Source: Flavobacteriales bacterium (GTDB lineage: Bacteria > Bacteroidota > Bacteroidia > Flavobacteriales > Flavobacteriaceae). Taken from it: a DNA stretch of 48,133 bases. The DNA lies in the NCBI GenBank assembly GCA_027066995.1, contig JAMOMQ010000042.1, positions 1 to 48,133 on the forward strand. The letters run 5' to 3'. The first letter of the stretch is position 1, and the number at the start of each line of letters is the position of its first letter. Below the pieces are notes generated by a model, which searched no databases, was not told the DNA's origin, and was given only the letters and a program-made list of their open reading frames with translations. The position numbers and the translations under genes are program-made. Of the stretch, positions 1-48,133 are shown one piece after another.

Positions 1-361
1 ATACCGTAAACTAAATATCGACGATAAATAAGCTTATGGGTTTGCCGTTATTTTAAATATATGATGCCTCGATACTTCGGGAGATGTTTCATAAGACACC
101 CATTGAAACGGATAACAACACCTATCATCATTCAAAACGGTGCGACAGCGATGTCGTGTCATCCTATGTTTGCAAAATAGAAAAAGTAACGTAAATTGAA
201 ATAATGTTTAACAAAGAAAGGTAAAGAGAAAAAGAATTAACCGAAAATACCAAAAACACCACACAATTGTCTAATGGAATAATACCATGGCAATTGAGAA
301 AATTTTCTTTTTGTTAAAGCCGAAATATCTTGCTAACTTGCTACACAATTTATTTTTGAAT
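1..361. other. Left-edge non-coding stretch
   Basis: No convincing gene was found before the first transporter. A short open frame of about 40 codons exists on the minus strand (near 30-150) and a similar one on the plus strand, but neither has a recognisable product. The last 75 bases (287-361) could be an N-terminal extension of the TauE gene if translation starts at 287. Confidence 0.4.
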
Positions 362-1132
362 ATGACAACGATTTTTGTATATATGCTGATAGGTTTGGCA
401 GTGGGATATGTAGGAGGTTATGCCGGTATCGGTGGCGCTCCTTTTCTTATTGCTTTTTTGGTTTTGGTAATGGGAGTTTCGCAATATACCGCACAAGGGA
501 GTGTTTTAACCATGATGTTGGGACCTATGAGTTTGCTGGGAATTATGACGATGAAAGATGAAGTAAAAACTCAATGGAAGAGTATTGTTACCGGAGTGCT
601 TGCTTATGCGGTTTTTTCATATTTTGGTGCCGAAATGGCTTTTCGTTTCGGAGAGTTGTCCGTTAAAAAATATTTTGCCTTACTTTTGATTTTAATTGGT
701 GTCGTGCAACTTGTTCCGAGATTTTCAAAACCTGATCATATTGCCAAAATCGAAAAAATACCCGTTTGGTGGATGTTTCTCATCGGAAGTTTGACGGGTA
801 TTGTCGGAGGTTTGTTTGGCATAGGCGCCGGTGTATTAATGGTGCCCATCTTTTTAATGGGTTTTAATATGAAAAAAAATCATGCACGAGCTTTGACATT
901 GGCTATTTTGTTACCTCCGGTTAGTTTGGGTGCTTTTATCAAATACCAAAACGAAGGTGCTATCGATTGGACAATAGTCATAACCTTGTTTGTCAGTTAT
1001 TTTGTTGCCAATTATTATGGAGCCCAACGAGGTTCTCGTGCCAATTTGCAAACTTTTAAACGCATGTATGCCATACTTTTAATAGGTATTGCCACAGTAT
1101 ATTGGTTGCAGATTTATTTTCAACATTCATAA
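362..1132 (+). CDS. TauE/SafE family membrane transporter
   Basis: This is a predicted inner-membrane anion exporter/permease of the TauE/SafE family, about 256 residues long. Both halves of the family pattern are visible: GYVGGYAGIGGAPF in the first membrane segment and GIVGGLFGIGAGVLMVP at the start of the second half, within about eight hydrophobic segments. I prefer the ATG at 362 because it gives a normal family N-terminus. An in-frame ATG at 287 would add 25 residues that are not part of the usual fold. The substrate (sulfite, sulfonate, other organic anion) cannot be read from the sequence. The APC permease follows after 10 bases, so they are probably co-transcribed. A second TauE paralogue lies at 24150-24902. 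Confidence 0.85.
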   Translation: MTTIFVYMLIGLAVGYVGGYAGIGGAPFLIAFLVLVMGVSQYTAQGSVLTMMLGPMSLLGIMTMKDEVKTQWKSIVTGVLAYAVFSYFGAEMAFRFGELSVKKYFALLLILIGVVQLVPRFSKPDHIAKIEKIPVWWMFLIGSLTGIVGGLFGIGAGVLMVPIFLMGFNMKKNHARALTLAILLPPVSLGAFIKYQNEGAIDWTIVITLFVSYFVANYYGAQRGSRANLQTFKRMYAILLIGIATVYWLQIYFQHS

Positions 1133-1142
1133 AATTATAACC

Positions 1143-2480
1143 ATGAGAACTATCAGAAGCAGAAACAAAAGTTTGGGGTTGATTGAACTTATTGCCATTG
1201 CCGTGGGCGGCATGGTTGGCGGAGGCATTTTTAGTATATTGGGAATATCGGCTTCCATGATAGGATTTCTTACACCGGTTGCAGTTATTATCGGAGGTAT
1301 GATAGCCATGTTGGCAGCTTATTCTTATGTCAAGCTCGGTGTGTATTACAAAGACGAAGGAGCGACTTATTCGTTTGTCAAAAGAACTTTTCCAAACAAA
1401 CATATAGCTACGGCAATTATAGGTTGGTATGTAATATTCGGGTATATCAGTACCTTGTCGCTTTATGCTTATACATTTGCTTCGTATGCCATTAGCAACA
1501 GTGTATATGCCAATGATGTGTGGATGCGAAAAATTGTAGCTTGGTCTATCATTGCCGTTTTTACATTTATCAATCTGTGGAGTGTCAAAGGAATGGGTAA
1601 AATTGAAGACTTAATGGTCTATACCAAATTAATTATATTGTTGGTTGTTTCTATTTTGTTGATGCAGCATGGTCAAACGGGATTTGACCGTTTTGTCAAT
1701 CAAATGTTGTACGATGCCGAAAAGGCAAAACTGTTGCATATATTAATTGTAGCATCTATAACTTTTGTGGCTTACGAGGGATTTCAATTGGTAATAAATG
1801 CCGTTAATGAAATGACACGTCCCGAGCAAAATATTCCACGTGCCATTTACGGAGCTATTTTATTGGTTATAACTATTTATGTCGTGATAGCGCTCGGTGC
1901 TCTGTTTGCCATTCCTCTTCAAAATCTTATTAGAGACAAAGAATATGCTTTAGCTGCCGGAGCTTCCCAAGCTATTGGACAAATAGGAAAAAATTTGGTT
2001 ATCTTTTCTGCGGTATTGGCTACCAGCAGTGCCATTAGTGGAACCGTATTCGGGTCGTCTCGACAATTGGCGGTTATTGCCCAAGACAATTTGATGCCCG
2101 AATTTTTAGCCAAACGAAATCGTCAAAATATACCCGTCAATGCTTTGATAACTATGGCTGTATTGGCAAGTTTGTTGATTTTGGCGGGTGGATTGCGACT
2201 TATCTTAGAATTCGGAAGTATTACCTTTTTGTTGGTCTCCTTGCTTATGGCAGTAACCAATTATACCATTCGCGACAAGACCGGTTCTACAACAGCTACA
2301 ACAATTTTGGCTATTGTCGGTTTGTCGGTCGGAGCCATTTTGATACTCTATTACGAATTGACCCGTAAGTGGGAACAAATGACTTTTATATTGGTCATTT
2401 ATTTGATACTTAGTCTATTGGCTTGGTTTTATGCACGACGCAAAGAAAAAACCGAAAAAAATATAAATGACGATTGTTAA
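1143..2480 (+). CDS. APC superfamily amino acid permease
   Basis: This is a predicted cytoplasmic-membrane amino acid/polyamine permease of 445 residues with about 12 hydrophobic segments. The N-terminal motif GGMVGGGIFSILG is the glycine-rich first helix typical of APC transporters. It is followed by a conserved segment FVAYEGFQLVINAVNEM, which resembles the helix 6 substrate region. I chose the ATG at 1143. An upstream in-frame codon at 1089 lies inside the preceding gene and gives a non-membrane extension. The 3' end overlaps the MFS gene by 14 bases, which suggests translational coupling. The substrate is unknown. Confidence 0.85.
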   Translation: MRTIRSRNKSLGLIELIAIAVGGMVGGGIFSILGISASMIGFLTPVAVIIGGMIAMLAAYSYVKLGVYYKDEGATYSFVKRTFPNKHIATAIIGWYVIFGYISTLSLYAYTFASYAISNSVYANDVWMRKIVAWSIIAVFTFINLWSVKGMGKIEDLMVYTKLIILLVVSILLMQHGQTGFDRFVNQMLYDAEKAKLLHILIVASITFVAYEGFQLVINAVNEMTRPEQNIPRAIYGAILLVITIYVVIALGALFAIPLQNLIRDKEYALAAGASQAIGQIGKNLVIFSAVLATSSAISGTVFGSSRQLAVIAQDNLMPEFLAKRNRQNIPVNALITMAVLASLLILAGGLRLILEFGSITFLLVSLLMAVTNYTIRDKTGSTTATTILAIVGLSVGAILILYYELTRKWEQMTFILVIYLILSLLAWFYARRKEKTEKNINDDC

Positions 2481-3693
2481 AGACAAACAATATTATAAGT
2501 TCTGTTTTTACGGTTTTTTAAAAAATCTACGGTTTTTTGAGGCTTTTTTTATTTTGTATCTCAAACAAAATGGGTTGTCCTATACCGAAATAGGAAGCTT
2601 ATATGCACTGCGTGAAATTGTTACTAATCTGTCCGAAGTTCCAACCGGTATTTTTGCCGATACATTCGGACGAAAAAAAGCTTTGGTTTTGTCGTTTGTC
2701 GCTTATATTTTCTCTTTTGTTTTGTTCTATACCGCAAACTCTTATCATTGGTTTTTAACGGCATTTTTGCTATACGGTTTGGCTGATGCTTTTCGGTCGG
2801 GCACCCACAAAGCCATGATTATGGATTACTTAAAATTAAAAACTTGGAGCCGTCAAAAAATAGCATATTACGGATATACCCGTTCATGTTCACAACGAGG
2901 TTCGGCTTTATCGGCTTTGATTGCCGGTTTGATTATCTTTTTAACAAACAATTATCGATTGATTTTTTTACTGTCCGTCTTGCCTTATGTTCTTAATCTT
3001 TTTTTAATATGGTCTTATCCCAATCAACTCGATCGTTCGGTGCGACAAAAACATACAAGTATCAAAACCGGTTTACGCAACCTTATTAAAGCTTTAAAAT
3101 CGCCGACTGTGTGGCGTATTGTTCATTCGGCAGCTGTATTTACCGCCTATCAAAAAGCCGTGAAAGATTATATTCAACCCGTTATGAAACAGTTGGCAAT
3201 GGCACTTCCTGTTTTATTGACATTAAATAAAACCGACAAAATAGGTTTGCTCATTGGTGTCATGTATTTTGTTTTGTATATCCTCACATCAAAAGCTTCT
3301 CGTTTGTCCGGTATTCTGGTCAAAAAAATTAATGATGCTCCCTACACAACTTTAATTTTCGGTTTTGTAGCCGGCACCTTAGGCGGTTTGTTCTACGACC
3401 GTAGGCTTTGGGGGCTTTCTTTGTTATTTTTTGCATTGATATATATAATCGAAAGTTTGCGTAAACCTGTTTTAACCGGCTATTTATCCGACAATGTTCC
3501 TAATGAAATATTAGCTTCGGTGCTTTCGGCACAATCCTTATATCGCACCCTATTGACTTCGATTTTGGCAATTATGTTCGGTTTTTTGACCGATCAACTG
3601 GGTTTAGGTATGGCTTTGGTTTGGACCGGTATAATATTGTTGGTTTTGACATTTTTGATAAAAAAACACCCGTTTTCAAATTCACATAAGTAA
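2467..3693 (+). CDS. MFS transporter
   Basis: This is a 408-residue major facilitator protein with about 12 membrane segments. The loop 2-3 signature is visible as GIFADTFGRKKALVLSF near residues 55-72. The N-terminus (KFCFYGFLKNLRFFEAFFILYLKQ) matches bacterial MFS proteins annotated as drug or solute exporters, but the substrate cannot be assigned. It overlaps the end of the APC gene and is probably the last gene of a three-transporter unit. Its stop codon lies inside the small inverted repeat GTAAC-TTAT-GTTAC (3690-3703), just upstream of the ECF sigma operon. Confidence 0.85.
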   Translation: MTIVKDKQYYKFCFYGFLKNLRFFEAFFILYLKQNGLSYTEIGSLYALREIVTNLSEVPTGIFADTFGRKKALVLSFVAYIFSFVLFYTANSYHWFLTAFLLYGLADAFRSGTHKAMIMDYLKLKTWSRQKIAYYGYTRSCSQRGSALSALIAGLIIFLTNNYRLIFLLSVLPYVLNLFLIWSYPNQLDRSVRQKHTSIKTGLRNLIKALKSPTVWRIVHSAAVFTAYQKAVKDYIQPVMKQLAMALPVLLTLNKTDKIGLLIGVMYFVLYILTSKASRLSGILVKKINDAPYTTLIFGFVAGTLGGLFYDRRLWGLSLLFFALIYIIESLRKPVLTGYLSDNVPNEILASVLSAQSLYRTLLTSILAIMFGFLTDQLGLGMALVWTGIILLVLTFLIKKHPFSNSHK

Positions 3694-3718
3694 CTTATGT
3701 TACGGCTAATCAATTGTT

Positions 3719-3746
3719 TGTAACAAATTTTCATTATATTCGTTAC
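3719..3746 (+). promoter_or_regulatory. Candidate ECF-type promoter
   Basis: TGTAAC (3719-3724) and CGTTAC (3741-3746) are separated by 16 bases and lie 24 bases before the sigma factor start. This layout resembles self-recognised promoters of Bacteroidota ECF sigma operons. No TAnnTTTG box fits here. The assignment is inference from position and spacing only. Confidence 0.35.
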
Positions 3747-3769
3747 CTGTATGTAAAGCCCCTAACCAA

Positions 3770-4297
3770 ATGACACAACTCGAATTTGTCAATACTGTTA
3801 AACGACTGGAAGACAAGATGTTTCGCTTGGCAAAAATGATGCTGATTTCGTCAGACGAAGCAGCCGATGCCGTGCAAGAGGTTTTTTCCAAACTATGGGT
3901 TAAAAAAGAGCAACTCAATCATATTTCAAACCGAGATGCTTATTTTATGAGAGCTGTTCGTAACTTTTGTTTGGATCGTATCAAGTCAAAGCAAGCCAAA
4001 GAAAGTCGTTTGGATCAAGTTGCTTTTATGATGAAAGCACAATCTGACGAAAAACGTTATGAGACACACGAAGCTGTTGGCATTGTTGAAAAATTGATGT
4101 ATCAATTGCCCGAAAAACAACGTTTAATAGTGCAATTGCGTGACATTGAAGGTTATGAATTTGCCGAAATTGCCGAGATGCTCGATATGAAAGAAAACGC
4201 CGTCAGAACCGCCTTGTCACGTGCCCGAAAAACTTTAAAAAACGAACTAATTAATTATTATCAATATGGACTTCAAGAAAATAGACAATATTCTTAA
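3770..4297 (+). CDS. ECF-family RNA polymerase sigma factor
   Basis: This is a 175-residue sigma-70 family, extracytoplasmic-function type protein. Region 2 spans about residues 8-75, including the helix AADAVQEVFSKLWVKK and the stretch RDAYFMRAVRNFCLDRIKSK. Region 4 spans about residues 105-160 and contains LPEKQRLIVQLRDIEGYEFAEIAEMLDM followed by the recognition helix KENAVRTALSRARKTLK. It redirects RNA polymerase to a small regulon. The next gene overlaps by 32 bases and encodes a single-pass membrane protein, the usual arrangement for a sigma/anti-sigma pair. The downstream DUF4252 genes are probably its regulon. Confidence 0.9.
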   Translation: MTQLEFVNTVKRLEDKMFRLAKMMLISSDEAADAVQEVFSKLWVKKEQLNHISNRDAYFMRAVRNFCLDRIKSKQAKESRLDQVAFMMKAQSDEKRYETHEAVGIVEKLMYQLPEKQRLIVQLRDIEGYEFAEIAEMLDMKENAVRTALSRARKTLKNELINYYQYGLQENRQYS

Positions 4298-4745
4298 CAA
4301 GTACTTTGAAGGCTTAACCACTTTGGAAGAAGAAAAGCAACTGAAAGATTATTTTGCATCGGAATACATAGCCGACCAACATTACCCATACAAAGCTTTG
4401 TTCGGTTATTTTGAACGTGCCGGACAATTTTCCAATCCGCGCCCCGTTCATATTGCTTCCAAAACAAAAAACAAGCGTAAATATTATGCTGCTGCTGCCG
4501 CTTTGGTTATCGGATTGACTTTTGTCGGCTTAATTCGTTCGGGTTTTAACCACAAAATAAACTTGCATGAAACCGCAACCCATATACAGGTTTCCAACCC
4601 CAATCCCGAAAAACAAAAAGAAGCGGTAAAAGAAATTAAAAAGTTTACCCGCAATGTCAATGAAGGCATACAAAAAACAGGTGCTATCAGCGTATTTGGC
4701 ACCACAACCCGCAAAGTGTTTAACATTAAAAACGAAAAAAAATGA
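4266..4745 (+). CDS. Probable membrane anti-sigma-like protein
   Basis: This is a 159-residue protein. Residues 1-60 are a cytosolic helical domain (KKIDNILNKYFEGLTTLEEEKQLKDYF) resembling the N-termini of Bacteroidota anti-sigma-like proteins. One membrane helix follows at about residues 72-92 (AAAAALVIGLTFVGLI), then a basic periplasmic tail of about 65 residues. The gene overlaps the sigma factor by 32 bases and the next gene by 4 bases (ATGA), so it is translationally coupled to both. The anti-sigma role is inferred from topology and position. I see no zinc-binding ZAS motif. Confidence 0.65.
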   Translation: MDFKKIDNILNKYFEGLTTLEEEKQLKDYFASEYIADQHYPYKALFGYFERAGQFSNPRPVHIASKTKNKRKYYAAAAALVIGLTFVGLIRSGFNHKINLHETATHIQVSNPNPEKQKEAVKEIKKFTRNVNEGIQKTGAISVFGTTTRKVFNIKNEKK

Positions 4746-5275
4746 AAAAGACAGGATTTATATTTATTTTAATGATGAGTTTCGGCTTGATACATGCCCA
4801 AAGCATGTTTGACAAGTATGAAGATTATGACAATGTAACTTCGGTTGTCGTAACCGACGAAATGTTTAAACTACTCAAAGAAATTGAGCCCGAAAGTGCC
4901 GAAGCCCAAGAAGAAATCAGCGTGTTGAGCAACTTGACCGGTTTAAAAGTTTTTGTTACCGACGACCCCAAAACCGGTGCCGAAATAACCAATGATGCTC
5001 AACGCTACATACAACAACATCAAATGGTCGAATTGATGCGTATCAATGACAATGACAACAAAGTAAAATTTTATATTGTAAAAGGTGACCAACCGCACAT
5101 TGCACGTGAACTGATTATGATTGTCAATTCGATCGATAACGGACAAAAAAATACTGTCGTTATGTTGGTTACCGGCCATATCGATTTAAAAAAATTGTCC
5201 AAATTGAACAAAAAAGTCAAAATAATTGATGGGAAGTATTTAAAACAAGTGGAAGAAGCACAAAATAAAGAGTAA
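4742..5275 (+). CDS. DUF4252 domain-containing exported protein
   Basis: This is a 177-residue protein with an N-terminal signal peptide (KKTGFIFILMMSFGLIHAQ), so it is periplasmic or exported. The remainder matches the DUF4252 pattern: an acidic start (MFDKYEDYDNVTSVVVTDEMFKLL), an internal LKVFVTDDP strand, and a final segment with VVMLVTGHIDLKKLSKL. The function of DUF4252 is unknown. Members usually sit directly downstream of an ECF sigma factor in Bacteroidota, as here. It is coupled to the preceding gene by an ATGA overlap. Confidence 0.8.
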   Translation: MKKTGFIFILMMSFGLIHAQSMFDKYEDYDNVTSVVVTDEMFKLLKEIEPESAEAQEEISVLSNLTGLKVFVTDDPKTGAEITNDAQRYIQQHQMVELMRINDNDNKVKFYIVKGDQPHIARELIMIVNSIDNGQKNTVVMLVTGHIDLKKLSKLNKKVKIIDGKYLKQVEEAQNKE

Positions 5276-5360
5276 TAATTAATTAATCGGTAAATTTATA
5301 CGCACATTGATTGCTTTGTCCGGTGGTTTTGAACCGGTATTTTGAAAAATACATAAAATT

Positions 5361-5894
5361 ATGAAAAAAAACACCTATTTTTTGGCATTAAGTTTGTTTC
5401 TTATATTTGCAACGGCTTGTAAGAGAGATTCCTTGGAAGACTATTTTGTCAAAGCCACCGAAAGCCCCGACTTTTTTGTGGTGAACATTCCGGCAAGTGT
5501 GGTCGAATTTGATAAAGAAAAATTAGACCCCGAAACAAGAAGACAGATTGAAAGTATCAAAAAAATGAACATTTTGGTTTACAAAAACGACTATGATTTG
5601 ACCCGAAAAGCCAAAGAATTTCAAAAAGCCAAAAATATCATACAAAGCAAAGCGTACAAAACTTTGACCAAGATCAAAAACAAGGGATACGACATTTCAT
5701 TTGCTTATGAAGGAAATCCCGAGCAAATAGATGAAGTGATATTTTTGGGTAAAGACAAAGATTACAATTTTTTGATAGGCTTGATTAAAGGCAATAAGGT
5801 TAATATCAATAACTTGTCCAAAGCCGTAAAACACATCAAACAAGTGGATCGTTCGCAAGCCAAATCACTGATTGAAATGATAAAAACAAACTGA
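5361..5894 (+). CDS. DUF4252 lipoprotein
   Basis: This is a 177-residue predicted lipoprotein. The signal peptide MKKNTYFLALSLFLIFATAC ends in a lipobox cysteine at residue 20. The body is a second DUF4252-type domain (ILVYKNDY in the middle, DYNFLIGLIKGNKVNINNLSKAV near the end), paralogous to the gene just upstream. The 85-base gap before it contains a CCGGT/ACCGG inverted repeat but no clear terminator. It is followed by the TlpA-like gene after only 3 bases. The two DUF4252 copies differ in anchoring (soluble versus lipid-anchored), which suggests a pair working at the envelope. Confidence 0.8.
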   Translation: MKKNTYFLALSLFLIFATACKRDSLEDYFVKATESPDFFVVNIPASVVEFDKEKLDPETRRQIESIKKMNILVYKNDYDLTRKAKEFQKAKNIIQSKAYKTLTKIKNKGYDISFAYEGNPEQIDEVIFLGKDKDYNFLIGLIKGNKVNINNLSKAVKHIKQVDRSQAKSLIEMIKTN

Positions 5895-5897
5895 TAG

Positions 5898-6644
5898 ATG
5901 CAAAAATTTTTTTTATTACTTGTTTTTTTAGTTGCTTCAACAACTGTCATTGCTCAAAAAAAAGTAAACCTTGAAGAAAAACTTCAAGGTTTGCATATTG
6001 CTATGGAAGACGAAATGGCAGGTAAAACCATTGAACCTTCCAAACGGGTAAAAATGTATTTGGACGACGGCACCGTTATCAAACGAAAAAATGCCGAAGT
6101 ATATTTTGACCCCGACAAATACGACAAACTGATATATCTAAATGATGAAGGCGAAATAAAAGCTTATGTGTTTACCCCCATTGAAGATTACAATATAGGT
6201 ACTCAAGAAAATCCGGTTGATATCAGTCCCAAACAAAAAGCCGTTTATTTTAACCTGACCGATATCAATGGCAATCATTACCGTTTGGACGAACTAAAAG
6301 GAAAAATCATTGTAATGAACTATTGGTTTTCGGCTTGTCGTCCTTGTATATTGGAGATGCCTGAACTCAATAAATTGGTCGATAAGTATAAAGACAAGAA
6401 CGTGATTTTTTTGGGTTTGACCTATCATGTAAAACCCAATATAAAACGTTTTTTGCAACGTTTTGAGTTTAAATACAATTTGATACCCGAAAGTCAGGTG
6501 GAGATATTGAATTATCAAGTCAAAGTCTATCCTACCCATATTGTAATTGACCAAAACGGTTATATTGTTTTACGTGAAGAAGGCTTAAACTACGATACGG
6601 TAGATACTTTGGATAAAACCATTGAAGCATTGTTGCAAAAATAA
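5898..6644 (+). CDS. TlpA-like thioredoxin-fold protein
   Basis: This is a 248-residue exported protein with an N-terminal signal peptide (KFFLLLVFLVASTTVIAQ). Residues 20-110 are a family-specific N-terminal region. Residues 113-245 form a thioredoxin/TlpA (AhpC-TSA/redoxin) fold with the active-site motif Cys147-Arg-Pro-Cys150 in the context YWFSACRPCILEMPEL. The cis-proline strand is YQVKVYPTHIVID. The expected activity is periplasmic thiol-disulfide exchange. It sits 3 bases after the DUF4252 lipoprotein, so the sigma operon probably includes redox maintenance in the envelope. Confidence 0.85.
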   Translation: MQKFFLLLVFLVASTTVIAQKKVNLEEKLQGLHIAMEDEMAGKTIEPSKRVKMYLDDGTVIKRKNAEVYFDPDKYDKLIYLNDEGEIKAYVFTPIEDYNIGTQENPVDISPKQKAVYFNLTDINGNHYRLDELKGKIIVMNYWFSACRPCILEMPELNKLVDKYKDKNVIFLGLTYHVKPNIKRFLQRFEFKYNLIPESQVEILNYQVKVYPTHIVIDQNGYIVLREEGLNYDTVDTLDKTIEALLQK

Positions 6645-6656
6645 CGGTAACTTGAT

Positions 6657-7427
6657 ATGTGGGGCGAAATTTTATTTAGTTTAAAAGCTTATGTCAAATC
6701 GTTTGAGTTGTTTGTTTCTTTCCGTTTATACAAATACTTGTTTTTGCTTTTGTTATTGTTGATGATTTTTGCTTTTCCGGTTGTTATATTTGATTTTTTT
6801 GTCAGTTTAATAACCGGTTGGATACCTTATGCTTCGGCACAACAATATGCTTTAACAGGTGTGAGCTTGGCAGCGAGTATTTCGGGTTTTTTTCTGCTTT
6901 TGATTTTATCGCCTGTATTTTCGTTAATTTCGGAAGAGACCGGCAAACGATTAACCGGATTGACATATCGTTTTTCGCCGACACAACTTATTAAAGACAT
7001 TTTACGAGGACTAAAAATAACTTTACGCAATTTGCTGTATCAGTATGTAATAATAGCCGTTGTTTCCATAGCCATGCACTTTGCACCATCGGTGTATTTA
7101 ATCAGGGTTTTTGGCAGTGTGTTGATATTTTTGGTTACGGCTTATTTTTACGGATTTTCCATTTTGGATTATGCTATGGAAAACTTGCGAATGAGTTATA
7201 AACGCTCGGTTGATTTTGTGCGTTCGCACCCCGGTATTGCCATAGGTTTGGGCAGTGTTTATTATTTAATGATAAGCTGGAATGATTTGGGTATCGTTGC
7301 CGGCAATTTGGGACGTTTTGCCATATATTGGTCGGCGTTTGCCGAAGCTTTGGTAGCTTTTTTCGGTGTAATTGCGGCGAGTTATGTTATGTTTAAATAT
7401 AGTGAAAATGACAGGCTCGGTTCATAA
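6657..7427 (+). CDS. EI24 (etoposide-induced 2.4-like) membrane protein
   Basis: This is a 256-residue integral membrane protein with about five or six hydrophobic segments, matching the EI24/CysZ-like family. Features include the N-terminal amphipathic stretch FSLKAYVKSFELF, LILSPVFSLISEETGKRLTG after the second segment, and FYGFSILDYAMENLRMSYKRSVDFVRSH near residue 170. CysZ homologues move sulfate, but many Bacteroidota members are annotated only as EI24. It follows the TlpA gene by 12 bases and is probably the last gene of the operon. Confidence 0.75.
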   Translation: MWGEILFSLKAYVKSFELFVSFRLYKYLFLLLLLLMIFAFPVVIFDFFVSLITGWIPYASAQQYALTGVSLAASISGFFLLLILSPVFSLISEETGKRLTGLTYRFSPTQLIKDILRGLKITLRNLLYQYVIIAVVSIAMHFAPSVYLIRVFGSVLIFLVTAYFYGFSILDYAMENLRMSYKRSVDFVRSHPGIAIGLGSVYYLMISWNDLGIVAGNLGRFAIYWSAFAEALVAFFGVIAASYVMFKYSENDRLGS

Positions 7428-7479
7428 AATTTGTTTAAAAAAAAAATTGATTCTACTGTTATTTTAGTGGGTGTTTGAT

Positions 7480-7531
7480 GATGAACCGATGATGTGATAA
7501 ACTGGTGATATGATGAACTGAAGATATGATG
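7480..7531. repeat. Degenerate period-8 tandem array
   Basis: Six consecutive 8-base units of the form GATGAACC, GATGATGT, GATAAACT, GGTGATAT, GATGAACT, GAAGATAT lie between the EI24 gene and block A. Related arrays occur at 31104-31155 and 34087-34126. There are no coding features. Confidence 0.6.
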
Positions 7532-7534
7532 TCC

Positions 7535-7585
7535 CGAAGTTTCGGGACGAAATATTGGATTATTTTGTATGTCGTTTTGGTATTA
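7535..7585. repeat. Dispersed repeat, copy 1 (other copy at 26628)
   Basis: This 51-base stretch matches 26628-26678 at 47 of 51 positions, counted by eye. It begins with a palindromic CCCGAA..TTCGGG segment and ends in TGTCGTTTTGGTAT. It abuts the period-8 array at 7480-7531. Confidence 0.7.
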
Positions 7586-7629
7586 ACAGCAATTTTCATT
7601 GAATTCGTGGTAGTATTATATTTGCCGGT

Positions 7630-7690
7630 GAAAGTTGTCGTGTTACGGATTGTTCTTTGGAACTTTACCGTATTGGTACCGACAACTTTC
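7630..7690 (-). terminator. Hairpin downstream of the 602-residue gene
   Basis: GAAAGTTGTCG (7630-7640) and CGACAACTTTC (7680-7690) are perfect 11-base inverted arms. An inner TACGG/CCGTA pair also matches. It lies just past the stop of the minus-strand gene at 7715 and has no clean U tract, so it may be a transcript-end structure and not a classical terminator. Confidence 0.4.
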
Positions 7691-7714
7691 TTCTTGCAAT
7701 AATTTGTCTTGTAT

Positions 7715-9523
7715 TTATTCCACTACCAAAGCATTTATTTTGCTTAATAAATCCGAAAGTTGCTTTTTGCTTTTTTCCAAATCGGTAAATATTTCTTCTT
7801 TTTTATCGATAAATTTTTCTTTGGTATTTTCAAACAGAGAGTGGTAGTAAGATATGCCGTTTTTTAGATTATTGGCAAATTTTTCAAAATATCTGCTTTG
7901 TTTTTTGTCTATTTTATCGTTGATTTCTTCCAATTGATTTTTTAGATAGTCAATGTATAAGTTCAGTTCTTTGACAAACATGTGCGGACGATAGCGTTTT
8001 CCTATCAAATCGGTTTTGCCGTAAATATGTTTTATCATTTCTTTTAGTCCGGTTTTTTGGTGAAAGTAAGCCATGTTTGGACCCGGACAAACCGTTACAC
8101 CGTTATCTTTGATTTTGTAGTCGATTTGGTGTGTAATAATTGCCGGTTCGGATAGTCCTACGCACAAGCATTCGGGGGCAATGATTTTGTTGTACCGTTT
8201 TTGATATTCGTTTTCGGGCAAATTTAAAGTATTTAGTTCTTTGAGCTTGATATACTGATATTGTCGTGAAGCCGTGCAAATAGGTTTGTCGGTATATTCG
8301 GTATTGGAAACCAAATAAGCTTTGGGGCAACTGCTTCCGGCTCTGCCTTTTTGTGCTTTTTCAATTTTTTTGAGGGTAGCCGAAGCGCTTTTTAAACTGT
8401 TAAAAGGCACCCCCAAAGGCGATATGTTACTCAGATATAAATCTTCTTCACGGGCTTTTGCCAATTCGTTAAGCGTATAGTCATCGACCGTAGTGGCTTC
8501 GGGCACTAACAAAAAAGGAGATCCCCAACCTACGCTGTCCACTTGGTAATAATCGGTCAAAAACTCTTGTTCTTTGGCGGTGCCTACTCCTCCTTGTGCG
8601 GTAATTTTTAACGGTAAAACTTGTTCGGGCACAGGTTTGCCTTTTTGTTGCAAAGCTTTTTTTAACAGGTCAAAAACTTCTTCCGATAATTTTTGACGGT
8701 TATTTTTAAATTCTTCCAAAATGGGTCCCATTAAATATCCGTCGGTGGCAAAAGCATGTCCGCCGCAATTTAACCCCGATTCTATCCGATATTCGGATAC
8801 CCATAAACCTTTTTTTGCCAAAAATTTACCTTGAATGAGAGCAGAACGGTAATCGCTGACTTTCAATACGATTTTCTTTTTGATAAAGCCTTTGGTGTCG
8901 GGATAAAAATCTTTAAAATTTTCAATATATCCGTATAATCGAGGGCTCATACCTGCTGACAAAATCAATGATGAAGTCAAATCGCTGTTGGCATAACCTC
9001 GTAAAGCGGCATGAGCATCGTTAAATTCTTGCGGAAGTGCTTCGCCGTTTCGGTTGTAATTGGTTTTGTCGACTTTGGTCATAATATTGACATCAATACT
9101 GCCCATGGTCATGTGTTTTTTTACCCAATTTTTGATCTCTTCAACAGGTAAATTGTCTTGCAATAAGTCTGTAAATTCACGTTTAAGCAATGAACTGTCG
9201 GGCAGGAGTTCAAAATATTCTTTTATTTCTTCTTTTTTTTCTTCATAATTGTTTTTAATGGTTTCAAACTTTTCAATCGACAATCGATTGATCAAGTTCA
9301 AATAAGCGGTTATGCGTTTTGCCATATAATCTTCGGCTTTTTCCGAAATTTCGTGATACGGAAGATTAAATTTTTCGGTATAAACTTTGCGAAGTTTTTC
9401 CAATAAGACATTATCTACCAGCGAGATAACAGAATCTATTCCATATCGGGAAACTTTAAGGGGTGTGTCAATGGTATAAGCGACACCCATAACGGGAATA
9501 TGAAATACATGCGGACTTTTCAT
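7715..9523 (-). CDS. Conserved six-cysteine protein of unknown function (copy A)
   Basis: This is a 602-residue cytosolic protein without a signal peptide or membrane segment. I do not recognise a characterised family. Residues 1-110 are mostly helical. Residues 140-480 look like an alpha/beta catalytic core, with TAQGGVGT (308-315) followed by DSVGWGSPFLLVPEATTVDD, a pattern reminiscent of phosphate-binding loops in flavin TIM barrels. Six cysteines (C253 in NCGGHAF, C399, C416, C452, C454, C479) are all kept in the paralogue at 43366-45168 and could bind an Fe-S cluster or metal. The C-terminal 90 residues are coiled-coil-like. The flavin/Fe-S reading is inference. It starts block A, divergent from the acyltransferase genes. 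Confidence 0.75.
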   Translation of the reverse strand: MKSPHVFHIPVMGVAYTIDTPLKVSRYGIDSVISLVDNVLLEKLRKVYTEKFNLPYHEISEKAEDYMAKRITAYLNLINRLSIEKFETIKNNYEEKKEEIKEYFELLPDSSLLKREFTDLLQDNLPVEEIKNWVKKHMTMGSIDVNIMTKVDKTNYNRNGEALPQEFNDAHAALRGYANSDLTSSLILSAGMSPRLYGYIENFKDFYPDTKGFIKKKIVLKVSDYRSALIQGKFLAKKGLWVSEYRIESGLNCGGHAFATDGYLMGPILEEFKNNRQKLSEEVFDLLKKALQQKGKPVPEQVLPLKITAQGGVGTAKEQEFLTDYYQVDSVGWGSPFLLVPEATTVDDYTLNELAKAREEDLYLSNISPLGVPFNSLKSASATLKKIEKAQKGRAGSSCPKAYLVSNTEYTDKPICTASRQYQYIKLKELNTLNLPENEYQKRYNKIIAPECLCVGLSEPAIITHQIDYKIKDNGVTVCPGPNMAYFHQKTGLKEMIKHIYGKTDLIGKRYRPHMFVKELNLYIDYLKNQLEEINDKIDKKQSRYFEKFANNLKNGISYYHSLFENTKEKFIDKKEEIFTDLEKSKKQLSDLLSKINALVVE

Positions 9524-9557
9524 AATATTGTGTTGTGTTTGTGTTTTGATTAAGCTA

Positions 9558-9565
9558 CAAATATA
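9558..9565 (-). promoter_or_regulatory. -7 promoter box of the 602-residue gene
   Basis: On the minus strand this reads TATATTTG, an exact match to the Bacteroidota -7 consensus TAnnTTTG, 34 bases before the start codon. The paralogous gene in block B has the same octamer at almost the same distance (45201-45208), which supports its function. No clear TTTG -33 element is seen. Confidence 0.6.
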
Positions 9566-9641
9566 GGTGTTTGTTTGGCTTTGACCTTATAATTAACAAA
9601 TTATTATGCTATTTGCAATTATTTGGCTTGTTTATACCAAA

Positions 9642-9670
9642 AAACCCGACAAAATCTGTTAGTCGGGTTT
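9642..9670 (-). terminator. Terminator hairpin
   Basis: AAACCCGAC (9642-9650) and GTCGGGTTT (9662-9670) form a perfect 9-base stem with an 11-base loop, followed on the minus strand by a run of T. It lies about 220 bases past the BNR-repeat gene and probably ends that leftward transcript before the promoter of the next gene. Confidence 0.6.
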
Positions 9671-9774
9671 AAAAATGTAATAATCGGTGTATTTATTGAT
9701 CTCAAATAGAGTTAAAACTATGCACTTTGTGCATTTTTCTTTTAGCTTTTAAAAATGTTTTTTTCATGATGTCC

Positions 9775-9816
9775 GAAGTCGGAAGCCGGAAGTGCACACT
9801 TCCGGCTTCCGACTTC
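9775..9816. repeat. Perfect 20-base-arm palindrome
   Basis: Two perfect 20-base arms (9775-9794 and 9797-9816) surround a 2-base centre. Each arm contains the repeated CGGAAG element. It lies 76 bases past the stop of the BNR-repeat gene. It could be a REP-like hairpin or a strong 3'-end stabiliser. Confidence 0.7.
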
Positions 9817-9892
9817 AAACCGCTTAATCAGTGTCAAAGTAATAAATTTCGTTCATGCTTTCAACCTATGGTACTTTCAAGTCCATAGTGGT

Positions 9893-12800
9893 TTATTTCT
9901 TAATATATGCTTCAAAACTTTTGATTTGCAAAGCCGGTAATTGATATTTTTGGGCTTTGTATTTCAATTTTTGAAGATATTTCTTTTCAATTTGTGCAAA
10001 ATTTAGGTGGGCTTTTTGTAAATCGTTTTTCAATACGCTGAGGTTTTTCATTTGCGAATTGGATGGGACATCGTATTTGCTAACGATTTTGCTGTATAAT
10101 TTGGTCAATTTTTCACGCAATTCGGGTTCGGGGGTTTGCGTATAATTGTCTCCTGTGGTTTGCACCAATGTTTTTTTAAGAGTTTTTAATTTGTCAATTG
10201 ATTTTTGGGCATATTTACGCAATTTGGGTTGTTTTTTTGCAATGTTTTGTGCGTATTTTATATTTTCGTCCACTTGATATACCAGATAAGCCAGTTCTTC
10301 GATCATGTCATAGAGTTCTTTGACGGTTTTTTCTTGTATTTTTCTGTTTTTCAAGGGTATTCCGGGCAGGGTATCATATACTGTTTTTATTTTGGTTTCA
10401 TATACTTTTTTGCCTTTGGTCAGGCGTACCGTATAGGTTCCTGCGGGCACGCGAGGTGCGATAAAACTGCTATACGAAAAGGTTTTTCCGCCGGCTGTTT
10501 TGGGGGGTTTACCTTCAAAATACCAACGAACAATATTGATACCTTTGTGTTTAAGCGGACTGAGTTTTACCACTTCATTACCTTTGTCGTCTAATATTTG
10601 CAGGCTCATTTTGCCAAAAGTGTGCCTTTTTTTCAAATAATAAGTAATGGCGGCACCCGAAGGTTTGCTTTCGGCTCTAAACATATTGAGCCCGTAACCG
10701 CCTCCGAAATTGTCTCGTTCATACATTACAAAATCTTTGTGTTTAAAAAAGTAAACGTCTTTTTGCAAGATACTGTCATTAAGTTCGCGCAGGGGACTGA
10801 TATCATCTATCACAATAACGCCCCGTCCGTGTGTAGCCAACACCAAGTCATTGGTTCTTTTTTGAATTGTAACGTGATGCACCGGAACGGTAGGCATGTT
10901 GTTTTCAAACTTCATCCAATGTTTGCCGCCGTTTAGAGTTATGTATAAGCCGTCTTCGGTGCCTAAATACAAAAGGTCTTTTTTGACGGGATCTTCTTGT
11001 AGGCTTCGGGCAAAACTTTTGATTTCGTCGGTGGCTATGTTTTGCCATGTTTGTCCGAAATCGGTCGTTTTATATACATAAGTATTTGTGTCGTTTAAGG
11101 TGTGGCGGTCAAAAACGGCATAAGCGGTTCCTTTGTCAAACACACTGGCTTCGATATGATATACCCAGGCATTGGGAGGCAGGCCGGGGATATGTTCGGT
11201 TAGATTTTTCCAGGTTTTTCCGCCGTCGGTTGTCAGTTGTACATTGCCGTCGTCGGTGCCAACCCAAATAATGTTTTCGTCAAGCGGCGATTCGGCAATG
11301 GTAAAAATACAATTATTGTTTTCGGCTCCCGAATTATCAACGGTCAGTCCGCCCGATTGGGCTTGATTTTGTTTGTTTTTGTCGTTGGTGGTTAAATCGG
11401 GTGAAATAATGGTCCAGTTTTTGCCGGTATCGTCGGAGCGATGCAAATATTGGCTTCCTATATAAATTCTATCAGGTTTGTTGGGGCTTAAAGCCATGGC
11501 GGTATTCCAATTAAAACGTAATTTTTCGCCCTCTTTTTCGGCAAAAGGAGTGATATCGGTTATGGTTTGGTGTTCCATATCGTATCTGCCTATCCATTCG
11601 CCTGCTTGACTTTCGGAATAGATGATTTTTTTGGTAGGGTGTCTAAATACTCTGAAACCGTCGCCACCGCCTACGTTGTTCCAGTCTTTTTCTTTGACTC
11701 CGCCGGAAGCCGTATTGGGGACCCACCACGAACCGTTATCTTGTAAACCACCGTAAATATTGTAGGGGGTTTCATTATCGACACTTACATAGTAGTATTG
11801 ACCGACATTCAAATCACGGTTTTTGATGTTAGACACTCCTTTGTCCAATGACATATAAAATCCGCCGTCGGTAGCAAAATACATGCGGTCGGAATTATCT
11901 TTGTCAAAAACTATATCGTGAATATCGGCGTGCATATCACCGAATTGTTTAAATGTTTTACCGCCGTCCGAACTGATTTTGGCAAAAAAACCGGCTTTGG
12001 CAACCGTATTTTTGTCTTTGGGATCTACTGCCAAACGGGCAAAGTAAAATGGACGTACCGATATATTGAAATCTTGATTTTGAAGTTTCCAACTTTTTCC
12101 GGCATCATCAGATACATATAAACCGTTTTTTTTGGCATCTTCCGATTCGATAACGGCATACAGCCGGTTTGAATCGCTTGGTGCAACGGCTATGGCAATA
12201 CGTCCCAATTTGCCTTGTGGAAATCCGTTGTGTATTTTGTACCATGTTTGACCACCGTCTTCCGATTTGAGCAATTTTGATTCGTATCCGCCCGAATTAA
12301 AAGACCAAGGCGTGCGTCTAAATTGCCAAAGAGCTGCGTAGAGCACATTTGGGTTATTAGGGTCTATGACCAAGTCGGAAACACCGGTGTCTTTTTTGCC
12401 CGAAAGTATTTTGGTCCATGTTTTACCTCCGTCGGTGGTTTTGAATACGCCGCGTTTGTCGTAGTCGCCCCACAAATGTCCCAAAACGGCTACATATACT
12501 ATGTCGGTATTGTCGGGGTTGATGACGATACTGCTGATTCGTTCCGAATCTTCAAAACCTATTTTTTTCCAATTGTTTCCGCCGTCGGTGCTTTTGTATA
12601 AGCCGTCGCCGACCGATACGCTGTTGCGTGTCCAAGTTTCGCCGGTTCCGACCCAAATCACTTGGTCGGGTTTTTTCGGATCAATGGCGATACAACCTAT
12701 AGACGAATTGTGTTTGTCAAATACGGGTTTGAAATTGACACCTCCGTTTTGCGATTTCCAAACACCGCCACCGGCAGTTCCAACATATATAATATTGTTG

Positions 12801-12970
12801 TTTTTGGGGTGTACGGCTATGTCGGTAAGTCTGCCGCTTACAATAGCCGGTCCTAAATGACGGGCACGTAATGAACCGAAAAGTTGTTTGCCCGTCAATT
12901 TTTGCAAAGGACCTTGTGCCGGACTTAATTGTAAGATGCCCAGTAGAAAGATGAGAACAATTTTTTTCAT
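9893..12970 (-). CDS. Exported BNR/sortilin-repeat (VPS10-like) protein
   Basis: This is a 1025-residue protein with an N-terminal signal peptide (KKIVLIFLLGILQLSPAQ). Residues 35-740 carry at least eight BNR/Asp-box repeats of the form S-x-D-G-G-x-x-W (STDGGNNWKKIG, TTDGGKTWTKI, SEDGGQTWYKI, TTDGGKTWKNL and others), the beta-propeller signature of sortilin/VPS10-like and 'glycosyl hydrolase' Bacteroidota proteins. Residues 760-880 form a beta-rich domain, and residues 890-1025 are helical and lysine-rich. There is no T9SS sorting domain at the C-terminus, so it is probably periplasmic or outer-membrane associated. Catalytic activity is not evident. It lies 20 bases after the LolA-like gene and has no counterpart in block B. 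Confidence 0.8.
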   Translation of the reverse strand: MKKIVLIFLLGILQLSPAQGPLQKLTGKQLFGSLRARHLGPAIVSGRLTDIAVHPKNNNIIYVGTAGGGVWKSQNGGVNFKPVFDKHNSSIGCIAIDPKKPDQVIWVGTGETWTRNSVSVGDGLYKSTDGGNNWKKIGFEDSERISSIVINPDNTDIVYVAVLGHLWGDYDKRGVFKTTDGGKTWTKILSGKKDTGVSDLVIDPNNPNVLYAALWQFRRTPWSFNSGGYESKLLKSEDGGQTWYKIHNGFPQGKLGRIAIAVAPSDSNRLYAVIESEDAKKNGLYVSDDAGKSWKLQNQDFNISVRPFYFARLAVDPKDKNTVAKAGFFAKISSDGGKTFKQFGDMHADIHDIVFDKDNSDRMYFATDGGFYMSLDKGVSNIKNRDLNVGQYYYVSVDNETPYNIYGGLQDNGSWWVPNTASGGVKEKDWNNVGGGDGFRVFRHPTKKIIYSESQAGEWIGRYDMEHQTITDITPFAEKEGEKLRFNWNTAMALSPNKPDRIYIGSQYLHRSDDTGKNWTIISPDLTTNDKNKQNQAQSGGLTVDNSGAENNNCIFTIAESPLDENIIWVGTDDGNVQLTTDGGKTWKNLTEHIPGLPPNAWVYHIEASVFDKGTAYAVFDRHTLNDTNTYVYKTTDFGQTWQNIATDEIKSFARSLQEDPVKKDLLYLGTEDGLYITLNGGKHWMKFENNMPTVPVHHVTIQKRTNDLVLATHGRGVIVIDDISPLRELNDSILQKDVYFFKHKDFVMYERDNFGGGYGLNMFRAESKPSGAAITYYLKKRHTFGKMSLQILDDKGNEVVKLSPLKHKGINIVRWYFEGKPPKTAGGKTFSYSSFIAPRVPAGTYTVRLTKGKKVYETKIKTVYDTLPGIPLKNRKIQEKTVKELYDMIEELAYLVYQVDENIKYAQNIAKKQPKLRKYAQKSIDKLKTLKKTLVQTTGDNYTQTPEPELREKLTKLYSKIVSKYDVPSNSQMKNLSVLKNDLQKAHLNFAQIEKKYLQKLKYKAQKYQLPALQIKSFEAYIKK

Positions 12971-12990
12971 GGGAGTTTTTTTTTTACGGT

Positions 12991-13785
12991 TTATTTTTTG
13001 GTATCTCCTGTTTTTTCGTCAGTTTTAGATTCGGTTGTTTTTGAAGCGGGTACAAATTTGAAAATATTTTCGTCGATTTGCGGATTGATTTCAATCTTGA
13101 CCACTTTAACTTCGCTACCGGTCATACCGTTAAATTTTTGAGCGGTGCTGAAAGGGAAATATATACCGTCCACTTCTTGAAAATCACTAAATACTTGTTG
13201 CACTTTGGCTCCTTTAAATTGTCCTTTTTTGATTTCTTCTTCGGCTACAATCGGCACGTAGTTTTCGGTATCAAAATAATAATAAACTTCTTTGGGGACT
13301 TCCTTACCGTCCATGGTAACGGGGTGTTCGGTCAATTTGATTTTGTAAGTTTCGGCGCCTTCCACTTCTTCTTTGCCTATAAATTCCACTTTGTAACCTT
13401 TGTCTTTGTAGTTTAGAAAAGGAATGGGAAATTCGCCTTTGAGATTTTTTTTCAAATTTTGAGCGGTTTCACTGTCCGATTTTTCGGGTTCCATGTTCAT
13501 AAAATTGGTATGCCAAGCCGTTTCACCGTCAAATGCCAGTTGTACGATTTTTTTGCCTTGTATTTCGGCACTAATGTATTGTTTTCCGTCTGCTGTCATA
13601 ATGATTTCAATAGGAATTTCCATACCTTGTTGCATGGCTTTGGCTTGTATTTTTAGCGTTTTTATTTGTGAAAGTTTTTCTTTACCACCTATATTTTTAA
13701 GATATTTGTCGATAATTTCATCGGCTGTTTGAGCCGATAAAAAGTTGATAAAGAAGATGCTGAATACAAAAAGAATTTTTTTCAT
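12991..13785 (-). CDS. LolA-like exported protein
   Basis: This is a protein of about 264 residues starting at the ATG at 13785. An upstream in-frame start at 13851 would add 22 residues in front of an obvious signal peptide (KKILFVFSIFFINFLSAQ). After the signal, TADEIIDKYLKNIGGKEKLSQIKTLKIQAKA is typical of Bacteroidota proteins related to the outer-membrane lipoprotein-sorting (LolA/LolB) fold. The lysine/threonine-rich C-terminus is disordered. It is the first gene of a leftward pair with the BNR-repeat gene, which suggests an envelope function. True LolA chaperone activity is not established. Confidence 0.7.
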   Translation of the reverse strand: MKKILFVFSIFFINFLSAQTADEIIDKYLKNIGGKEKLSQIKTLKIQAKAMQQGMEIPIEIIMTADGKQYISAEIQGKKIVQLAFDGETAWHTNFMNMEPEKSDSETAQNLKKNLKGEFPIPFLNYKDKGYKVEFIGKEEVEGAETYKIKLTEHPVTMDGKEVPKEVYYYFDTENYVPIVAEEEIKKGQFKGAKVQQVFSDFQEVDGIYFPFSTAQKFNGMTGSEVKVVKIEINPQIDENIFKFVPASKTTESKTDEKTGDTKK

Positions 13786-13982
13786 GATATTTAGATTTTT
13801 AGATGAATTATAATTATGACGTAAATAAATTAATTTTGTTACAATATACAAGAGTTTTTAGACTAAATTAACATAAAATTATTTTAAATTGATTATTTAA
13901 TTGATTTGTTAAACAAAATCACAAAAAAATAAAAAATATTATTTATCGGGTTGAACTCAGTTTATTAACCGAAAAAAATCTT

Positions 13983-13990
13983 TACCTTTA
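13983..13990 (+). promoter_or_regulatory. Candidate -7 box, acyltransferase copy A
   Basis: TACCTTTA differs from TAnnTTTG only in its last base and ends nine bases before the ATG, which would give a nearly leaderless transcript. The block B copy has TACATTTA at the matching place (45448-45455). The short distance makes this tentative. Confidence 0.35.
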
Positions 13991-13999
13991 TTTGCATAA

Positions 14000-15142
14000 A
14001 TGAACAAACAAAGAATACTTTCGGTTGATATTTTTAGGGGACTGACCATTGCTTTTATGATATTGGTCAATACGCCCGGAACTTGGTCGCATGTTTATCC
14101 GCCATTGGAGCATGCACCGTGGCACGGTATTACACCCACCGATTTGATTTTTCCTTTTTTTCTTTTTATAGTTGGAACTTCCATTGTTTTGGCATATAAA
14201 AACAAGCGTCAGTATATTGATCATCGGTTGTATTTGAAAATTATAAAACGAAGTTTTAAAATTATCCTTATCGGGTTGCTTTTGGCGGCTTTTACCTATA
14301 AATTTCCTTTTATAAAAGATTTGTCTCATTTGCGTTTGCCGGGAGTTTTGCAACGTATCGGTTTGGTTTTTTTGGTGGTGGCAACCTTTTTTGTAGCTGT
14401 AAAAGACTGGCGTTGGTATGTATTGTTGAGTGTCGTTTTGTTGGGGGGGTATTGGTATGGTATGACTCAAATCAAAATTGACGGACAAAAACCGCAATTG
14501 ACCAAAACACATAATTTGGCTTCGGTTATTGACCGCAAAATTTTGACCGAAAAACACATGTGGAGACACTATGAAGCGCAAGGCTACGTACAAGGCGATT
14601 ACGATCCGGAAGGTTTGTTTAGCACCTTGCCGGCTATGGCGACGGCTTTTTTGGGTATATTTTTGGGACTTATTTTAATGGATCCGCGTATGTCTCCTTA
14701 TGCTAAGACTATTTTGTTTGTTTTGACAGGTATTGTTTTGTTTTTGCTCGGTTGGTGGTGGAGTCGTTATTTTCCGCTCAACAAAAGGTTGTGGACAAGC
14801 AGCTATGTTCTATATACGGGCGGTTTGGCTTATTTGACATTTGCGGCGATATATTTTGTGGTCGATGTGTTGAACTATAAAAAATGGGCTGAAATTTTTA
14901 AATACCTCGGCATGAATGCCATAGCGATTTTTACGCTTTCGGTATTTATAACCAAGTCTTTTTATTTGTTGCACATGCCCGGTAGCAAATCTACCATTCA
15001 CGGTTGGCTATATCATCATTTGTTTGCCGATTATTTGGGTAATACCGAATTTTCTTCCATGTTATACGCTTTAAGTGTCGTTGTTTTTTATATATTTGTA
15101 GCATGGTGGTTGTATCGCAAAAAGATTTTTATAAAGGTGTGA
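14000..15142 (+). CDS. DUF5009/HGSNAT-type membrane acyltransferase (copy A)
   Basis: This is a 380-residue integral membrane protein with about ten hydrophobic segments. The N-terminus RILSVDIFRGLTIAFMILVNTPGTW, the segment LEHAPWHGITPTDLIFPFFLFIVGTSIVLAY and the later DPEGLFSTLPAMATAFLGIFLG are hallmarks of bacterial relatives of heparan-alpha-glucosaminide N-acetyltransferase (DUF5009/DUF1624). The eukaryotic enzyme moves an acetyl group from cytosolic acetyl-CoA across a membrane to a glucosamine. The bacterial acceptor is probably a cell-envelope sugar but is unknown. The His residues of HAPWHG are candidates for the acetyl carrier. It is followed after 70 bases by the SpmAB fusion, an order kept in block B. 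Confidence 0.85.
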   Translation: MNKQRILSVDIFRGLTIAFMILVNTPGTWSHVYPPLEHAPWHGITPTDLIFPFFLFIVGTSIVLAYKNKRQYIDHRLYLKIIKRSFKIILIGLLLAAFTYKFPFIKDLSHLRLPGVLQRIGLVFLVVATFFVAVKDWRWYVLLSVVLLGGYWYGMTQIKIDGQKPQLTKTHNLASVIDRKILTEKHMWRHYEAQGYVQGDYDPEGLFSTLPAMATAFLGIFLGLILMDPRMSPYAKTILFVLTGIVLFLLGWWWSRYFPLNKRLWTSSYVLYTGGLAYLTFAAIYFVVDVLNYKKWAEIFKYLGMNAIAIFTLSVFITKSFYLLHMPGSKSTIHGWLYHHLFADYLGNTEFSSMLYALSVVVFYIFVAWWLYRKKIFIKV

Positions 15143-15212
15143 TGTTAAGATACACAAATACAATTGCTTGCATAAATATTATTAACTTCTAATTTTTAAT
15201 TTCCGATTTCAA

Positions 15213-16448
15213 ATGGCACTGAATTATATTTGGGTAGGTTTCTTTTTAATAGCTTTTGTAGTGGGGCTCTACAAATTGATTTTTTTGGGCGATGTAGAAA
15301 TTTTTTCTTTGATGATGAAAGCGCTTTTTGACCGTGCCAAATTGGGATTTGAACTTTCTTTGGGTTTGACAGGAATATTAGCCTTGTGGATGGGAATAAT
15401 GAAAATAGGAGAAAAGGGAGGAATGATTAATATTTTAGCCCGTTTGGTCAGTCCGTTGTTTACCCGATTGTTTCCCGAAGTTCCCAAAAACCACCCGGCA
15501 ATCGGTTCGATGATGATGAATTTTTCGGCAAATATGTTGGGTCTGGACAATGCGGCAACTCCTTTGGGTTTAAAAGCCATGAAAGATTTGCAATCGCTCA
15601 ATCCGAAAAAAGAAACTGCCAGCAATGCTCAAATTATGTTTTTGGTGCTCAATACTTCGGGTTTGACCCTGATACCGGTAAGTATATTGGCGTTGCGTGC
15701 CATGAAAGGTTCCGTCAACCCGACCGATGTATTTTTGCCTATACTTATTGCTACTTTTGTGTCGAGTATGGTGGGGTTGATAGTAACGGCTTTGATACAA
15801 CACATCAATTTATTTAATCGGGTGGTTTTGGCTTATTTGGGCGGTATGACCATATTGATTGGCGGTATTGCCGGATATGTAGGCTATTTGCATGACCCTG
15901 ACAAAATAAGTGTATTTACCAATTTATTGAGCAATATTTTGCTTTTTTCCATTATTATTACTTTTATTTTGGTGGCGCTATTTAAGAAAATCAATATTTA
16001 TGATGCCTTTATTGAAGGTGCCAAAGACGGTTTTAAAGTTGCGGTTACCATTATTCCGTATTTGGTGGCAATGTTGGCGGCAATCGGGGTATTTACCGCT
16101 TCGGGGGCGATGGATTATGTTTTGGATTTTTTTCGTTTTGTTTTCGGTTATGTCGGGATTGATACCCGATTTGTGGACGGTTTACCTACGGCTTTTATGA
16201 AGCCTTTGACCGGTGGTGGTGCCCGTGCCGCCATGGTCGAAAGTTGGGTGGAACACGGTGTGGATAGTTTTGTGGGACATTTGACTTCCATTTTGCAGGG
16301 CAGTACCGAAACTACTTTTTATGTATTGGCGGTTTATTTTGGTTCGGTTGGTATCAAAAACACTCGTTATGCAGCGGCTGCCGGTATTGTAGCGGATATT
16401 GCCGGTATTATTGCCGCTATTTTGGTTACCTATTTGTTCTTTGGATAA
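15213..16448 (+). CDS. SpmA-SpmB-like fusion, nucleoside recognition (Gate) domains (copy A)
   Basis: This is a 411-residue membrane protein with about ten hydrophobic segments. The N-terminal half resembles SpmA (FELSLGLTGILALWMGIMKIGEKGGM, then MMMNFSANMLGLDNAATPLGLKAM). The C-terminal half resembles SpmB (EGAKDGFKVAVTIIPYLVAMLAAIGVF, then MKPLTGGGARAAMVE and GSTETTFYVLAVYFGSVGIK). In endospore formers these are two proteins needed for spore-core dehydration. Here they are one chain in a lineage not known to sporulate, so the role must differ, perhaps solute transport through the Gate fold. It is very similar to the copy at 46680-47924. Confidence 0.85.
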   Translation: MALNYIWVGFFLIAFVVGLYKLIFLGDVEIFSLMMKALFDRAKLGFELSLGLTGILALWMGIMKIGEKGGMINILARLVSPLFTRLFPEVPKNHPAIGSMMMNFSANMLGLDNAATPLGLKAMKDLQSLNPKKETASNAQIMFLVLNTSGLTLIPVSILALRAMKGSVNPTDVFLPILIATFVSSMVGLIVTALIQHINLFNRVVLAYLGGMTILIGGIAGYVGYLHDPDKISVFTNLLSNILLFSIIITFILVALFKKINIYDAFIEGAKDGFKVAVTIIPYLVAMLAAIGVFTASGAMDYVLDFFRFVFGYVGIDTRFVDGLPTAFMKPLTGGGARAAMVESWVEHGVDSFVGHLTSILQGSTETTFYVLAVYFGSVGIKNTRYAAAAGIVADIAGIIAAILVTYLFFG

Positions 16449-16474
16449 GTTTTGTCCTTTATTATTGTAAAATA

Positions 16475-16969
16475 ATGAAAATTAGTAATTTGTATTTATT
16501 CATTTGGGTGTTTTTCTTGCTTTCGGCTTGTAATTTTTCATTTGAAATTCAAAACTTCGATACCTTCAAAAAAAATAAAACCGATATTGACACCATGCTC
16601 GATAAGTGGCATCGTGCAGCGGCAACAGCCGATTTTAATACTTATTTTGCTTTGTTAGACAACGATGCGGTTTTTGTTGGAACCGATTCTTCCGAAGTTT
16701 GGAGCAAAAACGAGTTTATGAATTTTGCCAAACCTTATTTTGAGCGAGGCAAAGTTTGGAATTTTCACCCTTTGAACAGACATATATATCAAGAAAAAAA
16801 TTTATTAAACCAAGCTTGGTTTGACGAAACTTTGGATACTTGGATGGGTGTATGTCGCGGGTCGGGTGTTGTGATAAAAAAAGACGGACAATGGTTGATA
16901 AAACACTATGTATTGTCTATGACCATACCCAATGAAAAGGTAAAAACCGTGTTGGAGGTGTTGAAATAA
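16475..16969 (+). CDS. NTF2-like lipoprotein (copy A)
   Basis: This is a 164-residue lipoprotein. The signal peptide KISNLYLFIWVFFLLSAC ends in a lipobox cysteine at residue 19. Residues 40-160 have an NTF2/SnoaL-like pattern: the opening helix IDTMLDKWHRAAATADFNTYFALLDNDAVFVGTDSSE, then WFDETLDTWMG, RGSGVVIKKDGQWLIKHYVLS. It lies 26 bases after the SpmAB fusion. The same gene order recurs at the right edge of the window, where its paralogue is cut off. It is probably a periplasmic small-ligand or partner-binding domain. Confidence 0.75.
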   Translation: MKISNLYLFIWVFFLLSACNFSFEIQNFDTFKKNKTDIDTMLDKWHRAAATADFNTYFALLDNDAVFVGTDSSEVWSKNEFMNFAKPYFERGKVWNFHPLNRHIYQEKNLLNQAWFDETLDTWMGVCRGSGVVIKKDGQWLIKHYVLSMTIPNEKVKTVLEVLK

Positions 16970-16977
16970 TTCTTGTT

Positions 16978-17553
16978 TTATTCTATTGACAAAATTTTGG
17001 CTTTAATGGTCTTATATATTTTGTCGTCTATGGGCAAATCGATGGTTTCAAAATAGATTTGAACCTTTTTGTTGTTCTTTTCAAATTGACCTTTTCGATA
17101 AATCTTTATATTTATTTGATAAGTGCCGATGCTTTGGTCGTTACCTGCTTCTTCAAAGTGTAATAGTTGGGTATGTGTGATTTTGATACTGTCGGCAGTA
17201 TTAAAACCTGATTGCAGCCAAATTTTTTCGGCTTTTTCGGGGTCAAACCATAGTTTTTTGGCATAACGTTTTATGTAATTATTATAATCTTCGGCATGGA
17301 TACCGGCTGTACTGCTCATGTCTAAAAATTGTTGTATTTTTTGACGGGCAATTTGGTCAAAATCTTCGGCTGATGCATATTTTTCGTCTTCGTTTTGTTC
17401 ATTGTTTTCGTTGGTGTGCATAATACGGGGTTCCAAACGCAAACCGGAGTTTGAACGAGTTATTTCGTTTGGCGATTTGAAATTGTCACCGTTATTGCTG
17501 GCACAACCGGATATCAAAATCGATAATATTAATATGTAGGCAAAGTACTTCAT
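16978..17553 (-). CDS. Lipoprotein of unknown function
   Basis: This is a 191-residue predicted lipoprotein with signal KYFAYILILSILISGC and a lipobox cysteine at residue 17. A low-complexity acidic region follows (HTNENNEQNEDEKYASAEDFD), then a compact domain with KLWFDPEKAEKIWLQSGF. I recognise no family. It is read toward the NTF2-like lipoprotein (8-base convergent gap) and lies 10 bases after the gene at 17564-18469, so those two form a leftward operon. Confidence 0.6.
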   Translation of the reverse strand: MKYFAYILILSILISGCASNNGDNFKSPNEITRSNSGLRLEPRIMHTNENNEQNEDEKYASAEDFDQIARQKIQQFLDMSSTAGIHAEDYNNYIKRYAKKLWFDPEKAEKIWLQSGFNTADSIKITHTQLLHFEEAGNDQSIGTYQINIKIYRKGQFEKNNKKVQIYFETIDLPIDDKIYKTIKAKILSIE

Positions 17554-17563
17554 GCGATTAATT

Positions 17564-18469
17564 TCAAGGTTTGGTTGAAAATCTTAATTTGCTGATTTTC
17601 TTATTTTTATATTCAATTTCCAATATTTTGATATTTTTTATCAATCCGTTGGGTACGCAGAGTTGTGCGATAAAATCCTCTTTGTCATATAGTTCAATAC
17701 CTTTGTTATTGCCAAACCATTGTTGATATATCATAGCATCGTCGTCAATGATTTTTTGCAATTTTTCACGTCTTTTTTGCCAGTTATCGGTTTGAGAAGC
17801 GGCATAATGTTGCAATAATAACGCCAGCACGTCGGTTTGTAAGCCAATGGTTTCGCGATACGGATTGGTTGTTATTTTTCGGTTGATGATTATGTCTTTG
17901 TATTCGGGAGATTTGATAAGCAAACGTATTTCGTCCAAATCCGATCGGAATGAAACACAATGATGGTCAATCGGTAAAATTTTTTCGCTTTCGTCCGGCA
18001 AAATCCAACTGACTTTAATTTGGGTTACGGGCAATTGATTTTCATCTACGAAACAAAAAACAACTTTTTTGGTTGTTTTGGCACTTAATGAAAAAATAAA
18101 TATACCCAATAAAATCAGTAGCATAAATCCTGCCATGTGTTTTTTTTCAAAATTCAATGTTCGTTTTCTATTTTCTTTTTGGAAGTGCTTTTGTTTAAAA
18201 TCAGCCCAATTTTGATAACCGGCATATTGTGACAGCAAATTTAACATGTCGATACGGGGCAATTTCTGTATTTCGTTTCTAAAATAATTGTAAAACCACT
18301 TTTCGCTGACTCTACCTTTTACTTTGTCTGATAAATCTTCTTGAAAACGAACAATGTCTTCACCTTTCCACTGCGAAATATCGGGTGACAGGGCAGAGTT
18401 TTCCTGCAAAAAAGTTCGGGCAACTTCTTTTTTTAGTCGTTCAAATAATATTTTTTCTTTTTCTGTCAA
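17564..18469 (-). CDS. Single-pass membrane protein with N-terminal helical module
   Basis: This is a 301-residue protein. Residues 1-95 are cytosolic and contain VSEKWFYNYFRNEIQKLPRIDMLNLLSQYAGYQNWADFKQK, a module that recurs at the N-terminus of Bacteroidota signalling proteins and looks like a compact DNA- or protein-binding helical domain. One membrane helix spans about 113-130 and a periplasmic domain follows. The only sensible start is a TTG at 18469, because no in-frame ATG occurs before the conserved region. A transmembrane sensor role is inference. It forms an operon with the downstream lipoprotein. Confidence 0.6.
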   Translation of the reverse strand: MTEKEKILFERLKKEVARTFLQENSALSPDISQWKGEDIVRFQEDLSDKVKGRVSEKWFYNYFRNEIQKLPRIDMLNLLSQYAGYQNWADFKQKHFQKENRKRTLNFEKKHMAGFMLLILLGIFIFSLSAKTTKKVVFCFVDENQLPVTQIKVSWILPDESEKILPIDHHCVSFRSDLDEIRLLIKSPEYKDIIINRKITTNPYRETIGLQTDVLALLLQHYAASQTDNWQKRREKLQKIIDDDAMIYQQWFGNNKGIELYDKEDFIAQLCVPNGLIKNIKILEIEYKNKKISKLRFSTKP

Positions 18470-18529
18470 TATTGTAAATAATTGATATTCAACATTTAAA
18501 CAAAATACAAGCGTTTTACAAAAGCCTTA

Positions 18530-18537
18530 CAAAGTTA
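18530..18537 (-). promoter_or_regulatory. Candidate -7 box for the 17564-18469 operon
   Basis: On the minus strand this reads TAACTTTG, an exact TAnnTTTG match about 60 bases before the TTG start at 18469. No clear -33 TTTG was found. Chance matches are not rare in AT-rich DNA. Confidence 0.35.
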
Positions 18538-18564
18538 ATACAAAAATCATTCCACCGGTAGAAG

Positions 18565-18572
18565 TATGTTTG
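18565..18572 (+). promoter_or_regulatory. Candidate -7 box for the DUF4349 gene
   Basis: TATGTTTG matches TAnnTTTG and lies 67 bases before the ATG at 18640. It is back to back with the minus-strand box at 18530-18537, as expected for a divergent promoter region. No -33 element is visible. Confidence 0.3.
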
Positions 18573-18639
18573 TGGTGTGATTTCAAAGCAATGAAAAATT
18601 TTATACGAAAAAAACAAAATTTAACAAAGCGTTTTGAAT

Positions 18640-19446
18640 ATGAAAAAAATAGGTTTAATTGTATTTGTGTTTATAACTGCTTGTGCTAAAAATAAAACGG
18701 CGTATCAAAATGATACAAGTGTAGCGAAAGAGGTATCGGCTCAAACCAAGATGATATCGGACGAAAATAAGCCAAAGGTTTTGCAAAATGATAGTTCTAC
18801 GAAAAATCTGTTGGTAAAAGAAGCCCGTATTGAAATTCATACCGATAGCATTGATGAAAAGCACCGCCAACTATTGCAAATGTTAAGCCGCCATAAAGGA
18901 TTTGTTAGTTTGGATAACAGCGAACATTATACCTATCGAAAGTCTTATAGGTTGGACATTAAAGTGCCGGTTAATGATTTTGAAAATTTTGTATCCGAAA
19001 TTCAAAAAAAGTTTGACAGTATCGAATTTTTTGAAGTACGAACACAAGATGTAACCGATTCGTTTTTTGATTTGAAAGCCCGTTTAAAAAATAAAAAAAT
19101 TTTGAAAGATCGTTATTTGAGTTTATATCAAAAAGCCAAAAATATTGAGGAGATTATGACGGTTGAAAATCATATCAGTCGTATTCAAACCGAAATTGAC
19201 CGTTTGGAAGGCAAGTTGCAATTACTTCAAGAGCAAACAACCTATTCAACCGTATCGATTAAACTTTATCAAGATATAAATGAGCCTTTGCCACCGGAAA
19301 CCAATCGTTATATGGAAGCCTTAAAAAACGGTTGGAGTCTTTTTACGGGATTGATGTATTTGTTGCTCAACCTATGGACTTTCATTCTTATGAGTTTTGT
19401 GTTGTTTTATTTGTTGAAAAAGAAAACCCGGAAAAAATCGAGTTAA
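18640..19446 (+). CDS. DUF4349 lipoprotein/membrane protein
   Basis: This is a 268-residue protein. The signal peptide KKIGLIVFVFITAC gives a lipobox cysteine at residue 15. The DUF4349 core follows: KEARIEIHTDSIDEKHRQLLQML, then KGFVSLDNSE, LDIKVPVNDFENFVSEI, and a long coiled coil with IEEIMTVENHISRIQTEIDRLEGKLQLLQEQTTYSTVSIKLYQ. A C-terminal membrane helix lies at about 232-260, followed by a basic tail. I chose the ATG at 18640 over a TTG two codons upstream. DUF4349 proteins have no known reaction. TonB follows in the same direction after 75 bases. Confidence 0.8.
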   Translation: MKKIGLIVFVFITACAKNKTAYQNDTSVAKEVSAQTKMISDENKPKVLQNDSSTKNLLVKEARIEIHTDSIDEKHRQLLQMLSRHKGFVSLDNSEHYTYRKSYRLDIKVPVNDFENFVSEIQKKFDSIEFFEVRTQDVTDSFFDLKARLKNKKILKDRYLSLYQKAKNIEEIMTVENHISRIQTEIDRLEGKLQLLQEQTTYSTVSIKLYQDINEPLPPETNRYMEALKNGWSLFTGLMYLLLNLWTFILMSFVLFYLLKKKTRKKSS

Positions 19447-19521
19447 AGATATTTTTCAATACAAACGATTTGCAAAGTCAAATATGACAAAATCAAATAT
19501 TAACCCAAAAAATATAAAGTT

Positions 19522-20256
19522 ATGAAACCGAAAAAAACAAAAAAAGCCAATTTGAACAATTACAGTTTTACTTTTATGCTGATAGGTTTGGTTACGGTGT
19601 TGTATTTTGCTTTACAGGTAATCAATTTGAAAACCTATGCCGCCGACATCGGTATTGACAAATTGGACAAAACGGATTTGACAATTGATAAAACCGAAGT
19701 CATCATCATTGAAAAACCCAAGCCCAAAATCAAGAGACAAAAACCGCGTGAATTGGCACGCTTAAAGGTAGAAAAAAATGAAAAGAAAGTAGAAGAATCG
19801 ATTTTTAAAAACAGTGAACCCGAACCTGTCGATACCATTGATACGCCCGAGAGTTTGGAAACCGAAAATGTTGAAAATTATCAAATAACGATACCTTTTA
19901 GCAAGATTGAACAAGTGCCGGTTTTTCCCGGGTGTGAAAAATACCAAAACGATAATGACCAATTGCGCAAATGTATGAATGAAAAAATACACCAATGGGT
20001 ATCGAGAAAATTTAATACAGGATTGGCGGAAGATATGGGTTTGAGTGGCGAAAAAGTCCGAATATTTACCCAGTTTACCATTGATACACAAGGTAATATT
20101 GTTGATGTTAAAGCCCGTTCAAAGTATAAAGATTTGGAGAAAGAAGCCCGAAGAGTTATTGGAGGTTTTCCCAAAATGAAACCCGGAAAACAACGTAACC
20201 GAACCGTAAAGGTAACCTATACTTTGCCCATTGTGTTTAAAGTTGCCGAAGAATAA
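19522..20256 (+). CDS. TonB-like energy transducer
   Basis: This is a 244-residue protein with a short cytosolic N-terminus, one membrane helix at about residues 16-35 (FMLIGLVTVLYFALQVI), a lysine/proline-rich periplasmic linker (IIEKPKPKIKRQKPRE), and a C-terminal TonB domain from about residue 130 (VPVFPGCEKYQND, then CMNEKIHQWVSRKFN, FTIDTQGNIVDVKARSKY, MKPGKQRNRTVKVTYTLPIVFKV). Such proteins transmit inner-membrane proton-motive force to outer-membrane SusC/TonB-dependent receptors. No ExbB/ExbD gene is adjacent. Confidence 0.85.
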   Translation: MKPKKTKKANLNNYSFTFMLIGLVTVLYFALQVINLKTYAADIGIDKLDKTDLTIDKTEVIIIEKPKPKIKRQKPRELARLKVEKNEKKVEESIFKNSEPEPVDTIDTPESLETENVENYQITIPFSKIEQVPVFPGCEKYQNDNDQLRKCMNEKIHQWVSRKFNTGLAEDMGLSGEKVRIFTQFTIDTQGNIVDVKARSKYKDLEKEARRVIGGFPKMKPGKQRNRTVKVTYTLPIVFKVAEE

Positions 20257-20299
20257 TTTGTTAAATTCTAATTTGTTTGTGCCATTAATTTTCGATAGA

Positions 20300-20374
20300 G
20301 AAACTGCCTTTAAAAGACCTTGTTAAAAAGATTAAAATTGAGTGGATATTTTATAGACTTTTTAAGGCAGTTTC
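20300..20374. mobile_element. MITE-like inverted-repeat element
   Basis: Inverted arms of 17 bases (20300-20316 and 20358-20374) match at 16 positions. They begin GAAACTGCC and enclose about 41 AT-rich bases. The arm sequence resembles that of the element at 39051-39179. It lies between tonB and the next lipoprotein gene. There is no transposase and no obvious target duplication. Confidence 0.5.
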
Positions 20375-20392
20375 ACTAAATTTAATAAAAAC

Positions 20393-21343
20393 ATGAAGCA
20401 GGTTATTGGTATATTATTTATTGTTTTTTTGATATTTTCTTGTGTTAAACAACATAAGGCGATTATTAAGTCGCCAGTTGTATCAAACAAAACGGATACG
20501 CTCATTTATAGTTATCGGGCTTTTGGTCATCGTGAAAAACTTATGTTGTTGCACAACGGATTGTTTAAATATTATCGAAGTTGGGCAGGTTGTACGGCAG
20601 GAGGCGAATATTATACCTTTTTCGGACGCTATGTTCGACGAGGAAATCACCTTAAACTTTATCCCGACAGTTTGATTTATGCTACATATCTCGATGTGTT
20701 TAAACGAGATACGCTTGTTCGCAAATCTTATTTATATCAACCGGTTCCGGTATTTGGCAATCGAGAAAAAATACCGATAAAAACAGACTTTTATGTGGTA
20801 AAGTGGGGAAAAATCGAAGTTCTATTGTCAGAAAATAAGGTGCTGCAAGTAGAAAACAATTCCGATTTTTATAATATTTTTTACAGTTTTCCGGTCAATG
20901 ATAACGATTTTACCCTGTTGGCGGAAAAAATATCTGGAGAATTGGAATACCGAGACATAACCAAAAGATTTATGCACAGAACTTCGGGAGAGGTAAATGA
21001 AAGTACTCCGATGCCTTTTTTGCTTATGGCTGAGATACCGGAACGATGGCAATATTTGTTTCAGCGGTTCGGTATTAAAGCAACTGTTCAAGTCAGGTTT
21101 AATAAAATTAAAGGACATTATTGGTTTACATTAATTCCCGATTGGTATGCCAATTTTTATCAAACGGACAAAGGAAAACTCGATGGTTTGCAATTCGGTA
21201 TGATTTTTTATGATAAAAATTTTCGTCGTTATAAAGTAATTTGGTTAGATCGTTACAAGAGCATAATGGTCGATACGGAAAATTATATCAATTATGGAAC
21301 TTCACCGACGATTTTACACAAAGGAGACGTGTTATTTAATTGA
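20393..21343 (+). CDS. Lipoprotein of unknown function
   Basis: This is a 316-residue predicted lipoprotein with signal KQVIGILFIVFLIFSC and a lipobox cysteine at residue 17. The body is rich in aromatic and beta-strand residues (LFKYYRSWAGCTAGGEYYTFFGRYVRRGNHLKLYP; later FRRYKVIWLDRYKS). No family was recognised. It starts 18 bases after the MITE-like element and ends before the AMMECR1 gene. Confidence 0.6.
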   Translation: MKQVIGILFIVFLIFSCVKQHKAIIKSPVVSNKTDTLIYSYRAFGHREKLMLLHNGLFKYYRSWAGCTAGGEYYTFFGRYVRRGNHLKLYPDSLIYATYLDVFKRDTLVRKSYLYQPVPVFGNREKIPIKTDFYVVKWGKIEVLLSENKVLQVENNSDFYNIFYSFPVNDNDFTLLAEKISGELEYRDITKRFMHRTSGEVNESTPMPFLLMAEIPERWQYLFQRFGIKATVQVRFNKIKGHYWFTLIPDWYANFYQTDKGKLDGLQFGMIFYDKNFRRYKVIWLDRYKSIMVDTENYINYGTSPTILHKGDVLFN

Positions 21344-21408
21344 CCGGTATAAAAAGTCTGTATAAACTTGACATTGAGGCAAAAAAAACGTATTTTTATA
21401 TCCGTAAA

Positions 21409-21990
21409 ATGTATTTTATGTCTGTTCCCGATGATATTTTATTAAAATTGGCACGTTTGGCAATTGCCGAAGTTTTTAGCGGAGATACTTTGATTGACAG
21501 GCAAAAATGGATTAGTCGGTATCCCGAATTGGCAGAAAAACAGGCGGTTTTTGTAACGCTTTATATTCGCAAAGGAGAAAACGACGAAAGTTTACGGGGT
21601 TGTATAGGTTCTATTTTGCCCGCAAGGTCTTTAATAGACGATGTTATATACAATGCCCGAGCAGCTGCCTTTAACGACCCTCGTTTTTCATCATTAACCC
21701 CCGAAGAATTTGAGCAGGTAAATATTGAAGTATCTCTGTTGAGTTTGCCTGTTAAGCTCAATTACAAAGATATAGATGATTTGAAACAAAAAATCATTCC
21801 GCAACGGCACGGTGTAATCTTAAAATTGTCGGGAAGACAAGCAACTTTTTTGCCTCAAGTTTGGCAACAGTTACCTCGTTTTGAGATTTTTTTTAAACAT
21901 TTGTGCAACAAAGCCCGATTGCCGGACAATTGTTTACAATACCATCCCGACATCTATGTTTATACGGTTAAAGAGATAAAAGAAAAATAA
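21409..21990 (+). CDS. AMMECR1-domain protein (AmmA-type)
   Basis: This is a protein of about 193 residues of the AMMECR1 family. Diagnostic stretches are VTLYIRKGENDESLRGCIGSILPARSLIDDVIYNARAAAFNDPRFSSLTPEEF and VEVSLLSLP-like IEVSLLSLPVKL, with the LRGCIG motif complete. The open frame extends upstream to a TTG at 21340, but ATG at 21409 or 21418 gives the family N-terminus. Its biochemical role is unknown. It often occurs with MEMO and radical SAM genes, none of which is present here. It is convergent with recG (5-base gap). Confidence 0.8.
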   Translation: MYFMSVPDDILLKLARLAIAEVFSGDTLIDRQKWISRYPELAEKQAVFVTLYIRKGENDESLRGCIGSILPARSLIDDVIYNARAAAFNDPRFSSLTPEEFEQVNIEVSLLSLPVKLNYKDIDDLKQKIIPQRHGVILKLSGRQATFLPQVWQQLPRFEIFFKHLCNKARLPDNCLQYHPDIYVYTVKEIKEK

Positions 21991-21995
21991 GTGTT

Positions 21996-24089
21996 TTAAC
22001 CGATTAAGTTCCAAAATTGACTTTCTTTTATTTGTTTTTGCAAAAAGTATTTTAAAACCTGATTTTCGGGTTTTTGCAAATACATATCGTTTTTGAGCAA
22101 TCGGTAGGCATATTGACGAGCCGTTCGTAACATAGGAGCATCTTTGATAAGGTCGGCTATGCGAAAACGCATGATGCCGCTTTGTCGGGTGCCTAAAATA
22201 TTTCCCGGACCTCTGAGTTTTAAATCTACTTCGGCAATTTTGAAACCATCGTTTGTTGCCGTCATGGTATCGATACGTATGCGGGCTTCTTGCGAAAGTT
22301 TATAATCGGTCATCAATATACAAAACGATTGATCGGCACCTCGCCCGACTCTGCCACGCAGTTGGTGTAGTTGCGATAAACCGAAGCGTTCGGCGCTTTC
22401 AATCAGCATAATGGAAGCATTGGGTACATCAACTCCTACTTCAATAACGGTTGTGGCTACCAAAACTTGAGTTTGATTGTTTTTAAACTTTTGCATTTCG
22501 GCTTCTTTTTCGTCGGGTTTCATTTTGCCGTGTACCATTCCGGTTTGGTAGGGGGTATCGGCAAAAAATTTTTTGATTTTTTCGTAGTTGTCCGTTAGGT
22601 TTTGATAGTCTAAAACTTCGCTTTCTTCGATAAGCGGAAAAACGACGTAAGCTTGTCTGCCTTTGTCTAATTCTTTTTTGATAAATTCAAATACTTTTAG
22701 TTTGTCTTTTCGGTAACGGTGAATAGTTTTTACGGGTTTTCGCCCCGGAGGCAGTTCGTCAATGATTGATATATCCAAATCGCCGTAATGGGTCAAAGCC
22801 AGTGTGCGTGGTATGGGAGTTGCCGTCATAACCAAAATATGAGGCGGCGGAGTATTTTTTTGCCATAATTTGGCTCGTTGTTTTACGCCGAAACGATGTT
22901 GTTCGTCAATTATAGCCAAGCCCAAGCGATTGAACCGAACATAGTCTTCGAGCAAGGCATGTGTACCTACCAAAATGTTCAAACTGCCGTCTGCCAATGT
23001 TTCCGTAATTAGTTGTCGTTCTTTTTTTTTGGTAGAGCCGGTTAATAATTTAATTTGTAAGCCAAGCAATTCGGCAAATTTTTTCAATCCGTTATAGTGT
23101 TGTTGCGCCAATATTTCGGTGGGTGCCATAAGACTTGCTTGAAAGCCGTTATCAATTGCCATCAGCATGGTCATAAAAGCCACAATGGTTTTGCCGCTTC
23201 CTACATCGCCTTGCAACAAACGGTTCATTTGAATGCCGCTTTTTACGTCTCGTCTTATTTCTTTTAAAACTCTTTTTTGGGCGGCAGTGAGTTCAAAGGG
23301 CAAAAAGTTTTGGTAAAAACGGTTAAAATAACGGTTGATTTGTTCAAATACATGTCCTTTGATTTTTTTTTTGCGGTATATGTTTTTTTGCAATAATTGT
23401 ATTTGCAGATAAAACAATTCTTCAAATTTTAAACGGGTTTGGGCACGGTGCAGCAAATCCAAACTTTGAGGAAAATGAATGTTGAACAAGGCTTGATTTT
23501 TGTCGAGTAATTTTAATTCGTTTTTAATATCGGCGGGTAATGTTTCTTTAAAATTTAAACCTGTTTCTTTAAAAAGTTCGGTCATGATTTGGGTCCACAA
23601 ACGGGTATTAAATCCTTTTTTGTTTAAGATTTCGGTTGATGAATAAACCGGTTGCAGTTTGACAAAAGATTTTTTTTGAAAGTCTTGCAAACTTTCTATT
23701 TCGGGGTGGGCTATATTAAACTTACGATTAAACAAAGTAGGTTTTCCATAGACTACATAAGTTGTATGTGTATTTAAAAAACCTTTTATCCATTGATAAT
23801 TTTTAAACCAGACCAGTTCAATTTCGCCGGTTTCATCGGCAAAAAGAGCAGTTAATCGTTTTTTGCGTCCTTCACCTTGTTCTTCAATATGCAAAATTTT
23901 GCCTTTTAGTTGAATGTCGGCAACAGCATTTCTGATTTCGTTTATTTTGTAAAATTTTGAACGATCAATATAACGAAAAGGAAAGTGGTTAAGCAAATCT
24001 TCATAAGTTTTTATACCTAATTCTTTTTCCAAGAGTTGTGCTCTTATTTTGCCTATTCCTTGTAAATATTTGACCGGAGTTTGCAGCAT
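21996..24089 (-). CDS. recG: ATP-dependent DNA helicase RecG
   Basis: This is a 697-residue protein of normal RecG length. An N-terminal OB-fold wedge domain (about 50-150) binds branched DNA. The superfamily 2 helicase core follows, with Walker A GDVGSGKT (294-301), DEQH Walker B (395-398), the MTATPIPRT motif III, and conserved VIEVGVDVPNA and QLRGRVGRG motifs V/VI. RecG remodels stalled forks and Holliday junctions. It is transcribed leftward after der and a TauE gene, 60 bases after the TauE stop, so it may be the last gene of that operon. Confidence 0.97.
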   Translation of the reverse strand: MLQTPVKYLQGIGKIRAQLLEKELGIKTYEDLLNHFPFRYIDRSKFYKINEIRNAVADIQLKGKILHIEEQGEGRKKRLTALFADETGEIELVWFKNYQWIKGFLNTHTTYVVYGKPTLFNRKFNIAHPEIESLQDFQKKSFVKLQPVYSSTEILNKKGFNTRLWTQIMTELFKETGLNFKETLPADIKNELKLLDKNQALFNIHFPQSLDLLHRAQTRLKFEELFYLQIQLLQKNIYRKKKIKGHVFEQINRYFNRFYQNFLPFELTAAQKRVLKEIRRDVKSGIQMNRLLQGDVGSGKTIVAFMTMLMAIDNGFQASLMAPTEILAQQHYNGLKKFAELLGLQIKLLTGSTKKKERQLITETLADGSLNILVGTHALLEDYVRFNRLGLAIIDEQHRFGVKQRAKLWQKNTPPPHILVMTATPIPRTLALTHYGDLDISIIDELPPGRKPVKTIHRYRKDKLKVFEFIKKELDKGRQAYVVFPLIEESEVLDYQNLTDNYEKIKKFFADTPYQTGMVHGKMKPDEKEAEMQKFKNNQTQVLVATTVIEVGVDVPNASIMLIESAERFGLSQLHQLRGRVGRGADQSFCILMTDYKLSQEARIRIDTMTATNDGFKIAEVDLKLRGPGNILGTRQSGIMRFRIADLIKDAPMLRTARQYAYRLLKNDMYLQKPENQVLKYFLQKQIKESQFWNLIG

Positions 24090-24149
24090 GCCGATATTTT
24101 TAGGCTAAAATACAAAACTATTTTGATGAATTGTCAAAAAAACGCCAAG

Positions 24150-24902
24150 CTATTGATACCACCACAGTTTAATTGCCAAAACAACCACTATGCTTGCAAT
24201 GATAAGTCTGATATATTTTTCATTGATTTTGACCGACCAGCGACTGGTAAGCCACGATCCGATGGCAGTTCCCAAAGCAATAAACATACCGGCTTGCCAG
24301 TTTACAAACCCTTTGACAGCGAACATATATAAGGCGGGAAGTGTCATTACCAAAACTATTAAAGCTTTGATACTGTTGGCTTGGGTTAAGTTGAGCCGGT
24401 TGGTAAGTGTGCCTGCCAATATGATCATAAACCCCATGCCTGCTTGAATAAAGCCACCGTATAAGCCAATAACAAAATATACTAAAATACTGACAATTAA
24501 ATATTTGCCTTTTAAACGAGGATTGTGATGTGTTTTTTTTATTTTGGATTGTACCAAAATGAGAAAAGCAATGAGCAACATAATCAGCGCCAATATACGG
24601 GTTAAATTTTGTGCCGAAGTATGCAAACTAATCCAAGCGCCCGCCAAACCGCCTGTCATGGCGGACAAGGCGACATAGAGATTAAACGGATATAAAAATA
24701 CTCCTTTGCTTTTAAAACCTGCCACCGAAAAAATTCCTTGTGCCAAAAAACCTACCCGACTGGTTCCGATTGCCGTATGAATAGGCATGCCCATAAATAT
24801 AAGGATAGGGTAAAGAACAGAAGACCCGCCGCCGGCCAAGGTATTGATAAAACCTACCAGCATGCCTGCCAAAACCAAAACAAAAATGTATGTTAGGTGC
24901 AT
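24150..24902 (-). CDS. TauE/SafE family membrane transporter
   Basis: This is a 250-residue membrane protein with about eight hydrophobic segments. It shows the family repeats GFINTLAGGGSSVLYPILIFMGMP near the N-terminus and GLYGGFIQAGMGFMIILAGTL in the second half. It is a predicted anion exporter, substrate unknown. It lies 9 bases downstream of der, which is probably accidental co-transcription with a housekeeping gene. It is only distantly similar to the TauE protein at the left edge. Confidence 0.85.
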   Translation of the reverse strand: MHLTYIFVLVLAGMLVGFINTLAGGGSSVLYPILIFMGMPIHTAIGTSRVGFLAQGIFSVAGFKSKGVFLYPFNLYVALSAMTGGLAGAWISLHTSAQNLTRILALIMLLIAFLILVQSKIKKTHHNPRLKGKYLIVSILVYFVIGLYGGFIQAGMGFMIILAGTLTNRLNLTQANSIKALIVLVMTLPALYMFAVKGFVNWQAGMFIALGTAIGSWLTSRWSVKINEKYIRLIIASIVVVLAIKLWWYQ

Positions 24903-24911
24903 AGATACGGT

Positions 24912-26222
24912 TTATTTTTTTCGGAAATAAATTTCGATGGGAACGCCGCTAAAATCAAAATTTTCGCGCAACTTGTTTTCCAAAAATCTTTTATAAGGCT
25001 CTTTGATGTATTGAGGCAAATTGGCAAAAAAGGCAAACTTGGGGCTGTGTGTAGGTAGTTGAGTTACAAATTTGATTTTGAGATATTTACCTTTATAAGC
25101 CGGAGGTGGATTTTGTTGTATGTAAGGCAACATAACTTCATTGAGGCGGCTGGTTTTGATTTTGCGTTTGCGGTTTTCAAAAACCCGCATACCTTCTTCA
25201 ATAGCTTTAAAAATACGTTGCTTGTTTTTGGCGGAAATAAATAAGACAGGCACGTCGTTAAACGGAGCTGTTTCGTTTTTGATATGCTCAATAAATTGCT
25301 TGGACGTATGGGTATTTTTATCGATTAAGTCCCATTTATTGACCAGTATAACAATGCCTTTGTTGTTTTTGCGAGCCAAATCGAATATTTTTTGGTCTTG
25401 ACTTTCAAAACCACGCGTGGCATCCACTACCAAAAACACGACATCGGAGTTTTCAATGGCTCGTATGGCACGCATGACCGAATAAAATTCGATGTCTTCT
25501 TTAACACGGTTTTTGCGTCGAATACCGGCGGTGTCTATTAAATCAAATACTTGATTAAACTTGTTGTATCGGGTGGCTATGGTATCGCGGGTAGTACCGG
25601 CAATGTCGGTAACTATGTTTCGTTCTTCGCCCAACAGTGCGTTAATTAAGGTAGATTTTCCTGCATTGGGACGTCCTACAACGGTAAATCGGGGTATTTC
25701 GCTTTCTTCATCGTTTTCTGTTTGCTCTTCGGGAAGGGCTTTAACCAAGTCGTCGAGTAATTCACCGGTTCCGCTTCCGTTGATAGCTGAAACAGGATAG
25801 ATGTCGCCCAATCCCAAGTTGTAAAATTCCAATGCATCGTTTTGACGTTTGGTATTATCAACTTTATTGACTGTTAATAATACCGGTTTTTGGGTTTTGC
25901 GTAGCAAGTTTGCCACATCTTTATCCAATCCGGTGATACCTGTTTCGACATCGACCATAAAAATAATGGCATCGGCTTCATCAATGGCAAGTTCTACTTG
26001 TTTTCGAATTTCATCTTCAAAAATATCATCACTGCCTTTAACGTAACCGCCGGTATCGATAAGGGTAAATTCTTTGCCGTTCCATTCACTTTTGCCGTAA
26101 TGTCGGTCACGTGTAACACCGCTTTCGTCATCAACTATGGCTTGACGACGTCCGGTTAATCGATTAAATAATTGTGATTTGCCTACATTGGGCCTTCCTA
26201 CAATGGCAACGATATTTGACAT
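24912..26222 (-). CDS. der: Ribosome-biogenesis GTPase Der (EngA)
   Basis: This is a 436-residue protein with two tandem GTPase domains and a C-terminal KH-like domain. Domain 1: GRPNVGKS (9-16), DTGG (56-59), NKVD (119-122). Domain 2: GRPNAGKS (183-190), DTAG (230-233), NKWD (295-298). The KH-like domain occupies about 350-436. Der is an essential factor for 50S subunit assembly. The length and motifs are complete. No promoter box was fixed, but the gene heads the der-tauE-recG series. Confidence 0.97.
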
Positions 26223-26336
26223 GGGTATAATTTTTTGACAAAGTTAAATAAAAAATGGCAACACAAGGGTTCTTGTTTTTAGGCGTGTCAAGATGTTTGG
26301 GGTATAAATTGTATCTCTGATACGGAAAGCCAATTT

Positions 26337-26564
26337 TTGCGGATAACGGTCCTTATTGAAGTAAATGAGATTAAATACTCCTTAAAAACGGGTGGGTTTT
26401 CTTTAAGTGAAAAAATACAGCTTATATTTGAAATTATTAAAGATAAACCATTGTATGTAAAAAATATAACTGCTAATGATTATGGTGGCTTATATTATGA
26501 AAGAATGAAATTTGCATACCACATAAATACGACAGATACTAATGGAACACCTAAAAAGTTATAG
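26337..26564 (+). pseudogene. Possible gene remnant, unknown product
   Basis: This is an open frame of 75 codons with only a TTG start, inside an otherwise non-coding gap. The translated sequence (ending YYERMKFAYHINTTDTNGTPKKL) looks protein-like and is AT-richer than its neighbours, but I do not recognise it. It may be the tail of a lost accessory gene, or fortuitous. Confidence 0.25.
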
Positions 26565-26627
26565 TATCGATGAAGAAAAAAATTGGATTAATACCAAATC
26601 GATTTATAAAATAGTCCACCCCTCCCT

Positions 26628-26678
26628 CGAAGTTTCGGGACGAAATATTAGACTAATTTGTATGTCGTTTTGGTATAA
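26628..26678. repeat. Dispersed repeat, copy 2 (other copy at 7535)
   Basis: It matches 7535-7585 at 47 of 51 positions, same strand. The flanks differ, so it is a discrete dispersed element and not part of a longer duplication. Confidence 0.7.
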
Positions 26679-26756
26679 AAGATTTTGAACCAAAAGAATT
26701 TTTGGATTATACCAAATTGATTTGTATTTTAGATTAAGATAAAAATCAATTTGACA

Positions 26757-27155
26757 TTATAGTTTTCCGTTCCAAGCAGCCATAAACATTTCGCCATAGC
26801 AAACGTGCCAAATTCCATTTATTTTATGCAATATGGTTTTGTTTTTGCCAAATTCCTTTCCTTTTATCAGATTATGGTCAAAAAAAGTAACATAGGCTTT
26901 GTCGTTGTCAATTTCGGTTGATATTTCTTCGCATTTTTCGGGATAATAGGCTGTTTTTTCGGGTTCGTTTTTCCAAGCTTTTAATAATTCGTTTACTATT
27001 TCTTTGCCAAATTTTTTGTCAGCCAGCAGATTAAAAACACTTTCCGAATCGTGTTGAGCCAAGGCTTCTACAAACTTTACGGCTATTTCAAACGGGGTAT
27101 TTTCTTTGCCGGGGACAAAGGTTAAGATAAGCGGGGGTAAATTTGTCTTTTTCAT
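26757..27155 (-). CDS. Small NTF2-like/DUF4878-like protein
   Basis: This is a 132-residue cytosolic protein with no signal peptide. The pattern TPFEIAVKFVEALAQHDSESVFNLLADKKFGKEIVNELLKAWK, then KAYVTFFDHNLIKGKEFGKNKTILHKINGIWHVCYGEMF resembles NTF2-fold proteins of the DUF4878 type. Its partner or ligand is unknown. It lies 18 bases after the gene at 27174-27944 and forms a two-gene operon with it. Confidence 0.55.
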   Translation of the reverse strand: MKKTNLPPLILTFVPGKENTPFEIAVKFVEALAQHDSESVFNLLADKKFGKEIVNELLKAWKNEPEKTAYYPEKCEEISTEIDNDKAYVTFFDHNLIKGKEFGKNKTILHKINGIWHVCYGEMFMAAWNGKL

Positions 27156-27173
27156 AATATCGGTTTAATAATT

Positions 27174-27944
27174 TTAGTTTATGGTAAATTCGGTTCCGTC
27201 GAGTGACTGATTGACCATGTCAATAAAGATGGCATCATTTTTTTGCCAGTTTTGGTCAAAATATTTTAGTTCAAAGTATGTTCCTCTAAACAGGTTGAGG
27301 GTCAAAGTTTGTCCGGGGCGTACTTCGTATATTTCTTCCGACATTACATTTTGATTGGTGCAAATGACGTATTTGGTATGTCCGGGGTCCAAATTTTTGA
27401 TTTTGATTTCAAATTCGCGTGCAGTTTTTTGAGCGGCTTCTTCTTTTGCCAGTTGTTCGGCATATTCTTTTTGGTGTTTCAAATTGGCTTGTTGGCGAAC
27501 AGTGTCAACATGGTCAAATTTTGTTAAGAGTTCATTCATGCCGGTATTGATACCGTTACTTTCATAAATAATATTGCCTTGTTGGTATAAATCATCGTTT
27601 AAATACAGCCGGACTTCATATTGATGTTTGCCGGCGGGTTCTTGCGCAAAAACCGATAAAAAAGCAGGACTAAAACTAGGATTTTGGTCGGTTGCAGCCG
27701 GGTCGGCAATCAACCAAATGGTTTCAATTTTGTTCATAACAAAATCGTGTTTTGCTACCGGATTGCCGTTTTTAATCAATTCAATTGTCTGATTGACTGC
27801 TCCGATATCCAGATTGATTTCTGCCAGATATTGTTTGACGGCATCAAACAAACTGACGGTTATACCGTCGGAGAATATGGCGGTTTCGCCCGGAGGATAA
27901 ACGGTAGGTTCGTCATTCCAGACTATAAAGCCCAAATTTTTCAT
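27174..27944 (-). CDS. Protein of unknown function
   Basis: This is a 256-residue protein without a signal peptide or membrane helix. Residues 1-130 are beta-rich (FIVWNDEPTVYPPGETAIFSDGITVSL; KHQYEVRLYLNDDLYQQGNIIYES). A charged helix lies at about 150-180 (HQKEYAEQLAKEEAAQKTAREFEIKIK). The end is another beta-rich piece (YEVRPGQTLTLNLFRGTYFELKYFDQNW). I recognise no family. It is the first gene of a leftward pair with the NTF2-like gene. Confidence 0.55.
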   Translation of the reverse strand: MKNLGFIVWNDEPTVYPPGETAIFSDGITVSLFDAVKQYLAEINLDIGAVNQTIELIKNGNPVAKHDFVMNKIETIWLIADPAATDQNPSFSPAFLSVFAQEPAGKHQYEVRLYLNDDLYQQGNIIYESNGINTGMNELLTKFDHVDTVRQQANLKHQKEYAEQLAKEEAAQKTAREFEIKIKNLDPGHTKYVICTNQNVMSEEIYEVRPGQTLTLNLFRGTYFELKYFDQNWQKNDAIFIDMVNQSLDGTEFTIN

Positions 27945-28121
27945 AATTATATTATTAAGGTTAATCGTTTTCGAAATTAAACAATTTGAATGTTATTAAT
28001 CTCGGTTTTTTATAAACCATTCATAAGAATTTGTCAATTGCTGGTTTGGTTTTATAAACTTATAAATTCACAATAAAAAGTTAAAGCTTATCAAAACTTA
28101 GGTGCATGCAGATATTAGTTT

Positions 28122-28129
28122 TATCTTTG
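28122..28129 (+). promoter_or_regulatory. -7 promoter box of the DEAD-box helicase gene
   Basis: TATCTTTG matches TAnnTTTG exactly. If used, transcription starts near 28136 and leaves a leader of about 150 bases. No -33 TTTG was found at the expected distance. Confidence 0.45.
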
Positions 28130-28136
28130 TAGTCTG

Positions 28137-28284
28137 AAAATTTGGAAAACTATTCCGCAAGTGTCTTTTTTATACCGATAGCATTAGTCTATCAGGTGTT
28201 ATTTGGGTGTATATCGGGATAAACTTCAAATTTCGATATATAAACCACGGAATTACCATGTAATTCCGAAAAAAACAAGAAAAT
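28137..28284 (+). promoter_or_regulatory. Structured 5' leader of the helicase gene
   Basis: The leader contains hairpin GATAG-CTATC (28177-28193) and a perfect 9-base stem CGGAATTAC/GTAATTCCG (28248-28268), the latter 16 bases before the ATG. Long structured leaders are known for cold-shock helicase genes in other bacteria. Function here is inference. Confidence 0.4.
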
Positions 28285-29961
28285 ATGCAATCATTTATGG
28301 AAACGGGTTTGCAAGAAGAAATCTTGCAAGCCGTAAAAGTATTGGGTTATGAAAAACCTACGCCTATACAGGCAAAAACCATTTTACATTTATTACAAAC
28401 CGAACAGGATTTAATGGCGTTGGCTCAAACCGGAACCGGAAAGACGGCTGCTTTTGGTTTGCCCATATTACAAAAAGTAGCACCCGACAACAAAGATACT
28501 CAGGTTTTAATTTTGGCACCTACAAGGGAGTTGGCGTTGCAAATAACCGATGATATGAAAAGTTTTTCGCGTTATATCGATGGTATTCATGTAGTTGCCG
28601 TATATGGAGGAGCCGGAATAGAAAATCAAATCAAAGAGTTGCGTAAAGGTGCGCAAGTTGTAGTTGCCACTCCCGGACGTGCCAAAGATTTATTGCAACG
28701 CAGAAAGCTTAAAATCGACAAAATAAGAACTTTGGTACTCGATGAAGCAGATGAGATGCTTACGATGGGTTTTAAAGATGAATTGGATACTATTTTGGCA
28801 CAGACCCCGAAAGATAAACAAACTTTGTTGTTTTCGGCTACCATGTCCAAAGAAGTTGAAAAAATTTCGAAAAATTATATGTATCAACCACAAAAAATAT
28901 CGGTGGCTGCCGAAAACAAAGGAGCCGATACCGTTGCACACCTTTATTACACGGTGCATGCCAAAGATAGATATGAGGTATTGAAACGTTTGGCAGACAT
29001 CAATCCCGATATTTATGGTATTGTTTTTTGTCGCACACGCAGAGAAACCAAAGAGGTTGCCGCCAAACTTATGCACGACGGTTATAATGCCGATGCCTTA
29101 CACGGCGATTTGTCACAAGCACAACGCGATGATGTTATGAAACGTTTTCGCAGCAAGCAATTGCAATTGTTGGTAGCAACCGATGTGGCGGCTCGCGGAC
29201 TTGATGTCAATAATTTGACACATGTAATCAATTATAACTTACCCGACCAAACCGAATATTATACCCACCGTAGCGGCAGAACCGGAAGAGCCGGAAACAA
29301 AGGAATCTCAATAGCAATAATTTATTCACGCGAAAAAAACAAAATACGCGATATTGAACGGGTTTCAAAAATCAGGTTTGAACAAAAAAAAGTTCCTAAC
29401 GGCGAAGAAATATGTTCGGCACAACTGTTGGCTTTAACCGACAAAGTGGTAAATACCGAAATTAATAACAAACAAATTGAACCTTTTTTAGAAGAAATTT
29501 ATCATAAATTTGAGCACCTCAGTCGTGAGGAAATTATCAAGCACTTTGTAGCAACCGAATTCAACCGTTTTTTAAACTATTACAAAAATGCACGTGATAT
29601 TAATATTACCGATGCCAAACGTGAGAAAAGAACTGTGCGTGAACGTCGTAGTCAAAGTCGTTTCACTCGCTTGTTTTTGAATGTGGGAAAAAAGGAAAAT
29701 TTAACTCCGTTACGTTTGATTGGTATAATAAACCACGCTTTGGACAGTGGCAATGTCGAAATTGGAAAAATTGAAATTTTAAAAAGTTTTTCTTTTTTCG
29801 AAATCGAAAGTTCGGCTGCCGAGAGATTGACCAAAGTTATTAAAAATCAAACCTTTGAAGGAAGAGAATTGTCGGTTGAGATTGCCAACCAAAAATCAGG
29901 AGGAAGTGTAAAAAAACGTGAAAAACGCCGTAAAAAAGATCGTAAAAAACGATTTAGATAA
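28285..29961 (+). CDS. DEAD-box ATP-dependent RNA helicase
   Basis: This is a 558-residue protein. The Q motif lies at residues 23-30. The helicase core has AQTGTGKT (47-54), APTRELA, TPGR, DEAD (153-156), SAT (184-186) and HRSGRTGRAG. A basic helical linker and a DbpA-type RNA-binding domain occupy about 460-535 (FTRLFLNVGKKENLTPLRLIGIINHAL), followed by a lysine/arginine-rich tail (KKREKRRKKDRKKRFR). It resembles DeaD/CsdA and DbpA, which unwind structured RNA in ribosome assembly and cold adaptation. The long leader suggests post-transcriptional control. It is convergent with the aromatic operon. Confidence 0.92.
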   Translation: MQSFMETGLQEEILQAVKVLGYEKPTPIQAKTILHLLQTEQDLMALAQTGTGKTAAFGLPILQKVAPDNKDTQVLILAPTRELALQITDDMKSFSRYIDGIHVVAVYGGAGIENQIKELRKGAQVVVATPGRAKDLLQRRKLKIDKIRTLVLDEADEMLTMGFKDELDTILAQTPKDKQTLLFSATMSKEVEKISKNYMYQPQKISVAAENKGADTVAHLYYTVHAKDRYEVLKRLADINPDIYGIVFCRTRRETKEVAAKLMHDGYNADALHGDLSQAQRDDVMKRFRSKQLQLLVATDVAARGLDVNNLTHVINYNLPDQTEYYTHRSGRTGRAGNKGISIAIIYSREKNKIRDIERVSKIRFEQKKVPNGEEICSAQLLALTDKVVNTEINNKQIEPFLEEIYHKFEHLSREEIIKHFVATEFNRFLNYYKNARDINITDAKREKRTVRERRSQSRFTRLFLNVGKKENLTPLRLIGIINHALDSGNVEIGKIEILKSFSFFEIESSAAERLTKVIKNQTFEGRELSVEIANQKSGGSVKKREKRRKKDRKKRFR

Positions 29962-30006
29962 CGGCAAAAATATGGCTGTTGAGAACAGACATTAATAAAA
30001 GTTTTC

Positions 30007-31089
30007 TTATTTGTTTTTAAGGATTACTTCCTGTTTTTCAATACTTTCCTGATGTATGGCTTTGAACAACCTCCGGATAAATTTTTCGGATAATTGCAGT
30101 TTTTGTCCTTTGTCGATGGCTTTTTGCATGATTTCTTCCCAGCGGGCACTTTGTAAAACGGCTACATTTTTTTGTTTTTTGATACGTCCTATTTCTTGGG
30201 CTATTTTCATGCGTTCGGACAGCAATTCCAGTAGTTCGTTATCGAGTTGATTGATTTGTCCGCGGTAAAAATCCAGTTTGTCCAAAAGTTCGGGGTCGGC
30301 AAAGTTTTGTTTTCGCAAGCATAGTTTCTCTATAATTTGTAAGAGTTGTTTGGGCGTTACTTGTTGTTTGGCATCGCTCCAAGCTTGGTCGGGATTGATA
30401 TGGGTTTCAATCATAAAACCTTGATATTGCAGGTCGAGCCCCATTTGTGCCATGTCGTAAATACAATCTCTCCGTCCGCAGATATGCGAAGGGTCTAGTA
30501 TCATGGGGATATTGGGGTAACGCTGTTTAAAATCCAATGCCAATTGCCAGTTGGGTTCATTGCGGTATTGTCCGGGGCGAAAACTCGAAAAACCGCGGTG
30601 AATTACACCAATATCAGTCATGCCTACTTGGTGAAAACGTTCAACGGCACCAATCCACAAAGACAAATCGGGGTTAACCGGATTTTTTATCAAAATAATC
30701 TTGCTGCTGCCGCGAATGGCATCGGCTATTTCTTGCACGGCAAACGGATTGACCGAAGTGCGTGCGCCTATCCAAAGTATGTCAATGTCGTATTTCAATG
30801 CCAGTTCGGCATGGTGGGCATTGGCTATTTCAATAGCTATTTTCATGCCGGTTTCGTCTTTAACTTTTTTGAGCCAAGGCAGTGCCGGTTCGCCTATGCC
30901 TTCAAAATTGCCCGGACGGGTGCGGGGTTTCCATACGCCGGCACGAAATACTTGTATGCGCTTATCTACCAGTCCGCGAGCTGTTGCCAATACTTGTTCT
31001 TCGGTTTCGGCACTGCAAGGTCCCGCTATCATTAACGGGTATTGCGGTGCTATTTGTTCTAACCAATGATTGAGTTTTTTTGTTTGCAT
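30007..31089 (-). CDS. Bifunctional DAHP synthase/chorismate mutase
   Basis: This is a 360-residue bifunctional enzyme. Residues 1-260 are a KDPG-like (AroA-Ibeta) DAHP synthase (YPLMIAGPCSAETEEQV, VFRAGVWKPRTRPGNFEG, HRGFSSF, MILDPSHICGRRDCI, GFMIETHINPDQAWSDAKQQV), which makes the first shikimate-pathway intermediate. Residues 275-355 are an AroQ-type chorismate mutase (LDFYRGQINQLDNELLELLSERMKIAQEIGRIK). I chose the ATG at 31089. The open frame extends to 31170 only through the period-8 tandem repeat. It is the last gene of the leftward aromatic operon. Confidence 0.93.
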   Translation of the reverse strand: MQTKKLNHWLEQIAPQYPLMIAGPCSAETEEQVLATARGLVDKRIQVFRAGVWKPRTRPGNFEGIGEPALPWLKKVKDETGMKIAIEIANAHHAELALKYDIDILWIGARTSVNPFAVQEIADAIRGSSKIILIKNPVNPDLSLWIGAVERFHQVGMTDIGVIHRGFSSFRPGQYRNEPNWQLALDFKQRYPNIPMILDPSHICGRRDCIYDMAQMGLDLQYQGFMIETHINPDQAWSDAKQQVTPKQLLQIIEKLCLRKQNFADPELLDKLDFYRGQINQLDNELLELLSERMKIAQEIGRIKKQKNVAVLQSARWEEIMQKAIDKGQKLQLSEKFIRRLFKAIHQESIEKQEVILKNK

Positions 31090-31103
31090 ATTTTTTGTTG
31101 TTT

Positions 31104-31155
31104 GATGAATCGATGAATTGATGAACTGATGAATCGATGAATTAATTGATGAATC
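31104..31155. repeat. Period-8 tandem array between tyrA and the DAHP synthase gene
   Basis: Six units follow one another: GATGAATC, GATGAATT, GATGAACT, GATGAATC, a 12-base GATGAATTAATT, GATGAATC. The array sits between the tyrA stop and the DAHP synthase start and could be translated as an artefactual N-terminal extension. Confidence 0.7.
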
Positions 31156-31156
31156 A

Positions 31157-31996
31157 TTAGGAAATATCATCTATAATCTTTCCTATGTAATTAATTTGTG
31201 TTAAGGTTTCTTTTATTTTTTGATGATTTTCTCGGTATAACATTGCTTTAAAGTCATTCAAATTATCGAGGTATTCATCTAAGGCTTGCAATATAGGTTC
31301 TTTGTTTTCCAAAAAAATAGGTGTCCACGTGGCCGGTGAGCTTTTGGCGAGCCTGACGGTGGAAGCAAATCCCGAACCTGCCATGCGAAAGATGTTTTTT
31401 TCGTCTTTTTCCAAATCTAAAACGGTTTTGCCCAACATAAATGAACTGATATGCGACAAATGAGATACATAAGCAATGTGTCTATCGTGTTCATTGCTGT
31501 TCATTTCAATGGTTTTCATCTGTAAGGTGTCGAATATTTTTAAGGCTTTTTGCAAAATTTCGGGTTTGGTTTTTTCGGTATCGCAAACAATGTTCATTTT
31601 ACGGGTAAACAAGCCGGGAAAAGCGGCTTCGGGTCCCGAGTATTCGGTTCCGGCAATGGGGTGTGCCAATACAAAATTGTGTCTGTTTGTATGATTTTCA
31701 ATGGCTTTTGCCAGTTTGTGTTTGGTAGATCCCACATCAAAAACCAAGGTTTCGGGTTTGATTTTATCCAATATATTCAAAGCGAGTTGGGGTAGGGTAT
31801 TAACCGGTGTGGCTAAAATGATGAGGTCCATTTCGGGTATGATTTCATCGGTTAGTTTGTCCGAAATTAATCCCAAACTCAAAGCTTTTTCAAAGTTGTA
31901 TTTGTCGTTTCCGTAAATCTTGTTATTTGGTATATTGCGCAGTGCCAATGCCATGGAGCCGCCTATTAAACCTAAACCTATAATACCTGTTTTCAT
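31157..31996 (-). CDS. tyrA: Prephenate dehydrogenase
   Basis: This is a 279-residue enzyme. Its N-terminal NAD(P)-binding Rossmann fold has GLGLIGGS (7-14), and the catalytic half shows ATPVNTLP, DVGSTKHKLAKAIE, LAHPIAGTEYSGPEAAFPGLF and HDRHIAYVSHLSHISSFML. It converts prephenate to 4-hydroxyphenylpyruvate for tyrosine synthesis. It lacks the fused chorismate mutase and ACT domains. In the operon it lies between the aminotransferase (111-base gap holding palindromes) and the DAHP synthase/mutase. Confidence 0.9.
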   Translation of the reverse strand: MKTGIIGLGLIGGSMALALRNIPNNKIYGNDKYNFEKALSLGLISDKLTDEIIPEMDLIILATPVNTLPQLALNILDKIKPETLVFDVGSTKHKLAKAIENHTNRHNFVLAHPIAGTEYSGPEAAFPGLFTRKMNIVCDTEKTKPEILQKALKIFDTLQMKTIEMNSNEHDRHIAYVSHLSHISSFMLGKTVLDLEKDEKNIFRMAGSGFASTVRLAKSSPATWTPIFLENKEPILQALDEYLDNLNDFKAMLYRENHQKIKETLTQINYIGKIIDDIS

Positions 31997-32057
31997 GGTT
32001 GTTGATAATTTGATGTCTCGAAATCTCGTGAGATAATTTGATAAAAAGATTGTCTGT

Positions 32058-32107
32058 TAAGACCCCCAACTTGGTTTGGTCTGTGGAGACGCCCAACTTG
32101 GGCGTCT
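32058..32107. repeat. Tandem palindromes in the aromatic operon
   Basis: A perfect palindrome with 10-base arms (AGACGCCCAA, 32087-32096; complement 32098-32107) ends exactly before the aminotransferase stop. A decayed copy precedes it at about 32059-32082. Both contain CCCAACTTGG. There is no U tract on either strand, so it looks REP-like. Confidence 0.55.
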
Positions 32108-33253
32108 TTACGTATCATCTATCCTTTTTAATGCCTTTTGCAATGTTTTTTCATCGTTGGTCAATGAAATTCTGACATAATTGTTGCCGTTTTGACCGAA
32201 AATAAATCCGGGTGCGATAAATATATCTTTTTCTGCCAGTAATTTGTCGGTAAAATCTTTTGAATTTTCTCCTTGGGGTAATTTTGCCCATAAAAACATA
32301 CCGGATTGATTTTCAGCTATTTTTAAGTTTAATGTCCGGCAAATTTTTTCGGCGATTTTTTTTCGTTTTTCATAAATTTTATTTAGTTTTTTATACCACT
32401 TATTATTAATGTGCAATGCTTCAATGGCTGCCATTTGTGTGCCGAGAAACATGCCGCTGTCCATTTGACTTTTGAATTTCATAACGCTGTCAATCAGTTT
32501 CTTTTGTCCCAGCATCATACCTATACGCCAGCCTGCCATATTGTGCGATTTGCTGAGTGAGTTGAGTTCAACGGCAACGTCTATGGCACCTTCAATTTGC
32601 AGTATGCTACGGGGTTTGTCGGTCAAAATAAAGCTATACGGGTTGTCGTTTATCAATAAAATTTTGTGCCGGCGGGCAAAATTTACCAGTTTCTCAAATT
32701 GTTTTTTGTTTGCTTGTGTGCCTGTGGGCATGTGCGGATAATTTATCCACATGAGTTTTACTTTGGATAAGTCTTGTTTTTTGAGTTTTTTTAAGTTGGG
32801 AAAATAGCCGCCGGTTTCGGTTAAATTGTAAGTAACCGGCACAGCTTCTGCCAATAGGGTTGCCGAGCGATATGTCATATAGCCCGGGTCGGGTATAAGC
32901 ACTTGGTCGCCCGGGTTGAGCAGCGCCATTGACAAGTGCAAAATACCTTCTTTGGAACCGGTCAAGGGCAGAACTTGGTTTTGAGACGAGAGTTTTACAC
33001 CGTAATGTTTTTTGTAAAATTTTGCGATGGCTTTTCTCAGTTTCGGATGTCCGCGGTAGCTTTGATACCGGTGCGTGTTGTTTTGCAGTGCATATTCGGC
33101 CATAACTTTTCGCACTTTTTTGGGTGGCGGCAAGTCGGGGCTGCCTATACCGAGATTGATAATGGCACGTCCTTGTGCTTGCAGTTGCCGAATTTCTTGC
33201 AGTTTTTTTGAAAAATAATACTCTTCGATATGTTGTAATCGTTGGGCTGTCAT
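32108..33253 (-). CDS. PLP-dependent class I/II aminotransferase
   Basis: This is a 381-residue fold-type I aminotransferase. Visible features are NLGIGSPDLPPP near the N-terminus, YRGHPKLRKAIAKFY, the PDPGYMTY segment, NYPHMPTGT, and the PLP-lysine loop ELNSLSKSHNMAGWRIG. The C-terminal motif YVRISLTNDE is present. Placed between pheA and tyrA, it most likely transaminates phenylpyruvate and 4-hydroxyphenylpyruvate (or prephenate). I chose ATG at 33253, 7 bases after pheA. The longer frame to 33319 overlaps pheA. Confidence 0.88.
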   Translation of the reverse strand: MTAQRLQHIEEYYFSKKLQEIRQLQAQGRAIINLGIGSPDLPPPKKVRKVMAEYALQNNTHRYQSYRGHPKLRKAIAKFYKKHYGVKLSSQNQVLPLTGSKEGILHLSMALLNPGDQVLIPDPGYMTYRSATLLAEAVPVTYNLTETGGYFPNLKKLKKQDLSKVKLMWINYPHMPTGTQANKKQFEKLVNFARRHKILLINDNPYSFILTDKPRSILQIEGAIDVAVELNSLSKSHNMAGWRIGMMLGQKKLIDSVMKFKSQMDSGMFLGTQMAAIEALHINNKWYKKLNKIYEKRKKIAEKICRTLNLKIAENQSGMFLWAKLPQGENSKDFTDKLLAEKDIFIAPGFIFGQNGNNYVRISLTNDEKTLQKALKRIDDT

Positions 33254-33260
33254 TTTGCTG

Positions 33261-34079
33261 TTATTCTTTTTTATGTTTGTATTCTCCCAAAATTTTGAGT
33301 TCGATAACCTGACGGGCAACTTTATACATGGCTAACTGGTATTTGTCGATGTCATCAATCAACAAATCGACAAAGAAAGCATATTCCCAAGGTTTATCAA
33401 TGATGGGGACGGATTGAATTTTGCTCATATTTAAGCCGTGTTCGTTAAAGATTTGCAAAATATTTACCAAGCTGCCGGGTTCGTGCGAAAGTTTGAAGCG
33501 GATAGAAGCTTTGTTAAAATTTTTTTGTGCATGACCGTTTTTCAGGTCTAATACCACAAACCGGGTTGCATTGATTTTGTTGGTTTGTATGCTTTCGGCT
33601 ATGATTTGCAAGTTGTATATTTTGGCGGCTTCGTAGCCGGCTATGGCAGCTATGCCTTTTAGTTGGCGTTGTTGAATGATTTTTGCCATTTCGGCGGTAT
33701 CTTTTTCTTCGACCAATTTGATATGCGGGTGGTTTCTAAAAAATTTGCGGCATTGTAGCAGTGCCATCGGGTGGCTCCATACTTCTTTGATATCTTCAAT
33801 TTTTTGACCTGGCAAAGCCATAAGGTGATGGTGGATAGGCAGGTAGTATTCGCCGTCAATGTGCAAGTCGTATTCGTCTATTAAAGCATAGTTGGGCAGT
33901 ATGGCGCCGGCAATGGTGTTTTCGATAGCCATAACACCTTTGTCTATTTGTTTTTGTTTTAGCAGTCGGGGTATGTCGTTAAAGTCCATGCACTCGACAA
34001 ACTCATGTTCGTCGCCAAACAAATTTTTGGCTACTTCGTAATGAAATGAACCGATGGTTCCTTGTATGCCTATTTTCAT
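33261..34079 (-). CDS. pheA: Prephenate dehydratase with ACT domain
   Basis: This is a 272-residue enzyme. The N-terminal PDT domain has KIGIQGTIGSFHYEVAKNLF, GVMAIENTIAGAI and the NATRFVVL motif (the usual T-R-F). The C-terminal ACT domain (about 190-270) has EPGSLVNILQIFNEHGLNMSKIQSVPI, the phenylalanine-binding GALV/ESRP equivalent. It converts prephenate to phenylpyruvate and is probably feedback-inhibited by phenylalanine. It is the first structural gene of the leftward operon, preceded by the leader peptide and attenuator (34219-34348). Confidence 0.93.
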   Translation of the reverse strand: MKIGIQGTIGSFHYEVAKNLFGDEHEFVECMDFNDIPRLLKQKQIDKGVMAIENTIAGAILPNYALIDEYDLHIDGEYYLPIHHHLMALPGQKIEDIKEVWSHPMALLQCRKFFRNHPHIKLVEEKDTAEMAKIIQQRQLKGIAAIAGYEAAKIYNLQIIAESIQTNKINATRFVVLDLKNGHAQKNFNKASIRFKLSHEPGSLVNILQIFNEHGLNMSKIQSVPIIDKPWEYAFFVDLLIDDIDKYQLAMYKVARQVIELKILGEYKHKKE

Positions 34080-34086
34080 GTTGTTT

Positions 34087-34126
34087 ATCGTTTAATCGTT
34101 GAATTGTTTGATCGTTTAATCGTGTA
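34087..34126. repeat. Period-8 tandem array upstream of pheA
   Basis: Five units: ATCGTTTA, ATCGTTGA, ATTGTTTG, ATCGTTTA, ATCGTGTA. Read on the minus strand they belong to the same family as the arrays at 7480 and 31104. It lies in the pheA 5' untranslated region, between the REP-like element and the start codon. Confidence 0.65.
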
Positions 34127-34209
34127 ACTGTCATTTCAAGCGATAGCGAGAAATCTCTTGCTATAACTGATAAAATTCCTCACTCGTTCCTCGCTTTGGA
34201 ATGATAGGT
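34127..34209. repeat. REP-like palindromic element
   Basis: Two arms of REP type, the first around TGTCATTTC..GCGAG..AAATCTC and the second its imperfect complement with CTCGTTCCTCGC..GGAATGATAG. This element family recurs at 41955-42081 and, as a single arm, inside 39051-39179. It separates the attenuator from pheA. Confidence 0.6.
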
Positions 34210-34218
34210 AAAATCATT

Positions 34219-34252
34219 AAAAAAGTCCCGAAAATTTTTCGGGACTTTTTTA
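34219..34252 (-). terminator. Attenuator terminator of the aromatic operon
   Basis: On the minus strand AAAAAGTCCCGAAAA pairs with TTTTCGGGACTTTTT, an uninterrupted long stem followed by six U residues. It is located between the leader peptide and pheA, about 140 bases before pheA, so it is a premature terminator and not an end-of-operon signal. Its 5' arm can alternatively pair with 34281-34288. Confidence 0.8.
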
Positions 34253-34288
34253 ATTAAAACATTATTTTAATTATGCATACAAAGTCCC
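34241..34288 (-). promoter_or_regulatory. Antiterminator pairing region
   Basis: The leader frame contains GGGACTTT (34288-34281, minus strand), the exact complement of AAAGTCCC in the terminator 5' arm (34248-34241). When this pairs, the terminator cannot form. A ribosome at the leader stop codon would cover the element. A further AUGCAUA/UAUGCAU pairing within the leader could act as the protector stem. Confidence 0.65.
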
Positions 34289-34348
34289 TTCTTTTACGTT
34301 AAAATAAAAGTAAAAAAAGAAACCGAAATATGCATTCCAACTATTCAT
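34271..34348 (-). CDS. Phe/Tyr-rich leader peptide of the aromatic operon
   Basis: This is a 25-codon open frame (ATG at 34348, TAA at 34273-34271), too short for routine gene finding. The core reads YFGFFFYFYF: nine aromatics in ten residues, with six Phe and four Tyr plus one Trp in the whole peptide. A -7 box TATATTTG lies 20 bases upstream. The peptide frame is followed by an antiterminator segment and a strong terminator before pheA. This is the architecture of ribosome-mediated attenuation: stalling on Phe or Tyr codons lets the antiterminator form, and free translation allows termination. I cannot tell whether it has been described in this lineage. Confidence 0.8.
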   Translation of the reverse strand: MNSWNAYFGFFFYFYFNVKEGTLYA

Positions 34349-34367
34349 AGTATTGGGTTTTGTATTG

Positions 34368-34375
34368 CAAATATA
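34368..34375 (-). promoter_or_regulatory. -7 promoter box of the leader/aromatic operon
   Basis: On the minus strand this reads TATATTTG, an exact TAnnTTTG match 19 bases before the leader ATG, which predicts a short untranslated segment. A weak TTTTTAG lies near the -33 position. No other match fits between the preceding gene stop and the leader. Confidence 0.55.
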
Positions 34376-34402
34376 TATTTTTTTTGGTTAAAAGCCTAAA
34401 AA

Positions 34403-35143
34403 CTATTTAAATTTTACTTCAAAATCCAATAGTTTTGGATTATTAAAAAGGACATTAGCGGGCAATTCTATGATTAAAGTCTTTTTGTCGGCACTCAACA
34501 GGGCATCTTTATTACTGACAGATTTTATTTCATACGGAAAGTGATATATCAATTTGTATTTGAACATGCCCAGCATGGCTTCCGTTTTGTTGTTTATGCT
34601 GTCGTTTGTTTTTTTACTTTTAACCATTTGGACTTTACGGCGAAATTTTCTTTTGTTAAATTCGTATTTCACCTTTGTTTTGGGCATATCATTGGTCATA
34701 TCCGTCATGATACTGTTTTTGTCCTTACGGTTTTTCTCTATTTTTTCAAATTTGTCAAGAATATTGTCTAAATCGGCAACCTTTTTAAACGGATAAATGT
34801 ATGCCATGGTCATTTCACCTTTGATTTCGTTGGCGTGGAGTTTTACAACTGCATTTTTCATTTTTTCTAACCATTCTCTTTCTTCTTTCGGAAGTTGTGC
34901 TATGCTATCTTTTTTATCTTCCAACATATCAACTAATTTGTAAACGGTATCTTTTACCAAGGGCTTTTTGTTTTTTTTCAGGCTGTCGTTTTCTTTTCCC
35001 ATTCCTTTGGCCATTGACATAAAGCCGCTCATATCTATCGCTAATTGAAATTCACCGCTTCCATCTTTATTGAAAGTGATTTCTTCGTTTAATTGACAAG
35101 ACGAAAATATAAGGACAAGGCTGAGTAAGAGTAATTTTTTCAT
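34403..35143 (-). CDS. Lipoprotein of unknown function
   Basis: This is a 246-residue predicted lipoprotein with signal KKLLLLSLVLIFSSC and lipobox cysteine at residue 16. The start EITFNKDGSGEFQLAIDMSGFMSMAKGM and end ADKKTLIIELPANVLFNNPKLLDFEVKF suggest a beta-rich periplasmic domain, as in several Bacteroidota lipoproteins. A central lysine-rich helix is present. No family was named. It ends just before the aromatic-operon promoter, so it does not read into the operon without a further signal. Confidence 0.6.
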   Translation of the reverse strand: MKKLLLLSLVLIFSSCQLNEEITFNKDGSGEFQLAIDMSGFMSMAKGMGKENDSLKKNKKPLVKDTVYKLVDMLEDKKDSIAQLPKEEREWLEKMKNAVVKLHANEIKGEMTMAYIYPFKKVADLDNILDKFEKIEKNRKDKNSIMTDMTNDMPKTKVKYEFNKRKFRRKVQMVKSKKTNDSINNKTEAMLGMFKYKLIYHFPYEIKSVSNKDALLSADKKTLIIELPANVLFNNPKLLDFEVKFK

Positions 35144-35198
35144 ATTTTGATTTTTCGGATAAATATTGTTTAATTTTTTTCAACAAGTATTAATTAAG

Positions 35199-35726
35199 TT
35201 ATTCATTATCAACATTTTGTAAATCGTTGATAATTTGATCCAAATGTTCTCCGTTATTGGGTTCCAAGCCTGTCCGCGTCAATATGTTGTTTAACAATAT
35301 TTGAAAATCGATACTGTTTTCGAGTTTGCCGGTGTTTTCAAAATCTTCGGTTTTAATTCCGGGAAACTTTTCCATAATTGTTTTAGGGTTGTTGCCGGCT
35401 GTTTTTAAGATGACACTTTTAAAATATTCACGATCGTCAACCGATAAATTTTTTATGGGTCTGACCGGTAACGTATTGAAAACCAATTCTTGTTGACCGG
35501 CTTCGTTGGTTTCTACCGTTGCACCTATTTTTTTCAACCGAAGTTTTAAATCGTTTTTTTTATCGGTTTCTTTTTTTGTGTTTTCGGGTTTGGTATCCGA
35601 AGTTTTTTGGGTTTTATTGATTTCTTTTTTCGGAGTGTTTTGTTTTTTTTCTGCACAGCCGCCGGTCAGCATTGAGATGCTTATAACCAACAATCCTGCA
35701 AATACAATTTTTGATAATTTTTTCAT
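35199..35726 (-). CDS. Lipoprotein with lysine-rich linker, unknown function
   Basis: This is a 175-residue lipoprotein. The signal KKLSKIVFAGLLVISISMLTGGC has its lipobox cysteine at residue 24. It is followed by a hydrophilic, threonine/lysine-rich linker (NTPKKEINKTQKTSDTKPENTKK) and a small domain with NTLPVRPIKNLSVDDREYFKSVILKTAG. No family was recognised. The gap to the next leftward lipoprotein is 55 bases, so they may be co-transcribed. Confidence 0.55.
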   Translation of the reverse strand: MKKLSKIVFAGLLVISISMLTGGCAEKKQNTPKKEINKTQKTSDTKPENTKKETDKKNDLKLRLKKIGATVETNEAGQQELVFNTLPVRPIKNLSVDDREYFKSVILKTAGNNPKTIMEKFPGIKTEDFENTGKLENSIDFQILLNNILTRTGLEPNNGEHLDQIINDLQNVDNE

Positions 35727-35817
35727 GGTTTTAGTGTTTTTATGGATAAGGATTTGTTTGTTACGGTTTCGTATATGGCTCGTAGCGGATTATCACGCAC
35801 TAACCTTTCACAACTGC

Positions 35818-35868
35818 ACAAATATACACTAAAAAAGTGTACTTTTACACGCAGATACATAAATAAAC
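35818..35868. repeat. Dispersed repeat, copy 1 (inverted copy at 42089)
   Basis: About 50 bases match the reverse complement of 42089-42138 at roughly 85% by eye. Both contain AAATATACA and CAGATACATAAA blocks. Both copies sit close upstream of genes or gene pairs. Confidence 0.6.
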
Positions 35869-36026
35869 TAGGCTTAGCTAAGTTAAAAACTTTGCAAGTG
35901 CAAGTTATAAATTGGAAAGATATTAAAATTCTTTGAATGTTGTGGAAAATTCGTAACTACCTTTGAGTTAAGTGTTTAACCGTTACGGCCTATATGTGTG
36001 ATCTTGTGTAAGTGTTTTTTGTATTA

Positions 36027-36088
36027 TATCCGCCATTTTTTTATTATATCCGCCATTTATCCGCCATTTGCTTGTTTTATCCGCCATT
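36027..36088. repeat. Four direct repeats TATCCGCCATT
   Basis: Exact copies of the 11-mer occur at 36027-36037, 36047-36057, 36058-36068 and 36078-36088, directly downstream of the AlbA_2 gene stop. On the minus strand each reads AATGGCGGATA. Confidence 0.8.
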
Positions 36089-36089
36089 A

Positions 36090-37409
36090 TTAAATTTTTA
36101 GTTTGTATTTAGTTCCTTTTTTCTCTCCTATTTTTACTAATATATCCATATTTGTTAATTGTTCTAAATCACGAGAAGCAGTTCTTTCTGATGTTTTACA
36201 AACTTCTTGATATATTTTGTTTGTTATAAAATCATTGGTTTTTAAAAATTCAACAGCCTTTAATTGTCTTTGATTTAATCCCTTTTCAATTAATCTTTCT
36301 TGTGAAAATGGATTTTTAAAAAATGTTACTGCAATTCCACCATTTAATATTTCAAATTTTGGTTCGGGTAGTCCTACATTTTTACATTCTTCAATAATTT
36401 TTATCGTTCCCCGTCCCCAAGTTTCTATTAAACCTGCTTTAAAGAATACATCTGCCATAATGGGATTTCTTGGGTATGATGCGTGTTTTACTTTTAAATC
36501 ATCTAGTGTTAGTTCTTCCGGTAAACTGCCGGGGTTCCATACCATAAATTTATCTTCATATATGCTGATTTGTATAGGTGGTCCAAAATAATTGCGGTGA
36601 ATTATGGCATTTAATAAACATTCTCTTACAGCTTTATAAGGATATTCCGAAATTTCTATACGGTTTAATCCTTGGTATGAAATTGTTTTTTTGAAGTATT
36701 TTTTATCTAAAATTTCGATTGTTTTGTCTGCTAATTGAAAAGCATTTGTTTCAACTACTTCTTGGAATAATAGTTCACTTTCAGAATTGCCGAATTTTCC
36801 AATTTTAACAAACGCATTAATCATATAATTCCTTGGGTCTTTCCCAAAAAGAACTAGTGCAGAACGTTTTAAAGTATTGTTTTTATAAAGTCGAAGGTTT
36901 GAGAAAATATTTTTATAATCGGTTTCTTCTTTTATAATCGGGTATCTCTGGCTTTGATGAGCTTCATATTGAAATTCTTTTACAGCTTCTTCTAAAATAT
37001 CATCGAATGTCGCTTGTGGTTCTAAAGCTTCTTCCCAAGTTTTACCCACTTTTTTTAGAAGGAATTCATTTAAACCGGCACCTTTCAATTCTTGTTTGGT
37101 GCTTCCACTACGGTAATGATATTTCCCTTTATAAGAAATAGGGACTTCGTGCGGATTTACAATTATTTCAATATATTGTTTTCCATTTTCGTTGTGTAAA
37201 ATTACGTCGCAAATAATTCCAAGGTGATTTTGAATTTTATTAGGAATATCTTCAAGAAGTTTTTTTGAATTATTAAGCCCGGTGATTTCTCCTTTATCAT
37301 TCTTTCCGATAAATATTTTTCCACCGTTTGCATTTGCAAAACCACAAATCCATTTTAGATACTCGTCTTTCCATTTTTCTTTCCATTCTATATTTTGGCT
37401 TTCTTGCAT
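36090..37409 (-). CDS. AlbA_2/Schlafen-type ATP-binding transcriptional regulator
   Basis: This is a 439-residue protein. The N-terminal AlbA_2 (divergent AAA-4/Schlafen) domain has ESQNIEWKEKWKDEYLKWICGFANANGGKIFIGKNDKGEITGL. The middle part resembles the GHKL-like segment of COG2865 proteins (YPYKAVRECLLNAIIHRNYFG, GLIETWGRGTIKIIEECKNVGLPEP). A C-terminal winged helix lies at about 385-439 (LNQRQLKAVEFLKTNDFITNKIYQEVCKTSERTASRDLEQL). Such genes occur in accessory or defence-linked DNA. No partner gene is near. Its AT-rich codon use and downstream repeats suggest transfer. Confidence 0.8.
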   Translation of the reverse strand: MQESQNIEWKEKWKDEYLKWICGFANANGGKIFIGKNDKGEITGLNNSKKLLEDIPNKIQNHLGIICDVILHNENGKQYIEIIVNPHEVPISYKGKYHYRSGSTKQELKGAGLNEFLLKKVGKTWEEALEPQATFDDILEEAVKEFQYEAHQSQRYPIIKEETDYKNIFSNLRLYKNNTLKRSALVLFGKDPRNYMINAFVKIGKFGNSESELLFQEVVETNAFQLADKTIEILDKKYFKKTISYQGLNRIEISEYPYKAVRECLLNAIIHRNYFGPPIQISIYEDKFMVWNPGSLPEELTLDDLKVKHASYPRNPIMADVFFKAGLIETWGRGTIKIIEECKNVGLPEPKFEILNGGIAVTFFKNPFSQERLIEKGLNQRQLKAVEFLKTNDFITNKIYQEVCKTSERTASRDLEQLTNMDILVKIGEKKGTKYKLKI

Positions 37410-37513
37410 CTATTATTCCAATTTCTTACAAAAATATTTAAATTATTTAATTGTTGTAGATTTCAAAAATATATTTTCTCATTTTAGATTTCTATTTTCA
37501 CACAATAACCGTG

Positions 37514-38785
37514 TTAAGAAATACATTCAAATCGGGTATATTGGTGCAATATTTCGGGTATTTTTATACCTTTTCCGGTTTGGTTGTTTTCGAGCAGTGC
37601 CGCCAATACGCGTGGCAGTGCCAACGAACTTCCGTTTAAAGTGTGTGCCAAACGTTTTTTGCCGTCTTTGTCTTTAAAACGCAGTTTTAATCGGTTTGCT
37701 TGAAAGTCTTCAAAATTGGATACGGAGCTTACTTCCAACCATCGTTTTTGAGCGGCAGACCACACTTCAAAATCGTAGGTGAGGGCAGAGGTAAAGCCCA
37801 AGTCGCCACCACAAAGTCGAACGATGCGGAAGGCTAATCCCAATTCAATCAATATTTGTTTGACGTGTTCCACCATTTCGTCCAAAGCTTGGTAAGAACG
37901 TTCGGGGTGTTCCAAACGCACAATTTCCACTTTGTCAAACTGATGCAAACGGTTTAATCCGCGCACGTGAGCACCATACGAACCCGCTTCGCGACGAAAA
38001 CAAGGGGTGTATGCCGTGTTTTTGACAGGAAAATCTTTGTGGGTAAGCATTACATCGCGATAGAGGTTGGTTACCGGCACTTCGGCGGTTGGTATTAGGT
38101 ATAGGTTGTCGCGTTCAATGACATACATTTGTCCTTCTTTATCGGGCAATTGTCCGGTGCCGTAGCCCGAAGCTTCATTAATCAGATGGGGCACTTGCAT
38201 CTCGCGGTAGCCGGCGGCTTCGTTTTTGTCTAGAAAATAATTGATAAGTGCCCGTTGCAGTTTGGCACCTTTGCCTTTGTAAACCGGAAAACCGGCGCCT
38301 GTGATTTTGTTACCCAAATCAAAATCGATGATGTCGTATTTGCGGGCTAATTCCCAGTGAGGCAGTGCGTCGTCCGTCATGTTTAAAACGTCGCCGTGTG
38401 TAAACACGACTTCGTTGTCGGCTTCGTCTTTGCCAAAAGGCACCAAGTCGTTGGGCACGTTGGGTATTTGATACAAAATTTCTTGCAAATCTTTTTTGGC
38501 TTGTTCCAAGGTTTCCGAAAGCCCTTTGATTTGTTCTTTGATTTGCGTGGTTTTTTGTTTGAGAATTTCGGCTTTTTTGGGTTCGCCGGATTTGTATAAT
38601 TGACCGATTTCTTTGGATAATTTGTTCATTTCGGCGAGCAAATTATCGTTTTCGGTTTGTGTTTTTTTGCGTAAGTCGTCAAGTTCGATAGCTTTTTTGA
38701 GCAATTCGCTAGCATCGAAATTGCGTTTTTTCATAGCTTCGATAATTGCTTCTTTTTCGGCTCTGATACGGTTGATTTGTAACAT
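37514..38785 (-). CDS. serS: Seryl-tRNA synthetase
   Basis: This is a 423-residue class II synthetase. An N-terminal long coiled-coil arm (about 30-100) contacts tRNA-Ser. The catalytic core has motif 2 FRREAGSYGAHVRGLNRLHQFDKVE and motif 3 in HTLNGSSLALPRVLAALLENNQ. It charges tRNA-Ser with serine and is normal in length. A full promoter (TTTG, 20 bases, TAAGTTTG) lies just upstream, the best promoter in the window. Confidence 0.96.
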   Translation of the reverse strand: MLQINRIRAEKEAIIEAMKKRNFDASELLKKAIELDDLRKKTQTENDNLLAEMNKLSKEIGQLYKSGEPKKAEILKQKTTQIKEQIKGLSETLEQAKKDLQEILYQIPNVPNDLVPFGKDEADNEVVFTHGDVLNMTDDALPHWELARKYDIIDFDLGNKITGAGFPVYKGKGAKLQRALINYFLDKNEAAGYREMQVPHLINEASGYGTGQLPDKEGQMYVIERDNLYLIPTAEVPVTNLYRDVMLTHKDFPVKNTAYTPCFRREAGSYGAHVRGLNRLHQFDKVEIVRLEHPERSYQALDEMVEHVKQILIELGLAFRIVRLCGGDLGFTSALTYDFEVWSAAQKRWLEVSSVSNFEDFQANRLKLRFKDKDGKKRLAHTLNGSSLALPRVLAALLENNQTGKGIKIPEILHQYTRFECIS

Positions 38786-38820
38786 GGTATATCTGTTTTA
38801 TACGGTATTTTTTCAGTTTA

Positions 38821-38852
38821 CAAACTTATGCTTAAAAATATTGATTTACAAA
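38821..38852 (-). promoter_or_regulatory. serS promoter
   Basis: On the minus strand TTTG (38852-38849), a 20-base spacer and TAAGTTTG (38828-38821) match the Bacteroidota -33/-7 promoter at ideal spacing. The start codon is 35 bases downstream of the -7 box. Confidence 0.75.
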
Positions 38853-39050
38853 TGCTTTTTTGTTTTAATCTGTAACCGTCCAATTCAAAATATTGAAATA
38901 TGAATATATTGCTTATACTATCTAATACCAAATACAAATATATTTTAATCTAAAATCTAATATTTTGTTTCATTTTCACTTACTCTGCGCCAAAAAAACG
39001 CTCTCGCAACTATGGCTACTACTACGTTTTTATACTTGATTAAGTAAAAA

Positions 39051-39179
39051 ATGAGGTGTCTCAAAAGAGTGAATCGGCTGTCATTCCGAACAAAAGTGAG
39101 GAATCTCATACTTAATTAACAATTTATAGTTTTGTGTTATATGAATTGTTTATAAAAAACACTTTTGAGACAGCCTCAT
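39051..39179. mobile_element. MITE-like element with REP insert
   Basis: Terminal inverted repeats start ATGAGG and run through GTCTCAAAAG (39051-39067 and 39162-39179, one indel between them). They enclose about 94 bases containing one REP arm (GTCATTCCGAAC..GAGGAATCTC). The ends resemble insertion-sequence termini, but there is no transposase. Confidence 0.6.
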
Positions 39180-39191
39180 TATATATATGTA

Positions 39192-39219
39192 TTTGATATA
39201 ATTATTTTTATTAACTTTG
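39192..39219 (+). promoter_or_regulatory. Promoter of the T9SS cargo gene
   Basis: TTTG (39192-39195), a 16-base spacer and TAACTTTG (39212-39219). The -7 box is exact and the spacing is slightly short. The ATG at 39241 is 21 bases beyond. Confidence 0.55.
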
Positions 39220-39240
39220 TTAAAAACAAATAGACAGCAT

Positions 39241-40659
39241 ATGAAAAAAATTACTTTATTATTATTATTGACAAGTTTGTTCTCATTTGGACAAGACTTT
39301 GTAGATGTTACCGGATCGTTGCCACAATTGTCATACGGGTTTAGTGCTTTTGGCGATTTTGACGGCGATGGCGATTTGGATTTATACTATACCGGTGCGC
39401 TTAATGCCAGTAGTAACGGAGGTGGTTTATACGAGTATGATAATGGATCATTTACTCTTTTGCCCAATTCCGGTTTACCTATGTGGCAATTAGGGGAGGC
39501 CGATTGGGGCGATATTGACAATGACGGCGATTTAGATATTGTTATTATTGGATATGATGGCAATACGTCTCTGGCAGATGTTTTTATTAATAACAATGAC
39601 GGGACTTTTACGGCAGCCGGTGCAGGTTTGCCTCCTGTATATTCCGGCGATGTGCAATTTGCGGATATCAATGGTGACGGGAACTTGGATATTGGCATCA
39701 CAGGCGTAAATTTGAATAATTCAACCGATTTGGCAAAATTGTTTTTAGGAGATGGTAATGGTAATTTTACCGAAGTGACCGGTGTAAATTTGCCACCTAT
39801 TAATTTTGGGCATATCAAATTTGCCGATTATGACAATGACGGCGACCAAGATTTTGTATTAAGTGGCTGGAATGACATACCTAATGCAACCTATACTAAA
39901 ATTTGGAAAAATAATGGTGACGGGACTTTTACCGAACAAAATTTGGGTTTGCCGCAATTATGGCTCGGTGATAACGAATGGGGCGATGTTGATAATGACG
40001 GCGATCTTGATTTGGTCATTACAGGCACAGCCGCTTCTGACAGCGAAGCTCATTTGTTGCTAAATGACAATGGTGTGTTTACCGCTGATCCACATTTCAA
40101 TATTCTAGGAGCGCATAGAGTGGCAAACATAGAATTACAAGACTTTAATGGTGATGGCAGTTTGGATATTTTTATTGACGGTGTCAATGTGCAAGGCAAC
40201 AACGAAACGCTTATTGCCAAAATTTATAATAATAACGGAAGCGGTGTTTTTACTGAAAATGCCAATGTAACCAATTTGATTGGTGTTCAATATGGTGATG
40301 CAGATGCAGGTGATTATGATGGAGACGGTAAAGTTGATTTGTTTATAACCGGTGCAGATGTTAATTTTTTCGGAGTAGGAAAATTATATCATAATGGTCC
40401 GGCGTCAGCAGTTGATAATGTTTTGGCTCAAAAATTTGCAGTTTATCCCAATCCGGCTCATCATTTTTTAAATATAAACCCTCCGGCGGATGGTGTGTTA
40501 TTTAATTTGCAGTTAACTGATTTAACCGGAAAAGTAGTTTATATAAATGAAGCAAGTGAAGCCTTGCAACTGGATGTATCCGAATTGCCTGCCGGTATAT
40601 ATTTGGTAAAAATTTCTTCGGGAAATAATTATTTTGTCAAAAAATTGATTATCAAATAA
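39241..40659 (+). CDS. FG-GAP/VCBS-repeat protein with T9SS sorting domain
   Basis: This is a 472-residue secreted protein. The signal peptide KKITLLLLLTSLFSFGQ is followed by seven repeats carrying calcium-binding loops of the form D-x-D-x-D-G-D-x-D (for example DFDGDGDLDLYYTG, DIDNDGDLDIVIIG, DYDGDGKVDLFITG), an FG-GAP/VCBS beta-propeller typical of surface adhesins. The C-terminal 75 residues (FAVYPNPAHHFLNIN, LTDLTGKVVY, LPAGIYLVKISSG, FVKKLIIK) are a type A T9SS sorting signal, so it is exported to the cell surface. I chose the ATG at 39241, not the TTG at 39217, because it gives a proper signal peptide. Confidence 0.9.
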   Translation: MKKITLLLLLTSLFSFGQDFVDVTGSLPQLSYGFSAFGDFDGDGDLDLYYTGALNASSNGGGLYEYDNGSFTLLPNSGLPMWQLGEADWGDIDNDGDLDIVIIGYDGNTSLADVFINNNDGTFTAAGAGLPPVYSGDVQFADINGDGNLDIGITGVNLNNSTDLAKLFLGDGNGNFTEVTGVNLPPINFGHIKFADYDNDGDQDFVLSGWNDIPNATYTKIWKNNGDGTFTEQNLGLPQLWLGDNEWGDVDNDGDLDLVITGTAASDSEAHLLLNDNGVFTADPHFNILGAHRVANIELQDFNGDGSLDIFIDGVNVQGNNETLIAKIYNNNGSGVFTENANVTNLIGVQYGDADAGDYDGDGKVDLFITGADVNFFGVGKLYHNGPASAVDNVLAQKFAVYPNPAHHFLNINPPADGVLFNLQLTDLTGKVVYINEASEALQLDVSELPAGIYLVKISSGNNYFVKKLIIK

Positions 40660-40678
40660 ATTAAAAAATATTCCTCCC

Positions 40679-40706
40679 AAAAACCGGCTGTTATCGGCCG
40701 GTTTTT
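40679..40706 (+). terminator. Rho-independent terminator
   Basis: AAAAACCGGC (40679-40688) pairs with GCCGGTTTTT (40697-40706) across an 8-base loop, followed by more T residues. It lies 20 bases past the cargo gene and overlaps the 3' end of gldA on the other strand, so it may serve both convergent genes. Confidence 0.8.
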
Positions 40707-41602
40707 TTTTGGGTTATTTCTTTAAATAATTGTTCCAAGTTTTTGTTTTTTTGTCGCATTTGTAATATTTTCACCCCGTGGGTATTGGCAAAGTCAAAAA
40801 TAGCAGGACGCATGTCTTCTTCAGTGCCAAAGGCCAAACACCAAATGTGATCCATCAAATTTTCGGCGGCTTCAATATGCGGTAACTGGTCTAAAAATTC
40901 TTGTTCTATGCGCAGGTCAAATTCTACTTCAATGATTTGTTGTTGTCCTTTTTGTAATTCTTTTAGATAAGTGTCCGATAAAATTTTGCCTTGATTGATT
41001 ATTAAAACACGGTCGGCCATTTGCTCAATTTCTTGCATGATATGGGTGGATAAAATAATAGTTTTATGCCGTCCTAATTCTTTGATTAATTGCCGTATCT
41101 CAACCAGTTGATTCGGATCTAAGCCTGTAGTTGGTTCATCTAATATCAATATCTCAGGGTCGTGAATTAAGGCCGCCGCCAAGCCAACGCGTTGCCGGTA
41201 TCCTTTGGATAGTTGTCCTGTTTTTTTATGAGCTTCGGGAGTTAAACCGGTCATTTTTATCACTTTGTCAATATTGTCTTTTGAAACCTGGTAAGCCGAC
41301 GCTACAAAAGCCAAATATTCTCTTACATACATATCCAAATATAAAGGATTGTGTTCCGGTAAATATCCGATATATTTTTTTATTTCAACCGGCGATTGAG
41401 AAACAGGTTTGCCTAAAATAGCCACTTGTCCTGAATCGGGTTTTACATAACCGGTAATTATTTTCATCAGTGTGGATTTGCCTGCACCATTAGGGCCTAA
41501 TAAACCGACCACTTGCCCTTTATTAATATCAAAACTAACATGGTTTAAGATTTGTTGCTTTCCATATTTTTTACTGATATTCTCTAATTTAATTTGACTC
41601 AT
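40691..41602 (-). CDS. gldA: GldA-like gliding motility ABC transporter ATP-binding protein
   Basis: This is a 303-residue ABC ATPase. Walker A GPNGAGKS (36-43), signature LSKGYRQRVGLA, Walker B ILILDEPTTGLDPNQ, and the H-loop STHIMQEIEQMADRVLI are complete. The C-terminal extension (about 220-303) resembles GldA of gliding Flavobacteria, and the window also encodes a T9SS cargo. GldF/GldG, the expected partners, are not beside it. It overlaps the small membrane gene by 14 bases. GldA is preferred, but another ABC exporter ATPase cannot be excluded. Confidence 0.75.
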   Translation of the reverse strand: MSQIKLENISKKYGKQQILNHVSFDINKGQVVGLLGPNGAGKSTLMKIITGYVKPDSGQVAILGKPVSQSPVEIKKYIGYLPEHNPLYLDMYVREYLAFVASAYQVSKDNIDKVIKMTGLTPEAHKKTGQLSKGYRQRVGLAAALIHDPEILILDEPTTGLDPNQLVEIRQLIKELGRHKTIILSTHIMQEIEQMADRVLIINQGKILSDTYLKELQKGQQQIIEVEFDLRIEQEFLDQLPHIEAAENLMDHIWCLAFGTEEDMRPAIFDFANTHGVKILQMRQKNKNLEQLFKEITQKKTGR

Positions 41603-41858
41603 TTTTTTTAAAATTTTTATAAATCAATCCGGCCAAATATTGGGCCAACATAAAAGCTGTCACATTATAAATTACCGAAACCCAAGTAAAACCGGTATGA
41701 AAATGTAATTTGTTATATATCCGTAACAAAATTATAAAAACTACCGGAATATGAATGGCCAACATCCAATTTCGGGATTTAAATTTGCTTTTGGCACGTA
41801 AAAAACCAAATGGAAAAGCCAGTAAAAAAACAATAACGGCAAAAGTTAGATTATCCAT
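41589..41858 (-). CDS. Small three-helix membrane protein
   Basis: This is an 89-residue protein with three hydrophobic segments (about 4-19, 33-48, 60-79) and a basic C-terminus (KNFKKNESN). No family was named. It starts at ATG 41858. The open frame runs on to 42152 only because of REP and dispersed-repeat DNA. Its stop overlaps the gldA start by 14 bases, so the two are coupled and it may be a subunit or accessory of that transporter. Confidence 0.65.
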   Translation of the reverse strand: MDNLTFAVIVFLLAFPFGFLRAKSKFKSRNWMLAIHIPVVFIILLRIYNKLHFHTGFTWVSVIYNVTAFMLAQYLAGLIYKNFKKNESN

Positions 41859-41954
41859 ACTTGATTTGTTTTTGCAAATGTAAGTCAAAAATAATATCTT
41901 TTCTATATAAAACCCGCTTAACAAGGCCGACTTAAAATTCATAATTTCAATTAT

Positions 41955-42081
41955 GTCATAGAGATGATGAGGAACGAATGACGTGGCAATCTCAAACAAT
42001 TTAGCACTGAACTTTCCTTTATTGAACGCCGGTGTTGTATTTATAGAGATTGCTTTGTTGCTTTGCACCTCGCAATGACAG
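41955..42081. repeat. REP pair (BIME-like)
   Basis: The left arm at 41955-41993 (GTCATAG..GAGGAACGAATGACG..GCAATCTC) and the inverted arm at 42046-42081 (GAGATTGC..CCTCGCAATGACAG) match the GTCATTGCGAGGAACGAA..GCAATCTC repeat common in Flavobacteria genomes. Confidence 0.7.
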
Positions 42082-42088
42082 CACAAAT

Positions 42089-42138
42089 GTTTTTTTATGT
42101 ATCTGTATGTAAAAGTGAACTTTTTAATGTATATTTGG
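42089..42138. repeat. Dispersed repeat, copy 2 (inverted relative to 35818)
   Basis: Reverse-complement match to 35818-35868. It abuts the REP pair and ends 20 bases before the exonuclease start. Confidence 0.6.
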
Positions 42139-42158
42139 TTTATAAATGACATTAATCT

Positions 42159-42875
42159 ATGTTGGATAAAGCCCGTTTGTCGCAGTTTTTATTTTTAGAT
42201 GTTGAAACCGTTCCGGAAATTTACCGGTATGAACAACTGCCCGAGGTTAAAAAAAAGTTGTTTGAAAAAAAAGTGCAATACAGGCTTAAGGATGAACAAA
42301 ATGTTGAGGATTTATATGAGCAGGCCGGTATTTGGGCTGAGTTTGGTAAAATTATCGTTATTTCCGTTGGTTTTTTTGTCAAAGATGACGGCAGTGAATT
42401 CCGGCTTAAATCTTTTGCGTCTGATGATGAAAAAGAAGTGTTAAACGGTTTTGCAGGTTTACTTAATACCAAATATTTTCAACGTAGCGATTTGAAATTG
42501 TGTGCCCACAACGGTAAAGAGTTTGACTTTCCGTATATAGCCCGCCGGATGATTATCAATGGGATAGCTTTGCCTAAACAGCTGGCCGTATATGGGAAAA
42601 AACCATGGGAAACACCTTTTTGCGATACTATGGAACTGTGGCGATTTGGCGATTATAAACATTATACTTCTTTGGAATTGCTTACGCATATATTAGGGAT
42701 ACCTTCGCCCAAGCAGGATATTGACGGTAAAGATGTGGCGCGGGTATATTACGAAGAAAAGGATTTGGAACGTATTAAAAATTATTGCGAAAATGATGTG
42801 ATTGCCATAGCTCAAGTGATGCTGCGTTATATGGGCAAACCATTACTCAATGAAAAAAATATTGTAAAAAAATAA
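42159..42875 (+). CDS. PolB-like 3'-5' exonuclease
   Basis: This is a 238-residue protein with an RNase H-like DEDD exonuclease fold of the type related to the exonuclease domain of family B polymerases (PF10108-like). Exo I has FLDVETVPE (D14, E16). Exo II is in LCAHNGKEFDFPYIARRM. Exo III is YCENDVIAIAQVMLRY near residue 215. It should degrade DNA or RNA from the 3' end. Its cellular substrate is unknown. The HIT gene follows after 5 bases in the same direction. Confidence 0.88.
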   Translation: MLDKARLSQFLFLDVETVPEIYRYEQLPEVKKKLFEKKVQYRLKDEQNVEDLYEQAGIWAEFGKIIVISVGFFVKDDGSEFRLKSFASDDEKEVLNGFAGLLNTKYFQRSDLKLCAHNGKEFDFPYIARRMIINGIALPKQLAVYGKKPWETPFCDTMELWRFGDYKHYTSLELLTHILGIPSPKQDIDGKDVARVYYEEKDLERIKNYCENDVIAIAQVMLRYMGKPLLNEKNIVKK

Positions 42876-42880
42876 ATATT

Positions 42881-43285
42881 ATGGCTTCTATTTTTACCAA
42901 GATTATCAATCGTGAAATTCCGGCATATATAGTTGCTGAAGACGATAAACATATTGCTTTTTTAGACATTTTTCCCAATGCCAAAGGACATACTTTGGTT
43001 GTGCCTAAAAAAGAGGTGGATAAATTGTTTGATTTAAACGAGCAAGACTACCTGAACTTGATGCAATTTGCCCGTAAAGTGGCCAAAGCTCAAGAAAAGG
43101 TGTTCGCTGATGCCAAACGTATAGGTATGGCGGTCGTAGGGCTGGAAGTGCCTCATGTGCATGTGCATTTAATTCCTCTTAACGATATGAGTGATATGGA
43201 TTTCAGCAAAAAACTATCTTTTTCGGAAGAGAGTTTTAAAGAAATACAAAAGCAACTTCAAACGGCTTTTGAAGCGGTTAAATAA
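42881..43285 (+). CDS. HIT family nucleotide hydrolase
   Basis: This is a 134-residue HIT protein. The N-terminus has SIFTKIINREIPAYIVAEDD and HIAFLDIFPNAKGHTLVVPK. The catalytic HxHxH motif is HVHVHL (92-97). It belongs to the Hint/Fhit group, which hydrolyses nucleoside phosphoramidates or adenylates. It ends at a strong hairpin (43298-43361) shared with the convergent block B gene. Confidence 0.92.
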   Translation: MASIFTKIINREIPAYIVAEDDKHIAFLDIFPNAKGHTLVVPKKEVDKLFDLNEQDYLNLMQFARKVAKAQEKVFADAKRIGMAVVGLEVPHVHVHLIPLNDMSDMDFSKKLSFSEESFKEIQKQLQTAFEAVK

Positions 43286-43297
43286 CTTTTATCATGT

Positions 43298-43361
43298 TTT
43301 TATTCGTAATTCGAACAGAGATAACTTACAAAAGTTGCCTCTGCTCGAGTTACGAATAAAA
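43298..43361. terminator. Bidirectional hairpin between convergent genes
   Basis: Arms of 23 bases (43298-43320 and 43339-43361) match at 21 positions. The outermost part is TTTTATTCGTAA and its complement. It lies exactly between the HIT gene and the minus-strand block B gene and can end both transcripts. Confidence 0.7.
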
Positions 43362-43365
43362 GCTT

Positions 43366-45168
43366 CTATTCTTTTACAGGTGTTTGTTGTATTTTTTGAA
43401 ATAAACCTTTTAATTTTAGTTTGGAGCGTTCCAAATCGGACATAATTTCGTTTTTGGTTGTGCTAAATTTATCTTTGGTATTTTCAAATAAGTTTTTATA
43501 ATAGTTGATACCGCTATCAAGATTATTAACAAATTTTTCAAAGTATTTAGCTTGTTTTTTATCTATATTTCCTTGTATATCTTCCAACTGATTTTTTAGA
43601 TAGTTGATATACAAATTCAGTTCTTTAACAAACATATTAGGACGGTAAGCCGGCCGTAGTAAATTCTTTTTGCCGTAAATATGCGCCACCATATCCTTTA
43701 ACGAAACTATTTTATCAAAATAAGCCATATTGGGGCCCGGACAAACCGTAACGCCGTTATCTTTAATTTTGTAGTCTATATTATGAATGATAATGGCAGG
43801 TTCTGATAAGCCGACACATAAGCACTCGGGTGCAATTATTTTTTGATAGTTTTTTTCATATTCATACAAGGGCAGTTTTTTTTCTTCTAATTCTTTTAGT
43901 TTTAGGTGTTGGTATTGTCGCGATGCCGTGCAAATGGGTTTGTCGGTAAATTCTTTGTTAGATACCAAATATTCTTTGGGGCAACTGCTGCCGGGACGGC
44001 CTTTGCGGGCTTTTTCATATTTTTTTATGGTGGCCGAGGCAGATTTTAAACTATTGAAAGGTACACCTAAGGGGGAAATGTTGCTTAAATATAAATCGTC
44101 TTCTTTGGCTTTAGCTAATTCTTTTATGGTATAATCATCTACGGTCGTAGCTTCGGGAACCAGTAAAAACGGACTTCCCCAACCAACACTGTCTACGTGA
44201 TAGTAGTCCAAAAGAAATTCATGCTCTTCAGCCGTACCTACACCACCTTGTGCCGTAACTTTCATGGGCAAAATACGATTAGGAACCGGTTTGCCTTTTT
44301 GAGCCAAAGCCTTGGTTAGTATTTCAAAAACATCTTGGAGCAACTGGGCTTTGTTATTTTTAAATTCTTCTAAAATGGGTCCCATCAAAAAACCATCGGT
44401 AGCAAAGGCATGACCTCCGCAATTTAAACCTGATTCTATTCGGTATTCGCTAACCCACAAGCCTTTTTTAGCCAAAAATTTACCTTGAATCAACGCCGAA
44501 CGGTAATCACTGACTTTGAGCACTATTTTTTTCTTGATAAAACCGGTTTCGTCAGGATAAAAATCATCAAAATTTTCAATGTAGCCATACAAACGCGGGC
44601 TCATTCCGGCAGATAACACTAATGAAGAGGTCAAATCACTATTGGCATAACCACGTAAAGCGGCATGGGCATCGTTGAATTCTTGAGGTAATTTTTCACC
44701 GTCTTTATAATTTTCTTTGTCTACTTTGGTCATAATATTGACATCAATGCTACCCATATGTAAATGCTCTTGCACCCATTGTTTAAGATCGCCGGCATTT
44801 TGTTGCAATTTATTTTTAAATTCTTTTTTTAGTTGTGAAGAATCCGGTAACATTTCAAAATAATCGGCTATTTCTGTTTTTTTGTCTTCATAATTGTTTT
44901 TCAGCTCTTCAAATTTTTCAGTTGATAATTTGTTAATCAAATTTAAATATGAAGTAATGCGTTTGGCCATATAATCTTCGGCTTTTTGTGAAATTTCTTT
45001 ATAGGGCAAATTAAATTGTTCACTGTAAACTTTTCGTAATTTTTCAAGTAAAACATTGTCAACCAGTGAGATAACCGAGTCTATGCCGTAATGTGCTACC
45101 TTTAACGGCGTGTCGATAGTATATGCTACGCCCATTACCGGAATATGAAAGTTGTGTGTTTTAGTCAT
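43366..45168 (-). CDS. Conserved six-cysteine protein of unknown function (copy B)
   Basis: This is a 600-residue paralogue of the gene at 7715-9523, nearly co-linear along its full length. The same six cysteines are kept (in NCGGHAF, SSCPK, PICTASR, PECLCVG and TVCPGP), as are TAQGGVGT and DSVGWGSPFLLVPEATTVDD. Differences concentrate in the helical N-terminal third and the coiled-coil tail. I infer an enzyme or metal protein in the cytosol but name no function. It is divergent from the acyltransferase at 45465, whereas in block A two envelope genes lie between. Confidence 0.75.
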   Translation of the reverse strand: MTKTHNFHIPVMGVAYTIDTPLKVAHYGIDSVISLVDNVLLEKLRKVYSEQFNLPYKEISQKAEDYMAKRITSYLNLINKLSTEKFEELKNNYEDKKTEIADYFEMLPDSSQLKKEFKNKLQQNAGDLKQWVQEHLHMGSIDVNIMTKVDKENYKDGEKLPQEFNDAHAALRGYANSDLTSSLVLSAGMSPRLYGYIENFDDFYPDETGFIKKKIVLKVSDYRSALIQGKFLAKKGLWVSEYRIESGLNCGGHAFATDGFLMGPILEEFKNNKAQLLQDVFEILTKALAQKGKPVPNRILPMKVTAQGGVGTAEEHEFLLDYYHVDSVGWGSPFLLVPEATTVDDYTIKELAKAKEDDLYLSNISPLGVPFNSLKSASATIKKYEKARKGRPGSSCPKEYLVSNKEFTDKPICTASRQYQHLKLKELEEKKLPLYEYEKNYQKIIAPECLCVGLSEPAIIIHNIDYKIKDNGVTVCPGPNMAYFDKIVSLKDMVAHIYGKKNLLRPAYRPNMFVKELNLYINYLKNQLEDIQGNIDKKQAKYFEKFVNNLDSGINYYKNLFENTKDKFSTTKNEIMSDLERSKLKLKGLFQKIQQTPVKE

Positions 45169-45200
45169 TGTAAGTGTATTTTGTATTGTAAATGAATTAA

Positions 45201-45208
45201 CAAATATA
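45201..45208 (-). promoter_or_regulatory. -7 box of the six-cysteine gene, copy B
   Basis: Minus-strand TATATTTG, exact TAnnTTTG match 32 bases before the ATG. It is conserved with 9558-9565 in block A although the surrounding sequence has diverged. Confidence 0.6.
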
Positions 45209-45447
45209 AGCTATTAAGACTTTAACATAGGTCTATTAACAAAAAATTTAACATTTTAATCAAATATATCTATGATGTATTCTATATATTATTTTTAACT
45301 TTATTGATAAGTCTTAAATTTATATTTATGTATGTTGTTTTAATTTAATTTTTTTTTAGGTTTTTATGTTTTCGTTGAAAAAAATGTAATATTAATAATA
45401 ATCAACAATTTAAGAGTATAATCATCAAATAACTATTAAAAATTTGT

Positions 45448-45455
45448 TACATTTA
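45448..45455 (+). promoter_or_regulatory. Candidate -7 box, acyltransferase copy B
   Basis: TACATTTA, one base from consensus, ends nine bases before the ATG at 45465, matching the position of 13983-13990 in block A. Confidence 0.35.
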
Positions 45456-45464
45456 TTGCAACAA

Positions 45465-46604
45465 ATGAACAAACGAATACTTTCAATAGATATCTTTCGA
45501 GGTTTGACCATCGCTTTTATGATTTTGGTCAATACACCTGGTACTTGGGGTCATGTTTTTGCACCTTTGGAGCATGCGCCATGGCATGGATTAACTCCTA
45601 CGGATTTGATATTTCCTTTTTTCTTGTTTATTGTAGGCACTTCTATTGTATTGGCTTATCAAAACAAGCGACAATATGTCAATCACGGATTATATAAAAA
45701 AATAATCATTCGCAGCTTTAAAATTATTTTTATAGGATTAATATTGGCGGCTTTTACTTTTGATTTTCCTTTTATCAAAGACTTATCCCGTTTAAGGTTA
45801 CCCGGCGTTTTACAACGCATAGGATTGGTGTTTTTAGTAACAGCTTTATTGTTTGTCAAAGTCAAAAATTGGAAATGGTATCTGTTGATATTGGTAGTTT
45901 TATTAACCGGATATTGGTATAGCATGACGCAAATATCCATCAATGGTCAACCGCCGCAATTGACCAAAACCCATAATTTGGCTTCGGTTATAGACCGTAA
46001 AATTTTAGGAGAAAACCATATGTGGCGACACTATGAAACCGGAGGTTATGTGCAAGGCGACTATGATCCCGAAGGCTTATTTAGCACTTTGCCGGCTATT
46101 GCTACCACCATTTTCGGTATATTTTTAGGTTTGTTATTAATTGACCGTCGTATATCACCTTATGCCAAGTTGATTATTTTTGTAGTTATTGGATTGTTCT
46201 TGTGGCTGTTGGGATGGTGGTGGAGTCATTATTTTCCGCTTAACAAGCGACTGTGGACCAGCAGTTATGTGCTTTATACCGCCGGTTTGGCCTATCTGAC
46301 TTTTGCGGTCGTGTATTTGTTGGTTGATATTCTCAATATTAAAAAATGGGGTGAGCCGTTTAAATATCTTGGTATGAATGCCATAGCTATTTTTACCTTG
46401 TCGGTTTTTATTACCAAATCTTTTTATTTATTACATGTGCCGGGCACCAAAACAACCATTCATGGCTGGCTTTATCACCATTTGTTTACTTCTTGGCTGG
46501 GCAATACCCAATTTTCTTCTATGCTATATGCGTTGAGTGTCGTTGTTTTTTATATATTTGTGGCGTGGTGGATGTATCGAAAAAAGATTTTTATAAAGGT
46601 GTGA
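45465..46604 (+). CDS. DUF5009/HGSNAT-type membrane acyltransferase (copy B)
   Basis: This is a 379-residue paralogue of 14000-15142. The family motifs are intact (RILSIDIFRGLTIAFMILVNTPGTW, LEHAPWHGLTPTDLIFPFFLFIVGTS, DPEGLFSTLPAIATTIFGIFLG). By eye it is close to 90% identical over the first 70 residues. I chose ATG 45465, aligned with copy A. The TTG at 45444 is rejected. It probably moves acyl groups to an envelope sugar. It is followed after 75 bases by the SpmAB fusion. Confidence 0.85.
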   Translation: MNKRILSIDIFRGLTIAFMILVNTPGTWGHVFAPLEHAPWHGLTPTDLIFPFFLFIVGTSIVLAYQNKRQYVNHGLYKKIIIRSFKIIFIGLILAAFTFDFPFIKDLSRLRLPGVLQRIGLVFLVTALLFVKVKNWKWYLLILVVLLTGYWYSMTQISINGQPPQLTKTHNLASVIDRKILGENHMWRHYETGGYVQGDYDPEGLFSTLPAIATTIFGIFLGLLLIDRRISPYAKLIIFVVIGLFLWLLGWWWSHYFPLNKRLWTSSYVLYTAGLAYLTFAVVYLLVDILNIKKWGEPFKYLGMNAIAIFTLSVFITKSFYLLHVPGTKTTIHGWLYHHLFTSWLGNTQFSSMLYALSVVVFYIFVAWWMYRKKIFIKV

Positions 46605-46679
46605 CAACGTTACACTTATTTATAAGCTCCAAAATATCGAAGGTCGCCGAACATTTAATTTCTAATATTTAACTTTAAA

Positions 46680-47924
46680 ATGGCTCTGAATTATATTTGG
46701 GTAGGTTTTTTTCTGATTGCTTTTATAGTCGGTTTAATCAAATTAATTTTTTTAGGCGATGTCGAGATTTTTTCGACTATGATGAAAGCTCTTTTCGACC
46801 GGTCCAAATTAGGCTTTGAATTATCTTTGGGACTCACCGGTATTTTGGCACTTTGGATGGGTATTATGAAAATAGGTGAAAAAGGGGGGATGATTAAAAT
46901 ACTTGCCAAATTGGTCAGTCCGTTGTTTACCCGGTTATTTCCCGAAGTGCCCAAAGATCATCCGGCTATAGGTTCCATGATGATGAATTTTTCTGCCAAT
47001 ATGCTGGGTTTGGATAATGCGGCAACACCTCTTGGGCTTAAAGCCATGAAGGATTTACAAGAGCTGAATCCCAAAAAAGATACGGCCAGCAATGCCCAAA
47101 TCATGTTTTTGGTTTTAAACACCTCGGGACTTACGCTGATTCCGGTCAGTATTTTGGCTTTGCGTGCCATGAAAGGCTCGGTTAATCCGACTGATGTCTT
47201 TTTGCCTATATTAATAGCCACTTTTATTTCAAGCTTAGTTGGGTTGATTTATACTTCTATAGTGCAAAAAATAAATTTGTTAAATGCAGTGGTTTTGGCA
47301 TATTTAGGCGGTATGACTTTGCTTATCGGCGGTATTGCCGGTTATGTTTATTACTTAAAAGATCCCGAAAAAATAAGCACGTTTACCAATTTGTTGAGTA
47401 ATATCACTTTATTTGGTATCATCATTGCTTTTATCAGCGTGGCATTATTTAAAAAGATCAATATTTATGATGCTTTTATTGAAGGTGCCAAAGACGGTTT
47501 TCAGGTGGCGGTGACTATAATCCCGTATTTGGTGGCCATGTTGGCGGCTATTGGGGTGTTTACCGCTTCGGGGGCTATGGATTATGTCTTGGATTTTTTC
47601 AGATATATTTTTATGCATATCGGTGTTGATACACGTTTTGTAGACGGTTTGCCCACCGCCTTTATGAAACCCTTGACCGGTGGCGGAGCCAGAGCAGCTA
47701 TGGTCGAAAGTTGGGTAGATCACGGGGTAGACAGTTTTGTAGGGCATTTGACTTCTATATTGCAAGGCAGCACCGAAACCACTTTTTATGTTTTGGCGGT
47801 TTATTTCGGATCGGTAGGCATCAAAAAAACCAGATATGCCGCTACCGCAGGTATTATTGCCGATTTGGCCGGTATTATTGCCGCTATTTTTATTACCTAC
47901 CTGTTTTTTGGCTATTTGAAATAG
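46680..47924 (+). CDS. SpmA-SpmB-like fusion (copy B)
   Basis: This is a 414-residue paralogue of 15213-16448, differing at about 4 of the first 50 residues. Both halves are intact: FELSLGLTGILALWMGIMKIGEKGGMIK and NFSANMLGLDNAATPLGLKAM in the SpmA half; EGAKDGFQVAVTIIPYLVAML and KPLTGGGARAAMVESWVDHG in the SpmB half. It is an integral membrane protein. The conserved second half, where transport or binding residues would sit, is almost unchanged between copies, so both are probably functional. Confidence 0.85.
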   Translation: MALNYIWVGFFLIAFIVGLIKLIFLGDVEIFSTMMKALFDRSKLGFELSLGLTGILALWMGIMKIGEKGGMIKILAKLVSPLFTRLFPEVPKDHPAIGSMMMNFSANMLGLDNAATPLGLKAMKDLQELNPKKDTASNAQIMFLVLNTSGLTLIPVSILALRAMKGSVNPTDVFLPILIATFISSLVGLIYTSIVQKINLLNAVVLAYLGGMTLLIGGIAGYVYYLKDPEKISTFTNLLSNITLFGIIIAFISVALFKKINIYDAFIEGAKDGFQVAVTIIPYLVAMLAAIGVFTASGAMDYVLDFFRYIFMHIGVDTRFVDGLPTAFMKPLTGGGARAAMVESWVDHGVDSFVGHLTSILQGSTETTFYVLAVYFGSVGIKKTRYAATAGIIADLAGIIAAIFITYLFFGYLK

Positions 47925-47935
47925 TATTTTGAAAT

Positions 47936-48133
47936 ATGAATTTTATTCTTTTTAAACATACTAAGATAAGCCTGTTGTTATTGATTATTATATTGATTGT
48001 TGGTTGTAAATCAATCACTTATAACGAGAAAGATATTGATGTGGCACGTCAAAAAGTCCTCATCAATCAAACACTTGATATTTGGCATGCAGCCGCTTCT
48101 CATGCCGATTTTAAAACTTATTTTGATTTGATG
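47936..48133 (+). CDS. NTF2-like lipoprotein (copy B), cut by the window edge
   Basis: The first 66 codons of a paralogue of 16475-16969. The signal peptide ends in IVGC (lipobox cysteine at residue 24). The helix INQTLDIWHAAASHADFKTYFDLM aligns with IDTMLDKWHRAAATADFNTYFALL in copy A. It starts 11 bases after the SpmAB stop. The rest lies beyond the window. It completes the four-gene duplicate. Confidence 0.8.
   Translation, partial: MNFILFKHTKISLLLLIIILIVGCKSITYNEKDIDVARQKVLINQTLDIWHAAASHADFKTYFDLM

Follow-up and report, generated by a model that had tools for sequence, protein, structure and literature searches.

The window, the whole stretch of 48,133 nucleotides of Flavobacteriaceae DNA that was analyzed, carries on its minus strand a run of aromatic amino acid genes preceded by a short open reading frame rich in Phe and Tyr codons. 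The features of this locus are given below in their order on that strand.

34403-35143, minus strand: upstream gene, on the same strand as the leader, ending 54 nt before the leader ORF
34368..34375, minus strand: promoter box TATATTTG of the Bacteroidota sigma-A type (TAnnTTTG)
34271..34348, minus strand: leader ORF MNSWNAYFGFFFYFYFNVKEGTLYA, 25 codons plus the stop codon TAA
34327..34335, minus strand: 5′ arm of the outer protector stem (within ATGCATATT), from folding and covariation
34301..34330, minus strand: aromatic regulatory codons YFGFFFYFYF (region 1), ending at the closing point of the computed switch
34281..34297, minus strand: 3′ arm of the inner protector stem, GTAAAAGAAGGGACTTT, from folding
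34288-34281, minus strand: region 2 of the antiterminator, GGGACTTT, the last eight bases of GTAAAAGAAGGGACTTT
34273..34280, minus strand: 3′ arm of the outer protector stem, GTATGCAT, from folding and covariation
34237..34251, minus strand: region 3, the 5′ terminator arm AAAAAAGTCCCGAAA, which is also the partner of region 2
34219..34233, minus strand: region 4, the 3′ terminator arm TTTCGGGACTTTTTT with its U run
33261..34079, minus strand: pheA, prephenate dehydratase with an ACT domain (PF00800, 5e-55; PF01842, 8.3e-07)
32108..33319, minus strand: class I/II aminotransferase (PF00155, 1.7e-65); with its mechanically listed start codon it overlaps the end of pheA
31157..31996, minus strand: tyrA, prephenate dehydrogenase (PF02153, 7.2e-31; PF20463, 9.3e-24)
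30007..31170, minus strand: DAHP synthase fused to chorismate mutase type II (PF00793, 5.1e-35; PF01817, 2e-23)

The end of the upstream gene at 34403 is followed by the box, the leader ORF, a U-tailed hairpin (34251-34219) and pheA, which is the first gene on the 3′ side and begins 191 nt beyond the leader stop. Transcription would start near 34363. An aromatic-rich leader ORF and a terminator-like hairpin thus stand ahead of the first gene, as in an attenuator. The first-pass annotation had proposed one here, and the promoter box, the 25-codon frame with its core YFGFFFYFYF, region 2, the stop codon and both terminator arms that it described are all present. Between the terminator and pheA we also observed a repeat with 8-nt spacing (window 34084-34131) and a segment (34130-34216) that recurs in partial form on contigs C32, C137 and C121 of this genome.

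The minus-strand leader RNA (34361-34211, 151 nt), whose folding had been proposed as a check, proved strongly stable: its energy was -48.8 kcal/mol with a z-score of -7.7, and none of 200 shuffled sequences was as good. Leader RNA lacking the terminator gave a z-score of -5.0 (0/200 shuffles) and formed a long 1:2 hairpin. The outer part of this hairpin consists of AUGCAUAU paired with GUAUGCAU, and in its inner part the Phe/Tyr codons are paired with GUAAAAGAAGGGACUUU. Region 2 (GGGACUUU) is common to the 1:2 hairpin and to the antiterminator, which it forms with AAAGUCCC; the suggested alternative pairing between the end of the ORF and the 5′ terminator arm therefore exists. The AUGCAUA/UAUGCAU pairing, earlier considered a possible protector stem, is real and turned out to be the outer part of the longer 1:2 hairpin, and the covariation presented below supports this protector stem.

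A search of relatives upstream of pheA had also been proposed. From 149 family genomes drawn, 130 had a PheA match and all 130 upstream regions were examined; the 19 genomes with no match were left out. We looked for an ORF 10 to 60 codons long in which a stretch of 12 residues contains six or more F/Y, together with a terminator-like hairpin scoring at least 20 and lying in the interval from 5 nt ahead of the ORF stop to 90 nt beyond it. By this fixed criterion an F/Y-rich ORF and a terminator precede pheA in 126 of the 130 genomes; absence of both the aromatic run and the hairpin from relatives was the outcome that the first-pass annotation had set against its own proposal. The same search found the element in 0/130 dinucleotide shuffles (one for each upstream region) and in 0/130 reverse strands of these regions. 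Among 288 tiles of the window four scored, namely the target, one chance ORF counted twice in overlapping tiles and another chance ORF. These comparisons indicate that the leader-plus-terminator element of the family is not a product of chance.

One of the 126 leaders, that of L009, was counted only after the region had been lengthened, as 963 nt, including an inserted ORF and palindromic repeats, separate it from pheA. On the same contig (L038:3087-4000; same genus as the window) the ORF between the leader terminator and pheA encodes 197 residues; by eye it resembles a REP-associated transposase, and it has no Pfam match at 0.001. The insertion holds four copies of a 40-nt repeat, and the attenuator now precedes the 197-aa ORF too. 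Among the four misses, the sequence of L097 starts at a contig edge, inside an apparent leader. No leader was seen in the sequence at hand for L018, whose DAHP synthase lies elsewhere in the genome, or for L108, which has kept the operon genes; L154 has kept them as well, and no leader was found in the less than 400 nt available upstream. At L169:311-1198 (G035) the operon genes were seen with no attenuator. The PheA frame there appears to be extended upstream by additional N-terminal residues (MSFRKKNALQFLYFSIFALFILEEKIAIQG), which may be what is left of a leader after in-frame fusion.

Pairing between the regions was analyzed by duplex swaps in 135 leaders (the 126 of the family and nine from named contigs). 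Regions 2 and 3 taken from the same genome paired with a mean of -11.3 kcal/mol versus -8.4 kcal/mol for swapped partners, and the 1:2 pairing gave -14.3 versus -10.4 kcal/mol; in both cases 0/5000 permutations reached the mean of the matched pairs. Covariation was scored on an alignment made by sequence and not by structure (109 rows after redundancy filtering, 70 listed, 60 aligned). The 2:3 pairing scored 0.301 against a shuffled mean of 0.208, the terminator (3:4) 0.389 against 0.228, and the outer protector stem 0.405 against 0.236, each with 0/500 shuffles as high and each above all six slid controls; the permutation and shuffle controls only partly remove the effect of relatedness. Pairing was possible in 73.5% of alignment cells for 2:3, 94.8% for 3:4 and 77.7% for the outer stem. 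RNAalifold on its own recovered the terminator and no 1:2 or 2:3 structure; because it gave neither with truncated alignments, the named-pair tests and duplex swaps were used. The antiterminator, which excludes the terminator and takes in the end of the ORF, is thus seen in both the swaps and the covariation. In two loci of family f8 (L200 and L201) the 2:3 stem has a very different sequence and pairing can be kept: the L200 ORF contains AGCGGTC, and both loci have GACCGCT in their terminator arms.

The gene upstream of the leader is codirectional and ends only 54 nt before the leader ORF, as would be expected if the hairpin were simply the terminator of that gene and the short ORF either fortuitous or a functional small protein. 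A promoter-like box lies, however, between that gene and the leader ORF. In near relatives the upstream neighbors vary (that of L042 is on the opposite strand), whereas leader and pheA remain together. Moreover, the ORF contains region 2, and between genera this region shows covariation with region 3, something that neither a simple terminator nor a simple peptide needs. On the box, the constant link to pheA and the 2:3 covariation we rejected this explanation, which we regard as very improbable.

The effect of a ribosome on the attenuator RNA was modeled with a 28-nt mask on transcripts ending at region 3 of the 135 leaders. Mean 2:3 pairing was 0.92 to 0.94 for A-site positions from codon -21 to codon -10, counted from the stop; it was 0.84, 0.48, 0.23 and 0.14 at codons -9 to -6, 0.09 at codon -5 and 0.00 at the stop. 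Pairing of at least 0.5 at some F/Y codon was found in 130/135 leaders, and all 135 gave less than 0.1 at the stop. In the computed masking, a stalled ribosome thus frees region 2 and a ribosome at the stop covers it. The aromatic run ends at about codons -8 to -10, which is also the point of closure of the computed switch, with F or Y at codon -10 in 124 and at codon -11 in 127 of the 135 leaders. For the leader of the window, 2:3 pairing stayed at 0.95 to 1.00 between codons 3 and 17 and was 0.00 with the ribosome on any of the final three sense codons or on the stop. Its ribosome-free value was 0.24, with the 1:2 hairpin dominating, versus a mean of 0.71 over the 135 leaders; the full three-state pattern, with free RNA below 0.5, was obtained in only 32 of them. 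As most relatives favor the antiterminator when folded ribosome-free, some of them may lack a working protector.

The proposed mechanism is as follows. RNA polymerase would transcribe the leader with a ribosome close behind. When charged Phe and Tyr tRNAs are plentiful, the ribosome would reach the stop codon and cover region 2, so that regions 3 and 4 would form the terminator and transcription would stop before pheA. When Phe or Tyr is scarce, it would stall in the YFGFFFYFYF run and cover region 1, leaving region 2 free to pair with region 3 as the antiterminator, and the operon would be transcribed. With no ribosome, folding predicts that the 1:2 hairpin would compete for region 2, strongly in the window and more weakly in most relatives. 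Taking together the sequence, the possible pairings, the conservation, the covariation and the computed geometry, we consider it very likely that a ribosome-mediated attenuator of the trp/phe type controls the operon of pheA, aminotransferase, tyrA and DAHP synthase. From the same material we infer that the leader is transcribed and translated and that termination responds to Phe and Tyr. The comparative data are strongly positive for a Phe/Tyr ribosome-stalling attenuator, which was the original proposal and is the best reading of the locus.

The pheA attenuator of E. coli uses a ribosome-mediated mechanism with a Phe-rich leader. The element described here shares with it, and with Rfam family RF01859 (Phe_leader), a Phe-rich leader ORF before the prephenate dehydratase gene, alternative 1:2, 2:3 and 3:4 pairings and a U-tailed terminator. 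It differs in its mixed Phe and Tyr codons, in the near absence of Shine-Dalgarno-like sites and in an operon that also contains tyrA and DAHP synthase. By score the window leader does not belong to RF01859 (24 bits versus a gathering score of 55), and no Rfam family reached its gathering score anywhere in the window. T-boxes regulate tyrosine genes elsewhere (PMC1262725), so that a leader bound by tRNA or by a repressor protein, with the same terminator and an incidental ORF, could be envisaged. A T-box or known riboswitch was rejected, as in addition to the lack of any gathering-score family there was no T-box among the 56 weak Rfam matches of the leader. A conserved F/Y codon frame that has a start context and ends where the computed switch closes also argues against binding of tRNA or repressor, and we give this explanation hardly any weight.

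The Bacteroidota promoter consensus is TAnnTTTG at -12 to -5 (PMC9723704). A strict box within 70 nt of the leader ATG was found in only 26/125 relatives, with 6.3 expected from mononucleotide shuffles. ATG is the start in 125 of the 126 family leaders. Of the 126, 98 have A at position -3 and 77 have it at position -6; an SD-like 4-mer (AGGA, GGAG or GAGG at -20 to -4) occurs in 1/126. A at these positions marks strong starts in Flavobacteria.

The 126 family leaders contain 675 Phe and 448 Tyr codons, and both residues occur at codons -22 to -10 in 121 of them; both are also held by 30/30 leaders of a second order. A leader with Phe and Tyr runs had been thought to match an operon that makes both amino acids, and the Pfam assignments of pheA and tyrA downstream bear this out. 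Alternatively, the attenuator could effectively respond to Phe only, Tyr codons being tolerated because UAU/UAC pair in the stems too. Phe is the more frequent of the two in codons -22 to -10 (means of 4.1 versus 2.8), the conserved Thr-Tyr codon pair participates in the outer stem, and the attenuators named in the available text of PMC1262725 include Phe and omit Tyr. Against this stand the number of Tyr codons, the joint presence of F and Y in nearly all family leaders and every second-order leader, and an operon that makes both amino acids; we therefore consider a Phe-only switch unlikely. That Phe and Tyr both act as inputs of the attenuator is somewhat less sure than the attenuator itself.

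A Trp codon was found in 84/126 family leaders, exactly one in 83 of them, and Trp makes up 5.2% of residues at codons -22 to -10 versus 0.86% in eight proteins of the window. This enrichment alone is not proof, because TGG accounts for 1.0% of triplets in the same upstream regions and because Asn and Thr are frequent in the leaders too. A ribosome mask placed at the Trp codon gave an antiterminator of at least 0.5 in 80 of the 84 leaders. Trp occupies four columns of the 60-row alignment; in the second order 13/30 leaders have one Trp and 17/30 none. A 68-row PheA tree calls for no fewer than 14 changes in the Trp codon, and well-supported branches force 11 of these, which by sequence comparison shows lability and not selection.

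DAHP synthase genes were searched in 39 genomes, and 37 had one match stronger than 1e-100. By comparison of positions by eye, this sole strong copy follows pheA at close distance and in the same orientation in 36 of the 37, the one left over being G023. A further DAHP synthase-chorismate mutase (identities of 53% and 52%) is encoded elsewhere in the two genomes of the window's genus, at G000:C156:21322-22389 (L164) and G128:C22:263720-264781 (L165). Weaker matches were found in nearly all 39 genomes (G047 has one at 2.3e-28) and are probably KDO8P-synthase-like, as suggested by their length and score; the 39 genomes contained no type II DAHP enzyme. A second attenuated aromatic locus at G000:C156 and G128:C22 was considered and rejected, as no aromatic leader with a terminator was visible in 500 nt upstream, where terminators were unscored; a TTG-started frame containing F/Y/W upstream of L164 was judged to be chance. 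No Trp codon is found in the window's eight near relatives (L009, L039-L044 and L052), and the window itself has one. A relation between the Trp codon and DAHP synthase number permits no conclusion, since this is one clade with the second copy checked in two genomes.

Outside the main family count, 25 loci of the same order (Flavobacteriales), out of 69 matched genomes, were examined by eye and under a relaxed criterion (5 F/Y/W in 12). An aromatic leader and terminator precede pheA in 3/3 loci of family f14 (two with only 5 aromatic residues), 1/1 of f3, 2/2 of f2 and 3/3 of f8, as well as in one further genome of the window's family (L212). The element is absent from the loci examined in f15 (6/6, genomes of 0.6 Mb), f4 (8/8, divergent PheA) and f11 (1/1). 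Three other orders were checked from PheA with 5 F/Y/W in 12 and a terminator score of 18. In the second order all 30 loci examined (41 matched) have the element before pheA. The third gave 4/30 (36 matched), where L280, 655 nt from pheA, looks like chance; the fourth gave 8/29 (29 matched), where L306, L316 and L327, at 457 to 574 nt, look like chance and the leader of L309 lies 268 nt from pheA. Nine Belliella/Algoriphagus loci had none (0/9).

Model R1 matched 60/296 genomes of the phylum, 30 of these in the window's family. Twenty of 75 match regions, mostly outside the family, were checked, and 14 precede a pheA-like gene as judged by eye from the translation. R1 was rejected as a finder of other attenuated operons, the remaining 6/20 regions being weak or secondary matches not located before a pheA-like gene. 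Among the loci examined, the element accompanies pheA products that start like (V/I)AIQG followed by SFH or SYH; pheA genes of this kind with no element are found at L303-L305, L308, L311 and L312. As judged from these sequences, the element is widespread in Bacteroidota, with a patchy distribution and several lineages lacking it. A metagenome-assembled genome labelled Gammaproteobacteria (L045) has a PheA 60% identical to that of the window and no detected leader, which may reflect transfer or misbinning.

The kind of switch is known, and the element is partly in print. Candidate attenuators were reportedly obtained by Vitreschak et al. in 2004, in work said to touch on Bacteroidetes/Chlorobi; they share with ours the mechanism and the use of comparative prediction. 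The 2021 transcriptome of Flavobacterium psychrophilum reports, in the part of the article available, 64 structured 5′ regions, clues to leader-peptide attenuation before amino acid operons, and conserved transcribed 5′ elements with no Rfam match upstream of pheA, hisG and other genes (PMC9723704). Its pheA element resembles the one described here in gene and family and is conserved in other Flavobacteriaceae genera, and it is very probably the same element. Section 19 of that article differs from the present account in giving the pheA element no leader peptide, amino acid specificity, covariation or range outside Flavobacteriaceae. The first-pass annotation had left novelty in Bacteroidota as a question: a pheA 5′ element and clues to attenuation were already in print (PMC9723704), and a Trp input had not entered its considerations. 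Small ORFs reminiscent of attenuation leaders are reported in Bacteroides (PMC7366714), where the word "phenylalanine" is absent from the text available; the available text of PMC2965389 contains neither "Bacteroidetes" nor "pheA". Among the matches listed from open-licence PMC full texts there was no closer report of such a leader in Bacteroidota. The distribution is wider than that found in print. Neither the combined Phe and Tyr specificity and its geometry nor the covariation was found there, and the same goes for the occurrence beyond the family and for the question of Trp.

The thr and ilvGMEDA leaders of E. coli contain codons for several amino acids and serve operons with several end products. 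The present leaders resemble them in that one leader would serve several end products, here Phe and Tyr and, if the leader codons are a guide, possibly Trp as a third input. We tentatively put forward, as a possibility of which we are far from convinced, a three-input attenuator, old in much of Bacteroidota, with Phe/Tyr runs and a single, repeatedly re-placed Trp codon, working with no Shine-Dalgarno sequence and needing close transcription-translation coupling. Trp would be sensed because the operon holds the only strong DAHP synthase in most genomes tested, and attenuation with no Shine-Dalgarno sequence would mean that coupling must be close at leaders in this phylum. Ribosome-mediated attenuation requires a ribosome close behind RNA polymerase, and with a widespread attenuator on SD-less leaders, transcription-translation coupling could be tested directly in Bacteroidota. 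Whether three amino acids jointly control the first shikimate step could be tested cheaply through the Trp codons.
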